Positions 1 through 64,000 of a stretch of DNA of 64,000 bases are shown here, in pieces. Made by a program: the position numbers and the translations under genes. The notes beneath the pieces are model-generated. The model was not told the origin of the DNA, ran no database searches, and worked only from the letters and a program-made list of their open reading frames with translations. The stretch covers positions 1,571,001 to 1,635,000 of the forward strand of contig NZ_CP086235.1 of the NCBI RefSeq assembly GCF_023612095.1. The letters run 5' to 3'. Source of the stretch: Cytobacillus firmus. Its GTDB lineage: Bacteria; Bacillota; Bacilli; Bacillales; Cytobacillaceae. Every line of letters starts with the position of its first letter. The first letter of the stretch is position 1.

Positions 1-2
1 TA

Positions 3-381
3 AATGGTTTCCGCTCGGTGTCCAAAAGAATTGATCTTGGAAAACGTCTGGCAGAAATATTATTTGACACAAGTTATTATGACGACGTGTATGAATTTGC
101 TTTAAGGACGGTTCATACGGGTTCAGAGGAACGATTATGAGAAATACTTTAATGGAAGCAAACGGAGAACTACTCCTTTCTTACGCTGTACATACCCAAT
201 AATCACTCATCACATACATCAATTTAATGATTGGTCTGTCAAAAAACGCATAAAGAGTAAATGGACATCAGAATCGGTTGTCCTAAAACATCCCGTCCAT
301 ATTACAAAATGGTATTTGCATAAGCAGGCCCAGCTTCACAAGGCTGCCAGGCTGGGAAAAATATTTCGCTCAATTTGCTAA
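3..381 (+). pseudogene. yppC: C-terminal part of a YppC-like (DUF2515) protein, frameshifted
   Basis: The gene enters from before the window. Frame 3 reads NGFRSVSKRIDLGKRLAEIL and continues to HTGSEERL before stopping at 138-140. A second frame takes over from about base 130 (NDYEKYFNG) and runs to the stop at 379-381, ending KIFRSIC. The two pieces join naturally at bases 126-130. Either one base is extra (in gagg) or two are missing. The name rests on position: in B. subtilis yppC lies just before yppE, yppF, yppG and sspM, as here. I recall the family as DUF2515 but cannot confirm it from this fragment. A bidirectional terminator follows. The break is probably a sequencing error. Confidence 0.6.
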
Positions 382-400
382 CAGAATAATACTGCAAACA

Positions 401-427
401 AAAAAGCAAGGGGTCCCTTGCTTTTTT
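401..427. terminator. Bidirectional terminator between yppC and sspM
   Basis: A perfect hairpin, AAAAAGCAAGGGG/TCCCTTGCTTTTTT, has A/T tracts on both sides. It can serve both the plus-strand yppC and the minus-strand sspM, which converge here. Confidence 0.85.
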
Positions 428-496
428 AGTGTCTGCATTAAGCTCCAGTGCCTGCCAGTCGAGATCAGAAGCCAATCCGCTTCCGTTTTTCTTCTG

Positions 497-604
497 TTAA
501 GTTGAAGGGCGGTCAGGACCTTCAAGCTTCTTGTTGCCATAGCCAGCTTTTGTTTCTTCCAGCTTTTTTGGCTGAACTTTATTTTGTTTTTCTTTTTTTG
601 CCAT
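497..604 (-). CDS. sspM: Small acid-soluble spore protein M-like
   Basis: This encodes a 35-residue lysine-rich peptide beginning MAKKEKQNK and ending KKLEGPDRPST. The ending is nearly the same as that of B. subtilis SspM (…KKLGGPNRPST), a minor small acid-soluble protein made in the forespore. A longer frame extends upstream to 733, but the ATG at 604 follows a clear ribosome binding site (ggaggtg, 7 bases before) and gives the right family length. The position next to yppC-yppE-yppG matches B. subtilis. It has no catalytic domain; it is presumably a spore core protein expressed late in sporulation. Confidence 0.75.
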   Translation of the reverse strand: MAKKEKQNKVQPKKLEETKAGYGNKKLEGPDRPST

Positions 605-849
605 AACAGAACACCTCCGTTCATTAGTTTGTTCAATGTTGTGATTTTCATTCTTCGGAGGCTGTCGAAACCTTGGCGCTTCTATGCAAATAAGTACTTT
701 CTTTGGCGAATCACTTCTAGTTTTGTCATGCATGGAGGAAACCCTCAGGGAAGATAGAATTTATGTAGGCACAAAGCAAATTTTCACTGTATCCTTCGTT
801 GTATTTATAGCAGATGGCAAGGAGAAAAAGAAATCGGGAGGTTTTTTGA

Positions 850-1113
850 ATGCAGGGAAAAATGGTAGAAAAAGAAGAATTGCTGGCCATGCTTTCGGAA
901 ATATACGATCAGCTTGAAGTGCTTGAAAATGTACTGGAGTCTAATTTGTCGGGACTTCGGCAGGATTGGTATTATGAACAGTCAGAGAAAATAGAGGCTT
1001 GTGAAAGCAGACTCGAAGTGATTGAAGAAGATATGACGGCAATCAGGTCTGAGACAGACAGTTTAGAAAGCGCAAAAAAATCAGCACGAATGAAGCTTGA
1101 ACTCGGCTTCTAA
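850..1113 (+). CDS. Small coiled-coil protein of unknown function
   Basis: An 87-residue acidic, helical protein (MQGKMVEKEELLAMLSEI…), rich in E, L and S with heptad-like spacing, so probably a short coiled coil. It has no membrane segment or cysteine motif. The ATG has a good upstream site (gggagg, 8 bases away). It lies between sspM (divergent) and yppE (same strand, 70 bases downstream), the slot held by yppD in B. subtilis. I cannot recognise the sequence as YppD and leave it unnamed. Confidence 0.6.
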   Translation: MQGKMVEKEELLAMLSEIYDQLEVLENVLESNLSGLRQDWYYEQSEKIEACESRLEVIEEDMTAIRSETDSLESAKKSARMKLELGF

Positions 1114-1184
1114 GTGGAATAGAATAGCAGTATCCTTCAGTAGCTAAAATTGACTAGCTACTTTTATTTTTGGAGATGAAGCCC

Positions 1185-1562
1185 ATGGTAAATGAAAATT
1201 CCCTGCTGCAAATGACAGAACTGCTGCTTGAATATATGGAGATCTCGGACAGCAGGTATAAAAAGGTTAAGGAATCAGGTGAAAAGGGTGATTTTTATAA
1301 TGAAGTCAAACCTTTTGCTGATGAGGTTAAATCCATAAATGACAGATGGAAAGAAGAAGCCCGGGAGTGGATTAGCATCCATAAACCGCGAAATCTTTAT
1401 TCACAGCAAATTGAATCTGCTTCTGAACATATTGAAATGGTTTCCATTCAGGCATTTTTTCCTGAAACAAGCAGAACAAGATTCATTAATTATGTTAATT
1501 CGGCTGTGTATGTGTTAAAGCAGTTGATAATATTATTAAGTGATGAAAAAAAGGGAACCTGA
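1185..1562 (+). CDS. yppE: YppE family protein (DUF1798)
   Basis: A 125-residue helical protein of unknown function matching B. subtilis YppE in length and pattern: SLLQMTELLLEYMEISDSRY near the start, then RWKEEAREWI and the YSQQIESASEHIEMVSIQAFF block, and a C-terminal helix SAVYVLKQLIILL. The family folds as a helical bundle and no activity is known. A TTG at 1170 and an ATG at 1176 are also in frame. The ggag at 1172-1175 sits 9 bases before ATG 1185, which therefore is the best start. Its stop codon lies inside the terminator that follows. Confidence 0.85.
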   Translation: MVNENSLLQMTELLLEYMEISDSRYKKVKESGEKGDFYNEVKPFADEVKSINDRWKEEAREWISIHKPRNLYSQQIESASEHIEMVSIQAFFPETSRTRFINYVNSAVYVLKQLIILLSDEKKGT

Positions 1563-1579
1563 ATCAGGCTCCCTTTTTC
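1548..1579. terminator. Terminator between yppE and yppF
   Basis: The hairpin AGGGA-CCTGA/TCAGG-TCCCT is followed by a T tract and preceded by an A tract. It overlaps the yppE stop codon and can act in both directions between the convergent yppE and yppF. Confidence 0.8.
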
Positions 1580-1588
1580 ATTGAATTC

Positions 1589-1804
1589 TTATGCATTTAC
1601 TGAATCCTGGAGGGTATTATCTTTGTAGCTTTCTGGAACGGCCGCTCCTTGAGCTTCGAGCTCACGAACGAGATTTCGATAATCTGTACTGGAAATTTCA
1701 TTATGGATATAGGCCTTTTTAGCAAAATCCAATAATTCATTAACATTTTCAGGAGTATACTCCCGCAGCTGATGAAACTTCATTTGTAGTTCGTGAACAT
1801 TCAT
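1589..1804 (-). CDS. yppF: YppF family protein
   Basis: A 71-residue protein (MNVHELQMKFHQLREYTPEN…) with the conserved VNELLDFAKKAYI and YRNLVRELEAQGA stretches of B. subtilis YppF, a small protein of unknown function. A longer reading frame runs to 1906, but ATG 1804 follows gaggagg at good spacing and gives the family length. It converges on yppE across a shared terminator. Nothing in the sequence indicates a catalytic role. Confidence 0.8.
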   Translation of the reverse strand: MNVHELQMKFHQLREYTPENVNELLDFAKKAYIHNEISSTDYRNLVRELEAQGAAVPESYKDNTLQDSVNA

Positions 1805-2122
1805 GATATTTCCTCCTCTGGAATAGATTCGCGGAGAAATTTCTTCCCCGCATCCGGTAAATGAAAAAGCGGACAAGAAACAATTTGTTTTTTTATATCC
1901 TAACATGAAAATTTATTTTTCATCGTTTTTAAAAAAATCAAACTTCCGACATCTTTCATCATTGTTAGACAAAAACGGAAAGCGCTTCCTTTTTTACTCA
2001 TTTTTAACTCCTTTCACATTCTGGGCAAATCATTCATATATTGTAATGGTGATAATACAAAGGCTACTGCCTGATATTATCAATAATATACTTATCTTAT
2101 TGAATGGGGAGGATGTTTGCCC

Positions 2123-2692
2123 ATGTTTGGCCGAGTAATGAATAGAACGAGCCATATGCAGCCATACGGCCATTTAAATCGAAATGTATACTATGATCCA
2201 TTTTATATGGGGACCAATGGCCAATATTATATGAGGCAGCAGCCATTGCAGAATTATAACCAAGCTGCCGAACAGTATAATCCTTATTATTCGCCTTTTA
2301 ACATGGAATACCAACAGCCGCAGCAAATGACAGGAATGCCGCAGAGTTTTCCGCACCAGCCCTATCCGCAGCAAAATTTTGATCCCGGATATTACTCACA
2401 TACAGGATCAAAAAATGCAGGTATTTTTCAGAATCCGTTAGAATCTGAAGATTATTATGGAAATCAGCCAAGCAAGCCAGCTGCTCCGCAAATGCCATAC
2501 ATGAATCCATATCCAAAGCAATCCTTTATTCCAAAACAGCCATCTGGTGTGCAAAGCATTATGAATTCATTTAAATCCCAGGATGGATCTCTGGATCTCA
2601 ATAAAATGGTGGACACAGCAGGCCAGATGATGTCTGCAGTCACGCAGGTATCATCCATGGTTAAAGGGATTGGCGGAATATTTAAAGCTTAA
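2123..2692 (+). CDS. yppG: YppG-like spore coat protein
   Basis: A 189-residue, low-complexity protein rich in Q, P, Y, N and M (YGHLNRNVYYDPFYMGTN near the start, then PQ-rich repeats). Its conserved C-terminal segment, SIMNSFKSQDGSLDLNKM through GIGGIFKA, is typical of the YppG coat family. In B. subtilis YppG is a spore coat component. A TTG at 2117 is also in frame, but ggggagg at 2106-2112 is better spaced (10 bases) for ATG 2123. The biased composition suggests a structural, cross-linkable coat protein made in the mother cell. Confidence 0.8.
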   Translation: MFGRVMNRTSHMQPYGHLNRNVYYDPFYMGTNGQYYMRQQPLQNYNQAAEQYNPYYSPFNMEYQQPQQMTGMPQSFPHQPYPQQNFDPGYYSHTGSKNAGIFQNPLESEDYYGNQPSKPAAPQMPYMNPYPKQSFIPKQPSGVQSIMNSFKSQDGSLDLNKMVDTAGQMMSAVTQVSSMVKGIGGIFKA

Positions 2693-2694
2693 AG

Positions 2695-2721
2695 GATCAT
2701 GGCCGCACAGGCCTTTTTTTT
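2695..2721 (+). terminator. Terminator after yppG
   Basis: The hairpin GGCC-gcaca-GGCC is followed directly by eight T residues, within 30 bases of the yppG stop. Confidence 0.65.
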
Positions 2722-2898
2722 ATGGTTTAAAAAAATCAGACTTGAAAAAAGATTAAATATATTTAAAAATAGAATAGCCGGTCTATTTTTAAAGGTATAT
2801 AGGGAATATTATCTATGAGAATTTAGTTGTATGATTGACAAAATTTAGATAAAAGTGAAAAAATAAAAAATGACTCTTAGTCATAAAGGGGGGGTAAT

Positions 2899-3762
2899 AT
2901 GGTTCGTGCTGTCCAGCAAATTTTTATTATATTTGTATTAATTTTAGTTCTAGCAGCTCTGCCAAAAATTATATCTGTTGATCCATTGAGCGGGAGTCTG
3001 CAATGGAGCTTCGAAAGTCTGCCGCATATTTATGGAGATTTTATTTCTGAAATAAGCAAGGGCAGCCTTGGTACCTATGAGCTTGGGATGCAGACACGTC
3101 CTATAGCCGGGGACATTGCTGATAACTTTTTTACCAGTCTCCTGATCGTATTGATTGCTGTAAATGCATCCTTAATTATAAGTCTAATTTTCGGGGTATT
3201 TATCAGCCGCTTCAGGCTTACTAAGCTTTTTGGGGCATTCATGAATATTCTTGCGGCCATACCTGACTTTATCATCATAGTGATGTCTATGATTCTTGCC
3301 GTTAAAATATATAAAATGACCGGTATCAGAGTGATTTCACTCAGGCCGGATGGAGGAGCCCTTAACACCTGGTTTCCCACAGTGCTTGCAGCGATTGCCC
3401 CGACACTATATTTATTTAAGCTCGTGTCGGTCAAATATTATCAGACAAGCGGGGAGGACTACATTAAGACTGCAGTTGCTAAAGGAATGGGCTTAAATTA
3501 CATAAACTTTCAGCATGTCTTCAAAAATTTAGAGCCATTTATCAAATCTGAACTTGTCAAAGTGATTTCCCTGGCTATTGGAAATCTCTTTATTATTGAA
3601 CATATTATGAATGTTTCCGGCATAACAAAATTCATTTTTCAGAGCAGCGGAGTTCAGCCGATTGCAATCGGCTTGTTTGCAATGCTTCTGATTTCTTTAA
3701 TTGTCTATATTTCTAATAGACTCATATTCTATCTGTTTAAACGGGGTTTTATCTATGAATAA
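2899..3762 (+). CDS. OppB-type ABC transporter permease
   Basis: A 287-residue inner-membrane protein with about six hydrophobic segments and the OppB/DppB layout: an N-terminal membrane helix, a long outside loop (residues about 25-75), then the BPD_transp_1 core. The cytoplasmic EAA-like loop reads DYIKTAVAKGMGLNYINFQH, the ATPase contact in peptide importers. The start ATG follows gggggg. Its stop lies 8 bases inside the next gene, which encodes the OppC-like partner, so the two are translationally coupled. No OppA, OppD or OppF gene is near, so ATP supply must come from elsewhere, or the pair does something unusual. Confidence 0.85.
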   Translation: MVRAVQQIFIIFVLILVLAALPKIISVDPLSGSLQWSFESLPHIYGDFISEISKGSLGTYELGMQTRPIAGDIADNFFTSLLIVLIAVNASLIISLIFGVFISRFRLTKLFGAFMNILAAIPDFIIIVMSMILAVKIYKMTGIRVISLRPDGGALNTWFPTVLAAIAPTLYLFKLVSVKYYQTSGEDYIKTAVAKGMGLNYINFQHVFKNLEPFIKSELVKVISLAIGNLFIIEHIMNVSGITKFIFQSSGVQPIAIGLFAMLLISLIVYISNRLIFYLFKRGFIYE

Positions 3763-6163
3763 GCTGATAAAAATAAATTACTCCTTAATTATCGGAACTG
3801 TTATGGTTACCGGCTTGCTTTTTCTTAGCATATTCGGGCCTATTCTGGCACCGCATTCATTAACATCGGTTTTAGAAACACAATATACAAACGGGAAGGT
3901 TCTGGCACCGCCAATGGAGCCTTTTGAATCCTCTTCCTATCCGCTGGGCACCGATAAATGGGGTTATGATATCTTATCCATGATTTTATATGGATTAAGG
4001 TACACTGTTTTTATTGCAGCTGCTGTGACTGTTATAAAAATGGCATTTGGAACAATTATCGGTTTGTATGCGGGCACCTTGAAAAGGACGCCAGGCTGGC
4101 TGATTGCTTTCGAAAATGCATGGAGCTATGTACCTCTGTTTCTTATCCTGTATTTTTTCCTTGCCCCAATAAGCTTCAACAGTACTCTTAAGCAAAATGT
4201 GTTAATTGTTTATTTTATTGTCATTGCGTCAGTCATCAGCATTCCAAGCATTGTATCTTCTGTAAGGCTTAAAACCGCACAGTTATATAAGTCTGTTTAT
4301 GTTGAAGCTGCAAAAGCCCTGGGGGCCGGAAAACACCGTCTGATCTGGAAGCATGTTTTTCCTCAGTTAAAGGAAACGTTCCTGGTAATGTTTATACTTG
4401 AAATTGTGTACGTAATCGCCCTTATGGGCCAGCTGGCACTAATAAATATATTTGTCGGCGGAACCATTATGAGATATGACCCCATCATCTTCCTTTCAGC
4501 AACAAAGGAACTGGCGGGATTGGTTGGTCAGGCAAGATTAAATATTTATGGCAGCACCCATATATTAATTGCACCATTAGCGGTCCTTTTACTTGCAACT
4601 GTGTCTTTCAGTCTGCTGGCAAATGGACTGAAGAACCGTTTTCAATCAAACTATCAGCGTACTCCCTGGATTAAGACTGGGCATGAGCCATTAATAAGGC
4701 CCTCCAGAAAACAATATGGCCGAAAAAAGAAATTCTGGTCATTATCCGGCCCTAAAGCCGGCTTTGCTGCATTAGTGATTGCTTTTGCAGGTGCAGGTGT
4801 CTATGCTGTGGCTGCAAAGAATTCAAATACAGGCGTCCAAAGCGGCAGCAAGGCGGATTATAAAATTGATCTGGAAATGAACGCTGAAGGCTATTTTACT
4901 GCTAATGCAAATATTCAGTTGAAAAACAAATCAGATAATAACTGGAATGAGCTTATCTTTTATTTCATTCCGAATGTTTTTAAAGAGGGACATTCATTTG
5001 ATTCTGTTGAAGGATCGTCTGAAGCGAAGATCGAAAAAGTGACAGTGAATGGGCAAAAAGCTTCTTTTAAGCTGGATGGTGATACGCTGACAATAAACTT
5101 AAAACCGGAAATGAAAGATAAAAGCAGACATAAGGTGGAGATCCAATATGGATTTACAGTCCCAGAGGGAGGCAGCCGTTTTTCAAAAGCAGGCACAAAT
5201 TATTATCTTGCTCAATGGTACCCAATGGCTGCAGTCTATCAAAAAGGCAAATGGAACAAAGAGCCTTATATGGAGGGGCTGGAAACATTTCATACAGGCT
5301 TCTCTGATTTCAAAGTTTCCTATAAGCTGCCTGATGGGTATTCCCTGGCTTCCACAGCAGAAATAGATCCGGCAAAAGGAAAAAATGAGGGGACAGTTAA
5401 AGCCAAAAAGGTCAGGGATTTCTTCATTGCAGTCATGAAGGATATGAAAGTTTATGAAACGGAAGCGCAAGACGGTGTGAAGGTCAGACTATTTTCAAAA
5501 GGGAATCATGACAAAAACCCGGAAGCATCGTTAACACTGGCTAAAAAAGCACTATCTTTCTATCAGAATAAAATTGGAGATTACCCGCATGAGCAGCTTG
5601 ATATTGTTTTGGATGAAGGGCAATTCATGGAATATCCCGGTATAGTCACTATAAATCCTTATATTGATGATAAAAGGTTTTATGATATTTCTATTGTCCA
5701 TGAAATTGCTCATCAGTATTTTTATGGAGCAGTAGCCAATGACCCATACAACAATGCGTGGATTGATGAAGGAATCACTGAATTTGCCACCTCTATGTAC
5801 TTCTATGCAGGACAAAATCAAGCTGAACAGCAGGCATTTGGCATCTCCCATTATCGGATGGAGGCAATTGAGGAAGCTGGTTTAGGCAGGCAATATTCAA
5901 ATGTGCCGGTTAATGAGGTAAAGCATACAGGATATATTTATGGTCAGCCTGCTCTGGAGATTTTACAAATGATTCAGGAAAAGTATACCTTGAAAGGGGA
6001 ATCTCCAAAGGAAGTGGGGATGCAGTTTTTGTCCGATTATTATCAGAAGTTCCGCTATAAAGAGGTAGATACGAAGGAGTTTATATCCTTCACAAAGGAT
6101 TACTTCAGTGTTCCGACAGGCTATTTCAATAATTGGATTGATACATCTAAACTGAACAGTTAA
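3755..6163 (+). CDS. OppC-type permease fused to an M1-family metallopeptidase
   Basis: A continuous 802-residue frame. Residues 1-306 form an OppC-like permease: an N-terminal helix, the SSYPLGTDKWGYDILS segment typical of OppC/DppC, about six membrane helices, and the EAA-like loop VEAAKALGAGKHRLIWKHVF. A basic stretch (RPSRKQYGRKKKFW) precedes a seventh helix (about 334-353). By the positive-inside rule this puts the rest outside the cell. Residues 360-802 resemble M1 gluzincins: FMEYP near 624-628 (counterpart of GAMEN), HEIAH at 649-653, the third zinc ligand E672 in WIDEGITEF (HExxH-x18-E), then GYIYGQPALEIL. The zinc residues are all present, so it should be active. The start ATG overlaps the OppB-like gene. 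No frameshift is needed to join the domains. Confidence 0.85.
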   Translation: MNKLIKINYSLIIGTVMVTGLLFLSIFGPILAPHSLTSVLETQYTNGKVLAPPMEPFESSSYPLGTDKWGYDILSMILYGLRYTVFIAAAVTVIKMAFGTIIGLYAGTLKRTPGWLIAFENAWSYVPLFLILYFFLAPISFNSTLKQNVLIVYFIVIASVISIPSIVSSVRLKTAQLYKSVYVEAAKALGAGKHRLIWKHVFPQLKETFLVMFILEIVYVIALMGQLALINIFVGGTIMRYDPIIFLSATKELAGLVGQARLNIYGSTHILIAPLAVLLLATVSFSLLANGLKNRFQSNYQRTPWIKTGHEPLIRPSRKQYGRKKKFWSLSGPKAGFAALVIAFAGAGVYAVAAKNSNTGVQSGSKADYKIDLEMNAEGYFTANANIQLKNKSDNNWNELIFYFIPNVFKEGHSFDSVEGSSEAKIEKVTVNGQKASFKLDGDTLTINLKPEMKDKSRHKVEIQYGFTVPEGGSRFSKAGTNYYLAQWYPMAAVYQKGKWNKEPYMEGLETFHTGFSDFKVSYKLPDGYSLASTAEIDPAKGKNEGTVKAKKVRDFFIAVMKDMKVYETEAQDGVKVRLFSKGNHDKNPEASLTLAKKALSFYQNKIGDYPHEQLDIVLDEGQFMEYPGIVTINPYIDDKRFYDISIVHEIAHQYFYGAVANDPYNNAWIDEGITEFATSMYFYAGQNQAEQQAFGISHYRMEAIEEAGLGRQYSNVPVNEVKHTGYIYGQPALEILQMIQEKYTLKGESPKEVGMQFLSDYYQKFRYKEVDTKEFISFTKDYFSVPTGYFNNWIDTSKLNS

Positions 6164-6181
6164 GCCCAGCTTAGATAACCC

Positions 6182-6222
6182 AAACAAAAACAAGCAGGCA
6201 TGATACTGCTTGTTTTTGTTTA
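6182..6222. terminator. Bidirectional terminator
   Basis: An A-rich arm, a CAAGCAG/CTGCTTG stem and a T-rich arm form a long hairpin between the convergent permease-peptidase and hsp20 genes. Confidence 0.8.
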
Positions 6223-6250
6223 ACCAGATTTTATAAAAGTGCAGCCAGAA

Positions 6251-6721
6251 TCACTTCTCATCGATCAGGATTCTTTTTCCCTGCTGCTTAGGTACTGTAA
6301 TTTGCAAGAGGCCATTTTGGTAAACCGCTTTTACTTTCTTTTCATTAACTGGCTGTGGAAGCGGAATTGTCCGGCTGGAACGCTGCATGCTTTGCTGCCT
6401 GCGGAAAATTTTGTTTTTTTCATCTTCTTCCGTTATTATCTCAGAGGATTTAACTGAAATGGTTATATAATTATCCAGGATATCAATCTGTATTTGCTCT
6501 TTATTTATTCCCGGAAGTTCCGCACTAATGATGTGTTCCTTTTCAGTTTCAGCAACATCAACATGGAAGGAAGAAGAAGCCGGGAAGGGATTTTTAAAGA
6601 AATCATCCATTGTCTGCAGAAATCCTCTGCCAGGTTTTTCATGGAAAAGCTGATTCATTGATCTCATCAAATCCCCAAATGGTTCGTTTCGATCCTTTTT
6701 CTTTGGATCCTCCATATCCAT
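6251..6721 (-). CDS. Hsp20/alpha-crystallin small heat-shock protein
   Basis: A 156-residue protein with the alpha-crystallin domain from about residue 50 to 145: FHVDVAETEKEHIISAELPG, then DILDNYITISVKSS, and the closing NGLLQITVPKQ, where the conserved G-L is present. The C-terminal IXI-type motif is RILIDEK. Such proteins form oligomers that hold unfolding proteins without ATP. The N-terminal arm (DRNEPFGDLMRSMNQLF) is typical of bacterial Hsp20. A strong gaggggat precedes the start. It appears to be transcribed alone; no CIRCE operator is visible upstream. Confidence 0.85.
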   Translation of the reverse strand: MDMEDPKKKDRNEPFGDLMRSMNQLFHEKPGRGFLQTMDDFFKNPFPASSSFHVDVAETEKEHIISAELPGINKEQIQIDILDNYITISVKSSEIITEEDEKNKIFRRQQSMQRSSRTIPLPQPVNEKKVKAVYQNGLLQITVPKQQGKRILIDEK

Positions 6722-6797
6722 CCATCCCCTCTCAAACAGGATTTTTCAACATATCGTATGCCGCCTATTGGGTGGATGTTCCTGTTGAATAATCAGG

Positions 6798-6826
6798 AAA
6801 AAGAAAAAACCGCAAGTTGCGGTTTT
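6798..6826 (-). terminator. Terminator of the Crp/Fnr gene
   Basis: The hairpin AACCGCAA-g-TTGCGGTT lies at the minus-strand end of the regulator gene, followed on that strand by a T-rich run. It overlaps the stop codon region. Confidence 0.75.
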
Positions 6827-7516
6827 AAAATATTGTCTCTAATAGTTGATCAGGGTTTATGATTAAATGTCCATCCTGGTCTGTTTCAATTAACATTTCT
6901 TTTTTCATTTTGGTTAAAGTCCTGCTGACCGTTTCCCTTGTGGTGCCAATCATATTAGCCAGGTCTTTATTGGTAAAGTCCCCTTTTAAAACAAAAGTGC
7001 CGTTTTCAAGCTTTTTTCCATGCATTTTGGCAAGCCGGATAAGCAATTTAATGATTTGCTCGTAAGTATTGTTTAAAATTTGCGATTCCAGGCGCTCCTG
7101 CAGATCGACAATCTTCTCGCCAAGGACTTTAAACACCTTAATACATAACTCCGGATTTTCTATAAGCACCTTTTCAAATTGCGAAATGGGCACAACTACG
7201 AGCTGAGCGTTTTCCAGCACCTCGGAAAAAGCCGGGTACCCGCCTTTTCTAAAGAATCCCACGTGAGGGAACATCTCGCCTTTTGCCAGGATGGCAACAA
7301 TCTGTTCTTTACCACTAATATCACTTCTATAAATCTTAACTCTGCCGTTGTTAATAAAATAAACATTATCCAGCGGGTCGTCCTGCAGAAAAACATGACT
7401 TCCTTTTTCCATTCCCGTGATATGGATATCTCAACTACTTTATCCAGTTCTTCGCTGTTCAGCTCTTTAAAAAGAGAGAACTGGGAAAGAACTGCCTTAA
7501 TTTCTTCTGTTTTCAT
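6825..7516 (-). pseudogene. Crp/Fnr-family regulator, split by a frameshift
   Basis: The first part (MKTEEIKAVLSQFSLFKELN… to ISISRE, from ATG 7516 with an agaggtgg site) and the second (EKGSHVFLQDDPLDNVYFIN… to the stop at 6825) together make one normal Crp/Fnr protein of about 230 residues. The frame changes near 7404-7412, where one base is missing. The N-terminal part is a cyclic-nucleotide-type beta barrel (NGRVKIYRSDISGKEQIVAI, then GEMFPHVGFF). The dimer helix follows, and the HTH is FTNKDLANMIGTTRETVSRT. I see no four-cysteine Fe-S cluster motif as in B. subtilis Fnr. In related regulators the HTH binds TGTGA-N6-TCACA-like palindromes, and two such sites occur in this window. The break is probably a sequencing error. 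Confidence 0.8.
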
Positions 7517-7617
7517 AATCCACCTCTTGCTTCTGTCCTATTAAGCTTATTGTAACAAAAAATATTAATAACGTTTATATTAAGAAAAGCTTATTTTAAT
7601 AATCCCTGCTGGGTCAT

Positions 7618-8534
7618 CTAAATATATCGGACCTTCCTGGTGAAAAATGATTTTAATCCCTCTGCGAATATATTAAAAGTTAAGATGGCATAGGTCATGG
7701 CAAATGCCGAGAAAAAGGAATCCAAATTGGGCCTCTTATATCCTCAAAGGCTTTCATCATCATCATTGGCCAAGAAATCGAATTATTGACCAATTGCCAA
7801 TCTCCTGTCATGGATTGAACAAAATCCTGCGAAATAAAAATGCCGACAAACCCTAATTGACCAAGCAGAAACATGACTTTTCCAAGATCAGTAACCATAT
7901 ATACAAGAAGCTTACTATATAAAAGAGGAAGATAGTATATTCTGAAAAGCCTGTATGGTGAAGCTCCGGCAGCAATCCCTCCATATATATACTCTTTAGA
8001 TGAAATCTGATCAAATTCCAGCTTTATCATTTCGGCAGCACGGGGCATTTCTGCCAGAGCAATAATAAGGAGCAGGAATAAGGGGCGGTATTCACTCAGT
8101 AAAAATGGCGGCAGCATGGCAAGAAGCATGATAATGATGATGGTTGGAATATATGACAGCAGTCCATTCAGCCATTTTAGCAAAAGGTGTGTACCCAGCC
8201 ATTTTTTGTGTGCAAGAAAGGAGAGCGGAATGGCCAGTACATAGCGAAGGACAGTTATACAGGCAACAAGCAAAATGGTTTCTTTTGCTCCCAGGATGAT
8301 CAGGCTGAGCATATCCCGTCCGCTTTTGTCAGTGCCCAATATGTAATCCTCTGATGGCGGATAAGGCGGTATAACTGGCTTCTTTTCCTCATTTAGGATG
8401 TATGTAATCGTTGTTAGCTCACGGTCAACAAATGGAAGATATGGTCCTGCAAATGTGATTGCCAGCAATAGCAGCAGCAAAAAGGTTCCTAAGCAAAATA
8501 AAGCATGTTTCCTGATCCAAAATAAAAATCGCAT
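7618..8534 (-). pseudogene. OppC-type ABC permease, frameshifted near its C-terminus
   Basis: From ATG 8534 (MRFLFWIRKHALF…) the frame reads through an OppC-like permease: YILGTDKSGRDMLSLI, the EAA-like loop with GGIAAGASPYRLFRIYYLPL, and six membrane helices. It stops at 7695 after DIRGPIWIPFSRHLP. In another frame from about 7727 to 7618 the sequence reads LDSFFSAFAMTYAILTFNIF and then AEGLKSFFTRKVRYI, which is exactly how OppC proteins end. One base missing in the run cccaattt would join them. The gene starts 6 bases after the OppB-like gene. An in-frame upstream ATG (8567) lies inside that gene and is less likely. No ATPase or binding-protein gene is adjacent. Confidence 0.75.
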
Positions 8535-8539
8535 CTCCC

Positions 8540-9433
8540 TCACACCCTTTCCTTTTGGACGAGCCATAATTTTGCTGTCTGTGAAAGGATGATAGTTAAA
8601 AACATGATGAAGAGGAAGGGAAGCATTAGGGACAGTGCCTTAATTTCATCATTAGATGATATGCTGAATAGAAGTTCCTTGCCTGCCCCGTTATAGCCTG
8701 CCAGCTTTTCAATGATTGGGAGGCTTGATAGGATATAGAGCATCACCAGCTGCGACTGGTTCATAATGGGGGACCAGCAATTCCAGAGCATGTGAAGAAG
8801 TGCTTTAAATTCGCCAAGCCCTTTTGCATATGCTGTGCGAACATACTCTTCGCCCATTTCATTTTCAAGAGCAGCCGATGTAAAACGGGACATGTGCAAA
8901 AATGGAAACAGGGATAATGAAATGAGCGGCAAAAAAAAGCTATACCAATTTTCATGTCCATATAGCTTAAAGTGCGGAAGACCATGCTGCATCATCAGAA
9001 TGAAAAGATACTGTATGGCAATAAACAGAAAAAAATCGGGTATGGAAGAAAACATCCAGGAAAGAAAATTCTGGAGTTTCCCGGTGAATTTTGTTCTCCG
9101 GTAAAATTGGACAGCACCCATTAGTGTGCCAAGAAGCATGCTGACCATGAAAGCAGGCAGAACAATTTTTAAGCTGCGCGCAACAAATATTCCAGCTTCA
9201 TCACTAACTGGGCGTCCGGTGCGGGCTTCCCCTAATCCTTTTTCAGTTAAAATATGGCCTGTGAAATCTTCAATTCTTTCCACATACAGTTCAAAGCTGA
9301 AGGGGTAATCTGCTTCAATTTGAAAGGCCGATAAAAAGGTTAATTCCTTTTCTCTTGGAAGAAAAAGAATCATGATAAATCCAATAATAATTAACATAAA
9401 TACACCTGTTGATTTTAAAATGCTTTGCAGCAA
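8540..9433 (-). CDS. OppB-type ABC transporter permease
   Basis: A 297-residue membrane protein with an N-terminal helix (MLIIIGFIMILFLP), an outside loop of about 70 residues, and five further helices. The cytoplasmic loop YVRTAYAKGLGEFKALLHML matches the EAA motif of peptide-importer permeases. It lies directly before the OppC-like partner. Its layout repeats the pair at 2899-6163 (outside loop with ARTGRPVSD, compare QTRPIAGD there), which suggests an old duplication followed by divergence; only the other copy gained a peptidase. The 205 bases to the divergent yprA hold both promoters. Confidence 0.8.
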   Translation of the reverse strand: MLQSILKSTGVFMLIIIGFIMILFLPREKELTFLSAFQIEADYPFSFELYVERIEDFTGHILTEKGLGEARTGRPVSDEAGIFVARSLKIVLPAFMVSMLLGTLMGAVQFYRRTKFTGKLQNFLSWMFSSIPDFFLFIAIQYLFILMMQHGLPHFKLYGHENWYSFFLPLISLSLFPFLHMSRFTSAALENEMGEEYVRTAYAKGLGEFKALLHMLWNCWSPIMNQSQLVMLYILSSLPIIEKLAGYNGAGKELLFSISSNDEIKALSLMLPFLFIMFLTIILSQTAKLWLVQKERV

Positions 9434-9597
9434 GACTTCACCTCATTTGAGAAAAAATGGATATATCATATTCTCTTATATTTAGAACTTTCAGTCAATT
9501 TTTTCTGTGAATCTGAAAAAAAGAGGAAAGACTTAAAGGCTTAATAGAACTTTTTCCATAAAAAGTTAATAGAAATTAAGAGTTTGCTCTGTTAGAA

Positions 9598-9611
9598 CGA
9601 ACGTTTATTCG
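9598..9611. promoter_or_regulatory. Candidate LexA (SOS) box before yprA
   Basis: CGAACGTTTATTCG matches the Bacillus LexA consensus CGAAC-N4-GTTCG except for one base (A for G). It lies just before a possible -10 (TAGAAT, 9613-9618) and 28 bases before the yprA start, so LexA binding would block the promoter. Confidence 0.5.
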
Positions 9612-9638
9612 ATAGAATAGAAACATGAGGTGAAATAG

Positions 9639-11939
9639 ATGAAAGTGCGAAAAAATTTGCCTGAAATCATGAAAGAGCTAATATCTGAACAGCAATATAA
9701 AGAGAATATTGTCCATTGGCACACAATAGAAGAAAAAGAGGCTAAAACTGCCAGTCTTCCGGAAAACATTCATCCATCATTAAAGGATGCACTGCAAAAA
9801 AGGGGCATTTCAAGGCTTTATACACATCAGAAAACATCTTATCAGACAGTCATGAATGGGGACAGTCTGGTAGCAGTTACTCCAACGGCATCTGGAAAAA
9901 CGCTTTGCTACAACCTTCCAGTCCTGCAGACGATCGTAAATGATCCGGATGCAAGGGCGCTTTATATGTTTCCGACAAAAGCATTGGCTCAGGACCAAAA
10001 AAGCGAAATCAATGAAATCATCCAGGAGTCCGGATTGGATATAAATTCCTATACATATGACGGGGATACACCGGCAAACATCCGGCAAAAAGTTCGCAGG
10101 GCCGGGCATGTGGTTATTACAAATCCGGACATGCTACACTCAGCAATATTGCCCCATCATACAAAGTGGGTATCCTTGTTTGAAAATTTAAAGTATGTGG
10201 TCATAGATGAACTTCATATTTACAGAGGTGTATTTGGCAGTCATGTAGCAAATGTTATTCGCCGCCTCAGGCGCATTTGCCGTTTTTATGGCAGCGACCC
10301 CATTTTTATCTGTACATCTGCAACAATAGCCAATCCTCTGGAGCTGGCAGAAAAGCTTACTGAAAAGCCGATGAAACTCGTGGATAATAATGGAGCACCA
10401 AGCGGGAAGAAACATTTTGTATTTTATAATCCCCCAATCGTCAATAAACCGCTGAATATCAGAAGAAGTGCAACTCTCGAAGCGAGAAAGCTCGCAGGAG
10501 AACTTCTGAAAAATAAAATCCAGACCATTGTATTTGCAAGAAGCAGGGTCAGAGTCGAAATTCTTTTGACGTACCTCCAGGAGCTGGTCAAACATAAACT
10601 GGGGCCTAAAGCTATTCGGGGTTATAGGGGCGGTTATTTGCCAACCCAGAGACGGGAAATTGAAAAAGGACTGCGTTCAGGGGAGATCTATGGAGTTGTC
10701 AGCACAAATGCCCTTGAACTGGGAGTGGATATCGGACAGCTGCAGGTTTGTGTCATGACCGGATATCCCGGTACCATTGCCAGCTCATGGCAGCAGGCTG
10801 GACGTGCAGGCAGAAGGCATGGTGAATCGCTTGTCATTATGGTGGCAAGCTCCAGTCCGCTGGATCAATATGTTATTCAAAATCCTGATTACTTTTTTAA
10901 TAAAAGTCCTGAAACAGCCAGAATAAATCCGGATAACCTTATTATTCTCGTTGATCATATCAAATGTGCAGCCTATGAGCTCCCTTTTAATGCCGGGGAA
11001 CGTTTTGGCACTTTTGAAACTGAAGAGGTATTGGAATACCTGGCGGAGGAAAGGGTGCTTCATCAGAACGGGGATAAATTTTATTGGATGAAAGACTCAT
11101 TTCCTGCCCACAACATCAGTCTCCGTTCAGCATCACAGGAAAATGTTATCATAATTGATCAGTCAGATATTGCGAATGTAAAAGTAATTGGTGAGATGGA
11201 CCGCTTTTCCGCTATGACCCTTCTTCACGATGAGGCAATCTATCTTCATCAGGGAACCCAGTTTCAGGTGGAAATGCTTGATTGGGAAGAGAAGAAAGCA
11301 TTTGTCAGGGAAGTGGATGTGGACTATTTTACCGATGCTAATCTGGCAGTAGAGCTTAAAGTGCTTGAGCAGGATAAAATCAGGTCGTCATCCTTTGGAG
11401 AGATTGGCTTTGGAGATGTCAGTGTTGTAGCAATGGCAACAATATTTAAAAAAATCAAGTTTGAAACACATGAAAATATCGGATCCGGTCCAATAACACT
11501 CCCTGAAGAAGAGCTCCATACAAGCTCAACCTGGCTTTCGTTTAACCCGGAGTCGCTGAATTATAAGCAGGACCGGCTTGAACAGGGACTCATTGGAACA
11601 GCACATGCGCTTAAGCATATTGTGCCGTTATTTGTTATGTGCGATCCTCAGGACGTTCATGTTATCCCGCAAGTGAAAGCTGCCCATAATGAAAAGCCGA
11701 CGATCTTTTTCTATGACAGGTATCCTGGCGGTGTAGGATTAAGTGAGAAAATTTTCGGGGGAATCGAACATATCATGAACGAAACGATGGAAATGGTATG
11801 CAGATGTGCATGTGACCATGGCTGTCCTTCCTGCATAGGAACAGATACCTCATCAGAAACGGCCAAAAAAGACGTACTCAGGATTCTCGGCTCTTTAAAA
11901 AATGGCGTTAATAGCGCAGGTGATAGAATTGTCCATTAA
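9639..11939 (+). CDS. yprA: DEAD/DEAH-box DNA helicase YprA (MrfA) with DUF1998
   Basis: A 766-residue superfamily 2 helicase. Walker A is TPTASGKT (residues 81-88), Walker B is DELH (190-193), motif III is TSATIA, and motif VI is QQAGRAGRR. The C-terminal DUF1998 region carries a four-cysteine zinc cluster (C723, C725, C729, C732 in CRCACDHGCPSC). In B. subtilis MrfA and its exonuclease partner MrfB form a repair route specific for mitomycin C adducts, independent of UvrABC. Here the partner yprB follows with overlapping ends, so they are one operon. The start ATG follows gaggtga. A candidate LexA box lies in the promoter. Confidence 0.9.
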   Translation: MKVRKNLPEIMKELISEQQYKENIVHWHTIEEKEAKTASLPENIHPSLKDALQKRGISRLYTHQKTSYQTVMNGDSLVAVTPTASGKTLCYNLPVLQTIVNDPDARALYMFPTKALAQDQKSEINEIIQESGLDINSYTYDGDTPANIRQKVRRAGHVVITNPDMLHSAILPHHTKWVSLFENLKYVVIDELHIYRGVFGSHVANVIRRLRRICRFYGSDPIFICTSATIANPLELAEKLTEKPMKLVDNNGAPSGKKHFVFYNPPIVNKPLNIRRSATLEARKLAGELLKNKIQTIVFARSRVRVEILLTYLQELVKHKLGPKAIRGYRGGYLPTQRREIEKGLRSGEIYGVVSTNALELGVDIGQLQVCVMTGYPGTIASSWQQAGRAGRRHGESLVIMVASSSPLDQYVIQNPDYFFNKSPETARINPDNLIILVDHIKCAAYELPFNAGERFGTFETEEVLEYLAEERVLHQNGDKFYWMKDSFPAHNISLRSASQENVIIIDQSDIANVKVIGEMDRFSAMTLLHDEAIYLHQGTQFQVEMLDWEEKKAFVREVDVDYFTDANLAVELKVLEQDKIRSSSFGEIGFGDVSVVAMATIFKKIKFETHENIGSGPITLPEEELHTSSTWLSFNPESLNYKQDRLEQGLIGTAHALKHIVPLFVMCDPQDVHVIPQVKAAHNEKPTIFFYDRYPGGVGLSEKIFGGIEHIMNETMEMVCRCACDHGCPSCIGTDTSSETAKKDVLRILGSLKNGVNSAGDRIVH

Positions 11940-13185
11940 AAACAAGCTGAACAGGCTTAAGGGCCATCTTGGGACAGATAACGACAAACAGCCTTCATCC
12001 GTCCAAAAACAGCAGGAGAATAAGACCGATGTTCCTTTTAAAGAAGTATGGGCTAATGAAGGGGTTTATCCATATTATTTTGAAGACTCTTACTGTCTTG
12101 TAAGAGAAAAGGAATACAGCCTTGATTACAGGCATGGAATCTATTCTTTTGGGCAGTTTACTGCAGCGGTGGATGCCTGGAATTCTTCCAGCTTAAGGCA
12201 TCCGCTGTCTGCTTCCGGTCACGGGCCTGAAAATCTTTTCTTTTTTGATACAGAGACAACTGGATTGGGCGGAGGGACTGGCAATACTATTTTCCTTCTT
12301 GGCCAAGCCAGCCTGCAGGGAAGCAAAATAAAGCTGAAACAGCATATTCTTCCTCAGCCGGGTGCTGAGATAGCTTTATATAAAAGTTTTCTGGAAAGCA
12401 TTGATTATTCAACAATGGTCACATATAACGGGAAAGCTTTCGACTGGCCGCAGGTTAAAACGAGACATACCCTGTTAAGGGAGCATGTTCCAAAACTGCC
12501 GCCCTTTGGACATTTTGATTTATATCATGCTGCAAGGAGAATGTGGAAGCATAAGCTTGAAAGAATAAAGCTTGCTGCAGTGGAGAAGGATGTTCTGGGG
12601 ATTGAAAGAAAAGACGATATTCCAGGGTTTCTGGCACCAATGATTTATTTTGATTTTATTGAAAGAAAAGATCCTGAAGGCATGCTGGGAATCATAAAGC
12701 ATAATGAAATTGATATCCTATCCCTGATCAGCCTGTATACACATCTTTCTTTCCAGATACTGCAGCTCGATGAAAAACAGACTTCCCGTGAGGTTTATGA
12801 AGTAGGAAGGTGGCTGTCAACACTGGGTGAATCTTCAGAGGCGGCAATTGCCTTCAATAAAATATCTGAAGGAGAGTCTTCTGAAGCTTTGGATGCCAGG
12901 TTTGCATTAGCTTTTGAGCATAAAAAACATAAAAATTGGGATGAGGCAGCAAAACTATGGAAGGATATTGCTGAAAAAGGCTTGATCAATATGAAGGTAA
13001 TATCCTGTGTTGAACTGGCCAAGATCTATGAGCATCGATTAAAGGATATTGACCAGGCATTAAAATACTCGGAAAAAGCGTTTAACCTGCTGGAGGCAGA
13101 TACCGGAACAGAAAAGCTGAAAATAAAACAGGAAGATCTACACCGGCGGATTGTACGGCTTGAACGAAAATTTAATCATGCTTAA
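11929..13185 (+). CDS. yprB: DEDD-type 3'-5' exonuclease YprB (MrfB)
   Basis: A 419-residue protein. The RNase H-like exonuclease domain begins at FFDTETTGLGGGTGN (D107 and E109 are metal ligands) and continues through TYNGKAFDWPQ and FDLYHAARR, ending with a YKH/HNEIDILSL segment containing the last acidic residue. The C-terminal third (EVGRWLSTLGESSEAAIAFN, then FEHKKHKNWDEAAKLWKDIA) looks like TPR repeats. The frame is open from ATG 11902, but AGGTGAT at 11918-11924 fits TTG 11929 (reading SIKNKLNRLKGHL), which I prefer; this start overlaps the yprA end by 11 bases. It should act with YprA in mitomycin-lesion repair. Confidence 0.85.
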   Translation: MSIKNKLNRLKGHLGTDNDKQPSSVQKQQENKTDVPFKEVWANEGVYPYYFEDSYCLVREKEYSLDYRHGIYSFGQFTAAVDAWNSSSLRHPLSASGHGPENLFFFDTETTGLGGGTGNTIFLLGQASLQGSKIKLKQHILPQPGAEIALYKSFLESIDYSTMVTYNGKAFDWPQVKTRHTLLREHVPKLPPFGHFDLYHAARRMWKHKLERIKLAAVEKDVLGIERKDDIPGFLAPMIYFDFIERKDPEGMLGIIKHNEIDILSLISLYTHLSFQILQLDEKQTSREVYEVGRWLSTLGESSEAAIAFNKISEGESSEALDARFALAFEHKKHKNWDEAAKLWKDIAEKGLINMKVISCVELAKIYEHRLKDIDQALKYSEKAFNLLEADTGTEKLKIKQEDLHRRIVRLERKFNHA

Positions 13186-13322
13186 ATCTCTCTGTAACAT
13201 AATTTTAATATACCAGACAAAAAAATCCACTATTTCCTAGTTGTATGTACTTCTTCTAACAGTTAAAATTATAAATTGTGTGGTACTTTTTTAGGAATTT
13301 TATATAGTGAGGCTGGTATAAA

Positions 13323-13418
13323 ATGTATAAAGCAATCTTATTTTTATTCTTCCTTGTAATTTTCACTACTGCAATCGTTTTCTCCAATTTAAAAGACAGT
13401 TTCTACAGTATGCTCTAA
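13323..13418 (+). CDS. 31-residue single-pass membrane microprotein
   Basis: An ATG-started frame of 31 residues: MYKAILFLFFLVIFTTAIVF, then a short polar tail ending FYSML. Nearly all of the first 21 residues form one membrane helix. A gagg lies 10 bases upstream. It is isolated in the 330 bases between yprB and cotD. Its length, hydrophobicity and site support translation, but I know no family name. Confidence 0.45.
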   Translation: MYKAILFLFFLVIFTTAIVFSNLKDSFYSML

Positions 13419-13515
13419 GGCTAGTACCTATAAAATAGGTGTTTTCATTAGTACAAGATTACTCTTTCTAACATAGGTTGTTAATGTAAAAACAATTTCG
13501 AAAGGGGATCTTTAC

Positions 13516-13893
13516 ATGTATTGCAGACCAAGACCTTCGCAGGTGATGCCTGCTGTTGTTCATCCGACAAAGTGCTGTGTAACTCATTCGTTCCAGAACA
13601 TTGTGGTTCCGCACATTCATCCTACACATCATACTCATGTAAACCACATTAACTATCAGAATCAGCACTCTTACCCACAAACGCAGTCAAATGTTAACCA
13701 GGTGACACAATCAAATGTGAACATGGGACCGAGACCTGGTGTGGCAGGTGCATATAGCCCAGGAATGGGTCCAGGTATGGGAATGGGCCCAGGAATGGGA
13801 ATGGGTCCGGGATATGGCGGACCTGGAACTGGCGTAGCTGGAGCATCAACTGGTATGGGTCCAAAACAAGGGCCGGGCTTTTCAGGCAGATAA
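13516..13893 (+). CDS. cotD: Spore coat protein CotD
   Basis: A 125-residue protein. Its N-terminal half is rich in His, Cys, Pro and Asn (MYCRPRPSQVMPAVVHPTKC, then HPTHHTHVNHINYQNQH), as in B. subtilis CotD, an inner-coat protein. The C-terminal half is a Gly/Met/Pro repeat (GMGPGMGMGPGMGMGPGYGG), longer than the B. subtilis form and probably variable between strains. aaaggggat precedes the ATG. Upstream, acataggttg is loosely like a sigma-K -10 (CATANNNTA), as expected of a mother-cell coat gene, but the match is weak. Confidence 0.85.
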   Translation: MYCRPRPSQVMPAVVHPTKCCVTHSFQNIVVPHIHPTHHTHVNHINYQNQHSYPQTQSNVNQVTQSNVNMGPRPGVAGAYSPGMGPGMGMGPGMGMGPGYGGPGTGVAGASTGMGPKQGPGFSGR

Positions 13894-13896
13894 TGA

Positions 13897-13921
13897 ACAA
13901 GGGCTTTTGCCCTTGTTTTAT
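13897..13921 (+). terminator. Terminator after cotD
   Basis: AACAAGGGC-tttt-GCCCTTGTT is followed by a T-rich stretch, 3 bases after the cotD stop. Confidence 0.85.
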
Positions 13922-13972
13922 TTTTATTAAATGGCAGCATTCCAAGCCAGATTTCTTTAAGGAGTTTTGCAA

Positions 13973-14542
13973 TTGACAAAAGTAGCAGTTATTTCAGGGT
14001 ATAAGCCTTTTGAGGTAGGGATATTTAAAAATGATGACCCTGCTGCCGGCTATATCAAAACCGCAATCAGAAAAAGCCTGCTTTCATTGCTGGATGGCGG
14101 TCTCGAATGGGTAATCATCAGCGGGCAGCTTGGTGCAGAACTTTGGGCAGCTGAAGTTGTATATGATCTTCAGCTTGAAGGTTACGAAGACCTGAAGCTT
14201 GCAGTCATTACTCCCTTTTTAGATCAGGAAGCTTCCTGGAAGGATGCCAACAAGGAATGGTATGAATCCATATTGGCTCAGGCAGATTTTGTGGATTCAG
14301 TAACAAAAAAACCATATGAAAGCCCGCAGCAGTTCAGATTAAAAAATCATTTTTTGATCAGTAAAAGTGATGTTCTGCTGCTGTTTTATGATATGGAAAA
14401 AGAGGGAAGCCCAAAGTATCTGTATGAAACCGCAAAAAAATATCAGGAAGAAAATGAATATGATATTAGACTAATCACCTTTTATGATTTACAATTGATT
14501 ATAGAAGAAGAACAATTCTCTCAGAGAGACACATTTGAATAA
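13973..14542 (+). CDS. ypsA: YpsA, SLOG-superfamily protein (DUF1273)
   Basis: A 189-residue protein closely following B. subtilis Yps[16 protein letters not shown] near the start, [20 protein letters not shown] in the middle, then [14 protein letters not shown] and [19 protein letters not shown]. The Rossmann-like SLOG fold suggests binding of a nucleotide or ADP-ribose-type ligand. In B. subtilis and Staphylococcus aureus, YpsA affects cell division and works with the neighbouring GpsB. Starts are TTG: aaggag at 13959-13964 fits TTG 13973 (8 bases) better than TTG 13967 (2 bases). gpsB follows in the same direction after 80 bases. Confidence 0.9.
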
Positions 14543-14622
14543 TGCTCAGATAAATTGACAAATGTACATATCTCTGGAAAAATAGTATTAATTATGATTG
14601 CCGATATACTGAGGTGAGTGTC

Positions 14623-14922
14623 ATGCTATCCGATAAAATTAAATTAACTGCAAAAGATATTTTGGAAAAAGAGTTTAAGACAGCCATGAGAGGCTACAAG
14701 CCTGAAGATGTGGATAAGTTTTTAGATGTTGTCATTAAAGACTATGAAGCATTCCATCAGGAAATTGAAGATCTGCAGCTGGAAAATATGAAGCTGAAAA
14801 AACAGGTTGAGGAAGCTTCACGCAGACCTGCAGCACAAACTGCGGGAACAACCAATTTTGACATCCTAAAAAGATTATCAAACCTGGAAAAACACGTTTT
14901 TGGCAGTAAATTGTATGATTGA
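14623..14922 (+). CDS. gpsB: Cell division protein GpsB (DivIVA family)
   Basis: A 99-residue DivIVA-like coiled-coil protein. The N-terminal membrane-binding/dimer domain reads [24 protein letters not shown], followed by a coiled coil ([18 protein letters not shown]), a linker, and the trimerising C-terminus [20 protein letters not shown], almost the same as B. subtilis. GpsB moves penicillin-binding protein 1 between the septum and side wall. A GTG at 14614 is in frame, but gaggtg at 14611-14616 points to ATG 14623 (MLSDKIKL), the family start. Confidence 0.95.
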
Positions 14923-14954
14923 CAGTATTTATCGGACTTTCCAGTTTAAAACCA

Positions 14955-14983
14955 TTGCTATTCTATCACAGATTACATATAAT
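14955..14983 (+). promoter_or_regulatory. Sigma-A promoter of rnpB
   Basis: TTGCTA (14955-14960) and TATAAT (14978-14983) are separated by 17 bases, placing the transcript start near 14990, a few bases before the RNase P RNA P1 helix. Confidence 0.85.
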
Positions 14984-14990
14984 ATTCTTT

Positions 14991-15404
14991 GTGATCATTA
15001 ATAGCGTTCGGGTAATCGCTGCAATATATCTTATATTGTAGAGGAAAGTCCATGCTCGCACAGGCTGAGATGCCTGTAGTGTTCGTGCCTAGCGAATTCA
15101 TAAGCTAGGGCAGTCGGAGTTTATTCGGCTGACGGCAGGGAAAATGCCTAAGTCCTTCGGGATATGGCATGAATACCTTGAAAGTGCCACAGTGACGTAG
15201 CCTTTTCAGAAATGAAAAGGGTGGAACGAGGTAAACCCCGCGAGCGAGAAACCCAAATGATGGTAGGGGCACTTTCCCTGAGGAAATGAACAACGGGAAG
15301 GACAGGCAGATGCCTGTAGATAGATGATTGCCACCTGAGTACGAGACATTTGTCGCTTGCAGTACTACGGTACAAAACATGGCTTACAGAACGTTATTAG
15401 TGAG
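14991..15404 (+). ncRNA. rnpB: RNase P RNA, Bacillus type B
   Basis: This matches B. subtilis RNase P RNA through its core: gcgttcgggtaatcgctgca at the 5' side, gaggaaagtccatgctcgca, the gtgccacagtgacgtag stretch, gtggaacgaggtaaaccccg, gagcgagaaacccaaat, tagatagatgattgcc, and acaaaacatggcttacagaa at the 3' side. The P1 helix pairs cattaatagcgttc (14996-15009) with gaacgttattagtg (15389-15402). It is the catalytic RNA that trims 5' leaders from tRNA precursors. A sigma-A promoter precedes it and a strong terminator follows. The ends are set by P1 and are accurate to a few bases. Confidence 0.97.
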
Positions 15405-15426
15405 ACAGTATGAGTGTTATAAATTC

Positions 15427-15455
15427 AAGCTCTCCTTTTTGGGAGAGCTTTTTTA
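15427..15455 (+). terminator. Terminator after rnpB
   Basis: AAGCTCTCC-ttttt-GGGAGAGCTT is followed by a T run, 22 bases after the RNase P RNA. Confidence 0.9.
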
Positions 15456-15531
15456 CTTTGCTGCAGGCTGGTAAGAAATATATGCTAGTTCCAGAAAAAT
15501 TGATGTTAAAAATATTGGTCTAATTTACTGA

Positions 15532-15655
15532 GTTGATTGGAGTGGAGGGTGCTTGACTCCTGCGGGAAGAGAGGGAGCGGGAGACCCCGCAGGCGAAGCC
15601 GAGGAGGCTCCCGTTCCTCCCGCGGAAAGCAAGTGCCCGCAGCGGAAATCAACGG
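15532..15655 (+). repeat. Dispersed GC-rich repeat, family A, copy 1
   Basis: About 120 bases beginning ttgattggagtggagggtgc and ending gcagcggaaatcaac. The ends are inverted (GTTGATT…AATCAAC). Inner blocks gactcc-gcggga, gagaccccgcaggcg and gaggaggctc are shared with the copies at 21755-21886 (opposite strand) and 33332-33461. It has no coding frame and is likely a mobile or structured interspersed element of the Bacillaceae. Confidence 0.8.
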
Positions 15656-15838
15656 ACTAATTCATTATTGAAACAAACTATTAGAATAAAGCAAAGCTGA
15701 GTTCAAGATGACTAAGCAGAGGACCTGAGAGTCTCATTGCGGCTTAAGAAATAAACAGATATACTTTAAGTGTTGATTGCTATGCCCAGTTAGGGTATAC
15801 ATAATAGAAATAAGAATTAGGTTAGGGTGAAAATAAAT

Positions 15839-16978
15839 ATGTCTAAATACGATTTAATCGCCACTACGGCCATGGGCCTTGAGGCACTTGCTGCCAAAGA
15901 AGTGCGCGATCTTGGATATGAATGTGAAGTTGAAAATGGCAGAATAACCTTTAAAGGCGATGAAGCTGCAATTGTCCGGTCTAATTTATGGCTGAGAACA
16001 GCAGATCGGGTTCGCATTAAAGTTGGAGAATTCAAAGCAACAAGCTTTGACGAGCTTTTTGAAAAAACAAAAGCGCTGCCCTGGGAAAGGTATATGCCGG
16101 AAAACGCCGAATTCCCAGTATCAGGTAAATCTGTAAAGTCCAAGCTTTTTTCTGTTTCCGATTGTCAGGCGATTGTCAAGAAAGCAATCGTGGAACGGAT
16201 GAGAACAAAGTATAATAAGACAGGCTGGCTTGAAGAAAATGGCCCCCTATTTAAATTAGAAGTCGCTCTCCATAAGGATGTAGCCCTTCTGACCATCGAT
16301 GCCAGCGGAAGTGGCCTCCATAAACGGGGATATCGTGCAGGGCAGGGTGAAGCACCTCTGAAGGAAACACTTGCAGCTGCATTGGTTATGCTGACAAATT
16401 GGAACGCTGATAAACCATTTGCTGATCCCTTCTGCGGATCCGGCACTATCCCGATAGAAGCAGCATTAATCGGCCAGAATATTGCACCTGGTTTTAATCG
16501 TGAATTCATTTCGGAAGGATGGTCCTGGATTCCTGAAAAAGTCTGGGAAGATGGAAGAAATGAAGCTGAAGACCTGGCAAACTATGATCAGCCACTCGAT
16601 ATAACAGGTGCAGACATTGATCACAGGATGGTTAAGATAGCAGAAGAAAATGCTTTCGAAGCTGGATTGGGTGATTTGATCAACTTTAAACAAATGCAAG
16701 TGCGTGATTTTACGACTCCTAAGGAATATGGTGTCATTGTCGGGAATCCTCCATATGGGGAGCGCCTTGGTGAAAAGGCTGCGGTACAGCGCATGTATGC
16801 TGAGATGGGAAATGCCTTTGCTCCTCTTGACACGTGGTCCATTTATATCCTGACTTCAGACGAGGAATTTGAAAATCACTATGGAAGAAAAGCAACTAAA
16901 AAAAGAAAGCTCTTCAATGGTTTTATCCGTACAGACTATTATCAGTACTGGGGCAAAAGACCGCCGAGAAATAATTAG
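15839..16978 (+). CDS. ypsC: THUMP-domain RNA methyltransferase (YpsC/RlmL-like)
   Basis: A 379-residue protein. An N-terminal ferredoxin-like/THUMP region (about residues 1-155) binds RNA. The Rossmann methyltransferase domain follows: FADPFCGSGTIPIEAAL is the SAM-binding motif and VGNPPYGERLG (N303-P-P-Y306) is the catalytic NPPY motif for N-methylation of a base. It matches B. subtilis YpsC, related to the N-terminal half of E. coli RlmL, which makes m2G in 23S rRNA; the exact target here is inferred. GTG 15827 is in frame, but agggtga fits ATG 15839 (MSKYDLIATTAMGLEALA). It follows rnpB as in B. subtilis. Confidence 0.9.
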   Translation: MSKYDLIATTAMGLEALAAKEVRDLGYECEVENGRITFKGDEAAIVRSNLWLRTADRVRIKVGEFKATSFDELFEKTKALPWERYMPENAEFPVSGKSVKSKLFSVSDCQAIVKKAIVERMRTKYNKTGWLEENGPLFKLEVALHKDVALLTIDASGSGLHKRGYRAGQGEAPLKETLAAALVMLTNWNADKPFADPFCGSGTIPIEAALIGQNIAPGFNREFISEGWSWIPEKVWEDGRNEAEDLANYDQPLDITGADIDHRMVKIAEENAFEAGLGDLINFKQMQVRDFTTPKEYGVIVGNPPYGERLGEKAAVQRMYAEMGNAFAPLDTWSIYILTSDEEFENHYGRKATKKRKLFNGFIRTDYYQYWGKRPPRNN

Positions 16979-17007
16979 CAGCATAAGCATAAAACCTCCT
17001 GAAACTG

Positions 17008-17060
17008 TATAGAATATATCTATCTGATTCTTTTTTCAAAACATCAGAATCTATATTCTA
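17008..17060. other. Long AT-rich inverted repeat after ypsC
   Basis: TAGAATATA…GATTCT and AGAATC…TATATTCTA pair across a short loop. There is no T tract, so this is not a standard terminator. It could protect the ypsC mRNA end. Confidence 0.4.
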
Positions 17061-17069
17061 CTTCTAGAG

Positions 17070-17138
17070 CTGTCTAGCTCCAGCGCCTACCCCCTCGAGG
17101 GGATTGTCGGGGGTGGGCAAGGCGCTTGCTCTTTTCTA
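17070..17138 (+). repeat. Dispersed repeat, family B, short copy
   Basis: Begins ctgtctagctccagcgcc and ends ggcgcttgctcttttct. The two ends pair (CAGCGCC/GGCGCTTG), with a ccccctcgagg core. The same ends and cgag core occur at 52243-52364. It stops 1-2 bases before the ribosome binding site of the next small gene. Confidence 0.75.
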
Positions 17139-17151
17139 AGGAGGGGTGGCA

Positions 17152-17319
17152 ATGAAACATTCCAGCATCGATTTCCATAAAATTTCCCAGGCGCTGAATG
17201 GAACACTTGAAGCAATACACGGAGACGGTGATCCATCAGCAGAGGCACTGGAGAGTCTTAAAAACGCACAGGACGAACTTCAGCAGGCATTGTCATTTTC
17301 TATGTCACGTTACAACTAG
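17152..17319 (+). CDS. Small acidic protein of unknown function (55 residues)
   Basis: A 55-residue frame, MKHSSIDFHKISQALNGTLE followed by AIHGDGDPSAEALESLKNAQ and a helical end with SFSMSRYN. The very strong site aaggagggg lies 6 bases before the ATG, and a terminator follows the stop, so it is a complete transcription unit. It is predicted helical and soluble. I do not recognise a family. It lies directly upstream of ypvA, in the same direction. Confidence 0.7.
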   Translation: MKHSSIDFHKISQALNGTLEAIHGDGDPSAEALESLKNAQDELQQALSFSMSRYN

Positions 17320-17332
17320 TCGTTTCTAATGA

Positions 17333-17367
17333 GCAGGGGGCAGCTTTAAAGCACCCCTGTTTTTTTG
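17333..17367 (+). terminator. Terminator after the 55-residue gene
   Basis: CAGGGG…CCCCTG with a 14-base loop, followed by seven T residues. Confidence 0.8.
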
Positions 17368-17533
17368 ATAAATTTGCAGGTTTGGCGTTATATCTTGACA
17401 GTTACTGTATTTGAGATAAAATTATATGATGTTCATTTGATTATTAACATCTAATATATGAAATAATGATAGAGCTGAATTCAGGAGCGTCTGGCTAATA
17501 GGCGCTTTAACTTTTTAATTACGGAGGGGTAGC

Positions 17534-19459
17534 ATGTCGAACCGGATGCCTTTTGCCGTATCCAAGAGCGAATCTTTTTATGAAAAGCTAAGTGAGTGGA
17601 TCGGAGATGTTTTTTACGATATATTGCCTGAAGCAGGATTTGAAATTCGGGATGAGCAAATATTTATGGCCTTTCAGCTGGAAAAAGCTTTTAAAGACAA
17701 AAGTGTTATATTTGCTGAGGCAGGTGTAGGGACTGGGAAAACGATTGTTTACCTTTTATATGCAATCAGTTATGCAAGGTACATAAATAAACCTGCTATT
17801 ATCGCCTGTGCGGATGAAACTTTAATCGAGCAGCTTGTGAAAAAAGAAGGTGATATTGCCAAGTTGGAAAAAGCTTTAGGCTTAAATATTGATGTCAGAC
17901 TGGCAAAGTCACGCGATCAGTATCTATGCCTAAACAAGCTGGACAAGCTCGTAGCAAATGATGTTCATGATCACTATAATCACATTTTTGATGATCTTCC
18001 GGACTTTGTTCAAACAGGCTCATCCATGCAAAAGTTTGAAAGATATGGTGACCGGAAAGATTACCCTGAATTGCCGGATGAGCATTGGACCAATGTCTCT
18101 TGGGATTCAATCCAGGACTGTTTCACTTGTGAGAAGCGTCACCGCTGCGGTCAAACTCTTCATAGGGAATATTACCGCAGCGCAAAAGACTTGATCATTT
18201 GCTCACATGATTTTTACATGGAACATATTTGGACCAAGGAATCGAGAAAACGGGAAGGACAGCTGCCTTTGCTTCCTGAGAGCTCTTGTGTGGTTTTTGA
18301 TGAAGGACATCTGCTGGAATATGCATCCCAAAAGGCTCTGACATATCGTTTTTCCGAGCAGATTCTGGAGTCCATCTTAACAAGGCTTATGGCGAATGAT
18401 GTACGTGAAAAAACGTTAAATATTATTGAAGATGCTATTTACCAGAATGAGCATTTCTTTTTAACACTGTCCATGTCTGCTTCGGGTGATACTGGTTCTG
18501 ACAAGAAAGCGATTGAAAAAACTGCAGATGTTATGAGAGAAGGACGTAAACTGCAGGACTTGATCAATACACTTGAGGAAGAATTAGTTTTTGAAAGCGA
18601 AATGTATGTCATTAATGAATATGATTTAAAAATTGTTGAAGAATATCTTGAGCAAATCTCATACTCGCTTTCATTGTTCCTCAAGGAATTAAAAGGAATC
18701 ACCTGGTTTGAAGAGAATAATGGGGAAAGAACTCTGGTTATTATGCCTAGAATGGTCGAAGATATTATGCGGGAAGAAGTATTTTCCCAGAAGAAACCGT
18801 ATGTTTTTTCCTCGGCAACACTGTCTGAGAATAAGTCCTTTGATTATATGGCAACAAGCCTGGGAGTAGACGATTATCTATCCTTTACCGTAGATTCCCC
18901 GTTTGACTATGAAGAAAATATGGTCATTCGCATGCCGGAATTTTCAGAGGGATCAGGAACTTCGAAAATGGACTACATTCTCGAACAAGTTAAAGCAACA
19001 GAAGGGCGGGCTTTAGTATTATTCAACAATTCTTCTGAGCTGGCAGAATTCAAAGCATTTGTTTCTGGGAAAATAAGTGAGCCGGTCTTTTTTGAAGGGG
19101 ATGCAGAGATAAGCAGCCTCGTATCAAATTTCCAAAATGATGAGCATTCAGTACTCTGCTCTGTTCATTTATGGGAAGGTCTTGATATACCGGGCAGATC
19201 CCTGGAGAATGTGCTTATTTATGGCCTCCCATTCCCTCCGCACGATCCGGTCTTTACGGCCAAAAGGGAAGGTTCGGCTGATCCTTTCAAAGAGGTTGAT
19301 CTTCCATATATGATCCTGCGGTTAAGGCAGGGGATTGGAAGATTAATTAGAACACATGAAGACAAAGGGACCGTTCATATTCTGATGAATAAAAATGAAA
19401 ATCCTGAAGTCCGCGAAATGATAAAAAAGGTTCTGCCTGCAGAGCCCGTAACAAGCTGA
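17534..19459 (+). CDS. ypvA: DinG/XPD-like ATP-dependent helicase YpvA
   Basis: A 641-residue superfamily 2 helicase of the same length as B. subtilis YpvA. Walker A is AGVGTGKT (K69) and Walker B is DEGH (D256-H259). Between them, C132, C196, C199 and C205 (YLCLNKLDK and CFTCEKRHRC) occupy the four iron-sulfur ligand positions of the XPD/DinG family. The C-terminal motor contains SATLSENKSF and the arginine finger segment LRQGIGRLIR. The family unwinds DNA 5'-3' and is linked to repair or R-loop removal. The role of YpvA itself is not known to me. The gene is free-standing with a gaggggt site and ends in a strong terminator. Confidence 0.9.
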   Translation: MSNRMPFAVSKSESFYEKLSEWIGDVFYDILPEAGFEIRDEQIFMAFQLEKAFKDKSVIFAEAGVGTGKTIVYLLYAISYARYINKPAIIACADETLIEQLVKKEGDIAKLEKALGLNIDVRLAKSRDQYLCLNKLDKLVANDVHDHYNHIFDDLPDFVQTGSSMQKFERYGDRKDYPELPDEHWTNVSWDSIQDCFTCEKRHRCGQTLHREYYRSAKDLIICSHDFYMEHIWTKESRKREGQLPLLPESSCVVFDEGHLLEYASQKALTYRFSEQILESILTRLMANDVREKTLNIIEDAIYQNEHFFLTLSMSASGDTGSDKKAIEKTADVMREGRKLQDLINTLEEELVFESEMYVINEYDLKIVEEYLEQISYSLSLFLKELKGITWFEENNGERTLVIMPRMVEDIMREEVFSQKKPYVFSSATLSENKSFDYMATSLGVDDYLSFTVDSPFDYEENMVIRMPEFSEGSGTSKMDYILEQVKATEGRALVLFNNSSELAEFKAFVSGKISEPVFFEGDAEISSLVSNFQNDEHSVLCSVHLWEGLDIPGRSLENVLIYGLPFPPHDPVFTAKREGSADPFKEVDLPYMILRLRQGIGRLIRTHEDKGTVHILMNKNENPEVREMIKKVLPAEPVTS

Positions 19460-19462
19460 ACT

Positions 19463-19494
19463 AAGGCAGTGCCCAAGCGGGCACTGCCTTCCTT
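19463..19494. terminator. Bidirectional terminator between ypvA and the DUF59 gene
   Basis: AAGGCAGTGCCC-aagc-GGGCACTGCCTT is a perfect 12-base stem between two convergent genes, with T-rich sequence on the plus side. Confidence 0.9.
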
Positions 19495-19794
19495 TTAACC
19501 TCTCAACAGCTGATTTGCTTCGGGTGTCATACGAGCAGGAGTCCAGGCAGGCTCCCAGACAAGGTTAACCTCTACATCTGAAAACAGCTCAAGTTCTTCA
19601 ATGCAATATCTAACTCCACTGACTATGCTGTCATGCAACGGGCATCCAGGTGTTGTCAAAGTCATGGTAATAACCGCCTTGTCATCCTCTGGAATATTAA
19701 TATCATAAATAAGACCCAAATCAACCACGTTTATATTCAATTCAGGATCCATAACTCTTTTTAGATTACTGAGGACTATTTCTTTTCGATTCAT
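19495..19794 (-). CDS. DUF59/MIP18-family iron-sulfur assembly protein
   Basis: A 99-residue protein with the whole DUF59 pattern: VMDPELNINVVDLGLIYDIN, then TMTLTTPGCPLHDSI (the conserved Cys in TPGCP), then VEVNLVWEPAWTPARMTPEA. Relatives (SufT, PaaD, YitW) help load Fe-S clusters. It is the last gene of an operon with two DUF2249 proteins and an NnrS-like membrane protein, 11 bases after the latter. That context suggests repair or maturation of metal centres under nitrosative or low-oxygen conditions (inference). gggggaatt precedes the ATG. Confidence 0.85.
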   Translation of the reverse strand: MNRKEIVLSNLKRVMDPELNINVVDLGLIYDINIPEDDKAVITMTLTTPGCPLHDSIVSGVRYCIEELELFSDVEVNLVWEPAWTPARMTPEANQLLRG

Positions 19795-19805
19795 GTTAAT
19801 TCCCC

Positions 19806-21047
19806 CTATTGTTTTATAACAGTAATAATCAAATAACAGAAAACAATGCTTGCACCAACAGTTAAAATCTGGCCGGATAGGAACAGGGCGGGCTGTTCAT
19901 ATGCAATGGAGACTGTCACACCAAGGATACCAAGAATGAATGCGGAAAGAACCGGAATGGATGCCTTGTCTTTCATCATATCTTTGAGAGAAGGCACACT
20001 CCGTTTGCCGATCTCTTTGCTGTATTTCCAGGTCCACCACAAGAATGGCACGATTTTAAATAGATAACCGAGAATACTCAAAGCTACCCAAAGCATGAGA
20101 TAAGCAAATACGAGATACCCAACCTTATTTTGAAAACTCCCGATTAGAGAGCTTATGAAAGCTCCAAGGTGGATTGCCAGTCCTGCAGGTATGGCGAGAA
20201 GTGCAAATCGGAATGAATAATCAAGCTTTTTCTTTACTCTTTTCTGCAGGATTTGCAGCATGTGCCAGGTGAAGAATGCAAATCCGCCCGCCAGGATCAT
20301 TAATGCAATGGTTAAAAGCGAATTATTCCCGGTGAAAAAAGATATAACTGCCGCTGCCAGCCCTGCAGCATACACCATAAACACATATTTGGCAGGCTTC
20401 ATGCTGTAGCCATGGGACAAGGAAAACATGGGAACCATTTTATAGGAAAATCCAAAAATCAGAAGTGTAAACCAGCCTGCAGTTCCGAGCAGTATGTGGC
20501 TTTTAAAGACTGCCTGATAATGGCTGGAAATAAATCCGGTTTTCATGCTGAAGACCATAAGGATTCCGAGTATAATTGCAGATAACAGGCTAATCAATGC
20601 AGTTCCTACGAAAAGAGTCAGTACATTGGGCTTTGCCTGCTGCCTTAAAGTCATAAACATTTGCAGCAGAAACATTAAGATGCCTGTTAAAGTAATGAGC
20701 CCGGGCAGCATTGCACCCGCCGGATTATAAAATAAACTATGCGCAAAATATAATATTCCAAAGGCAGTTACAGTAAATTGTATAAATCCAAATCTTTCAT
20801 TCCATATAGGGGTAAGAAAAGCCACCGGAACGAGCTGATACATGGCTCCCATTGCTGTCATCAGCGCCCAGCCTAATATAAACAAATGAGCAGCTGACCA
20901 AATGGCGGGTATACGAAATTGACTGTTAATTATGGATTCCCCTTGAAAAAGAATGAGCGCCATAGATCCTATTAAGCAGAGCAAGCTGAAAAGAATAAAT
21001 GAAAAGGGAAGTTTGATATTGGTCTCATTTTTTGTATTGGCCAGCAA
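19806..21047 (-). CDS. NnrS-like / haem-copper-oxidase-like 12-helix membrane protein
   Basis: A 413-residue membrane protein with about 12 hydrophobic helices. Conserved histidines sit in the helices SAAHLFILGWALMTAMGAMY and KSHILLGTAGWFTLLIFGFS, and MVPMFSLSHGY follows, a pattern seen in NnrS-type and oxidase-subunit-I-like proteins associated with nitric oxide metabolism. The family call is moderate; the His spacing is what I used. A GTG at 21056 is in frame, but AGGTGAT fits TTG 21047 better. It lies in an operon with DUF2249 and DUF59 proteins, under a candidate Fnr-like site. It may bind haem or copper and protect against NO. Confidence 0.65.
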   Translation of the reverse strand: MLANTKNETNIKLPFSFILFSLLCLIGSMALILFQGESIINSQFRIPAIWSAAHLFILGWALMTAMGAMYQLVPVAFLTPIWNERFGFIQFTVTAFGILYFAHSLFYNPAGAMLPGLITLTGILMFLLQMFMTLRQQAKPNVLTLFVGTALISLLSAIILGILMVFSMKTGFISSHYQAVFKSHILLGTAGWFTLLIFGFSYKMVPMFSLSHGYSMKPAKYVFMVYAAGLAAAVISFFTGNNSLLTIALMILAGGFAFFTWHMLQILQKRVKKKLDYSFRFALLAIPAGLAIHLGAFISSLIGSFQNKVGYLVFAYLMLWVALSILGYLFKIVPFLWWTWKYSKEIGKRSVPSLKDMMKDKASIPVLSAFILGILGVTVSIAYEQPALFLSGQILTVGASIVFCYLIITVIKQ

Positions 21048-21060
21048 CGCGATCACCTGC

Positions 21061-21267
21061 TTATTTTGTTATTTCTATTAAAAAGCTTCCGTCTTCCTGT
21101 TCGGCAGTTACATGCCTGCAGCCCATTTCGTCCAGCTGTTCATAAAGAAACATGGGCCTCCTGTCATTTATAATGGATAAGGTTTCTCCCTCTGGCAGAT
21201 CTTCAAGAGCTGCCAGAGTTCTCATCATCGGCTGAGGCGGTTCCAGTCCCCGGTTATCAAGTTTCAT
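21061..21267 (-). CDS. DUF2249/TusA-like small protein
   Basis: A 68-residue protein: KLDNRGLEPPQPMMRTLAAL, then EGETLSIINDRRPMFLYEQL and GSFLIEI. The LDNRGLEPPQPM start is typical of DUF2249, which resembles the sulfur-carrier TusA fold but here lacks the TusA Cys-Pro (it reads EPPQP). It starts inside the end of the upstream gene (ATGA overlap), so the two are coupled. DUF2249 proteins often travel with NnrS, Fe-S repair proteins and hemerythrins in denitrifiers, as here. Confidence 0.75.
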   Translation of the reverse strand: MKLDNRGLEPPQPMMRTLAALEDLPEGETLSIINDRRPMFLYEQLDEMGCRHVTAEQEDGSFLIEITK

Positions 21268-21506
21268 TTTGAAGCACCTCTCTTAGTAAAGATCACTTTC
21301 CAATGCTTCTTTTCAATTTCTTCAGCTTTATATTCAAACCCTTTAGCTTTCAATACTCCAAAGAGAGGGACGGGTTTAAACGGAGCATGAAGGATAAAAA
21401 CATCATCGATATCAAGTTCAGCTATCGCCGACATGATTTTTTGAAATGGCTCCAATTTATTTTTTAAGTCCTCTCTTACATCAAGTTCAATAACTTTGTT
21501 TTCCAT
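21264..21506 (-). CDS. DUF2249-family protein
   Basis: An 80-residue protein: VIELDVREDLKNKLEPFQKI, then DDVFILHAPFKPVPLFGVLK and HWKVIFTK. The LDVRED start, HAPFKPxPLF core and WxVxF end fit DUF2249. It is the first gene of the four-gene minus-strand operon and overlaps the second by 4 bases. ggagagat precedes the ATG. About 90 bases upstream lies a palindrome like an Fnr/Crp site. I infer a role in NO or metal-cofactor stress; its ligand is unknown. Confidence 0.75.
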   Translation of the reverse strand: MENKVIELDVREDLKNKLEPFQKIMSAIAELDIDDVFILHAPFKPVPLFGVLKAKGFEYKAEEIEKKHWKVIFTKRGASK

Positions 21507-21595
21507 TCTGATCTCTCCTTCGTTAACTGAAAATCACCTGCCAGTGAGAATCGTTATTAATTACTTTAAGTTTAACAGCATGAGCTTTTCAAATA

Positions 21596-21611
21596 AGTGA
21601 CATATATCATA
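21596..21611. promoter_or_regulatory. Candidate Fnr/Crp-type operator before the DUF2249 operon
   Basis: AGTGA-catata-TCATA matches 8 of the 10 fixed bases of TGTGA-N6-TCACA. A -10-like TAAACT on the minus strand lies about 31 bases from its centre, the arrangement of a class II activated promoter. Confidence 0.45.
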
Positions 21612-21639
21612 TTGCAAAGAACATTTTTTAAAATGCACA

Positions 21640-21735
21640 AATCAAATGGGACAAAAAAATCCGCGGATGCTTAATCTGCGGATTCCAGACTGTAGACAAA
21701 CTCGATGAAAAACGAGCTTGTCTGCAGTTTTTTTA
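21640..21735 (+). ncRNA. Candidate small RNA ending in a strong terminator
   Basis: A plus-strand stretch with no gene in front ends in two hairpins. The first is ATCCGC-ggatgctta-GCGGAT. The second is a long stem CTGTAGACAA-CTCG/CGAG-TTGTCTGCAG followed by eight T residues. A terminator with no gene before it suggests a short transcript starting near 21640. No convincing promoter was found; the Fnr-like site at 21596-21611 is just upstream. The start is a guess. Confidence 0.35.
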
Positions 21736-21754
21736 TTTAGCGTGTAATCGAGGC

Positions 21755-21886
21755 TGTTGATTTCCGTTCCAGGCGCTTCGCTTTCCTGCGGGCCGGCGCT
21801 GAGCCTCCTCGGCGCGTTCGCGCCTGCGGGGTCTCACCTGTCCAGCACTCCCGCGGGAGTCTTCGCGCCTTCCACTCCAATCAACA
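21755..21886 (-). repeat. Dispersed GC-rich repeat, family A, copy 2 (inverted)
   Basis: The reverse complement of family A: it begins gttgatttccgttccaggcg and ends gccttccactccaatcaac, with ctgcggggtctcacctgtcc inside. It sits between the DUF2249 operon and the MFS/zinc-ribbon genes. No gene is visible in 21736-22013. Confidence 0.8.
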
Positions 21887-22013
21887 GGCTTTCTGAATTT
21901 TGTATCGCATGTTCTCTAAGTCTTGATACAATAGGAATATCAATTGCTTGAGGTGATGGTCTAGAAGGAGGCCAGAGGAAGATCTGTATATAGAGGAAAA
22001 TGAGTGAAAATCA

Positions 22014-22053
22014 CAAAAGGACTTCGGAATGAGAGCATTCCGAAGCCCTTTTG
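22014..22053 (-). terminator. Terminator after the zinc-ribbon gene
   Basis: Read on the minus strand, AAAAGGGCTTCGGAATG-ctct-CATTCCGAAGTCCTTTT forms a stem of about 15 bases ending in T residues, 26 bases after the stop at 22079. Confidence 0.8.
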
Positions 22054-22078
22054 TCGACAAACTGAAATCCGCAGTTGC

Positions 22079-22219
22079 TTAATCTGCGGATTCTTCCTGT
22101 TTCTCCATACATTCAAAACAGATGGTTTCATTTTTTTCATTATGGACTCCGTTGAAGAATCCATCAAGACAGTAAAGGTCTTTCCCGCAAACAGTGCAGC
22201 TGCCAACTAATTCTTTCAT
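22079..22219 (-). CDS. 46-residue zinc-ribbon microprotein
   Basis: A 46-residue frame: MKELVGSCTVCGKDLYCLDG, then FFNGVHNEKNETICFECMEK and a short acidic tail. C8-x2-C11 and C34-x2-C37 form a classic four-cysteine zinc site. gggagtga precedes the ATG, which is 2 bases after the MFS gene stop, so it is the last gene of that transcript and is followed by a terminator. Function unknown; it could bind nucleic acid or a protein partner. Confidence 0.7.
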   Translation of the reverse strand: MKELVGSCTVCGKDLYCLDGFFNGVHNEKNETICFECMEKQEESAD

Positions 22220-22221
22220 TT

Positions 22222-23381
22222 TCAGTCACTCCCGTTTTTTAATAATTTGGGGATTCTCTTTTTAAAGTATATCGACATGCCGCATACTGTTAACAGCAAA
22301 ATGGCTGCGGCGATTAAAAAACCTATGTTAAATGTTACTCTCAAGAAACCTAATATGGTGGAACCGGCTACCACACCTAAAGAAAAAAAGGCATAGAAGA
22401 GGCCGAACGCCTTTCCTCTTGTTTTTTCAGTTGTATGATTGGCTATAAGGGCATTAATGGACGGGAATAGAAGAGCAAATCCGGTGCCGTAAAGAACCAT
22501 GCATAGAAACATGAACCCAAGAGAGGATGCTGAACTTAGCAGGATTAATGCAATTCCTATGATCACCATTCCAGAAAGCATGCTATTGTGATGCTTATAT
22601 TTATCAAATATTTTATTAATGGGCAGCAGAAAAATAAGAATTGCAGTTATTCCGAATGTGCTTAATAATATTCCGCTGTACATCGCATCAATTTGCAGCG
22701 CTTCTACCTGAAGAGGAAGAAGATAGGCAAGTGTCCCTTGAGCAAACATAAGAGAAAAGGCTCCTAAATAACTTGCTGCGAGCATAGGATTCTTAAGCAA
22801 AGGAAGCATTTTCTCATGGGAGCTCTCTTTTTTACATTTTTCAGAGTCCCTGCCGGCAAAAACACAAAGGCAAGGACTGCGCTGCTGATCATTGTTGCTG
22901 CTATAGTTAAAAAGACCCAATTTATGCTGTAATTGGAAGCAATGACTGCCCCAAAAGCGGGTCCTATAATGGCTGAACAGCCGACAGCTGCGCCTGATAC
23001 AGCCATTTTTCTGCCTTGTTTGTCTGAAGTTCCAAGGTTTGAAATGATTGTAAAAGCCGCAGGGACCAGGAAGCCGCCAAATAACCCGTGCAGAAATCTT
23101 ACTGAGATTAATTGGAGGGGTGAATCAGTAAAGGTATACAGGACTAAAATGATTCCGGTTAATGATAGACCGGACACAAGAACTCTTTTTGCTCCGCTTC
23201 TATCTATCCAATAGCCAGCTAAAATATTGCCTATCATATTCGAGAAGGAATACATCCCAACAATCATTCCCGCAAAGGCGGGTGATGGATGATATGTCAT
23301 GGCAAAGGTGCTCATTATAGGAAGCTGAGAAAATGTATCAATAAATGCTGCAATAACGATAAAGTAAATCAAATATTTCAT
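22222..23381 (-). pseudogene. MFS multidrug-type transporter, frameshifted
   Basis: Two overlapping frames together make one normal transporter of about 385 residues with 12 helices. The first (from ATG 23381, MKYLIYFIVIAAFIDTFSQL) holds the DRSGAKRVLVSG loop 2-3 motif and runs to AGTLKNVKK. The second continues ESSHEKMLPLLKNPMLAASY through IFDKYKHHNSMLSG to the stop at 22222. At about 22830 an A run is one base short (6 where 7 keeps the frame), probably a sequencing error. Motif C (GAAVGCSAIIGPAFGAV) suggests a drug/H+ antiporter; the substrate is unknown. A zinc-ribbon microprotein follows. Confidence 0.8.
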
Positions 23382-23549
23382 GCTATCTCACTTTCCGGTT
23401 AGTTCACTTTCCACTATTATAACTCTTTGGGAGCCAGGTGAAAAAGAAAAACAGCCAAAGGGCAAAGAACAAGAAAAAGATTATAGAGACTGCCTTTTCA
23501 GAAAAATATGATAAAATGAAACTGTAATTGATACAAAGGGGGAAAAATT

Positions 23550-25061
23550 GTGGCAGAATCACTAAAAAAGACAGAACAGCAATTCCTTGATTATGTCAAA
23601 AAAATGACGGCCTATAATGAAGCGATCGGGCTGATGTATTGGGATATGAGGACAGGCGCACCCAAGCAGGGAATGGAACAGCGCTCCGAAGTGATTGGAA
23701 TGATTTCTTCAGAAGTTTTCAGAATGTCCACTTCTGAGGAAATGGCAGCATACATAGCGAAACTCTCCGGCCGGGAAAATCTTTCTGAAGTAACTGTGAA
23801 AACACTGGAAGAATGCAAAAAGGATTATGACCGGAATAAGAAAATTCCTGCGGAGGAATATACCGAATATGTCATCCTGCAATCCAAGGCTGAAAGTATT
23901 TGGGAGGATGCAAAGGAAAGTTCAGATTTTGAAATGTTCCAGCCTTATTTGGAAAAGCTTGTTGAAATGAATAAAAGATTCATTTCTTATTGGGGATATG
24001 AAGGAAATAAATATAATACTCTGCTGGATATGTATGAACCTGGTGTCACCGTAGAAACGCTTGATCAGGTGTTCGGGCAGCTGAGGAAAAAAATTGTTCC
24101 GCTTGTTCAGCAAATCTCTGAATCACAGAATAAACCGGACACCAGCTTTTTATTTGAACACTTTGCCAAGGATAAACAGCGGGATTTCAGCCTTAAAGTT
24201 CTTGATCAAATGGGCTATAACTTTAAAGCAGGCCGTCTCGATGAAACTGTGCATCCATTTGCAACAGGTTTAAATCCTGGTGATGTCCGAGTGACCACCA
24301 AATATGATGAAGCTGATTTCCGGACAGCTGTATTTGGCACGATTCATGAAGGCGGGCATGCTCTATATGAGCAAAATATTTCTTCTGACCTGGTTGGAAC
24401 TCCGCTGTGCTCTGGAACATCAATGGGAATTCATGAATCACAGTCATTATTTTATGAAAACTTTGTCGGAAGACATCGTTCTTTCTGGAAAAAGAATTAT
24501 GACCTTCTTAAAGAATATGCAAGCGGTCAATTTGATGATGTGTCAATAGATGCTTTTTATCGTGCAATTAATGAATCAAAGCCTTCATTAATCCGTATTG
24601 AAGCAGACGAATTAACATATCCGCTTCATATCATTATCCGTTATGAAATTGAAAAAGGCTTGTTTAACGATGAAATTGAAGTTAAAGACCTTCCAGCAAT
24701 CTGGAATGAAAAATATGAACAATACCTCGGAGTAAAGCCTGATAATAATGGAGAAGGCGTTCTGCAGGATGTTCACTGGGCAGGGGGAAGCTTTGGTTAT
24801 TTCCCTTCATACGCTTTGGGTTACATGTATGCAGCACAGCTGAAAAACAGCATGTTAAAGGACTTGCCAAACTATGATGAATTACTTGAAGAAGGCAATT
24901 TAATGCCAATCAAAGAGTGGTTTACTAAGAATGTGCACCAATTCGGCAAAATGAAAAAGCCGCTTGAAATCTTAAACGAAGTCACCGGGGAAGGCCTGAA
25001 TGCCCAGCATTTAATTGATTATCTGTATGATAAGTACGGTAAGGTGTATCAGCTGAATTAA
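23550..25061 (+). CDS. ypwA: Metallocarboxypeptidase, M32 family (YpwA)
   Basis: A 503-residue M32 (Taq-type) carboxypeptidase of family length. The zinc motif is HEGGH (266-270, in TIHEGGHALYEQ), followed by the third ligand in GIHESQS. Other M32 marks are DMRTGAPKQG near the N-terminus, HPFATGLNPGDVRVTTKY before the zinc site, and IRIEADELTYPLHIIIRYEI after it. It removes C-terminal residues from peptides in the cytoplasm. The GTG start follows aaaggggga. It appears to be transcribed alone. Confidence 0.92.
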   Translation: MAESLKKTEQQFLDYVKKMTAYNEAIGLMYWDMRTGAPKQGMEQRSEVIGMISSEVFRMSTSEEMAAYIAKLSGRENLSEVTVKTLEECKKDYDRNKKIPAEEYTEYVILQSKAESIWEDAKESSDFEMFQPYLEKLVEMNKRFISYWGYEGNKYNTLLDMYEPGVTVETLDQVFGQLRKKIVPLVQQISESQNKPDTSFLFEHFAKDKQRDFSLKVLDQMGYNFKAGRLDETVHPFATGLNPGDVRVTTKYDEADFRTAVFGTIHEGGHALYEQNISSDLVGTPLCSGTSMGIHESQSLFYENFVGRHRSFWKKNYDLLKEYASGQFDDVSIDAFYRAINESKPSLIRIEADELTYPLHIIIRYEIEKGLFNDEIEVKDLPAIWNEKYEQYLGVKPDNNGEGVLQDVHWAGGSFGYFPSYALGYMYAAQLKNSMLKDLPNYDELLEEGNLMPIKEWFTKNVHQFGKMKKPLEILNEVTGEGLNAQHLIDYLYDKYGKVYQLN

Positions 25062-25079
25062 TTGTTTAATCATAATTTT

Positions 25080-25113
25080 TGTAAGAGGGTGGTCTCAGCC
25101 ATCCTCTTACTTC
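25080..25113 (+). other. Hairpin between ypwA and the EamA gene
   Basis: GTAAGAGG…CCTCTTAC is a perfect 8-base stem with extra inner pairs but no T tract. The next gene's start is 17 bases on, so it may be a leader hairpin rather than a terminator. Confidence 0.4.
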
Positions 25114-25126
25114 ATGGAGAGACAAA

Positions 25127-26047
25127 ATGAAGAAATTACTTCCTTTTCTAATGATTGCGCTAGGTGCAAGTCTATGGGGTATTATTGCTGTATTTGTTAA
25201 AGGGCTCGGGGAATATGGTTTTTCAGCTATGGAAATCGTGACTGTAAGAGTTTTTTTTGCGGCCATCTTTCTCGTTCTGATCGGGATCATGCGTTTCCGG
25301 AACTGTTTTAAACTGGAATCTGCCTCTGACATTAGGTTTTTTATTGGAACCGGGATACTGAGCATTGTCTTTTTTAATTATTGTTATTTCACAGCGATGA
25401 ACCAGATCAGCATTTCATTGGCAGTCGTTCTGCTTTATACAGCTCCGGCATTTGTGACTGTATTATCCTACCTGTTTTTAAAGGAAGGGCTAAATTTGAG
25501 AAAGATTGCAGCTGTGGCAGGCACCATTGTGGGCTGCATTTTAGTAGCCGGATTATCAGCAGGCAGCAGTGATATAACTCTTCTTGGAATTTCAACGGGA
25601 TTAGGTGCCGGGTTTGGCTATGCACTTTATACAATTTTCGGGAAATTTGCGTTAAGAAAGTATCATCCCTTTACAGTTACGCTTTATACATTCCTGATTG
25701 CTTCGGTATTTCTGATCCCCGTTACAAAGCTATGGACAAAAGCTTCAGTTTTTTTCAACGCTGAAGTTTTGTTTCTTAGTATGGGTTTAGGGTTTGTGCC
25801 TACGGTTCTTGCCTATTTTGTTTACACATGGGGACTGGAAAAAACAGATGGAAGCAAGGCAGCTGTGATCGCTACAGTCGAACCAGTCGTGGCCATGCTT
25901 TTAGGAGTGACACTTTACGGGGAAAATCTTGGTGCAGTCCAGATTGCAGGTGCTTTGCTGATACTCAGTTCGGTTATTATTGTTAATTTGCCTGTAAGAA
26001 GGAAAAATGTGGGAATGGCGGCTGACACCAGCAGGCCAGGACACTAA
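25127..26047 (+). CDS. EamA/DMT-family transporter
   Basis: A 306-residue membrane protein with ten predicted helices in two EamA repeats: LGASLWGIIAVFVKGLGEYG opens the first and LGAGFGYALYTIFGKFALRK the second. Proline-rich helix ends (YTAPAFVTVLSYLFLKE and ATVEPVVAMLLGVTLYGE) are typical of the family. These proteins export amino acids or other metabolites; the substrate cannot be told from sequence. The ATG follows ggagaga. A strong terminator lies at its end, shared with the convergent oxidase operon. Confidence 0.85.
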   Translation: MKKLLPFLMIALGASLWGIIAVFVKGLGEYGFSAMEIVTVRVFFAAIFLVLIGIMRFRNCFKLESASDIRFFIGTGILSIVFFNYCYFTAMNQISISLAVVLLYTAPAFVTVLSYLFLKEGLNLRKIAAVAGTIVGCILVAGLSAGSSDITLLGISTGLGAGFGYALYTIFGKFALRKYHPFTVTLYTFLIASVFLIPVTKLWTKASVFFNAEVLFLSMGLGFVPTVLAYFVYTWGLEKTDGSKAAVIATVEPVVAMLLGVTLYGENLGAVQIAGALLILSSVIIVNLPVRRKNVGMAADTSRPGH

Positions 26048-26083
26048 AACACTCCGATCCAACTGGAACGGAGTGTTTTTTTA
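26046..26083. terminator. Terminator between the EamA and oxidase genes
   Basis: AAACACTCCG…CGGAGTGTTT with an 11-base loop, followed by a T run on the plus side. It overlaps the oxidase subunit I stop. Confidence 0.85.
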
Positions 26084-27736
26084 CCAAAGCTTATATCCCT
26101 TAGCCCCTGGAGGTGCATTTTGAATCAAATCGATAAATGGAATGGTGTAGGCAAATAGAATAAGAACAACGGTAATTCCGAGCCACAGCTTCCAGTTTTC
26201 AAATACCATCGGAGCTTTTTCAGCTTCATCAGCAGCTTCTCCGACAGGGAACTCCTGCTCGCCCTTCGGTGCGAAGAATGCAAGGTTGATAAAGATATAG
26301 ATCATTAAAATAATGCCAATGAAAAGAATTGATCCGCCAATTGCCTGTGCAATCTGGTATGGAATCCATTCTGCTGCTTGTGCTGCTCCGCCATATTCAG
26401 AATATGATGAACGGCGCGGTGCTCCAAGCAAACCGACAGCATGCATGGCACCGGACATGAATGTCATTCCGATGGACCAGATAACCGCCTGGATGATCCC
26501 TAATTTATTCATCGCTTTGGTTAATGTTCTTCCGGTCAGATGAGGAATAAGCCAATAAGAAATCCCAAAGAATGTAAGCATTACTGATGTTGCCACTGTT
26601 AAGTGAAAGTGGCCGGTTACCCAAATCGTGTTATGAACTACCTGGTTCATCTGGTGGGAGGCGTTGACGATCCCGCCTGCACCCGCAGGGATAAAGGCTA
26701 CCATCCCAATGAAAGGAACGACAAATCGCGCATCTCCCCAAGGAAGCTTCTTAACCCAGCCGAATAACCCTGTAGCCCCTTTTGAGCGGCCAAAGCTTTC
26801 GAAAGTAGCAAATAATGAAAATGCAGTCATTAAAGATGGAATGACCACCAGGAATGTCAGGATAACCTGAAGGAATTTCCATGCAGGGTCAATTCCCGGC
26901 TCCATTAATTGATGGTGAAATCCGACAGGGATTGAGAACAGCAGGAATAATATAAATGACAAACGCGCCAATGAATCAGAGAAAATTTTTCCGCCGATGA
27001 CCTTTGGAATGACAACATACCAGGCCATATAAGCCGGCAATAGCCAGAAGTAAACAAGCGGGTGTCCGAAATACCAGAATAGAGTACGGCTGACACCGAT
27101 ATTTACGGTTTCCACAAATCCTAAAGACCATGGAAGCAGCTGGAAAAGTACGGTAGATGCTACACCGATTGTTGCGACAATCCACATCATTGTATTGACC
27201 AGAGACATAAAAGTTAATAACGGACTCGGCTGACCAGGATTTTTCCTTCGCCATTCTGCATACTTCATAATGATTGCTGCCCCGTCAATCCAGCTTCCCA
27301 CTATAACAAGTGTTAAACCGATATAGTACAATGCATGTGCCTGAAGAGGAGCATAGAAAGTATAAAGAACTGTAGCTTCATTCAGCAGAATCATAACAGC
27401 TGCAAGAACAGTTCCCGCTGTCATCAGCCAAAAACCGATCCAGCCGGCGATACGCTGTTTATTTGTAAGTGCTCCTGAAGTTTTGCTTGTTGCTGCTAAC
27501 TGGAAGCCCATTATAAAAAAGGTAGTAAGTACAAGTCCGAGCACAACACCGTGAACCGTGAGTATTTGGTAATAGCCGATGCCTGCAGGAAGCTCAAATT
27601 TACCGGATCGGACCAAAGTCTGCAATAAACCGGCAAGGCCTCCTATTGCTAAAGCAGTAAAGGCAACGAAAAAGTGAGCCATTGCCAATTTACCGTCCCG
27701 AGGGTCAACTTTTAATTTTGCTGAAGGATTAAACAT
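26081..27736 (-). CDS. cbaA: ba3-type cytochrome c oxidase subunit I
   Basis: A 551-residue haem-copper oxidase subunit I with 12-13 helices. The low-spin haem ligand lies in LTVHGVVLGLVLTTFFIMGF; the CuB/haem region is FGHPLVYFWLLPAYMAWYVV, then HHQLMEPGID; the later haem ligands are in HNTIWVTGHFHLTVATSVML. It lacks the usual A-type D-channel Asn pattern and pairs with a one-helix subunit II and a tiny subunit IIa, so it belongs to the B-type (ba3) oxidases with high oxygen affinity. Start and previous stop overlap (TAATG). The gene symbol follows Thermus usage. Confidence 0.88.
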   Translation of the reverse strand: MFNPSAKLKVDPRDGKLAMAHFFVAFTALAIGGLAGLLQTLVRSGKFELPAGIGYYQILTVHGVVLGLVLTTFFIMGFQLAATSKTSGALTNKQRIAGWIGFWLMTAGTVLAAVMILLNEATVLYTFYAPLQAHALYYIGLTLVIVGSWIDGAAIIMKYAEWRRKNPGQPSPLLTFMSLVNTMMWIVATIGVASTVLFQLLPWSLGFVETVNIGVSRTLFWYFGHPLVYFWLLPAYMAWYVVIPKVIGGKIFSDSLARLSFILFLLFSIPVGFHHQLMEPGIDPAWKFLQVILTFLVVIPSLMTAFSLFATFESFGRSKGATGLFGWVKKLPWGDARFVVPFIGMVAFIPAGAGGIVNASHQMNQVVHNTIWVTGHFHLTVATSVMLTFFGISYWLIPHLTGRTLTKAMNKLGIIQAVIWSIGMTFMSGAMHAVGLLGAPRRSSYSEYGGAAQAAEWIPYQIAQAIGGSILFIGIILMIYIFINLAFFAPKGEQEFPVGEAADEAEKAPMVFENWKLWLGITVVLILFAYTIPFIDLIQNAPPGAKGYKLW

Positions 27737-28212
27737 TATTCCACCACCTTAATTTTAGACGACATCATGTGGTGACCAACACCGCAATATTCATTACATA
27801 CAATTAAGTATTCGCCTGTTTTATCAAATGTTGTAACATGCTCACTGATATAGCCGGGTTCAAGCATCATGTTGATATTTGATCCCGCAACCTCAAAACC
27901 GTGGACAACGTCTTTGGTTGTAGCGATAATTTTCACTTTAGCGCCATATGGAACCTCCACTTCAGCTGGGCTGTAGGAAAACGCAGATGCTACGTATACC
28001 AATTCGTAATCCCAATCTTTTCCTTCTACCTTTTTCAATCCAGGCTCATTAAATGGAACGGTAGTATCGACCTTTTCAGGGTCAATAGTTGCCAAACAGC
28101 TCGGAGGCTGATTGCCCAGGTAAAATGCGCTGACTCCCAGTACTGTTAGAAAAACAAGCAGTGATCCGATTCCGAAACCGAGCCAGGCTTTTTCAAACTT
28201 ATGCATATGCAT
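27736..28212 (-). CDS. cbaB: ba3-type cytochrome c oxidase subunit II
   Basis: A 158-residue protein with one N-terminal membrane helix (residues 11-32) and a cupredoxin domain outside. The CuA centre is CNEYCGVGHHMM (C-x3-C-x3-H-x2-M), with the first His ligand in DVVHGFEV. It takes electrons from cytochrome c and passes them to subunit I. The short form with a single helix is that of ba3-type oxidases. aaagggg lies 9 bases before the ATG. It is the middle gene of the IIa-II-I operon. Confidence 0.9.
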   Translation of the reverse strand: MHMHKFEKAWLGFGIGSLLVFLTVLGVSAFYLGNQPPSCLATIDPEKVDTTVPFNEPGLKKVEGKDWDYELVYVASAFSYSPAEVEVPYGAKVKIIATTKDVVHGFEVAGSNINMMLEPGYISEHVTTFDKTGEYLIVCNEYCGVGHHMMSSKIKVVE

Positions 28213-28233
28213 GGCTTTTTCCCCTTTCTAACT

Positions 28234-28383
28234 TTAAAAGCGGCTGATAAATAATAGATAAACGCCTACCCATGTAATAATCAGGAAGAATCCCAATAAG
28301 AAAACGGAAGCTAACGTTCCCTTTAAGGAAGAGCTATCCTCTATTTCAGTTTTCGTTTTGCGGCTGAGTTCCGTTTTCGCCAT
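28234..28383 (-). CDS. ba3-type cytochrome c oxidase subunit IIa
   Basis: A 49-residue protein: MAKTELSRKTKTEIEDSSSL, then one membrane helix (ASVFLLGFFLIITWVGVYLL) and a short FISRF end. Its size, single helix and position directly before subunit II fit the CoxIIa family (Thermus CbaD), which completes the ba3 oxidase by supplying the helix missing from subunit II. aaggagtg precedes the ATG. It is the first gene of the operon. Confidence 0.8.
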   Translation of the reverse strand: MAKTELSRKTKTEIEDSSSLKGTLASVFLLGFFLIITWVGVYLLFISRF

Positions 28384-28507
28384 TTTCCTTCACTCCTTTC
28401 GAAAATTGGAAAAAGTAAATGATTACACTTTCATAATACAAAACATTTAGGAAGATTCTAGATGCTTTTAGTGAGTTCACAAATTGTTCATTCGTAACTT
28501 AAACACT

Positions 28508-28513
28508 ATGATA
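28508..28513 (-). promoter_or_regulatory. Candidate -10 element of the oxidase operon
   Basis: TATCAT on the minus strand matches five of six consensus bases and lies 32 bases from the centre of the Fnr-like box at 28535-28550, right for a class II activated promoter that needs no -35. Confidence 0.5.
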
Positions 28514-28534
28514 ATGGTGAAAAGTTGATATTTA

Positions 28535-28550
28535 AGTGATTTAAATCACA
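28535..28550. promoter_or_regulatory. Fnr/Crp-type operator before the ba3 oxidase operon
   Basis: AGTGA-tttaaa-TCACA matches nine of ten fixed bases of TGTGA-N6-TCACA. It lies about 160 bases before the first oxidase gene and 32 bases from a TATCAT -10. Activation at low oxygen by an Fnr-type regulator is inferred. Confidence 0.6.
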
Positions 28551-28566
28551 AAACTTATGTGTAAAT

Positions 28567-28584
28567 TGTGAAATAAATGTGAAA
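28567..28584 (+). promoter_or_regulatory. Tandem TGTGAAA motifs (possible ResD sites)
   Basis: TGTGAAA occurs at 28567-28573 and 28578-28584, 11 bases (one helical turn) apart, behind the Fnr-like box. They resemble the TTTGTGAAT half-sites of ResD, which activates respiratory genes in Bacillus. This is a pattern match only. Confidence 0.35.
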
Positions 28585-28760
28585 GTTTACATTTGGCTTC
28601 AAAAGAGGTACTAATTATAGAAAAAAATCATACTGAAGATGAAAAACCCTTTAATTTACGAACGATTATACATAAAAAATCCTTTTGGTTCGTATTTACT
28701 TGTAGGTTTTTGTTGAAGTATGAGGAAATGATGTTATAATGTTAATAAATTAATAACATT

Positions 28761-28823
28761 CACTCATATAATCGCGAGGATATGGCTCGCAAGTTTCTAC
28801 CGGGTTACCGTAAATAATCCGAC

Positions 28824-28831
<8 letters not shown>
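28761..28831 (+). promoter_or_regulatory. Guanine/xanthine-class purine riboswitch
   Basis: The aptamer is nearly the same as that of B. subtilis xpt: cactcatataatcgcgagga, then tatggctcgcaagtttctac and cgggttacc…aatccgactatgagtg. P1 pairs CACTCATA with TATGAGTG. The base that selects the purine is C (in ccgactatg), so it binds guanine or hypoxanthine, not adenine. It should lower xpt-pbuX expression when guanine is plentiful. Confidence 0.95.
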
Positions 28832-30898
<2,067 letters not shown>

Positions 30899-31004
30899 TT
30901 CTCGTTTGAGGCAATCACAATAATATTGGAAATCAATATAATATTCTATCGGTATTTTTACATTTCCGAAGCGATGTTTCTCGCAAGAAAGAGAGTGTAA
31001 TGTG

Positions 31005-31151
31005 ATGGAGAAATATTATTGTGATAACTGCCGGCTTTTATATAATGAAGAAGAAGTTTGTGCTGCCTGCGGTATCCAGGTGACAAAAAAAATATATATA
31101 GAAGTTCAAAAGCATCATAAAAATCTTAATGGATTGGATGCATCAGAATAA
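31005..31151 (+). CDS. 48-residue zinc-ribbon microprotein
   Basis: A frame of 48 residues: MEKYYCDNCRLLYNEEEVCA, then ACGIQVTKKIYIEVQKHHKN and a short tail. C6-x2-C9 and C19-x2-C22 form a compact zinc knuckle. The ribosome site (gagag, 9-12 bases before) is modest. It sits alone in 490 bases between pbuX and bpsA, with a terminator 130 bases after. Unknown function; the spacing of cysteines makes chance unlikely. Confidence 0.6.
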   Translation: MEKYYCDNCRLLYNEEEVCAACGIQVTKKIYIEVQKHHKNLNGLDASE

Positions 31152-31281
31152 CTGCTTAATCGCCGGCCGCATTTCATGGTTAGATGAGGGACTAAATAGT
31201 AATTGGAAAAGATTTAGTAATGCTATTCATTTAATGATTCATTTATAATAAAGATGCACAACAACTCCTTCAAAACACATT

Positions 31282-31311
31282 GCTTCCTCCAAACGGGGGA
31301 GCTTTTTTTTG
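31282..31311 (+). terminator. Terminator before bpsA
   Basis: GCTTCCTCC-aaac-GGGGGAGC followed by eight T residues. It ends the transcript containing the 48-residue gene, or pbuX. Confidence 0.7.
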
Positions 31312-31387
31312 CTCTTTATCCAACTTTGAAACATAAATTGCTTTTATTTGGAAAAATTAACAGAAAGCAATAGAAGGAGAGTTGCTT

Positions 31388-32470
31388 ATGCCAGCAATTG
31401 TATCAGTAGCGGAGGCAATACCTGAACATGTTCTGACACAGGATCAGGTAATGGATTTTGCCAGAGATTTATTTTCCGATTCCTTTAAGGATATTGAAAG
31501 GCTATTAAAAGCTTTCCACAACGGCCAGATTGAGAAGCGGCACTTTGCAAAGGGACTGGAATGGTTTAAAACAGATAAATCATTTGAAGAACGAAACAAT
31601 GCATATATTGAGCAATCTATTGAACTGGGAACAAGGGCCATAAAGCACTGCCTGGAAAATGATCTTTTCCTGACCAGAAGTCTTCAGTGCGATGAGATAG
31701 ACGCCATCTTTACTATCTCAAGTTCAGGGATTGCCACTCCAAGTATTGAAGCAAGAATCATGAATAAGCTTCCATTTTCTGAGCATACGAAACGAATTCC
31801 GATATGGGGGCTGGGATGTGCAGGAGGTGCTTCAGGGCTTTCAAGAGCCTATGAATATTGTCTGGCATTCCCTGAAGCGAAGGTGCTTGTATTAAGTATA
31901 GAATTATGCAGTTTGACCTTTCAGCGCAATGACCGGTCAAAAAGCAATCTTATCGGGACCTCTCTCTTTGCTGACGGTGCAGCATGTGCTCTTATAACAG
32001 GTGATAAGGTACAAAGGGATTTTCAAAAGCTGCCATCCATTCCGGGAATTCGGGGAACCCAATCGACAACCAAGCGAAATTCTCTGGATGTAATGGGCTG
32101 GGAAGTTAAGAATGAGGGTCTATTTGTGGTTTTTTCAAAGGACATCCCATCCATAATAGAGGGATGGCTGAAGCCCAATGTAACGGAATTTCTAAGGGGA
32201 AAAGGCATAGAAATGGAAGAGATAAACCATTTTATTGCTCATCCCGGAGGAAAAAAAGTCATTGATGCTTATCAGAAAGCGCTGCAATTTGACCCTGGTA
32301 TGACAGAGATTTCACTTGATGTATTAAGGGAGTTCGGTAATATGTCATCTGCAACTATTCTATACGTACTCAAAAGGTTTATGGAGATCGGCAGAAAGGG
32401 AGACACCGGGCTTGCAACTGCACTCGGGCCGGGATTCAGTTCGGAATTGCTGCTGCTGGAATGGGAGTGA
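31388..32470 (+). CDS. bpsA: Type III polyketide synthase (BpsA/BcsA)
   Basis: A 360-residue chalcone-synthase-like enzyme that extends long-chain acyl-CoA with malonyl-CoA to make alkylpyrones. The triad is complete: C144 in WGLGCAGGASGLSRA, H285 in FIAHPGGKKVID, N318 in REFGNMSSATILYV. The GFGPG-type loop near the end is ALGPGFSSELLLLEW. TTG 31382 is in frame but aaggaga fits ATG 31388. The methyltransferase bpsB follows after 4 bases, as in B. subtilis, and methylates the products. Confidence 0.92.
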   Translation: MPAIVSVAEAIPEHVLTQDQVMDFARDLFSDSFKDIERLLKAFHNGQIEKRHFAKGLEWFKTDKSFEERNNAYIEQSIELGTRAIKHCLENDLFLTRSLQCDEIDAIFTISSSGIATPSIEARIMNKLPFSEHTKRIPIWGLGCAGGASGLSRAYEYCLAFPEAKVLVLSIELCSLTFQRNDRSKSNLIGTSLFADGAACALITGDKVQRDFQKLPSIPGIRGTQSTTKRNSLDVMGWEVKNEGLFVVFSKDIPSIIEGWLKPNVTEFLRGKGIEMEEINHFIAHPGGKKVIDAYQKALQFDPGMTEISLDVLREFGNMSSATILYVLKRFMEIGRKGDTGLATALGPGFSSELLLLEWE

Positions 32471-32474
32471 ATAC

Positions 32475-33038
32475 ATGCTGTTCTTAATTTTTATAACCTT
32501 CATCATTTTACAGAGGACTGCAGAGCTTGCTGTAGCCCGGAGTAATGAAAAGTGGATGAAAGAGCGTGGAGCATTAGAATTTGGCCAGAGGCACTATCCA
32601 TGGATCGTTGCTGTTCACGCTTCCTTTTTTGTCTGCTATTTGCTTGAAGTAACCATCTTTGAAAAGAATCTGTCGCCTTTTTGGCCCATATTGCTGATTC
32701 TGTTCTTCCTTACCCAGGCGGGAAGGGTATGGGCGCTGTTTTCCTTGGGCAAATACTGGAATACAAAAATCATTGTCCTGCCGGGAGCTAAGGTAGTCAG
32801 AAGAGGGCCATACCGGTTTATAAAGCATCCCAACTATGCCATTGTAGCTGCTGAATTTCTCGTGATTCCTTTAATGTTTCAGTCATATATAACGGCTGCT
32901 GTTTTCACTCTGTTAAACATAATGGTGTTATCGGTCAGAATACCAGAAGAGGAAAAAGCGCTGAAGGAATTGACAGAATTCGAAGAAGCCTTTTTACGGT
33001 TACGGCCTGACCTTAATAAAGATATTAAAAAAGTTTGA
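32475..33038 (+). CDS. bpsB: Isoprenylcysteine-carboxyl-methyltransferase-like alkylpyrone methyltransferase (BpsB)
   Basis: A 187-residue integral membrane protein with four or five helices. The ICMT-type catalytic segment is VVRRGPYRFIKHPNYAIVAA, followed by a helix and the RIPEEEKAL end that holds conserved acidic residues. In B. subtilis BpsB (YpbQ) methylates the alkylpyrones made by BpsA. ATG 32475 follows gggagtga. Its last bases overlap the -35 of the Fur-box promoter for the next small gene. Confidence 0.9.
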   Translation: MLFLIFITFIILQRTAELAVARSNEKWMKERGALEFGQRHYPWIVAVHASFFVCYLLEVTIFEKNLSPFWPILLILFFLTQAGRVWALFSLGKYWNTKIIVLPGAKVVRRGPYRFIKHPNYAIVAAEFLVIPLMFQSYITAAVFTLLNIMVLSVRIPEEEKALKELTEFEEAFLRLRPDLNKDIKKV

Positions 33039-33071
33039 CAATTTTAAATTCCCTATTGAAAATGATTATCG
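33035..33071 (+). promoter_or_regulatory. Promoter overlapped by a Fur box
   Basis: TTGACA (33035-33040), a 17-base spacer, then GAAAAT (33058-33063). TGAAAATGATTATCG (33057-33071) matches 13 of 15 bases of the 7-1-7 Fur box TGATAATNATTATCA and covers the -10. Iron-dependent repression is inferred. Confidence 0.65.
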
Positions 33072-33096
33072 TTCGTGATAAACTTCTAATTGAGTT

Positions 33097-33111
33097 TGAA
33101 AATTATTCTCA
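33097..33111 (+). promoter_or_regulatory. Second Fur-box-like site
   Basis: TGAAAATTATTCTCA matches 13 of 15 bases of TGATAATNATTATCA. It is 40 bases after the first box, inside the leader of the 30-residue gene. Confidence 0.5.
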
Positions 33112-33142
33112 ATATCATTCCAACAGGAAGGTGCTGCTACAT

Positions 33143-33235
33143 ATGACAATTCTATTCGTTGCCGGCACAGTTGCTGCCTACTCACTTGTTATGAAACATG
33201 TTTTAAATAACGTAGCTAGACCACATACAAGATAA
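33143..33235 (+). CDS. 30-residue membrane microprotein with Fur-box promoter
   Basis: A frame of 30 residues: MTILFVAGTVAAYSLVMKHV, then LNNVARPHTR. The first 17 residues form a membrane helix, followed by a basic tail. aaggtg lies 9 bases before the ATG. It has its own promoter overlapped by a Fur box and its own terminator, so it is a complete small unit expected under iron limitation. A longer in-frame reading from 33035 would begin inside the promoter and is unlikely. No family known to me. Confidence 0.55.
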   Translation: MTILFVAGTVAAYSLVMKHVLNNVARPHTR

Positions 33236-33248
33236 TAATTACTTATTG

Positions 33249-33277
33249 AAACCAGGCTATCAATGCCTGGTTTTTGT
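33249..33277 (+). terminator. Terminator of the Fur-box unit
   Basis: ACCAGGC-tatcaat-GCCTGGT followed by five T residues, 15 bases after the microprotein stop. Confidence 0.85.
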
Positions 33278-33331
33278 TTTCATATCGTCTATTTAATTAA
33301 GTTTTTAGAAGTTAAATACATTAATGCACTG

Positions 33332-33461
33332 AGTTGATTGGAGCGGAAGGTGCGAGACTCCGGTGGGAGCAGCGGGACAGGTGAGACCCCGGAGACGCGT
33401 AGCGTTGAGGAGGCTCAGCGCCCGCCCCACGGAAAGCGAGTGCCTGCAGCGGAAATCAACG
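33332..33461 (+). repeat. Dispersed GC-rich repeat, family A, copy 3
   Basis: Begins gttgattggagcggaaggtg and ends gcagcggaaatcaac, with caggtgagaccccggag and gaggaggctcagcgcc inside. It is close to the other two copies and lies in the 400-base gap before dynA. I see no gene in that gap. Confidence 0.8.
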
Positions 33462-33637
33462 GGCCAAATTGAAAGACAAACAATTTATAAGCAGTAATTT
33501 GAAAATAGAACATAGAATAACAGCAGAAACTGATTTGCTGAGAAAAATTAGAAATATCAAAGATTAATCCATCCTGTATAGGAAAATAAACAAAAATCAT
33601 TTAAAATAGGAAGTAAATTAAAGTTACAAGGGGATTA

Positions 33638-36600
33638 ATGGAAATGGCCGAAACGATTTCGCAACCAGGATTGCAGCAAACTGAATTAATAAACAGAATA
33701 TCTGCTATATATACATTTGCCCAGAGAAATGGAGATGCCGAGACAGCCCAAAGAGCTAAAGATCTCGTGATTAAGCTAAGGAACCAGGAATTTGCCATCG
33801 CTTTTTGCGGGCATTTTTCTGCCGGAAAATCGAGCATGATCAACAGGCTGGCAGGCGAAGATCTTCTTCCTTCCTCACCAATTCCAACCAGTGCCAACCT
33901 GGTCAAAGTCAAATCAGGTGAGGAAGATTATGCAAAAGTAATTTTTAAGGAAGGAAAGCCAAGGCTTTATCCTGCTCCATATGATTACGGACAGGTAAAA
34001 TCCTATTGCAAAGATGGCGATTCTATCCATTCCATTGAAATAAGCCATTCCGCCACCAGCTTGCCAAAGAAGGCAGTGATTATGGATACACCCGGAATCG
34101 ATTCCACTGATGATGCGCATAGGATTGCTACTGAATCTGCTCTTCATTTGGCTGATCTCATTTTTTATGTAATGGATTACAACCATGTCCAGTCGGAATT
34201 AAATTTTCTTTTTACTAAAGAACTGACGGCTGCTGGAAAAGACGTTTATCTTGTTATCAATCAAATTGATAAACATCGCGATGAAGAACTCAGCTTTGAG
34301 CAATTCAAAAAAAGTGTTAAGGATTCATTTGCATCCTGGGGAGTAAAGCCTGCCCGGATTTTTTACACCACGTTAAAAGACGAGAACCATCAGGCAAACG
34401 ATTTTAAGGATCTTCAGAGTTTTATTAACAGCAGCATCGCTGATCGTGAAGAACTTTTGCCTCAGTCTGTTTTTAATTCTTTGAAGAAGTTAACAGAGGA
34501 TCATCTTGAGTTTTTAAGAGACTCTCATGCAGCTGAAAAAGCTGACTGGGAAGAAAAATTGGCAGACCTTGAACAGGATGACAGGGAGCAGCTTCCCGAA
34601 AGACTGGAAGAACTGGAGAAGCAGTTAAATGAGCTGAATTCTTCCTTGCATGAAGCTGATATAGAGGTAACCGATAAATTAGATGAGATTTTGAAAAATG
34701 CCTATTTAATGCCTTTCCAAACGAGGGAACTGGCTGAATCATATCTGGAATCGTGCCAGCCTTCATTTAAGATTGGCCTATTTTTCAGCAAACAGAAAAC
34801 GGAGCAGGAAAGGTCATTGAGGCTTGACCGCTTCTACGAGGATTTATCAGAAAAAGTTAAATCTCAGCTGGAGTGGCAAATAAAGGAGCTGTTTTTACAG
34901 CAGTTCAAGAAGCATAATATCCATGATTCTGAAAAGCTTGCACAAGTTCAGAGCTTCAAGCTCTCCTTTGAACCGGCTGTTTTAGTTGAAACGGTAAAAT
35001 CCGGAGCAATGGTTTCTGGTGACTATGTTTTGCAGTATACAAACGACACAGCAGAGGCCCTAAAGAGAATTGCCAAAAAGAACGCAGTTTCTTTAACGAA
35101 TGCACTTCTAGAAGCACTTGAAGAAAATAACAGCCAGGAACAAACTGCGCTGGTCAATGAAATTCGCACCCTTAATGCTTATGCTGAAGCACTATATGCG
35201 CTCAAGGCTATCAATGAAAAAATTAGTAGCGCATCAGCGGGAATGAAAGTCTATTTGACTGGTGAATTCAATACTCATGAGTTTCAGGAAAAAGCCCAGA
35301 TGCTTGCAGCAGAAGAAGTTGATGAAGCTGAAGTTGTTTTCCTGAATGAAGATAATGCTGAGAAAGAACAGGCAACCCGGAAATCTGAGCAGTTACCTGA
35401 CGAAGAGCCTGAAAAGGAAGCGGTTTCTGCAGTTGACGTACAGCCTGTTATTGAAAAGCTTCGATATACTGCTAATGCAGTAAAGGAGCTGCCGGGCTTC
35501 AGAAAGCTTGCAGCTGATTTGGCAGATAAAGCATCAAGGCTTGAAAGCAAGGAATTCACAGTTGCCCTTTTTGGTGCATTTAGTGCAGGGAAGTCTTCCT
35601 TTGCCAACGCTTTGATAGGGAATAAGCTTCTTCCGGTTTCACCGAATCCGACGACGGCTGCTATCAACAAGATTAAGCCTGTCACAGATGAAAATAAACA
35701 TGGAACCGTCCTTGTTAAAGTTAAAGATTCACATACTCTTTTAAATGATATCAATCATTCCTTGAAGGTGTTTGATTATTCAGCAGGAAACTTCGATGAA
35801 GCTGCCGCCGCTATTAAGAAGATCACTGGGGAAAACCAGGATTTTGATGCGAGTGAAAAGACACACTTTGCATTTCTTAATGCCTTTATGAAAGGGTACA
35901 AATTCTTTACAGATAAGCTGGGGAAAATCATTAAAGCTGACCTGGATGAGTTTGGGGATTATGTTGCCAATGAAGAAAAATCATGCTTTGTGGAAACGAT
36001 TGAAGTTTACTTTGACTGTGAACTGACAAGGCAGGGAATTACCCTGGTTGACACACCCGGCGCTGATTCGATTAATGCGAGGCATACCGGGGTTGCATTT
36101 GAATATATTAAAAACTCGGATGCTATCCTTTTTGTCACTTATTATAATCATGCCTTCTCAAAAGCGGATAGAGAGTTCCTTATCCAGCTGGGAAGGGTTA
36201 AGGATACCTTCTCCCTTGATAAGATGTTCTTTCTTGTCAATGCCATTGACCTTGCCAATAATGAGGAGGAAAAAGATTCGGTGCTCCAGTACGTTGAAGA
36301 ACAGCTGGTGCAATACGGAATCCGCCGTCCGAATCTGTCTGGCATTTCAAGCCTTCAAGCTCTGGCAGAGAAGCTGGATAGCAGCAAAGAGGAAGTATCC
36401 AATATCAGTTCATTTGAAAAAAGCTTTTACTCCTTTATTAATCAGGATCTGCTGAATATTTCCATTTCATCAGCAGAAACAGAGTGGAGGCGCCTATTAT
36501 CCCAGCTGAGGTCTTATATTTATTCCTCACAGGAAAATAAAGAAGTCAGGCTCGAAAAGCTCAAACAGCTTGAGAAAGAACATAAGGATATTTCTGCGAT

Positions 36601-37309
36601 TATCAGCGGACAAAAACCTGAACTGCTTTCCCAAAGGCTTGAACAGGAAACAGATGAGCTCGTCTTTTACATCAAGCAGAGAGTATTTCTTCGTTTCTAT
36701 GACTTTGTTAAGGAGGCCTTCAATCCATCAGTTCTGAAAGATGATGGCAGGAATTTAAAGAAAATGCTTAAGCTGGCACTGGATGAATTCCTTGCAAGCT
36801 TTGGATTTGATTTTGCCCAGGAGCTCCGTGCAACAACATTAAGGCTTGAATCCTATTTATCCAAATTGATCGCTCAGCAGCAGGAGACTATTTCGAAAAA
36901 AGCCTCAAGTGTAAACAGTGATTTGTCTTTTAGCATATATGAGCCGTTAAAAATGGACAGTATTGAATTTGAATCAGCATTTTCCAATGAAGACCCGAAC
37001 CAATTTAAAAAAGCTTTGTCCTACTTTAAAAATCCAAAAACATTCTTTGAAAAGAATGAGCGCAAGCAATTAGCGGATGAACTGGAGAAGAATCTGCAGG
37101 ATCCTGCAGACCGCTATTTGCAGGCTGAAAGCAGCAGGCTGAAATTCCATTACAGCAGCCAGCTGATGAATGAATTTGAGCGGCTGCTCAATTCGCTGAT
37201 TGAACAGAATAACGAATATTATGAAGGTATTACGGCTGCTTTAAAAGATAATTTCCCAATTGAAGAGCTTAAAGAAATTGAGAGGGATATTGCACAGTAC
37301 GAAAAATAA
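33638..37309 (+). CDS. dynA: Dynamin-like GTPase DynA (tandem, fused)
   Basis: A 1223-residue protein with two complete dynamin-like units in one chain, as in B. subtilis DynA. The first P-loop is GHFSAGKSS (58-66) with DTPGIDSTDDAH as G3; the second is GAFSAGKSS (646-654) with VDTPGADSINARHTG as G3. Each is followed by long helical stalk regions (for example KADWEEKLADLEQDDREQLP and EVRLEKLKQLEKEHKDISAI). DynA tethers and fuses membranes and protects against phage and pore-forming agents. The start ATG follows aagggga. The acidic linker between the halves (about 560-610) varies in such proteins. Confidence 0.95.
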   Translation: MEMAETISQPGLQQTELINRISAIYTFAQRNGDAETAQRAKDLVIKLRNQEFAIAFCGHFSAGKSSMINRLAGEDLLPSSPIPTSANLVKVKSGEEDYAKVIFKEGKPRLYPAPYDYGQVKSYCKDGDSIHSIEISHSATSLPKKAVIMDTPGIDSTDDAHRIATESALHLADLIFYVMDYNHVQSELNFLFTKELTAAGKDVYLVINQIDKHRDEELSFEQFKKSVKDSFASWGVKPARIFYTTLKDENHQANDFKDLQSFINSSIADREELLPQSVFNSLKKLTEDHLEFLRDSHAAEKADWEEKLADLEQDDREQLPERLEELEKQLNELNSSLHEADIEVTDKLDEILKNAYLMPFQTRELAESYLESCQPSFKIGLFFSKQKTEQERSLRLDRFYEDLSEKVKSQLEWQIKELFLQQFKKHNIHDSEKLAQVQSFKLSFEPAVLVETVKSGAMVSGDYVLQYTNDTAEALKRIAKKNAVSLTNALLEALEENNSQEQTALVNEIRTLNAYAEALYALKAINEKISSASAGMKVYLTGEFNTHEFQEKAQMLAAEEVDEAEVVFLNEDNAEKEQATRKSEQLPDEEPEKEAVSAVDVQPVIEKLRYTANAVKELPGFRKLAADLADKASRLESKEFTVALFGAFSAGKSSFANALIGNKLLPVSPNPTTAAINKIKPVTDENKHGTVLVKVKDSHTLLNDINHSLKVFDYSAGNFDEAAAAIKKITGENQDFDASEKTHFAFLNAFMKGYKFFTDKLGKIIKADLDEFGDYVANEEKSCFVETIEVYFDCELTRQGITLVDTPGADSINARHTGVAFEYIKNSDAILFVTYYNHAFSKADREFLIQLGRVKDTFSLDKMFFLVNAIDLANNEEEKDSVLQYVEEQLVQYGIRRPNLSGISSLQALAEKLDSSKEEVSNISSFEKSFYSFINQDLLNISISSAETEWRRLLSQLRSYIYSSQENKEVRLEKLKQLEKEHKDISAIISGQKPELLSQRLEQETDELVFYIKQRVFLRFYDFVKEAFNPSVLKDDGRNLKKMLKLALDEFLASFGFDFAQELRATTLRLESYLSKLIAQQQETISKKASSVNSDLSFSIYEPLKMDSIEFESAFSNEDPNQFKKALSYFKNPKTFFEKNERKQLADELEKNLQDPADRYLQAESSRLKFHYSSQLMNEFERLLNSLIEQNNEYYEGITAALKDNFPIEELKEIERDIAQYEK

Positions 37310-37333
37310 CTTGGAAAGGTTGCTGCTTTTCAG

Positions 37334-38083
37334 ATGGACAAATGGCTGTGCACAGCAGAAGAAAAGTATAATATCGATATCCTTTTTGCTTGTGAAGCAG
37401 GGAGCAGGGCTTGGGGGACAGATGATGCGGATTCAGATTATGATATCCGCTTCATCTTCAAACATAAGAATCTTAAAACATATCTTTCCCTTGAACGCGC
37501 AAGTGATGTTATCAATACAGATATCCCTTATGATGCGCACGGCTGGGATATCTTTAAAGCATTTGACCTTGTGCAGAAATCCAATCCCAGTATATTTGAA
37601 TGGGCTTACTCACCTATTATCTATAAGGATATGAACGGCTTTTCAGAAAGGCTGAGGAGTACTGCGGAAGAGGAGTTTTCAAGATTTAAGTTATTACAGC
37701 ATTACACTCAGGCTTTTTCCCGGAATCTCGGTGAAGCTGCAAAAAATGAGAATCTTACGTTTAAGAAACAAAAGCTGCTGATTCAGGCAGTAAGGGCATG
37801 CCTCATATCAAGGCAGCTGCTTAAGAAAAGTAATGTAAAAGGGGATTTTTTGTATACAGGACTCTTTGGCATAAAGGCCGAGGATGAGATCACCCGCTTT
37901 TATCAGACCCTGGTTGATGCAAAACAAAGCGGGAGGATAATCGAGAAGCATTTAGCAATGCAAATGGCGGAGAAACTGGAGTCAGAAAGGGAACTGCTCT
38001 ATGCAGCAGCTGACTCAATGCCTAAAGAAAAAGGCAAGGTATCCGGATTGAATGAATGGCTCTGGGAACTGCTGAAGGTTTAA
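37334..38083 (+). CDS. YcgL-like predicted nucleotidyltransferase
   Basis: A 249-residue protein of the DNA polymerase beta superfamily, COG3541 type. The motif GSRAWGTDDADSDYD (residues 23-37) gives the GS and the two metal-binding acids (D35, D37). Next come FIFKHKNLKTYLSL, WDIFKAFDLVQKSNPSIFEW and a helical C-terminal domain. Relatives were linked to RNA repair by gene context, but no substrate is known. The closest ribosome site (ggaaagg) is rather far, 15 bases, so translation may depend on dynA, whose stop is 24 bases upstream. Confidence 0.8.
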   Translation: MDKWLCTAEEKYNIDILFACEAGSRAWGTDDADSDYDIRFIFKHKNLKTYLSLERASDVINTDIPYDAHGWDIFKAFDLVQKSNPSIFEWAYSPIIYKDMNGFSERLRSTAEEEFSRFKLLQHYTQAFSRNLGEAAKNENLTFKKQKLLIQAVRACLISRQLLKKSNVKGDFLYTGLFGIKAEDEITRFYQTLVDAKQSGRIIEKHLAMQMAEKLESERELLYAAADSMPKEKGKVSGLNEWLWELLKV

Positions 38084-38112
38084 AATCATTTCTGAGAAGA
38101 AAAGGGAGACAA

Positions 38113-38301
38113 ATGGAGAAGAATTCTTTTCATGCATGTGCCACCTGCATAAACTTCCAGCCTGAAAAACGTAAAGACGGAATGTTTTATTTTTGCAGCA
38201 GGCTGGGATATGAAACAAAGCCTGACTATCAATTCAATTGCTGGACACCAAAGGAACATATCATACACCTGATGGAAAAGAGAAAAGGGGAGAACCTTTA
38301 A
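38113..38301 (+). CDS. Small cysteine-containing protein (62 residues)
   Basis: MEKNSFHACATCINFQPEKR, then KDGMFYFCSRLGYETKPDYQ and FNCWTPKEHIIHLMEKRKGE. Four cysteines (C9, C12, C28, C43) and H8 could bind zinc. The CxxC…C…C pattern with NCWTPK suggests a conserved Bacillus family, but I cannot name it surely (ypbS occupies a similar place). aaaggga precedes the ATG. The stop overlaps the next start (TAATG), so it is coupled to the sulfurtransferase gene. Confidence 0.75.
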   Translation: MEKNSFHACATCINFQPEKRKDGMFYFCSRLGYETKPDYQFNCWTPKEHIIHLMEKRKGENL

Positions 38302-39137
38302 TGAAGTATCTAGCAGAAAAGGAATGGGTATTATCCAAACTGGATGATCCCAATATTCGAATTGCCGACTGCCGTTTTAAACTTGGATCGCCAGATGAAG
38401 GGCGCAGCTTATATGATCATAGCCATATTCCCCATGCAGTGTATTTTGATCTGGAGAAAGATCTGTCAGGTCCGGTAAGTGAACACGGAGGCCGGCATCC
38501 CCTTCCGGATCCGGCTCAACTTAGAAAAGCCCTTGAGAAAGCCGGGATCAGCAGAGATACCACAGTTATTGCATATGACGGCGGAGAAGGGGCTTTTGCC
38601 GCAAGATTCTGGTGGCTGCTCAGGTATTTAGGGCATGAGAAAGTTTTTGTATTGAACGGCGGATATAAGGAATGGACTGAAAGCGATTATCCTTTGACTA
38701 AAGAAGTTCCCCGCATGGATTGGGCAGATTTTAAAATTGATCTGCAGCCTGACATACTTGCCTCATACGAAGAAGTTAAAAGCGCTGCAGGCAATCAGGA
38801 GAGCGCTGTTTTAATTGACTCCAGAGAGGAAAAAAGATACCTTGGGCTGGAGGAGCCAATTGATAAAAAAGCAGGCCATATTCCGAGAGCAATCAATAAA
38901 GTTTGGCTTGAAGCATATAAAAATGGCAGATTTAAAGATGCCGAAGAACAGGAAAATCGATTTGCAGGTATTGATAAAAACAAACCCATCATTGTTTATT
39001 GCGGCTCTGGTGTAACGGCGGCACCTAATTTTCTAGCTTTAAAGGAAGCCGGCTATAAACATGTTAAATTATATGCCGGAAGCTTCAGCGATTGGATCTC
39101 TTATGACAGCAATAAAATAGAAACTGTCGAAAAATAG
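38301..39137 (+). CDS. Sulfurtransferase with two rhodanese domains
   Basis: A 278-residue protein with two rhodanese domains. The first is inactive (VIAYDGGEGAFAARFWWLLR has Asp where the active Cys should be). The second carries the catalytic C234 in VYCGSGVTAAPN. The loop CGSGVTA is that of thiosulfate/3-mercaptopyruvate sulfurtransferases. HIPHAVYFDLEKDLSGP and HIPRAINKVW are the standard rhodanese starts. It moves sulfane sulfur to thiol acceptors in the cytoplasm. aaaaggggag lies upstream of the ATG. Confidence 0.9.
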   Translation: MKYLAEKEWVLSKLDDPNIRIADCRFKLGSPDEGRSLYDHSHIPHAVYFDLEKDLSGPVSEHGGRHPLPDPAQLRKALEKAGISRDTTVIAYDGGEGAFAARFWWLLRYLGHEKVFVLNGGYKEWTESDYPLTKEVPRMDWADFKIDLQPDILASYEEVKSAAGNQESAVLIDSREEKRYLGLEEPIDKKAGHIPRAINKVWLEAYKNGRFKDAEEQENRFAGIDKNKPIIVYCGSGVTAAPNFLALKEAGYKHVKLYAGSFSDWISYDSNKIETVEK

Positions 39138-39139
39138 TG

Positions 39140-39168
39140 AAATCCCTTTTGGAAAAGGGATTTTTTTA
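39140..39168 (+). terminator. Terminator after the sulfurtransferase gene
   Basis: AAATCCCTTTT-gg-AAAAGGGATTT followed by T residues. Confidence 0.85.
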
Positions 39169-39227
39169 CTGTTGAATTTATTATATAATTTAAAATGTTT
39201 GATAGATTTGAAAAACGGAGGGTAAAT

Positions 39228-39830
39228 ATGAATACTGCTGGTTATACCATAACGAAAAAACAAAAAACAGATATAACTCAAATATTGGTCACGATGGGAA
39301 TCATTCTAATATTATCTGCCATATTTATTCCAATATTTTTACTTTCCCCATTTCAGGCTCAATTTTATAGACCTGAAGGAACCTGGGTATTCGAAGCGCC
39401 AAAATCAGCTTATTTGACATTTAGCATTGGTCTGGCAGCTGTGGGTGTTTTTATCTTATTGGGAGTTTGGATGAAAAGCGCCGAAAAATTCGGCTGGTTT
39501 GGAAAAGTTTTTGCAGGAGCAGGATTATTAATTTCGCTTTTGATAGCGATTTTAAGTTTTGATTATTATCACTATATCGATAAAAATGGTGTGCATTTCA
39601 ACACATTACTCAGTTTGCAGGAGAAGCATTATGAATGGTCCGAAATTCAGCAGGCAAGGCAAACGGTTATAAATAAAATGGGTGTTATGTCAGATGATGA
39701 ATTAATTTTTACTTTTAACGATGGGACAGAATATTCATTCCAGCTGAATGATAATATCCGCAAAGCGAGAATAGCGACTTACTATGAACTGGAAGAACAG
39801 GGAGTGGAATTGATCAGGGAAACAGACTAA
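39228..39830 (+). CDS. Membrane protein of unknown function (200 residues)
   Basis: Three membrane helices (about 18-40, 63-85, 98-116), with a short outside loop FQAQFYRPEGTWVFEAPKSA between the first two. A soluble C-terminal domain follows (IDKNGVHFNTLLSLQEKHYE onward) with alternating strands like PH-type membrane-associated domains: DELIFTFNDGTEYSFQLNDN. cggaggg is 5 bases before ATG 39228; a start 11 codons earlier lacks a site. No family name is certain. It lies between the sulfurtransferase and ypcP genes and seems to be transcribed alone. Confidence 0.75.
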   Translation: MNTAGYTITKKQKTDITQILVTMGIILILSAIFIPIFLLSPFQAQFYRPEGTWVFEAPKSAYLTFSIGLAAVGVFILLGVWMKSAEKFGWFGKVFAGAGLLISLLIAILSFDYYHYIDKNGVHFNTLLSLQEKHYEWSEIQQARQTVINKMGVMSDDELIFTFNDGTEYSFQLNDNIRKARIATYYELEEQGVELIRETD

Positions 39831-39909
39831 TTCTGTAAAACTTTTCAAGAGAAATGGAGAGTTTCCCATGTTATAATAGTTGTTATGATTATAATTGGGA
39901 GGCGGAGAC

Positions 39910-40800
39910 ATGAACGAGAATAAACCTTCACTGCTGCTTGTTGATGGAATGGCACTGCTGTTCAGAGCTTATTTTGCAACAGCAATGTCCGGTCAATTTA
40001 TGATAAATTCTAAAGGAATTCCTACAAACGGAGTTTATGGTTTTGTTAAACATTTTTTAACAGCTGTTTCTTCCTTTAATCCGTCACATGTGGCAGTATG
40101 CTGGGATATGGGCAGCAAAACCTTCAGAACGGAAATGTTTGGTGCCTATAAAGCAAACCGTCCAGAAGCTCCAATCGAACTTGTGCCTCAATTCAGTCTG
40201 GTAAAAGAAGTGGTGGAAGCATTCGATGTACCTAATATTGGCCTTGAAGGATTTGAAGCTGATGATTGCATTGGAACCATTGCAAAAAAGGCAAGCCAGG
40301 AAGCGGATGTGCTGATCCTTACAGGTGACCAGGATATGCTGCAGCTTCTGGATGACAATATTTCTGTCATTTTACTGCAAAAAGGCTACGGCAATTACCT
40401 TGTGCATACGACAGAGACGTTTTATGAAGAAAAAGGAATAACACCTAAGCAGATGATTGACCTGAAAGCCTTCATGGGGGATACAAGTGATAATTACCCG
40501 GGTGTAAAAGGAATTGGCGAAAAAACAGCGCTGAAACTGCTTCAGCAATTTGAGCATATTGAAGGCGTATTAGAAAATCTGGAACAGCTAACAAAGGGAC
40601 AGCGTGCCAAGATCGAACAGGATCTTGAAATGCTTCACTTGAGCAGGCAGCTGGCCGAAATAAAATGCGACGTTCCTGTTGAATGCCCTCTTGACCTCGC
40701 CCAATTCACAATGAACCGGGAAAAGGTCATCGAGAAATTCACTGAAATTGAATTCAAGGGACTTCACAGATTCCTTGATATTAAAAAGGAATATGCATAA
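39910..40800 (+). CDS. ypcP: 5'-3' exonuclease YpcP (FEN-like)
   Basis: A 296-residue flap-endonuclease-type protein, equal to the 5'-nuclease domain of DNA polymerase I. Metal-binding acids are in LLLVDGMALLFRAYF, AVCWDMGSKTFRTEMFGAYK, GFEADDCIGTIA, LTGDQDMLQLL and FMGDTSDNYPGVKGIGEKTA, which also holds the helix-hairpin-helix. It removes RNA primers and flaps; B. subtilis has this and PolA as partly redundant enzymes. ATG 39910 follows gggaggcggag. The gene ends at a strong terminator, with sspL on the other side. Confidence 0.93.
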   Translation: MNENKPSLLLVDGMALLFRAYFATAMSGQFMINSKGIPTNGVYGFVKHFLTAVSSFNPSHVAVCWDMGSKTFRTEMFGAYKANRPEAPIELVPQFSLVKEVVEAFDVPNIGLEGFEADDCIGTIAKKASQEADVLILTGDQDMLQLLDDNISVILLQKGYGNYLVHTTETFYEEKGITPKQMIDLKAFMGDTSDNYPGVKGIGEKTALKLLQQFEHIEGVLENLEQLTKGQRAKIEQDLEMLHLSRQLAEIKCDVPVECPLDLAQFTMNREKVIEKFTEIEFKGLHRFLDIKKEYA

Positions 40801-40803
40801 ATA

Positions 40804-40833
40804 AAGCTCCAGGCTTAGCCTGGAGTTTTTTTG
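40804..40833 (+). terminator. Terminator after ypcP
   Basis: CTCCAGGC-tta-GCCTGGAG followed by seven T residues. Confidence 0.9.
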
Positions 40834-40842
40834 CATACTTCG

Positions 40843-40863
40843 AAAAAAGCCGCACGTTGCGGC
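40843..40863 (-). terminator. Terminator after sspL
   Basis: On the minus strand GCCGCAACGTGCGGC is followed by TTTTTT, 11 bases after the sspL stop. Confidence 0.8.
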
Positions 40864-40873
40864 CATCCTAATA

Positions 40874-41011
40874 TTATTTAGTATTTTTCTTCTTCGCTGC
40901 ATTCTCCAGCTTGCTTTTAGGCTCTTCTGCAAATTCAGCATCCTGCCCGTATCCTTGCGGGTTTACGCCAGGTGCTTTTTTTCCTCTGTTTGTATGTCCG
41001 TTTTTACTCAT
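40874..41011 (-). CDS. sspL: Small acid-soluble spore protein L-like
   Basis: A 45-residue basic peptide: MSKNGHTNRGKKAPGVNPQG, then YGQDAEFAEEPKSKLENAAK and KKNTK. It resembles B. subtilis SspL in the VTPQG/VNPQG turn, the PK(T/S)(E/K)LE block and the K-N-T-K end, and in lying beside ypcP. SspL is a minor spore-core protein made in the forespore. gaggtgaatcag precedes the ATG. It is too short for routine gene callers. Confidence 0.75.
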   Translation of the reverse strand: MSKNGHTNRGKKAPGVNPQGYGQDAEFAEEPKSKLENAAKKKNTK

Positions 41012-41235
41012 CTGATTCACCTCCTAAATCCAGCAATTTTTCATTTGATAAGCTTATTATTGTTTAAGTGTTCGTGTTTTAATCATGTACAGGCAGGGTA
41101 CAATTTAGCAACTGATGCGGTGAATTTTTTCTTCAGATTCGGTTTAAATTACTCCATAAAATCCAATCTATTTAGCATTTGAAGGAGGAATAATAAAAGT
41201 CTGCATACTTAACACTAAAGATGAGGTGAGTTTTT

Positions 41236-41699
41236 ATGAATAAGGGAGTTTATATCGCTCTTTTAAGTATAGGATTGGCACAGGGCCTGAAAATTCCGAT
41301 CCACTATGTCAAAAAGGGGGAACTGCGTCCGGATTTATTTTTCCAGACAGGAGGCATGCCAAGTTCCCATTCGGCAGGCGTATCGTCTTTAACCACGTTT
41401 ATTGCTTTAAAGCGGGGTGTACCAACAGTGGATTTTGCTCTATCGCTGGTTTATGGCCTGATCGTAATGTATGATGCCCAGGAATCAGGCGCCAGACAGG
41501 TGAGCTTACCTTAAAGGTAAACAGTCTGGGTGAACTGGTTGATAAAATTCACAAAGATGAAACAGTGAAATTTGAGGAAGAAGGTCCAAAAAAGCTGAAG
41601 GAAATGCTGGGCCATCAGCCTGCTGAAGTATTAGGCGGAGCAATCCTGGGTGTATTAACCGGAACACTTGGCTACCTTCTTACTAAAAAGAAAAAATAG
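41236..41699 (+). pseudogene. Divergent PAP2-family membrane protein (YuiD-like, DUF212), frameshifted
   Basis: The first frame reads MNKGVYIALLSIGLAQGLKI, then GGMPSSHSAGVSSLTTFIAL (the PSSHSA signature) and YGLIVMYDAQE, stopping at 41512-41514. Another frame continues GIRRQTGELTLKVNSLGELV to GHQPAEVLGGAILGVLTGTL, as in YuiD-type proteins. At about 41482 cagg should be caggg; one missing G explains the split. The family has four helices and is related to acid phosphatases; its function is unknown. gaggtgag precedes the ATG. Probably intact in the organism. Confidence 0.8.
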
Positions 41700-41813
41700 C
41701 TGCTCACTTGAGCTTACAGTGCCCCTGCTTCATGCCGAAAAAAGGTAGATAATTGTCGAAAAATCAGTTAAGATTTAAGAATACAGGAGGAGCAGGGGAA
41801 GAGGGTAAGTACA

Positions 41814-42077
41814 GTGAAGACAGTTGAAGAATATTTGCATTTTTTGCAAAGTAAAGGTTTTCAATTCAGGGAGGACGCAGTTGGCTTCATTTACTTTGGA
41901 AAACATTATACCAATGCTTCTGACGAGCTGGCCAATGCAGCAATTGAACTGACATTAAAGGCACAGAAATCATTTGATGGAAGTTTTTACGTTTCTTTGC
42001 TGGAAACTTTGGTTTCAAAGAATATAACCAGCAGGCGGGAAGCAATAAAATTTGTAAAAGAAAAAGCAATCATCTAA
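41814..42077 (+). CDS. DUF6123-like small protein
   Basis: An 87-residue protein: MKTVEEYLHFLQSKGFQFRE, then DAVGFIYFGKHYTNASDELA, NAAIELTLKAQKSFDGSFYV and SLLETLVSKNITSRREAIKF. The sequence is strongly patterned and resembles a conserved Bacillaceae family I recall as DUF6123, of unknown function. The start is GTG with gaagaggg 8 bases before. It is followed by a shared terminator with the convergent DMT transporter. Confidence 0.7.
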   Translation: MKTVEEYLHFLQSKGFQFREDAVGFIYFGKHYTNASDELANAAIELTLKAQKSFDGSFYVSLLETLVSKNITSRREAIKFVKEKAII

Positions 42078-42111
42078 AAAGGCGTGTCTGTTTCGAGAAC
42101 ACGCCTTTTTC
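42076..42111. terminator. Bidirectional terminator
   Basis: AAAAAGGCGTGT…ACACGCCTTTTT between the convergent small gene and the DMT transporter gene. Confidence 0.9.
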
Positions 42112-42114
42112 AAA

Positions 42115-43035
42115 TTATGAAGCTGTCTTTTTTCTGAAGGTTAAAAAAGTTTTCTTAGCAGGCAGTTCTGCAAAAATCATTCCCGCAAAAATAAGCAGAC
42201 AGCCGGCCAGGGCGCTGAGTGAAAGTCTTTCATTCGCCCACATAAATCCTGCAGCTGCTGCAAACACAGGCTCCATGGCGAAAATCAGGGCCACTCTTGT
42301 TGGTGTTGTGTACTTTTGAAATGCCGTCTGTGCAAAGAATGCAATAGCGGTAGCAAAAAGTGAAGTCACAATAAGGGCAGTTACTACATTGGCTTTAAAT
42401 AAAACTTCTGTCTCCAATGCCTGCTGCCAGTCTTCATTGATCAATGCAAAAATGACTGATAAAACTGCCACCGTACTCACTTGGATAACCGTTAATAGCA
42501 GGGCAGGATATCTGCTGCTGTATTTACCTGTAAAGATAATATGGAGGGCAAAACCGACAGCGCAGATTAATACATAGGCATCACCAATATTCAGCGGGGC
42601 ATTATCGGTCATGGTTAGAAAATATAGTCCGGCCGTCGCGATTGAAACGCCGATAATGGCATTGAATCCCGGCTTGATTTTTAGCAGCATTAAAGAAAAG
42701 ACTGGAACCATTACTACACTTAACCCCGTAATAAAGCCGGCTTTTGAAGAAGTTGTGTGCAGCAGGCCGATCGTCTGGAAGGCATAGCCTATAAATAAAA
42801 ACAAGCCCATAATAACTCCGGATATTAAAAGCCTTCTATCCATTTTCTTTACCTGTTCTTTTTCAAAAATTGCAAGCCATCCGCCCAGAATTAAAGCGGC
42901 CAGGAAAAAGCGGACACCATTAAAAGAGAATGGTTCAAGAAAAGCAATGGCGTTTTGTACAAGCACAAAGGTGGTTCCCCACACAAAGGCAACCAGCAAA
43001 AGGCTTACATCTGCAAATATGACTGATCTATTCAT
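42115..43035 (-). CDS. EamA/DMT-family transporter
   Basis: A 306-residue membrane protein with ten helices in two EamA repeats: LLVAFVWGTTFVLVQNAIAF opens the first, DAYVLICAVGFALHIIFTGK the second, and AEPVFAAAAGFMWANERLS-like (AMEPVFAAAAGFMWANERLS) ends it. The substrate is unknown. It starts 8 bases inside the end of the RNase H-like gene ypdQ, so the two are coupled. It shares only family level likeness with the other EamA protein at 25127. Confidence 0.85.
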   Translation of the reverse strand: MNRSVIFADVSLLLVAFVWGTTFVLVQNAIAFLEPFSFNGVRFFLAALILGGWLAIFEKEQVKKMDRRLLISGVIMGLFLFIGYAFQTIGLLHTTSSKAGFITGLSVVMVPVFSLMLLKIKPGFNAIIGVSIATAGLYFLTMTDNAPLNIGDAYVLICAVGFALHIIFTGKYSSRYPALLLTVIQVSTVAVLSVIFALINEDWQQALETEVLFKANVVTALIVTSLFATAIAFFAQTAFQKYTTPTRVALIFAMEPVFAAAAGFMWANERLSLSALAGCLLIFAGMIFAELPAKKTFLTFRKKTAS

Positions 43036-43441
43036 GATCTTCCTGACCTTTCACTTTGTTTTTGTGAATGGCAGCTCTTGCTAATTCATCTGCTGCCTTG
43101 TTTTCAGAGCTGGGAACCCACTTCATAAAAAATAAATCAAATTTTCCTGTAAGCTCCAAAGCTTCTTCAAGCAGTGGGGCAAACTTTTTATTTTTTACAA
43201 ATTCTTTTTCAACAGCACGGTTAACAAGCTGTGAATCCGTTCGAAACGAAACTGTTTTATATCCCTTATCAATGCATAGTTTCAGTGCATGAATAAATGC
43301 ACGGTATTCTGCTTCATGATTTTCCATGCAGCCCAATGCAATGGAAAAGCGTTCAACCTGGCCATTATTTTTTATGAATATGCCTGCACCGCTGGGACCC
43401 GGGTTTCCCGCACTTGCTCCATCGATATATACTTCAACCAA
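43028..43441 (-). CDS. ypdQ: RNase H-like protein YpdQ
   Basis: A 137-residue type I RNase H fold protein. The metal ligands are in VEVYIDGASAGNPGPSGAGI (D), MENHEAEYRAFIHALKL (E), FRTDSQLVNRA (D) and ENKAADELARAAI (D). The match to B. subtilis YpdQ is good along the whole length. The catalytic residues are all here, but B. subtilis YpdQ showed little or no RNase H activity in reports I recall, so activity is uncertain. The start is TTG, 8 bases after AGGAGG. It overlaps the downstream DMT transporter gene. Confidence 0.85.
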   Translation of the reverse strand: MVEVYIDGASAGNPGPSGAGIFIKNNGQVERFSIALGCMENHEAEYRAFIHALKLCIDKGYKTVSFRTDSQLVNRAVEKEFVKNKKFAPLLEEALELTGKFDLFFMKWVPSSENKAADELARAAIHKNKVKGQEDHE

Positions 43442-43515
43442 TTGAATTGCCTCCTGATTTTAACACTATAATAGGGTAAACTAAATGTAGTTTATCACAA
43501 AAATAGTTGATACTG

Positions 43516-43544
43516 CAGAAAAAGGATACCTAAACGGCATCCTA
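43516..43544 (-). terminator. Terminator after ypdP
   Basis: On the minus strand AGGATGCC-gttta-GGTATCCT is followed by TTTTT. Confidence 0.7.
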
Positions 43545-44219
43545 ATCTTTTACTGGGAAACGTTTAGCAATATAGCCAAACGGGGTATCAAGTACAGCTA
43601 CTATAAATTTCAGCAAGTAAGTCGTGATGAAAATTTGAATCCATTCTTCCGGAGGAAATACACCGAGGAAGGCAATGCTTGTAAACACAAGGGTATCCAA
43701 TAGCTGGCTGATCATGGTGCTGCCATTATTCCTGATCCAAAATTGGCCGTCTGTTGGAAATTTCTTTTTTAAATAGGAAAAGATATAAACATCAGTAAAT
43801 TGGCTGACTAAATAGGCAGCGAGGCTTCCGGCAGCAATCCGCGGCAGAACCGAGAAAAGAGTGCTGAGAGATTCCTGTGCAAAATCCGTTTCATGCGGTT
43901 TGAACAATAATACCATCTGCATGATTAGAGTCATGGACAGAAGAGTAAAGAAACCGAGCCATACAGCTTTTTTCGCTTCTTCTTTTCCGTACTTCTCATT
44001 TAAGATATCTGTAACAAGAAAAGCAGTACCATACATAGCGTTGCCTAAAGTGGCAGTCAGTCCAAACATTTCAATTGTTTTTACGACTTGAAGATTGGCC
44101 ATGACAGTGGAGAAGCCGATCCACACGAAAAGTCCAGTCTTTCCGAACAGGCGGTACATCGCCAATACTAAAATGAAATTAATTATTGCAAAAAGCAATC
44201 CAAACCATTCATTAAACAT
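43542..44219 (-). CDS. ypdP: Queuosine precursor transporter (YhhQ/YpdP family)
   Basis: A 225-residue membrane protein with six helices. YhhQ-family marks are NLQVVKTIEMFGLTATLGNA, YGTAFLVTDILNEKYGKEEA and WIRNNGSTMISQLLDTLVFT. The family imports preQ0 or preQ1 for queuosine in tRNA. A preQ1-I riboswitch covers its ribosome binding site, giving direct support to this role. A TTG at 44222 is in frame; ggaggaatttg best fits ATG 44219. Confidence 0.92.
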   Translation of the reverse strand: MFNEWFGLLFAIINFILVLAMYRLFGKTGLFVWIGFSTVMANLQVVKTIEMFGLTATLGNAMYGTAFLVTDILNEKYGKEEAKKAVWLGFFTLLSMTLIMQMVLLFKPHETDFAQESLSTLFSVLPRIAAGSLAAYLVSQFTDVYIFSYLKKKFPTDGQFWIRNNGSTMISQLLDTLVFTSIAFLGVFPPEEWIQIFITTYLLKFIVAVLDTPFGYIAKRFPVKD

Positions 44220-44224
44220 CAAAT

Positions 44225-44264
44225 TCCTCCTAGTTTTGTTAATGCGGGAGTTTTCGAACCGCAG
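44225..44264 (-). promoter_or_regulatory. preQ1-I riboswitch controlling ypdP translation
   Basis: On the minus strand CTGCGGTTCGAAAACTCCCG, then CATTAACAAAACTAGGAGGA. The P1 stem pairs TGCGG with CCGCA, the C-rich loop and A-rich tail (AACAAAACTA) fit the class I consensus, and the tail runs into the GGAGG ribosome site. preQ1 binding should hide that site and stop translation. Confidence 0.85.
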
Positions 44265-44403
44265 AATATAAAAATGTCATTGACCATTATACATTGAAAT
44301 ATACTCATTTAGTAATAAACAAAGCAAAGTATAATAAGTTCAACTATTGCAAACAGTTCTAATAATGATAACCAGCTAATAAAGTACAGAAAGGCTGACC
44401 TAA

Positions 44404-45060
44404 ATGAAATATAAATTAGAATGGAAATACAAACTTAAAGGAACTGAGGATATTTTATTTACTTCAGACCTGATCGATGGTGAAACTGCTTTGCAGGCTG
44501 GTGAAGATATTGAAAAGTCGGGCAAGGGCAAAGAGGTAATTTATTATGATGAAGCCGGCACTTCCTGGAGCACAAAGGAAATGAAAAAGCTTCTTATGGA
44601 AGTTGAAGAGGACCCTCATGATATTACCGTATTTTTTGATGGCGGCTTTAATAAAGATACCGGCCAGGCCGGACTCGGTGCGGTCATTTATTTTAAACAG
44701 GGCAAAAAAAAGTACCGTGTGCGGGCAAATGAGCTTTTTGATGAGATGGATAATAATAATGAGGCAGAATATGCAGCAATTTATTACACCCTGAATCTGC
44801 TTGAAGAAATGGGTGTTCATCATATGACATGTGAATTTAAGGGGGATTCCCAGGTAGTATTAAAACAGCTTGAAGGTGAATGGCCGTGTTATGAAGAAAA
44901 TCTAAATCGCTGGCTTGACCGAATCGAAGAAAAAATTAAAAAACTGGGCATACTGCCAAGATATAAACCCATTCCGCGCAATGAAAATAAAGAAGCGGAT
45001 AAGCTGGCAAGCCAGGCATTGCAAGGGAAATTTATTAACAGTAAAATGCAGATCATATAA
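44404..45060 (+). CDS. ypeP: RNase H-like protein YpeP
   Basis: A 218-residue protein. Residues 1-75 are an N-terminal extension (EWKYKLKGTEDILFTSDLID, then KEVIYYDEAGTSWSTKEMKK). Residues 76-215 form an RNase H domain: ITVFFDGGFNKDTGQAGLGA, NNNEAEYAAIYYTLNLLEEM, CEFKGDSQVVLKQL and NENKEADKLASQAL, with the four acids in place. It matches B. subtilis YpeP. ypeQ follows after 27 bases. Activity on RNA-DNA hybrids is not certain. Confidence 0.88.
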   Translation: MKYKLEWKYKLKGTEDILFTSDLIDGETALQAGEDIEKSGKGKEVIYYDEAGTSWSTKEMKKLLMEVEEDPHDITVFFDGGFNKDTGQAGLGAVIYFKQGKKKYRVRANELFDEMDNNNEAEYAAIYYTLNLLEEMGVHHMTCEFKGDSQVVLKQLEGEWPCYEENLNRWLDRIEEKIKKLGILPRYKPIPRNENKEADKLASQALQGKFINSKMQII

Positions 45061-45087
45061 TTGTGAATAAGGAAGGCGTGAACAGTT

Positions 45088-45264
45088 TTGAGCAGAAAGG
45101 AAATTATCAATGAAGTGGAGGAGCTGATGACCAGTTACTGCAAAGACTGCTTCCTTCATAAACATCATAAAGATGAAAAAGGGCGCAGATATGCCCATCG
45201 ATTTTGCATTACAGAGTGCACTGTCGGTGAGAAAATAAAATCGATAGGAAGCAAGCTTTCATAA
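45088..45264 (+). CDS. ypeQ: Zinc-finger protein YpeQ (58 residues)
   Basis: MSRKEIINEVEELMTSYCKD, then CFLHKHHKDEKGRRYAHRFC and ITECTVGEKIKSIGSKLS. C18-x2-C21 with His residues, and C40-x3-C44, give the zinc-finger pattern of this small Bacillus family. The TTG start follows aaggcg. It lies after ypeP exactly as in B. subtilis. Function unknown; adjacency to two RNase H-like genes suggests a nucleic-acid role (inference). Confidence 0.85.
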   Translation: MSRKEIINEVEELMTSYCKDCFLHKHHKDEKGRRYAHRFCITECTVGEKIKSIGSKLS

Positions 45265-45293
45265 AGGGAAACTTTAATCAGTGGGGGGGGTAT

Positions 45294-45527
45294 CCGGTGC
45301 AACTTCTGACACAAAAAGAGAAAAAGGGCGGTTTAGAGTCAGAACCCGGTGCAACTTCTGACACAAAAAGAGAAAAAGGGAGGCTTAGAGTCAGAACCCG
45401 GTGCAACTTCGGACACAAAAAGAGAAAAAGGGAGGCTTAGAGTCAGAACCCGGTGCAACTTCGGACACAAAAAGAGAAAATGGGCGCTCCAGAGTCAGAA
45501 CCCAGCCCAACTTCGGACACAAAAAAC
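45294..45527 (+). repeat. 52-base tandem repeat, 4.5 copies
   Basis: Units start at 45294, 45346, 45398, 45450 and (partial) 45502. The first reads ccggtgcaacttctgacaca, then aaaagagaaaaagggcggtt and tagagtcagaac. Across each junction GTCAGAA and TTCTGAC form an inverted repeat in copies 1-2; in later copies TTCTGAC is TTCGGAC. It follows ypeQ and stops where the structured element begins. Confidence 0.9.
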
Positions 45528-45539
45528 ATCCCCACTGAT

Positions 45540-45887
45540 TGTTAGTCGCGTTCTAGTGTCGCCAAGATCTCCGCTATCGCTTCGATCAATCGACACTACG
45601 AACCCGATTGGTTCAACTAAGCCTCTGCATGTGCGTCGGCAAGTTTCACTGTATCTCACTAATCGGGCCTTTACATTATAAAGCGAGGCGACTTGCCTTG
45701 GGGTGACAAGCATAAGACGAGCAGATGGTGGGGAGTGCTTTTCTTCCCATCAGCTGATTGGCTTATGACCTCGAGCCCCTAGGAGCCGTAGCTAGATTGG
45801 GCAGTTAGCCCCGCTTATCCTCTATTGATTCATCTGAGTTTTAAAGTGGGGATCTTACTGCCCGTTAGACTGCGATGAATCCTGTAC
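45540..45887 (-). mobile_element. Orphan structured element, possibly an IS110-type end
   Basis: About 350 bases without a gene but with many inverted pairs: TAGTGTCG/CGACACTA (45554, 45591), CCCGATT/AATCGGG (45603, 45661), GGCAAGT/ACTTGCC (45638, 45691), GATGG/CCATC (45724, 45747), GGGCAGT/ACTGCCC (45799, 45857). A minus-strand TATAAT (45680-45675) would start a folded RNA of about 140 bases. Long non-coding ends with an RNA gene are known for IS110 elements (bridge RNA). No transposase is present, so this identity is a hypothesis; the folding pairs are observed. Confidence 0.4.
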
Positions 45888-45893
45888 AAAAAT

Positions 45894-45920
45894 ATAAGGC
45901 TGGCAGATGCCAGCCTTATT
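45894..45920 (-). terminator. Terminator after cspD
   Basis: ATAAGGCTGGC-agat-GCCAGCCTTAT is a perfect stem 16 bases after the cspD stop, with T-rich sequence on the minus side. Confidence 0.85.
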
Positions 45921-45935
45921 ATCATTATATTTGAA

Positions 45936-46136
45936 TTATAGTTTTACAACGTTTGCAGCTTGAGGTCCGCGGTTTCCTTCAACGATTTCAAAAGAAACTT
46001 CCTGGCCTTCTTCTAAAGATTTGAAACCGTCACCTTGGATAGCTGTGAAGTGTACGAATACATCGTCTCCGCCTTCAACTTCGATAAAACCGAAACCTTT
46101 TTCATTGTTGAACCATTTTACTTTACCGTTTTGCAT
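45936..46136 (-). CDS. cspD: Cold-shock protein
   Basis: A 66-residue cold-shock domain protein: [20 protein letters not shown], then [40 protein letters not shown] and ANVVKL. RNP1 (KGFGFI) and RNP2 (VFVHF) are intact. It binds single-stranded RNA and prevents secondary structure. The gene lies by ypeP-ypeQ as cspD does in B. subtilis, hence the symbol. ATG 46136 follows taggaggaaaag; a longer frame to 46196 includes the leader and is rejected. Confidence 0.92.
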
Positions 46137-46447
46137 GTTTACTTTTCCTCCTAAGCCTTTAAAGACACAACAGGTGTCTAAGATGAATATTACCACCTAA
46201 CAAAACATAAAGCAGATATTTTTAGCTAAAATACATTCTGTTAAATGATGATTATAATATACACGAATGGGCACTTTCAGTCAAGGAATTGAACACCATT
46301 TTTACAAAAAACATTAAAATATTTTAAATATTTTTACTTTTTTGTGTCGGAATGGAAAATACAAAGTTTCTGCTGTGATCTGATAACATAATTTATCGTT
46401 TTTCTCATATGAATTATTAATTATCTTGTTGTTAAAGGGTGAGGAAA
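46137..46447. other. Divergent spacer between cspD and a hypothetical gene
   Basis: 311 AT-rich bases without a gene. The minus side should hold the long untranslated leader usual for cold-shock genes, and the plus side the promoter of the 96-residue gene. I see no operator or riboswitch. Confidence 0.5.
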
Positions 46448-46738
46448 ATGTACCGGTTTTCGATTGAGGATCAGGATTGGATTTTGAGGTTTTCACCCAA
46501 CATCCAAATTGAAGCGGAAGAGAAGCAGGCCATTATAAGCTCCATCCTGCAGGTTGGCAAGGATCTCCCACAATACTCGCATGGGGAGTCATTTATCATT
46601 ATGAATGACCAATTAGGCATTATCGTTTTTAGTGTCGAGAAAATACCATCTATGATATTGACCGTTTCAAACATTGTTACAGAAGATAAATGGTACATTC
46701 AAAAGAACCTGACAATAAAGCGCTATTATAAAGATTGA
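46448..46738 (+). CDS. Hypothetical protein (96 residues)
   Basis: MYRFSIEDQDWILRFSPNIQ, then IEAEEKQAIISSILQVGKDL, PQYSHGESFIIMNDQLGIIV and a basic end (YIQKNLTIKRYYKD). It alternates strands and helices, with no membrane segment or metal motif. aagggtgagg lies 3-9 bases before ATG 46448; GTG 46439 overlaps that site. A terminator follows directly. I do not recognise it. It stands alone between cspD and the pullulanase gene. Confidence 0.65.
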   Translation: MYRFSIEDQDWILRFSPNIQIEAEEKQAIISSILQVGKDLPQYSHGESFIIMNDQLGIIVFSVEKIPSMILTVSNIVTEDKWYIQKNLTIKRYYKD

Positions 46739-46762
46739 TCGGCAATAGCCGATTTTTTTGTT
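46738..46762 (+). terminator. Terminator after the 96-residue gene
   Basis: ATCGGC-aata-GCCGAT followed by seven T residues. Confidence 0.85.
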
Positions 46763-46796
46763 TAATAGGAAAAAATTCACAGAGTCTTACGCCTTA

Positions 46797-46810
46797 TGTA
46801 AACGCTTTCC
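46797..46810 (+). promoter_or_regulatory. Candidate cre (CcpA) site before the pullulanase gene
   Basis: TGTAAACGCTTTCC matches 13 of 14 positions of TGWAANCGNTNWCA. It lies about 60 bases before the start codon, a position suited to catabolite repression by glucose. Confidence 0.65.
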
Positions 46811-46869
46811 TTGTTGGATTAAAATATAAATGCAGGAATCTTTAAATAATTTATAAAGGAGGGCTTAAG

Positions 46870-49790
46870 TTGAAAGGGTTTAAACCGTTTATTTTTCTGG
46901 CCGCAGCTATAATATTGGCGGCATCCAATTTTTTATCCCCATTTATGCAAACGATTGCATCGGCCGAAAAAACAACACAGGGGGCCGGTCAGACTACAGC
47001 AGTTACCATCCATTATCAGCCTGAAGAGGGTGAAATGAAGGATTGGAATTTGTGGGTATGGCCTAAGGATGGCGAGGGTCAGGTATTTGAATTCACTGGT
47101 GAAGATGAATTTGGACTTATTGCAGAGGTTGTGCTGCAAGGTATTCATGATGAAGTTGGTTTTATTGTCCGCACCGACAGCTGGGAGAAAGATGGAGGGG
47201 ACAGATTCATCAATGTAAAGAGCGGCATTGAAGAGGTATGGGTGAAAGCAGGCGATGAAAATACATATACATCACCGCCTGATGGTGAGTACAGAGACTT
47301 TCCGGCATTTGAACGGGTAAAGGTAAAACTCCACTACTTTCGATATGACGGAAATTATGAAGGCTGGAATTTATGGACATGGCCAGAAGACAAGGATGGA
47401 AAAAGAGTTGAATTTACAGCAGAAGATGATTTTGGGAAAGTTGCAGAATTTGAGCTTGAAAATCCGGAAGGTATGAAAAAGGCCGGATTTATAGTCAGGA
47501 AGAGCACGGAAGGAAATGATTGGGCCGGCAAGGAATTTGGTGATCGCTTTATTACAAAGTTCGATGAAAATGGGAATGCGGAAGTTTGGATTGTTCAGGG
47601 AACAGAAAGAATTTATTACAATCCAGCTTATATTGAAAAAGATCCAAAAATAGTGAATGCTTCTATGGATGCTTTTAATCAGATTACACTTGAAACCAAT
47701 TTTCCTTTCCAGTGGAGGGATTGGGAATCCATAATTAATATTGACAATGCCGATATTAAAGAAGTTGTCCCTTATGACGGGAACGAGGAAAACAATTTTA
47801 CAAATAAAGTAAAAGTGATAACAGAAGATAATCTGGATTTTAGACAATTTTACAAAATCTCTGCAAGTTCATTTGGAGAAGCAGAGGTGAAGATTGGGGA
47901 GGTTGTCAGATCAAAGGAATTTGATGATGCTTTCTATTTTGATGGCAAGCTTGGAAATCAGTATGCGAAAAATCAAACCTCCTTCAGGCTTTGGGCCCCT
48001 ACAGCAAGTGAAGCATCGATTGTGCTTTATGACAGCTGGGATGATCAGACCGCTGAAGAGCTTCCTCTTAAAAGAGGTGAAAAAGGAACCTGGACAACTG
48101 TTCTAAAAGGTAATCAAAATGGGCTGATTTACAATTATAAAGTCAAAATTGGGGGGAATGGACAGAAGCGACTGATCCCTATGTCCGGGCTGTAACAGTA
48201 AATGGCGACAGGGGCGTTGTAATGGACCTGGATTCAACCGATCCTAAAAAGTGGAATAAACAGAAGCCGAAATTAAAGAATCCAGAGGACTCCATCATTT
48301 ATGAAGTCCATATACGGGACCTTTCAATTCATGAGGACAGCGGCATTAAGCATAAGGGGAAGTTCCTTGGGGCTGCTGAGAAAAGCACTCTAACTTCTAA
48401 AGGAGAAAAAACAGGTTTAAATCATATAAAAGATCTTGGAGTCACACATGTTCAGTTCCTTCCGATTTATGACTACCGGACAGTTGATGAAACAAAACTG
48501 AACGAGCCGCAATATAATTGGGGCTATGATCCTAAAAACTATAATGTGCCGGAAGGATCGTATTCTACTGATCCTTATGATCCGGCTACAAGAATTACAG
48601 AATTAAAGACAATGATTCAGGAATACCATGATCAGCAACTGCGGGTTGTAATGGATGTCGTGTATAATCATGTGTTTGCTGTAAATGAATCCAGTTTCCA
48701 TAAGCTTGTTCCAGGCTACTATTTCCGCTATAACGAAGATGGAACACTTGCCAATGGCACAGGCGTCGGCAATGATACAGCTTCAGAACGAAAAATGGTG
48801 CAGAAATTTATTGTCGACTCTGTTGCCTATTGGGCAGAGGAATATAATCTTGATGGATTCCGCTTTGATCTGATGGGCATTCATGACACTGAAACAATGA
48901 ATAAAGTAAGAAAGGCATTGGATACTATTGATCCTACTATCATTATCATAGGGGAGGGATGGGATTTAAACACACCACTGGCAGCTGAAAGAAAGGCCAA
49001 TCAGAAAAATGCCGAAGATATGCCTGGCATCGGCCATTTCAATGATGGCATCCGGGATGGTTTAAAAGGAAGTGTGTTTGATGAACTGGATAAAGGTTTT
49101 GTAAATGGCAAACAAGGTATGGAAAACTTTGTACAGCAAGGAATTGCAGCAGGATTGGATTATCCGGGCACAATGGCCACATACAAAGATCCTGAACAGG
49201 TGGTTACGTATGCTGAGGCACATGATAACCACACTCTTTGGGATAAGCTTGAACTGACCAATCCAGGTGCAGGGGAAGAATCAAAAAAGAAAATGCATAA
49301 ATTGGCTTCTTCCATTATACTGACGTCACAAGGGGTCAGCTTTGTTCATGCAGGCCAGGAATTCATGCGGACAAAATACGGGGATCACAACAGCTATAAA
49401 TCCCCTGACAGTGTAAATCAGTTAGACTGGGACCGACGAACTGAATTCAGCGGGGAAGTAGACTATTTTAAAGGTCTGATTAAGCTCAGAAAGCATTATA
49501 AATCCTTTAGAATGACAACAGCTGAGGATATTCAATCAAAGCTTAATTTCATTGAGGCCCCGGATAATACGGTGGCCTATAGACTGGATGCAAAAGGCCT
49601 GAAGGATAGGGCAAAAGAGATCGTTGTAATCCATAATGCAAATACAGAACCAGCCATAATTTCACTTCCGGACAAGGGTCCTTGGCATTTACTTTCAGAC
49701 GGAAAACAGGCTGGGATTAAAACACTAAAGATATATCATTCAGAAACAATTGAAGTACCTGCACAAACAAGCTTTATTCTCAAAAGATAA
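46870..49790 (+). pseudogene. pulA: Secreted type I pullulanase, frameshifted
   Basis: A TTG start after ggaggg leads into a signal peptide (KGFKPFIFLAAAIILAASNF, cleavage near ASA-E). Two CBM41-type starch-binding repeats follow (DWNLWVWPKDGEGQVFEFTG and GWNLWTWPEDKDGKRVEFTA). Next are an X/Ig-like region and CBM48 (KNQTSFRLWAPTASEASIVL), then GH13 with YNWGYDP, FRFDLMGIHD (nucleophile), IIGEGWD (acid/base) and AEAHDNHTLWDKL. The frame breaks near 48155-48163, where six G residues should be seven. The second part then reads EWTEATDPYVRAVTVNGDRG. It cuts alpha-1,6 bonds in pullulan and starch outside the cell. Together about 970 residues. Confidence 0.88.
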
Positions 49791-49794
49791 GTAA

Positions 49795-49828
49795 AGGAGG
49801 AGAATCCTGTAAGGGGTTCTTCTTTTTA
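49795..49828 (+). terminator. Terminator after pulA
   Basis: An imperfect stem (GGAGGAGAATCC with GGGGTTCTTCTT) is followed by T residues. Confidence 0.55.
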
Positions 49829-49958
49829 TTTAGCGCAACACGATTGTTTTAAAAATTTCATAACTATAAAGGTATTTTAACTCCCTTTGCTAAATTTTTA
49901 GGTTAATATTAAAATAGATGTCTATATTTTGTTCTTACAACACAAAGGGAGCTAAAGT

Positions 49959-52120
49959 ATGAAACTGATTATCGCGGAAAAGCCCGATCAGGGTATGACG
50001 CTGGCTTCTATTTTTAAAATGAGGAAACACCAGGGATATATTGAGATCTTTCCAAATGATATATTCCCCCAGGGGGCTCATGTTACCTGGGCTATAGGCC
50101 ACCTATGCCAGCTGTCTGCCCCTGAAAAATACAAAAAGGACTGGAAAAAATGGTCATTGGACACATTGCCGATCATTCCGGAGCAATTTCAATATGAAGT
50201 GACAAAGGATAAAGCAAAGCAATTTAATATAATTAAACAGCTTGCTTCTAATCCTGATTTAACAGAAATTATCCATGCGGGCGATGCAGGGAGAGAAGGA
50301 GAGCTTATCATCCGGAACATTCTTAGTCTTACCGGTTCTGGAGTGCCCATGAAAAGACTCTGGATTTCTTCTTTGACTCCTAAAGCCATAAAGGAAGGGT
50401 TCCTTGCCCTGCTGGATGAAAGTGACACAAGGAACTTATATTATGAAGCCTATACGAGAGCATGTGCCGACTGGGTCGTTGGGATGAATGCTTCGCGTTT
50501 ATACAGCCTTCTTCTGCAGCAGAAAGGGTTCTCAGATGTTTTTTCTGTAGGAAGAGTTCAGACCCCAACTCTTGCATTAATCGTAAAAAGAGAGCAGGAG
50601 ATTCAGAATTTTGTTTCCGAACCTTTCTGGGAGGTAAATGCACAATTTAAAGTGAACGGGAAAAAATATACCGGCAAGTGGGAAAAAGATGGTGAGACCA
50701 GAATTAAGACCAAAGAGCTTGCCGAAAAGATTGCTGCCTTTTGCAGAGATAAAGAGGCACAGGTGGAAGATGTGCAGGCTGAAAAAAAGAATTCCTGCCG
50801 CCGATGCTTTATAATCTTTCGGCCTTGCAGGCGGAAACCAACCGCAGGTTCAAGTTCCCGCCTAAAAAAACACTTGATGTTCTGCAGAAGCTTTATCAAA
50901 AAGGAATCGTATCATATCCCCGTTCGGACTCCAGGCATGTAACAGAAGGAGAAGCGGAAATGTTTCCGGAAATCCTCAGAAAAATGGAATCAAAAGAGGA
51001 GTATAAGGAATTTTTCCCTCTGCCTATAAGCTCCATATTGCAGAATAAACGGTATGTGAATGACAAAAAGGTAACGGATCATTATGCCATTATTCCGACT
51101 GAGCAGGTGCCGGATCTCGGAAGACTGTCACAGGATGAAAAAATTCTCTATGATCTGATCGTGAGGAGCTTAATAGCTGCACATTATGGAAAAGCTGTAT
51201 CAGAATATACAACTATAAAAACACTTGTTGATGGAAGAGCTTTGTTCCTTTCTAAGGGAAAAGTACAGCTTGAAGAGGGCTGGAGAAAAGTGATTCCTCA
51301 GCAGGAGAAGGAAAAGGAACCGACTCTGCCTTTATTGCAGGCAGGCGACCAGGGAACAGTGTTAAAGGCCGATGTAAAAGAAAGTAAAACCCAGCCGCCC
51401 AAAAGGTATACCGAAGGCCAGCTGATTACACTCATGAAATCGGCCGGGAAACAGATCGAGGATAAGGAACTCGAGAAGGTTTTGATGAAAACAGAAGGCC
51501 TGGGAACGGAAGCCACAAGAGCGGGAATCATTACTATGCTGAAGGAGCGCAAATACATTGATATTAAGAAGAATCTTGTATATGCAAACTCAAAAGCAAA
51601 AATCCTCATAGAAGCAATAGGAACAGAGATACTTGCTTCCCCTGAAATGACTGCCAAATGGGAACAGCGGCTGAAGGACATTTCCGATGGGCGGGCATCC
51701 CCGAAACAATTCATGGAGCAGACCAATAAAATGGTTGGCCATTTGATCTCTGCTTCCATTGAAAATGCAGGAAAGTGGGCATTCTCAGAAGATGACAAAG
51801 AGGGATTTATCCCTGGGAAATTCAAACAAAAAAGATCAGCCAATCTGGGAAAATGCATGCTGTGTGATGGTAAAGTTGTGGATAAAGGAAGCTTCTATGG
51901 CTGCTCCAATTATAATAAAACCAAATGCACTTTCACTATTTCTAAAAGCATTATGGGCAAGACAATAACTCAAAAACTGCTCAAACAGCTATTAAAGGAT
52001 GGAGAAACAGAATTAGTCGAAGGATTTACAAGCAAAGGAAAAGAGAAAACATTTTCTGCTAAATTATCCTGGGACCGGCAGGAAAACAGAGTTAAATTTC
52101 TCTTCCCGCAAAAGGCCTGA
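49959..52120 (+). pseudogene. topB: DNA topoisomerase III, frameshifted
   Basis: The first part (MKLIIAEKPDQGMTLASIFK) holds the TOPRIM acids (IIHAGDAGREGELIIRNIL) and the SVGRVQTPTLALIVKREQEI segment. The second holds MLYNLSALQAETNRRFKFPP and YPRSDSRH, where topoisomerase IA normally has the active Tyr in Y-P-R-(S/T)-D. A C-terminal four-cysteine-like zinc region follows (CMLCDGKVVDKGSFYGCSNY, then KCTF). At about 50783-50790 an A run has seven where eight would join EKK to EFLPPMLYNL. Type IA enzymes relax underwound DNA and separate recombination intermediates. About 720 residues when joined. Confidence 0.9.
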
Positions 52121-52242
52121 ATATGCCTGATGCAGTATATTTCCTTGTCTCCATTTTCCAACTGTAGTAAAATCGTTAAAGTCTAATATTTATTTAAGAA
52201 AGATATAAAGTGAACATGCGCTCTGCGCTTTTCTAAAATAGT

Positions 52243-52364
52243 TGTCTAGCTCCGAGCGCCATCGGCTCGAGGTCTTAAGCCAATCGCTTCTGAAGGCAAA
52301 AAACGCCTTCTGCCAGCGCTTGTCTTAAGCAGGTCGCCGAAAGGCAGGCGCTCTGCGCTTTTCT
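52243..52364 (+). repeat. Dispersed repeat, family B, long copy
   Basis: Begins gttgtctagctccgagcgcc, holds ggctcgaggtcttaagcc and a ggcaaaaaacgcc hairpin, and ends aggcaggcgctctgcgcttt. Its last 18 bases (gcgctctgcgcttttcta) also occur at 52219-52236, just before it. It ends 10 bases before the ribosome site of mntR. The short copy is at 17070-17138. Confidence 0.75.
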
Positions 52365-52384
52365 AATTGGCAGGAGGTTGCGTA

Positions 52385-52810
52385 ATGCCAACACCAAGTA
52401 TGGAAGATTACATTGAACAAATATATTTGTTAATTGAAGACAAAGGATATGCGAGGGTTTCTGATATTGCCGAGGCTCTTTCTGTGCATCCATCATCTGT
52501 GACAAAAATGGTTCAGAAGTTGGATAAAGATGAGTATCTTGTTTATGAAAAATACCGCGGGCTTATATTAACGCCAAAAGGGAAAAAAATCGGCAAGAGG
52601 CTTGTATATCGGCATGAACTTTTAGAACAGCTCCTGCGTATCATTGGAGTCAAAGAAGAAAACATTTATGAAGATGTGGAAGGCATCGAACATCACCTGA
52701 GCTGGGATGCTATCGACCGGGTTGGCGACCTGGTTCAATTTTTTGAAGAAGATGACAGCCGAATCGGAGTACTTAGGGAAATTCAGCGTAAAAATGAAGA
52801 AGAACAGTAA
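52385..52810 (+). CDS. mntR: Manganese-dependent repressor MntR
   Basis: A 141-residue DtxR-family regulator, matching B. subtilis MntR along its length. All metal ligands are at their standard places: D8, E11, H77, E99, E102 and H103. The winged helix is [20 protein letters not shown], and dimerisation helices follow. Mn2+ makes it repress uptake genes (mntH, mntABCD); none lies next to it here. The start ATG 52385 follows ggaggttgc. A terminator follows. Confidence 0.95.
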
Positions 52811-52840
52811 AAACCTGACTGCTATGAGTCAGGTTTTTTC
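52811..52840 (+). terminator. Terminator after mntR
   Basis: AAACCTGACT-gctatg-AGTCAGGTTTTTT. Confidence 0.9.
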
Positions 52841-52851
52841 ATGTTGCAATA

Positions 52852-53070
52852 TTAATAGAGGCTTGGAAAGTCATCAAAAGATGGCGCATCGGAAGGATTC
52901 AGCTGCATAGAGCCATCTTCGTTTTCATAAATATGGATACCCTCAATTCCACCGTTCTCAGCCTCCATTAGTGCTTTGCGATAAGAAATAATTCGTCCTC
53001 CGGAAGTCTGGAATGAAATTATTTCACCCCTATTGTTGCGGTAGACTGCTGTCAGCTGCTCGCCGTTCAT
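52852..53070 (-). CDS. DUF3892-like small protein
   Basis: A 72-residue protein: MNGEQLTAVYRNNRGEIISF, then QTSGGRIISYRKALMEAENG and a conserved end with GIEGIHIYENEDGSMQLNPS. The pattern of short strands around one helix, with YRKALxEAENGxIxGI, fits the DUF3892 family found in many Bacillaceae. Function unknown. ggagagt precedes the ATG. It converges on mntR. Confidence 0.7.
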   Translation of the reverse strand: MNGEQLTAVYRNNRGEIISFQTSGGRIISYRKALMEAENGGIEGIHIYENEDGSMQLNPSDAPSFDDFPSLY

Positions 53071-53214
53071 ACAAAACTCTCCTTATTCATTTTCTATCAC
53101 TATTGTTGACGGTTTTAACAGTTAATAATCAGAGGTATTTTTGTGAATCTTAGCGAATTTAAAATATTGGGAACTTTTTTATTGCACAATCGTATTCATA
53201 AACGGAGGGATAAA

Positions 53215-53906
53215 ATGAGCACTTTTAATTGGTCTGCAGAAGCAGAGAAGCTGTGGGATAATAATTCGAAATCATGGAATGCAAAAAGCAGGGCAATGTG
53301 GGAGGAAGGAAGCCGAAAGGATATCATCTCTTTCTTCGAAAAGCATGTCAAAAAAGGATCTGCTGTTTGTGATCTTGGTTGCGGGGATGGTTACGGTTCA
53401 TACAAGCTTGCTTTGGCTGGCTATAAAGTTACTGGGATTGATGTCTCAGAAGAGATGATACATAAAGCTGAAAAGTTAAACGCAGAAACTGATGCGGTGT
53501 TTAAGAAAGAAGACATCTCAAATCTTTCTCTTGGGGAAAATGGGTTCGATGCGATTCTTGCCATTAATTCATTGGAATGGACTGAAAGCCCGCTGGATGT
53601 TTTACAGGAAATTCGGCGAATTGTTAAGCCGGGCGGAAGGGTGTGTATAGGGATTCTTGGCCCCACAGCCGCCCCCGTGCTAACAGCTACCGCAGGCTAT
53701 ATAAGGAAAAAGTTATCTGCAATACCATGATGCCGTGGGAATTTGAACAGCTTGCATATGAAAACGGCTGGACCAAGATTGATGAACTGGGTGTTTATAA
53801 AAAAGCATCAGAGCAGCTTTCAAAAGGCTCGCTGACTGATGAGCTAAAGCAATCATTATCTTTTATGTGGCTCTTTATGCTTGAAAACAGAGAAATGAAA
53901 GGATGA
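53215..53906 (+). pseudogene. SAM-dependent methyltransferase, frameshifted
   Basis: Starting at ATG 53215 after cggaggg: WSAEAEKLWDNNSKSWNAKS, then the SAM-binding GSAVCDLGCGDGYGSYKLAL, the acidic turn VTGIDVSEEMIHKAE, and LAINSLEWTESPLDVLQEIR. The frame stops at 53728 after GPTAAPVLTATAG. A second frame continues RANSYRRLYKEKVICNTMMP and WEFEQLAYENGWTKIDELGV to 53906. At about 53672 five C residues should be six. The class I fold is clear; the substrate is unknown. The AIM24 gene follows after 7 bases, likely one operon. Confidence 0.8.
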
Positions 53907-53913
53907 AAAGAGA

Positions 53914-54605
53914 ATGAGCAGATATTCAATTGAAGAGTTTGTAAACCAGACGAAACAGCAGGATAAAGGTGAAGGGCTGTTTGAATTGGAAACACCAAGG
54001 ATGCTCGAAATTAATTTAACCAGCCAGGTTTGGGCTAAAGCAGGCGGGATGGTTTCCTACCGCGGCCAGATAAAGTTTGAGCGTGAAGGCATTCTCGAGC
54101 ACGGCTTAGGAAAGATGTTCAAAAAGGCACTTACTGGAGAAGGCACAGCCTTAATGAAAGCTACAGGCAACGGAAAGCTGTACCTTGCAGACCAGGGGAA
54201 AAAGATTTCAATCCTGAATCTTGAGGGGATTCCATCTTTGTAAATGGGAATGATCTCCTTGCATTCGAGCCTTCCATCAGCTGGGATATTAAATTAATGA
54301 AGAGGATGGCAGGCATGCTTGCAGGCGGCTTGTTCAATGTCCGTTTAGAAGGGACGGGAATGGTGGCTATTACTTCTCACTATGAACCACTGACACTTTT
54401 GGTTACTCCTGATAATCCCGTATATACCGACCCAAATGCGACAGTGGCATGGTCAGGGTCATTGCAGCCGGAATTCGTAACAGATATCTCTCTTAAAACG
54501 TTTCTTGGAAGAGGGAGCGGAGAGTCGATCCAAATGAAGTTCTCAGGCAGCGGCTTTGTAGTGGTTCAGCCATTCGAAGAAGTGTATTATGCCCAGCAAT
54601 CATAA
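53914..54605 (+). pseudogene. AIM24-family protein, frameshifted
   Basis: The first frame runs SRYSIEEFVNQTKQQDKGEG through ALMKATGNGKLYLADQGKKI to a stop at 54241-54243. Another frame continues [20 protein letters not shown] and [16 protein letters not shown]. At about 54222 four G residues should be five. The joined protein is about 230 residues, a trimeric-looking beta fold (AIM24, formerly DUF124, related to TerD-region and B. subtilis relatives) of unknown activity. Its name comes from a yeast mitochondrial protein. It follows the methyltransferase gene closely. Confidence 0.8.
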
Positions 54606-54663
54606 GGAATAGCGGAAGCGCTTCGCATACCTGTCACTTGAAAATATTTCAATTTTATAAAAT

Positions 54664-54713
54664 GAAAAAGCCGTTTTTGAGAGAGGGAACACCCTGCAAA
54701 AAAACGGCTTTTC
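54664..54713. terminator. Bidirectional terminator between the AIM24 and metA genes
   Basis: AAAAGCCGTTTTT…AAAAACGGCTTTT surrounds a small inner hairpin (AGGG-aaca-CCCT). The two genes converge here. Confidence 0.8.
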
Positions 54714-54755
54714 ATGTTTTTGGCTACATATTAAGTTACTCCGCTCACTGCATGA

Positions 54756-55664
54756 TTAATCCCATTCGTAAGGTGTCTCCTGGTATACATAGTAGTTCAG
54801 CCAGTTGGAAAACATTAAATGGGCATGTGACCGCCAGATATTATGAGGTCTTCTGCCGGGGTCATCATTCGGAAAGTAGTGTTTTGGCACGGGAACCTGC
54901 AGACCTCTGCTTCTGTCTCTGGTGTATTCTTCTGCGAGTGTGCCAGCTTCATATTCGAGGTGGCCAGTTACCATGATTTGTCTGCCGCCGTTTGCGCTCA
55001 TGATGAAAGGACCCGCCTCCTCAGAAGAGGACAGAAGCTTCACTTCCGGGTGTTTCAGCAGCTGCTCTTTATAAACATCTGTATTTCGTGAATGCGGAGC
55101 AAAATAGATATCGTCAAAGCCTCTCAGCAATTTTTCGCTTCTGTCATGAACTTCATGAAGATAAACACCGGAGCATTTCTCAGGCAGCTCATATTTTCCG
55201 ATCCCAAAGTGATAGAATAACGCTGCCTGTGCTCCCCAGCATATATGCAGGGTGGAGGTAACATTTGTTTTTGTCCACTCCATGATTACGGTTAGCTCCT
55301 CCCAATAGTCAACCTCTTTAAAGTCAAGAAGCTCTACAGGAGCCCCAGTAATAATCATCCCGTCAAATTTTCTTTTTTGAACCTGCTCAAACGTAGTATA
55401 GAATTGTTCGAGATGCAGGGGACTGGTATTTTTTGATTGATGAGTGGCAGTTTTTAAAAATGAGATGTTTACCTGTAAAGGGGTATTTCCAAGAAGTCTT
55501 AAAAGATGGGCTTCCGTTTTTTCTTTCTCAGGCATCAAATTCAGGATGAGGATATTTAATGGGCGAATATCCTGTTGTTTGGCACGGTCCTCATCCATGA
55601 TAAATATATTTTCTTCCTCTAAAATCTCCCTGGCAGGAAGCAGCTTAGGAATTTTTATCGGCAA
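54756..55664 (-). CDS. metA: Homoserine O-acetyltransferase (MetA family)
   Basis: A 302-residue MetA-family enzyme for the first step of methionine synthesis. From the TTG start at 55664 ([20 protein letters not shown]) the nucleophile is C142 ([16 protein letters not shown]), and the later His-Glu pair is in [12 protein letters not shown]. Residue 111 is Glu (GAPVELLDF). In studied MetA enzymes Glu111 goes with acetyl-CoA and Gly111 with succinyl-CoA, so acetyl transfer is predicted. The frame is open from 55718, but agggagatg places the start at TTG 55664, and the numbering supports this. No SAM riboswitch or T-box was seen upstream. Confidence 0.9.
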
Positions 55665-55844
55665 GTGATCATCTCCCTGTACAAAAATTGAATTAAACTT
55701 ATTATAAAGACGATTCAAAATTGTATCAATGCTTTACTGTGTGAAAATGCGAAAATATCAAAAGTAATTGGCAATATTTCTTTTCAGTGATGGTACAATA
55801 TAGCTGTAAGGTACCTATACATATTGGATTCTGGGGGAATAAAA

Positions 55845-57533
55845 ATGAATGTGAAACCGATCGTGAAATCAGACATTGAAATTGCTCAGGCATCAGAAAT
55901 GAAGCCTATTACGGAAATAGCTGAAAAACTAGGGCTCATTGAGGATGATTTGGAGCTATTTGGCAAGTATAAAGCAAAAATATCCGCAGCTGCCTTAAAG
56001 AAATTAAGTACGAATGACAGCGGTAAAATAATTCTAGTCACTTCCATTAATCCAACACCTGCAGGTGAAGGGAAGTCCACGGTAACAGTCGGACTTGCCG
56101 ATGCTTTTAACAGGCTTGGCAAAAAGGCTATGGTCGCAATGCGGGAACCTTCCCTGGGGCCGACAATGGGAATTAAAGGCGGTGCAACAGGCGGGGGATA
56201 TTCACAGGTTCTGCCGATGGAAGACATCAATCTGCATTTTACCGGCGATCTTCACGCTATTACAACAGCCAATAATGCCCTGGCTGCCCTGATTGATAAT
56301 CACCTTCAGCAGGGAAATCTGTTGAATATTGACCAGAGAAGAATTGTCTGGAAGCGTGCTCTGGATTTGAACGACCGTGCATTGAGAAAAATCGTGATTG
56401 GCCTGGGAGGGCCGTTACAAGGTGTCCCAAGGGAGGATGGCTTTGATATTACTGTGGCTTCAGAAATTATGGCCGTTTTATGCCTTGCATCCGATCTGCA
56501 GAATCTGAAGGAAAGACTGGGGAAAATGGTTATAGCCTACAATTATGATAAACAGCCCGTAACAGTGAGCGATCTTGGAGTGGAAGGCGCTCTTACTCTC
56601 CTGCTTAAAGAAGCAGTCAAACCTAATCTGGTCCAGACTATAGAACATACACCTGCATTGGTTCATGGCGGCCCGTTTGCCAATATTGCTCATGGCTGCA
56701 ACAGTGTGATTGCAACATCCGCAGCATCGAAGCTCGCTGATTATGTAGTGACAGAAGCCGGTTTTGGTGCGGACCTTGGCGCTGAGAAGTTTCTGAATAT
56801 TAAAGCCAGAAACGAAGGCATTGATCCTGAAGCAGTGGTTATTGTCGCTACGATCCGTGCTTTAAAAATGCATGGAGGCTTGTCAAAGGCTGAATTGGGC
56901 AGGGAAGATACTGAAGCACTTACTAAAGGCTTTGCTAATTTAAGAAAGCATGTTGAGACAGTTGAAAGCTTTGGGCTTCCGTATGTAGTAGCCATTAACC
57001 GGTTTATTTCAGATAGCGAGAATGAAATTGCAACCCTTACAGAGCTTTGCGGTGAGGCAGGTATGCCAGTAGCCCTTACAGAGGTTTGGGAAAAAGGCGG
57101 GCAGGGCGGAATTGAGCTCGCAGAGAAGCTGCTGGAAATTTTGGACCAAAAAGCAGCGAAGTTCAATCATCTTTATGATTTATCACTGCCTCTTGAAGAG
57201 AAAATTCTAACAGTGGCTCAGAAGGTTTATGGAGCTGAGAATGTTGAATACTCAACCAAAGCCAAAAAGCAGCTAAAAGACTTTGAAAGCTTTGGCTGGG
57301 GTGTCCTGCCGGTTTGTATGGCTAAAACACAATATTCTTTATCTGATGATCCTTCAAAACTGGGAAGGCCATCAGATTTTACCATTACAATACGTGAGCT
57401 GAAGCCATCGATTGGTGCAGGATTCATTGTTGCACTCACCGGAGATGTGATGACTATGCCGGGCTTGCCCAAAGCCCCTTCTGCCATGAACATGGATGTA
57501 GATGAAGATGGAAATGCAGTCGGCCTATTTTAA
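55845..57533 (+). CDS. fhs: Formate-tetrahydrofolate ligase
   Basis: A 562-residue enzyme that makes 10-formyl-THF from formate, THF and ATP. The P-loop is TPAGEGKST (71-79). Other family signatures are [20 protein letters not shown], the [20 protein letters not shown] segment, [40 protein letters not shown] and the C-terminal [23 protein letters not shown] 55845 follows ctggggga; seven earlier codons in frame lack a site. An unknown protein gene follows after 11 bases. Confidence 0.97.
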
Positions 57534-57544
57534 GGGGGATAACC

Positions 57545-58075
57545 ATGTTTGATCCAACGGCCTTTGAAAATATGAAGGTTGTAATGGAAGGCGGATTTTA
57601 TGACCGGGATCTGGACGGAGAAATAAGAATAGTTGACCGGAATGATATGATAAACTCAGCGAAAATGTGCCGCAGATATGACATTACATTCACAGATTAT
57701 GCTGAAGACATGGCGGAGATTTACTGTATCTTTATAATGGAGGCGGGACTTGATAATCTTGCAGCTGAGCTATTGCCTCAACGGAAAACTGAAATGCTGG
57801 CCGGATGCCGGATTTCTGTGATTTTTAAAATTAGGCATCAAATGGAACACAATAAATTTAAGGAAATCCGAGAAGTCCTGGAGAAAATATGGGGCAGCGG
57901 ACGGAATATCGAACAGACTGTGAAATACAGCCCTGAAAATAGCCAGGGGCTGGCTGAAACCGAAACCATCATTACCTTTAACCGCCTTGTCAAGGAAGAG
58001 CAGATAGATGACCTGAATGAAATGATCAATTATATGACTGCTTCTATGGATTCTTTGAGAAAAATTCAATATTAA
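57545..58075 (+). CDS. Hypothetical protein linked to fhs (176 residues)
   Basis: MFDPTAFENMKVVMEGGFYD, then RDLDGEIRIVDRNDMINSAK, EIYCIFIMEAGLDNLAAELL and a helical end (EEQIDDLNEMINYMTASMDS). It mixes strands and helices and is acidic, with no membrane segment and no obvious motif. aaggggg precedes the ATG, 11 bases after fhs, so both share a transcript that ends at the following terminator. I do not know the family. Confidence 0.75.
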   Translation: MFDPTAFENMKVVMEGGFYDRDLDGEIRIVDRNDMINSAKMCRRYDITFTDYAEDMAEIYCIFIMEAGLDNLAAELLPQRKTEMLAGCRISVIFKIRHQMEHNKFKEIREVLEKIWGSGRNIEQTVKYSPENSQGLAETETIITFNRLVKEEQIDDLNEMINYMTASMDSLRKIQY

Positions 58076-58082
58076 CAAATAC

Positions 58083-58116
58083 GCGCCTTGCCAGTGGAAG
58101 CAAGGCGTTTTTTTTG
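58083..58116 (+). terminator. Terminator of the fhs transcript
   Basis: CGCCTTGC…GCAAGGCG with an 8-base loop, followed by nine T residues. Confidence 0.9.
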
Positions 58117-58228
58117 TATGAAATTTTTACGGAAAATTCAAAATTATATTTACAATCCGAAACTCTGATAATACGATTAAGAAGGAATGGAAAAACATTC
58201 CGAATACAATCAAAAGGAGGAGAGGCAA

Positions 58229-58288
58229 ATGATTAAGGAAACCATTGCGAAAAAAGAATTGGAGAAGGGTAGACAAGACGTAACCTAG
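58229..58288 (+). CDS. 19-residue peptide before the GNAT fusion gene
   Basis: MIKETIAKKELEKGRQDVT with a stop. The strong site aaaggaggag lies 5 bases before the ATG. The next gene starts 16 bases after the stop with its own site (tcaggagg). The peptide is charged and helical. It could be a leader peptide tuning the next gene, or a chance frame with an unusually good site. Confidence 0.4.
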   Translation: MIKETIAKKELEKGRQDVT

Positions 58289-58304
58289 TCAGGAGGACAA
58301 AGGA

Positions 58305-61300
58305 ATGATTCGGAGTACAGACAAATTTATCATTACTGAGTATCATGAGGGCTTTGCAGCAGGAATCGCAAAAATGTGGAACTTAAGCAGAGACAGCTGG
58401 GGCGGAGATACCAGTGTAATGACTGAAGAGCAAGTGAAAACGCAGGAAGCGAATAACGGCAATATTACGTTATACTTAGCCCTTGATGGTGAAGAGGTCG
58501 TAGGCTATTGCGGGCTATCGGAATATAAAGAGGATACGGGTTCCCTGTATATCCCTCTTTTAAATGTAAGACCGGATTACCATGGGCGGAAAATCGGAAA
58601 GATGCTTGTGCAAAAAGCGCTGCAAAAGACTATGGAATTGGGCTGGCCGCGCCTGGATTTATATACATGGCCAGGAAACGTGAAAGCTGTCCCGCTTTAC
58701 AAAAAATGCGGTTTCTTTTGGGAAGACAGGGATGATACAACCCATTTAATGAACTTTATTCCCGCTGTTCACCAGACACAGCTTTTAAAACCGGTTCTGG
58801 AGAAGCTTGATTGGTATGACAGCAGCCTGAGAAATATCGATGTGAAGCCGGATGGAATCAAAGAAAATGGATTTACATTTTACGAGTATAAATGGCAAAG
58901 CGGGGAAGTCTCTGCAAGAGCCAGAATTGAAAGAACCGGCAGGGGAATCAGCTTAATTGAAACTAATGAGTATCTTATAGAACTATGCATGGCCCATCAT
59001 GAAGTTATTGAAAATCAAGTTCAAACTTTTCAGCTCAACCTTGTAAATAAAACAGGAAACCTCGCTTCGTTTAAAGCTGAAGCGAATAATCAGGGAAGGG
59101 TCGAATCAGTGTTTGAGCATGAGTTGACAGCTGAGAACAACGCTGTAATGACCGGAACATTTATTGTGCATGAAGGGGAAGAGCCCAGTGTCTGGAAAAC
59201 TCATCCTTCATTGGAGGTAAAGGTTTGGGTAAATGGAGAGGAATGTGAACTGCGCCTTGGACTTCTTCCGAAGCAGCCTGCCAAAATAACAGGCGCTTCC
59301 AAAGGAAATCTCAGTTTTTTGAATCAGGAAGCAGAATTGGAAATGGAAGTAGAAAACAACCTGGAGGAGGAGGCAGTATTTCACCTTTCTTTCCCTGAAA
59401 GTGATTTAGTTGAATTAGAAAAGCGGGAGTATCGAATACAGCTCCATAAAAAAGAACGTAAGCTGCTAAAGGTGCCTTTTACCGTGAAAAACCATGGCTT
59501 TTATCAGCCGGAAATGTCGATATCGGCATTAAAGAAGAATGGGGAAGAACTCTCTTTTACTTGCAGCCCGGTGGGCATTCCACTTAAAAGCTTTGGTCAG
59601 AAGTTCGGAGGAGAGTCCAGGGATTACTGGCATATATGCAATGGGATCTGCCAGGTGAATATCCGGAAAATGGATTATAAAATAACAGCCGGCAGAAACG
59701 AAAATGTTAACCAGCCTTTTTCGTTTTTTGTTCCTAAGCTGGGCAAGCCTTATTCTACTGAATTTTCAAAGGCCAAGCCTCTGGAAGCAGAGTGGTTCAC
59801 AGATGATACGGCCATTACCTTCAAATTGGTTTTCAAGTCTGAAGCTTTTCCGGGAATTCTTGTAGCCTTGTATACCTCCCTTTATGGTGAAGGCCTTGTG
59901 AAAATTTGGTCTGAACTGACAAATGAAGGGGATAAAAAATATGAAAACCTGTTTTTGAGCCAGCCGTTATTTCATGAGATGCAGCAGCCATATTTTCCAC
60001 TCGAGAATGAAGTAATAGAGTTTTCAGATGTAAAAGAATTAGGGTTCATGGAAATATCAGGTGAAAGCATAACTGAAAATTGGTATTTCGCGAATCATAA
60101 TGGAGAGCCGATTGGATTCTGCTGGCCTAAAAGTGCGAAGTCCAATCCGGATGGGTGGCAATTTTATTATCAGCAGGAGACTGGCTGTCTTGCACCGGGA
60201 GATCAGAAGATATTGGCCCCTGGCTATTTATCCATAGGAGCCTTCCGGACATGGGAAGAAATGCAGCAATTTGCAGGTGTGACTGCTGAACCTGAAAAAA
60301 TAGTAAAGAATGAAAAAGCGCTAGTTATCAATAGGGGAAATCCAGTTTTAAAGGACCAGGAAACAGCGGAGTTTACTCTTAAAACCCTTCGTTCGAGTTA
60401 TCTGAACGGCACTATAGATGTTTATTTAAATGAAGATAAAAAACTATCCGCAACTTTCAGCCAGGAACAGGAACTAAAGGAATATAGAGCGAATTTCCCT
60501 ATTGAAGGCATAAAACCCTTATCTCTTGTGAAAGCCGAGATGACACTTGACAGTGGTAAGACGCATGCAAATGATTTGCTGCTGATGCCCAGGGGTAAAA
60601 TCCGTATATTAACAGAAAAGCAGAGCGGGAAGACTGTTTATACATTGGATAACGGCATTATTAGCTTAAAAGCCGCACCGGAATTTTATCCTGGATTATT
60701 CTCCTTTTCATATAAAGGAAATGAATGGCTGGATTCCTCTTTTCCTGAACCCGTTGCCAAGGGATGGTGGAATCCGTGGGCTGGCGGCATGAAAACGGTT
60801 CCTTCGCAAATGAGTGTGTTTTCGCTTTTGAAGGAGAAATCTTCTGCTGAATTTCTGAATGTTAAAGATTCGTATGAAAACGAATGGTCTGTATTGGCCA
60901 TTCATACGAAAGCTGTCCTTCACTCCATCTGGAAAGGACTTGATTATACACAGTATTTCGCTTTATTGCCGGGAGTGCCTATCCTAGCCCATTGGGTAGA
61001 AGTGAACAATGCAGGAGGAAAGTATCTGTTTAATGAAAAATGGATCACAGATATCTTTTTATCCGGAGGCTCATTAAAGGATCTTACTCTTACACTAAAT
61101 GACAAAGATGCGGAATCAGCCTATCAGGTCGGAGTTGAGGAGCAATCTTTTGTGGATTATAATGTATCCCGTATCAGCAGCTCCCTCTCTTCTGAAAAAA
61201 TGTATGTAATGAAAAGTAAAGATACTGATTTCCTGAGGGCATATATGAATAAAGAAGCCTTCGAAGTTTTTTCCGAAAGGAAGGCGGGCTCATTGGCCAA

Positions 61301-61379
61301 ACCGGGATTTATCGCATTTGATGAAAGAAGCTTCGATGGCCGATTACTTAATAAACTGCATTATTTGGAATTCCGTTAA
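58305..61379 (+). CDS. GNAT acetyltransferase fused to a large beta-rich region (1024 residues)
   Basis: Residues 1-155 are a GNAT acetyltransferase: MWNLSRDSWGGDTS, YCGLSEYKEDTGSLYIPLLN, then NVRPDYHGRKIGKMLV with the acetyl-CoA loop R95-K-I-G98, and VPLYKKCGFFWEDRDDTTHL. The remaining 870 residues are mainly beta strands with Ig-like stretches (for example NQEAELEMEVENNLEEEAVF near 345). The last third (TVYTLDNGIISLKAAPEFYP, then WWNPWAGGMKTVPS and YTQYFALLPGVPILAHWVEV) resembles mutarotase-like sugar-binding domains. No signal peptide, so it is intracellular. An amidohydrolase gene follows after 10 bases. The substrate is unknown. Confidence 0.8.
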   Translation: MIRSTDKFIITEYHEGFAAGIAKMWNLSRDSWGGDTSVMTEEQVKTQEANNGNITLYLALDGEEVVGYCGLSEYKEDTGSLYIPLLNVRPDYHGRKIGKMLVQKALQKTMELGWPRLDLYTWPGNVKAVPLYKKCGFFWEDRDDTTHLMNFIPAVHQTQLLKPVLEKLDWYDSSLRNIDVKPDGIKENGFTFYEYKWQSGEVSARARIERTGRGISLIETNEYLIELCMAHHEVIENQVQTFQLNLVNKTGNLASFKAEANNQGRVESVFEHELTAENNAVMTGTFIVHEGEEPSVWKTHPSLEVKVWVNGEECELRLGLLPKQPAKITGASKGNLSFLNQEAELEMEVENNLEEEAVFHLSFPESDLVELEKREYRIQLHKKERKLLKVPFTVKNHGFYQPEMSISALKKNGEELSFTCSPVGIPLKSFGQKFGGESRDYWHICNGICQVNIRKMDYKITAGRNENVNQPFSFFVPKLGKPYSTEFSKAKPLEAEWFTDDTAITFKLVFKSEAFPGILVALYTSLYGEGLVKIWSELTNEGDKKYENLFLSQPLFHEMQQPYFPLENEVIEFSDVKELGFMEISGESITENWYFANHNGEPIGFCWPKSAKSNPDGWQFYYQQETGCLAPGDQKILAPGYLSIGAFRTWEEMQQFAGVTAEPEKIVKNEKALVINRGNPVLKDQETAEFTLKTLRSSYLNGTIDVYLNEDKKLSATFSQEQELKEYRANFPIEGIKPLSLVKAEMTLDSGKTHANDLLLMPRGKIRILTEKQSGKTVYTLDNGIISLKAAPEFYPGLFSFSYKGNEWLDSSFPEPVAKGWWNPWAGGMKTVPSQMSVFSLLKEKSSAEFLNVKDSYENEWSVLAIHTKAVLHSIWKGLDYTQYFALLPGVPILAHWVEVNNAGGKYLFNEKWITDIFLSGGSLKDLTLTLNDKDAESAYQVGVEEQSFVDYNVSRISSSLSSEKMYVMKSKDTDFLRAYMNKEAFEVFSERKAGSLAKPGFIAFDERSFDGRLLNKLHYLEFR

Positions 61380-61389
61380 AGGAGAAATT

Positions 61390-62244
61390 ATGAAAGTCAT
61401 AGATGCACATATTCATTTTTCTGATATAAAATCATTTCATCATACTGCCGAGAAACTCTCATTTGTAGATTATTCATATAATGGACACCAGAAGGAGTTC
61501 CAAAATGCCAATGTAGTTCTGAGCATCGCCATGGGACTTACAGAAACAGACAAGATGGGCTTTCCGGATTATGAAGCAAGAACACCGATGGGGATTGATC
61601 TGGAAGACAAGATGCCGGCTAATATTGTTTACTGTGCCGGCATCAATCCATATGATCTCAATGAAGACGCTTTAGAAAGGCTCGAAGAAGATCTGCAAAA
61701 GCCTGCTGTTGTGGGTATTAAAATTTATCTTGGGTATTATCCTTTCTACGCCTATGATGAAGTATACGAACCTGTGTATGCACTCGCTGAAAAATATAGA
61801 GTGCCTGTTGTATTTCATACAGGCGATACTTATTCGGAAAGGGGATTGCTTAAGTATTCTCATCCCCTGGCTATTGACGAAGTTGCAGTTAAACACCGGA
61901 ATATCAATTTCATGATGGCTCATTTTGGAGATCCATGGACGCTGACCGGAGCAGAAATCATATATAAAAATCCGAATGTCTTTGCCGATCTTTCAGGCCT
62001 TATTGTGGGAACAGAAAAAGAATTGAAGAAGCACAGTGAAGGAAGATTTTTGGACCATCTTAGGCATGCTTTAGTGTTCGCGGATTCTTACGATAAATTG
62101 CTTTTTGGAACCGATTGGCCACTTGCGCCTGTAGGCCCTTATATCGAATTTATAAAAGAGCTCATCCCTGGAGAGCATCATGAGGATGTTTTCTATAATA
62201 CCGCTATAAAGGTTTTTCCTAAAATCAAGTCTTTTCTGCCATAG
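61390..62244 (+). CDS. Amidohydrolase family protein (TIM barrel)
   Basis: A 284-residue metal-dependent hydrolase of the amidohydrolase_2 type. Metal ligands are in MKVIDAHIHFSDIKSFHHTA (H-x-H), VVGIKIYLGYYPFY, RVPVVFHTGDTY (His), INFMMAHFGDPW (His) and KLLFGTDWPLAPVG (Asp). Such enzymes hydrolyse or decarboxylate small rings or amides. ggag lies before the ATG, 10 bases after the GNAT fusion gene, so they are probably one operon and may act on one compound (inference). Confidence 0.85.
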   Translation: MKVIDAHIHFSDIKSFHHTAEKLSFVDYSYNGHQKEFQNANVVLSIAMGLTETDKMGFPDYEARTPMGIDLEDKMPANIVYCAGINPYDLNEDALERLEEDLQKPAVVGIKIYLGYYPFYAYDEVYEPVYALAEKYRVPVVFHTGDTYSERGLLKYSHPLAIDEVAVKHRNINFMMAHFGDPWTLTGAEIIYKNPNVFADLSGLIVGTEKELKKHSEGRFLDHLRHALVFADSYDKLLFGTDWPLAPVGPYIEFIKELIPGEHHEDVFYNTAIKVFPKIKSFLP

Positions 62245-62249
62245 AACCA

Positions 62250-62284
62250 GGGGGCTGGGAGAGAAATCTTTCAATTCCAGCCCT
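62250..62284 (+). terminator. Possible terminator after the amidohydrolase gene
   Basis: GGGCTGGGA…TTCCAGCCC forms a good stem with a long loop, but the T tract is poor. Confidence 0.4.
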
Positions 62285-62342
62285 TCAAATAGTCTTATTT
62301 ACATACATTTACGTATAAATATCATAAAAGGGGGCATCTTTA

Positions 62343-63191
62343 ATGGTTAAAATTGCATGGGTAACAGACAGCACGGCTTTTTTAAATAATGAGTTAAGAA
62401 ACCACCCTGACCTGTACCAGATACCGATGACTATCATTATGGATGGCAGAGAATATACAGATGGTGTTGATTTAACACCTGAAGAACTTTATGCGAGGTT
62501 AAAAACCCTGGATACCCCGGCTAAAACTTCCCAGCCATCCATCGGCGCTTTCAGGGATTTATACGAAAATCTGCAGAAGGATTATGACTGTATCATCGCT
62601 GTGCTTGTATCGGCAAAGCTCAGCGGTACTGTTTCTTCCAGTGAACAGGCTGCCCAGCTGGTTGATATCCCGGTATACAGCCTGGACTCCAAGATATTAT
62701 CATATCCTTTAACAAGATTAATCCTCAAAGGGATGGAACTGGCAGAGGCAGGACTGGACAGTAAGGACATTATCAGCGAGCTTGAGATGCTCCGTGATAC
62801 GGGTGAAACATATGTCCTCATTGGCAGTCTTGAACAGCTCCATAGAAGCGGCAGGATGTCCGGGGTTCAATTCTTTTTAGGAAGCATGCTTAATGTAAAG
62901 CCGATTATTTCAGTTCATGATGGAGAATTAAGTGTCAGGGAGAAGGCCAGGAGCGAGAGAAAGGCGAAAGATAAAATTGTGAAGCTTTTGAGGAGCGCTC
63001 ATCAAAGAAACCCGCTGAAGGAAGTATTCATCCTGTACGGTTTGCATCCCGAAGAAGCGGAGATATGGAAGAATGAACTCCAGGAAGAATTTTCGGGAGT
63101 TGAATTTGGATGCTACTCCTTAGGAGCCACCATTGGCGTCCACGCAGGAGAGCATACACTCGGCATCAGCTGGCTGAATGGCCTGGAATAA
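62343..63191 (+). CDS. DegV-family fatty-acid-binding protein
   Basis: A 282-residue protein with the DegV two-domain pattern: KIAWVTDSTAFLNNELRNHP at the start, then PAKTSQPSIGAFRDLYENLQ (the TSQPS loop that binds a fatty-acid head group), ISAKLSGT-like VSAKLSGTVSSSEQAAQ, and LGSMLNVKPIISVHDGELSV. Some DegV (FakB) proteins present fatty acids to the kinase FakA. aaggggg precedes the ATG. It has its own terminator. Confidence 0.92.
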   Translation: MVKIAWVTDSTAFLNNELRNHPDLYQIPMTIIMDGREYTDGVDLTPEELYARLKTLDTPAKTSQPSIGAFRDLYENLQKDYDCIIAVLVSAKLSGTVSSSEQAAQLVDIPVYSLDSKILSYPLTRLILKGMELAEAGLDSKDIISELEMLRDTGETYVLIGSLEQLHRSGRMSGVQFFLGSMLNVKPIISVHDGELSVREKARSERKAKDKIVKLLRSAHQRNPLKEVFILYGLHPEEAEIWKNELQEEFSGVEFGCYSLGATIGVHAGEHTLGISWLNGLE

Positions 63192-63206
63192 ATTAATATA
63201 AGCTCT

Positions 63207-63246
63207 GGTGCAGGAAATCAAATACTGGTTTTCTGCACTTTTTTAT
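63207..63246 (+). terminator. Terminator after the DegV gene
   Basis: GTGCAGGAAA…TTTTCTGCAC with an 11-base loop, followed by T residues. Confidence 0.8.
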
Positions 63247-63336
63247 TTTTATATATCCGTAGGGTATGACCTTGCCATCGTTTCTTTTTAGTACTAATGT
63301 TAAAATGGACAGTGGAGTTTGAAAGCGGGTGAAATA

Positions 63337-63984
63337 ATGAAAGAAAATATTATACATATAACTGAAAAATTTGTCCGGGATACACTCGGAGATGATTCAA
63401 CCGGGCATGACTGGCATCATATTGAGCGGGTTCGAAAAAACGCCCTTTACATAGCGGAAAAGGAACAAAAAGGAGATCCTTTCTTAATTGAAATGGCAGC
63501 CTTGCTTCATGATATATCTGATGCAAAGCTGAACATTTCCGTGGAAGCAGGGGACAGGAAACTGTCTGACTTTCTGCAGGAACTCGAAATCACAGAGGAA
63601 GCATCCAGCTCCATTAAGGCAATTATTGATTCAGTTTCCTTTAAAGGCGGCCATAACACCAGGATCTTAAGCGCAGAAGCCCAAATTGTCCAGGATGCGG
63701 ACAGATTGGATGCAATCGGTGCCGTGGGAATTGCGAGAGCATTTGCCTACGGAGGCAAAAAAGGACAGCTGATTTATGATCCTGCCCTTGATATCAGAGA
63801 GGAAATGACTGAAGATGAATACCGGAATGGCAGGTCGTCATCCATCAATCACTTTTACGAAAAGCTTTTGAAGCTGAAAGATCTGCTGAATACTGACACT
63901 GCTACGGAATTGGCAGAAGAGCGGCACGAGCTAATGGAGCAGTTTCTGCATCAATTTTTTAAAGAATGGAATGGTCAAGCATGA
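63337..63984 (+). CDS. HD-domain phosphohydrolase
   Basis: A 215-residue HD-superfamily protein. Metal ligands are in HDWHHIERVRKNALYIA (first His), AALLHDISDAK (His-Asp) and VQDADRLDAIGAVGIARAFA (last Asp), the YedJ-like arrangement. A conserved FKGGHN lies between. Such enzymes remove phosphate from nucleotides or similar compounds; the substrate is not known. TTG 63319 is in frame, but gcgggtga fits the ATG six codons later. The gene is complete, ending 17 bases before the window end. Confidence 0.88.
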   Translation: MKENIIHITEKFVRDTLGDDSTGHDWHHIERVRKNALYIAEKEQKGDPFLIEMAALLHDISDAKLNISVEAGDRKLSDFLQELEITEEASSSIKAIIDSVSFKGGHNTRILSAEAQIVQDADRLDAIGAVGIARAFAYGGKKGQLIYDPALDIREEMTEDEYRNGRSSSINHFYEKLLKLKDLLNTDTATELAEERHELMEQFLHQFFKEWNGQA

Positions 63985-64000
63985 AGATGATTTCTGTGGA

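Follow-up and report, generated by a model that had tools for sequence, protein, structure and literature searches.

A conserved fusion of an OppC-type permease with a predicted outward-facing M1 metallopeptidase in Cytobacillus firmus and its relatives

The 64,000-nucleotide stretch of Cytobacillus firmus DNA analysed here, referred to throughout as the window, contains two overlapping genes for peptide-transporter-type permeases, the second of which continues into an M1 metallopeptidase. The features of this locus are as follows.

2899-3762, + strand: OppB-type permease, the partner subunit, 287 aa (BPD_transp_1, E 2.5e-8)
3755-6163, + strand: OppC-M1 fusion gene, an uninterrupted 802-residue frame from ATG to TAA (profile matches; present in 50/193 family genomes)
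3755-4672, + strand: OppC-type permease domain, residues 1-306, six helices (BPD_transp_1; helices from the model)
4301-4372, + strand: EAA loop, residues 183-206, between helices 4 and 5 (motif mostly conserved in aligned copies)
4673-4747, + strand: basic loop, residues 307-331, predicted to be cytoplasmic (charge; low pLDDT)
4748-4825, + strand: helix 7, residues 332-357 (model; hydropathy places it at 335-353)
4838-6148, + strand: two-domain M1 metallopeptidase, residues 362-798, predicted to lie outside
5624-5638, + strand: FMEYP, residues 624-628, a GxMEN-type motif with E626 (alignment)
5699-5713, + strand: HEIAH, residues 649-653, the zinc site with H649, E650 and H653 (alignment)
5768-5770, + strand: E672, third zinc ligand in HExxH-x18-E (alignment)
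5939-5941, + strand: Y729, presumed catalytic tyrosine (aligns with the M1 tyrosine)

The first-pass annotation had described one frame in which an OppC-type permease is followed by a basic loop, a seventh helix and an M1 peptidase, and this description is confirmed by both profile searches and a structural model. The fusion gene overlaps the OppB-type gene of the window by 8 bases. Residues 99-296 match BPD_transp_1 (44.9 bits, E 1.4e-11; Pfam curated cut-off 26.4) and residues 595-780 match Peptidase_M1 (31 bits, E 2.5e-7; Pfam curated cut-off 27.7), while the OppC_N match falls under the Pfam cut-off and neither FtsX nor ABC-2 permease domains are among the Pfam matches of the fusion. The best OppC/DppC/NikC-type equivalog, Opp4C, scores 75.3 bits and does not reach its NCBIfam cut-off of 350, and the top scores of the permease among the NCBIfam profiles are with importer families. 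In the peptidase, FMEYP, HEIAH and E672 were found where they had been reported, with the HExxH-x18-E spacing. GxMEN is the exopeptidase consensus of the M1 family, of which FMEYP keeps the Met and Glu and differs at the glycine position and the Asn. The tyrosine matched by Y729 is one that we take to be catalytic. In the permease, the EAA loop, presumably the usual ATPase contact in such proteins, is conserved, so an ATPase should still be able to bind. Three promoter-like sites were found before the pair against 1.6 expected from shuffled sequences, which is not significant.

The model of the fusion protein (pLDDT 90, pTM 0.81) and hydropathy both place the seventh helix close to the residues first assigned to it (334-353), and the basic-loop blocks at 301-330 have a pLDDT of 57-60. 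As defined by hydropathy, the loop at 289-334 carries 12 K/R and one D/E. In addition, 13 of the 26 stand-alone M1 relatives with starts listed begin like lipoproteins, as judged by eye. These charges, the starts of the stand-alone relatives and the model together predict that the M1 peptidase of the fusion faces the cell exterior, which supports the outward orientation suggested earlier. Comparison of the model with solved structures gives the M1 part the fold and two-domain make-up of known M1 peptidases; M1 structures take up the whole list of matches, so that the lack of other folds in it carries no meaning. The Deinococcus radiodurans M1 peptidase (6a8z) and the lipoprotein-like M1 proteins of Bacilli share these properties and the zinc site, but they are free or single-anchor enzymes, whereas the M1 part of the fusion sits on a transport protein. 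By sequence, the closest solved permease is the importer subunit DppC. The type I importers of the Opp/Dpp type (E. coli DppC, 8z1v; M. tuberculosis Rv1282c, 8j5q) have in common with the fusion a BPD_transp_1 permease, an OppB-type partner and an EAA loop. The fusion differs from them by helix 7, by a covalent and predicted outer M1 domain, and by having no adjacent ATPase or binding protein.

A survey of relatives confirmed that the OppC-M1 fusion is a genuine, conserved gene fusion. By our count, 50 of the 193 genomes in the window's family carry it, spread over 9 genera, which rules out an assembly artefact and does not bear out the alternative of two separate genes. These genomes hold 51 fusion proteins with 42-100% identity, one genome having two copies. 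The adjoining OppB-type gene, which the earlier annotation had named as the partner, overlaps the fusion in 51/51 copies, by 8 bases in 50 and by 5 in L098, where the alignment begins one residue late. Among the matches listed, the full fusion is present in 32 of the 36 genomes that represent the window's genus, its own genome included. Elsewhere in the genus, G016 has the permease alone, G033 and G006 have decayed copies (the G033 match extends to residue 425 and has four internal stops), and G035 has permease and M1 in separate frames with 90% and 85% identity, a state that we read as a damaged copy. A named genome collection yielded 12 full-length loci, five of them from Cytobacillus firmus or C. 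oceanisediminis, and in an order-level sample of 397 genomes the fusion was found in four among the matches listed, all within the window's family. Eleven plasmid records had a match, and none of these spans 80% of the query.

Purifying selection maintains both the permease and the M1 domain. Among copies with intact active sites, 11 pairs gave a permease dN/dS of 0.025-0.20, and in the ten of these pairs with measurable dS the M1 part gives 0.09-0.19; constraint on the loop and helix 7 is mostly weaker than on the domains. All six key M1 positions are intact in 43 of the 51 copies. The position of Y729 is replaced in seven copies with inactivated sites and is absent from L017 (G012), which is truncated at 712 residues. 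Because the three g32 copies (L098, L099 and L100) all have Leu in place of Tyr, the active-site losses were counted as two clades. These inactivated copies raise the question of whether the main role of the M1 domain is that of a tethered receptor, which would replace the binding protein, capture peptide N-termini and feed the channel, with cutting being secondary and abandoned in some lineages. No binding-protein gene adjoins the pair, and the inactivated copies keep the entire M1 domain under constraint (dN/dS 0.27 in L060-L061 and 0.24 in L029-L062) and with a confident M1 fold in a model. However, the input alignment for that model consisted mostly of active relatives, most copies have a full active site, and tblastn shows that unfused relatives outside the fusion clade likewise have no adjacent binding protein, so the orphan state predates M1. 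We consider the receptor explanation unlikely.

The history of the fusion was followed in a permease tree of 110 sequences, several inner branches of which are poorly supported. The fused proteins fall in one clade (0.955), with unfused ones intermixed. The nearest sequences outside it are unfused permeases of 357-359 residues that end just past helix 7 (L053, L111, L113 and L114), and those at a greater distance have 307-312 residues and lack helix 7. By hydropathy, helix 7 corresponds to the terminal part of unfused relatives of 353-363 aa, and it is therefore probably older than the fusion. In the simplest order of gain, a six-helix permease first acquired helix 7 and later M1. Clade members without M1 are L043, L057/L058, L078, L083 and four loci of genus g43; among these, helix 7 is kept in L043, L057, L078 and L080 and is gone in L079, L081, L082 and L083. 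A tblastn search for M1 remnants behind unfused permeases at 11 loci, with E up to 1, gave short weak matches only, none of them convincing, so M1 loss in lineages other than that of G033 rests on the tree, and the weak inner branches make the number of losses uncertain. Judging from these sequences, M1 looks like an accessory part: several lineages lack it or carry it in inactivated form while retaining the permease, which suggests that transport does not need the peptidase. The same losses of M1 without loss of the permease favour an explanation in which the permease is only an anchor and M1 works as an aminopeptidase at the cell surface, in the manner of its stand-alone relatives, with no functional coupling to transport. 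About half of those relatives start like lipoproteins, so anchoring alone would be useful. A lipid anchor, however, is simpler than a seven-helix permease, and mere anchoring fits poorly with two separate OppC-type fusions (the second is described below) and neighbouring M1 and permease genes at three more loci. Overall, a pure anchor appears quite unlikely.

The permease pair of the window lacks the remaining components of an importer. No OppA, OppD or OppF relatives were found within the window's first 40 kb by tblastn with the OppA, OppD and OppF of L079. The Opp4C model detects nine OppC-type permeases in the same genome, seven at >=260 bits and two at 78 and 65 bits. In the stretches read, each of the seven high scorers belongs to a complete system that has its binding protein and ATPases; one of these systems has a fused ATPase of 585 residues. 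The two low scorers are the fusion and a member of a second pair, so that both orphan permease pairs of the genome are at the fusion locus. This second OppC/OppB-type pair, at 7695-9433 on the - strand, is also without ATPase or binding protein, and pairs like it occur in some Cytobacillus relatives and in L103. The six stretches that hold the Opp ATPases of the genome contain no Opp-type ATPase without its own permease (orphan OppD/OppF), which makes ATPase sharing the simplest energy source; we infer that the pair is powered by the OppD/OppF-type ATPases that the complete Opp systems of this genome encode. All five loci of genus g43 have the pair placed behind oppA-B-C-D-F, with an unfused permease in every locus but L084, which has the fusion. 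Thus the co-encoded binding protein and ATPases of a complete Opp/Dpp importer are absent at the window and adjacent in g43. On the opposite side of L080, the genes match ArsC/Spx-like and MecA families, which we take to be the classical opp neighbourhood. A hairpin with a T-rich tail, found by eye between oppF and the pair in g43, suggests that they are neighbours and perhaps separate transcripts; a pattern scan of L079 reported no hairpin.

A second OppC-M1 fusion was found in another family of the same class (L185 in G226; L185:5697-9284). This 1195-residue protein combines an OppC-type permease, helix 7 and an M1 domain with an intact site; its gene is preceded by an OppB-type gene and lies at a yprA-yprB locus. 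Its BPD_transp_1 score of 23.4 bits is slightly under the cut-off of 26.4. Although L185 shares permease type, helix 7, intact M1 site and preceding OppB-type gene with the fusion of the window, it differs by about 330 further C-terminal residues, which no Pfam family matched. In the trees, its permease and its M1 part each branch outside the window's clade, and we read this as a second, independent fusion, so that the permease-M1 architecture would have arisen at least twice. A search of 398 class genomes with the L185 protein gave no further OppC-M1 fusion among the matches listed, and nine more long or odd frames were opened and contained none: three are OppB-OppC fusions (L225-L227), one is a YceI-M1 protein (L229), two are long M1 proteins (L231 and L232), and at three loci there were only permeases.

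The placement of M1 on an ABC permease is in itself a known idea. ABC-2 permeases with an M1 domain carry it on an ABC membrane protein, but they belong to another permease family, and no ABC-2 family matched the fusion of the window. FtsX-type permeases with a C-terminal M1 domain (about 1400-1660 aa in Bacilli) were seen here in five order-level genomes and also in class-level relatives. Examples are L186:2978-7561, L187, L188, L198 and L199, with L209 and L222 partial; FtsX was assigned by Pfam for L186, L209 and L222, and by length, start and M1 match for the others. M1 sits at the C-terminus of an ABC permease in both kinds of protein, whereas the FtsX-M1 permease is of the FtsX type and has an ATPase gene directly before it in L186-L188. 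No paper on an OppC-M1 fusion was evident in the part of the open-licence literature that was covered.

FtsEX controls cell-wall hydrolases by movement across the membrane, and by analogy the ABC part of the fusion could drive or gate the outer peptidase rather than transport. The FtsX-M1 proteins speak for this, and an ATPase gene adjoins the one Pfam-tested order-level example. However, BPD_transp_1 permeases are, to our knowledge, transport channels, and permease copies without M1 persist. We hold gating to be decidedly improbable. Alternatively, the pair might assist in exporting or releasing a peptide, with M1 maturing it as it leaves the cell. In two clusters (L175:5601-11094 and L074:1349-8207), an exporter-type ABC gene is followed by an M1 gene, which in L074 ends at the contig end, beside orphan OppB/OppC-type genes; from their gene content, these clusters possibly combine peptide export, processing and uptake. 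No ABC exporter is among the listed genes beside the pair of the window, however, and the best scores of the permease are with importer families. We regard export by the pair as very unlikely.

Our tentative preference is for an importer channel that borrows its ATPases and has peptides trimmed at its mouth, a reading that we hold to be plausible and short of probable. The OppC half of an orphan OppB-OppC channel, both halves of which are made from overlapping genes, would carry a covalently tethered, outward M1 aminopeptidase, which helix 7 and a short linker keep near the membrane. At the channel mouth, the peptidase would trim N-terminal residues from peptides that serve as nutrients or as signals, and the pair would most probably import peptides, driven by the OppD/OppF-type ATPases of the complete Opp systems encoded at other sites of the genome. 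We infer the sharing of ATPases, the import, the aminopeptidase activity and the coupling of trimming to transport. The reading is supported by the conserved fusion, the intact sites in 43/51 copies, the constraint on both domains, the OppB-type gene in 51/51 copies and the retained EAA loop, as well as by the g43 pair behind oppABCDF, DppC as closest solved permease, the predicted outward topology and the second OppC-M1 fusion. Against it stand the absence or inactivation of M1 in several permease-keeping lineages, the g43 hairpin between oppF and the pair, and the 13 of 15 stand-alone M1 loci with neighbours listed that have no adjacent Opp-type permease. In addition, type I importers as a rule need a binding protein, and the pair has no gene for one next to it. 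Sequence data do not discriminate this reading from its alternatives. A broader and rather unlikely possibility is a new class of peptide importers without a binding protein, in which the tethered M1 domain would capture, trim and hand over peptides to a pair that runs on shared OppDF-type ATPases, would serve as a pure receptor in some lineages, and would have arisen at least twice.

Which signal peptides and nutrients a Gram-positive cell takes up depends on both peptide trimming and peptide import, two steps that are usually considered separately. The fusion suggests that peptides may be cut and taken up at one place. If so, an enzyme can serve as the core of a rebuilt type I importer, with a channel half that has its own outer aminopeptidase and neither ATPase nor binding protein adjacent. 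As natural variants of the same permease have the peptidase intact, inactivated or missing, the contribution of the enzyme is directly testable.

Several other arrangements of these domains were observed. OppB and OppC are joined in one protein of 667-694 residues at L225:3282-5315, L226:2188-4269, L227:2888-4888 and L175:5601-7604. In L181:2237-8648, genes for an M1-less FtsX-type permease of 1233 aa and for an ATPase directly adjoin an orphan OppB/OppC-type pair. L231 and L232 encode long M1 proteins, and part of L231 (L222) matches FtsX. The stand-alone M1 proteins of L075 and L076, 571-578 aa in length, have altered zinc sites. In L229, the gene for a YceI-M1 protein overlaps an OppB-type gene, and at L233:1378-4469 the gene for a membrane-anchored YceI-M1 protein overlaps that of a lone OppB-type permease.
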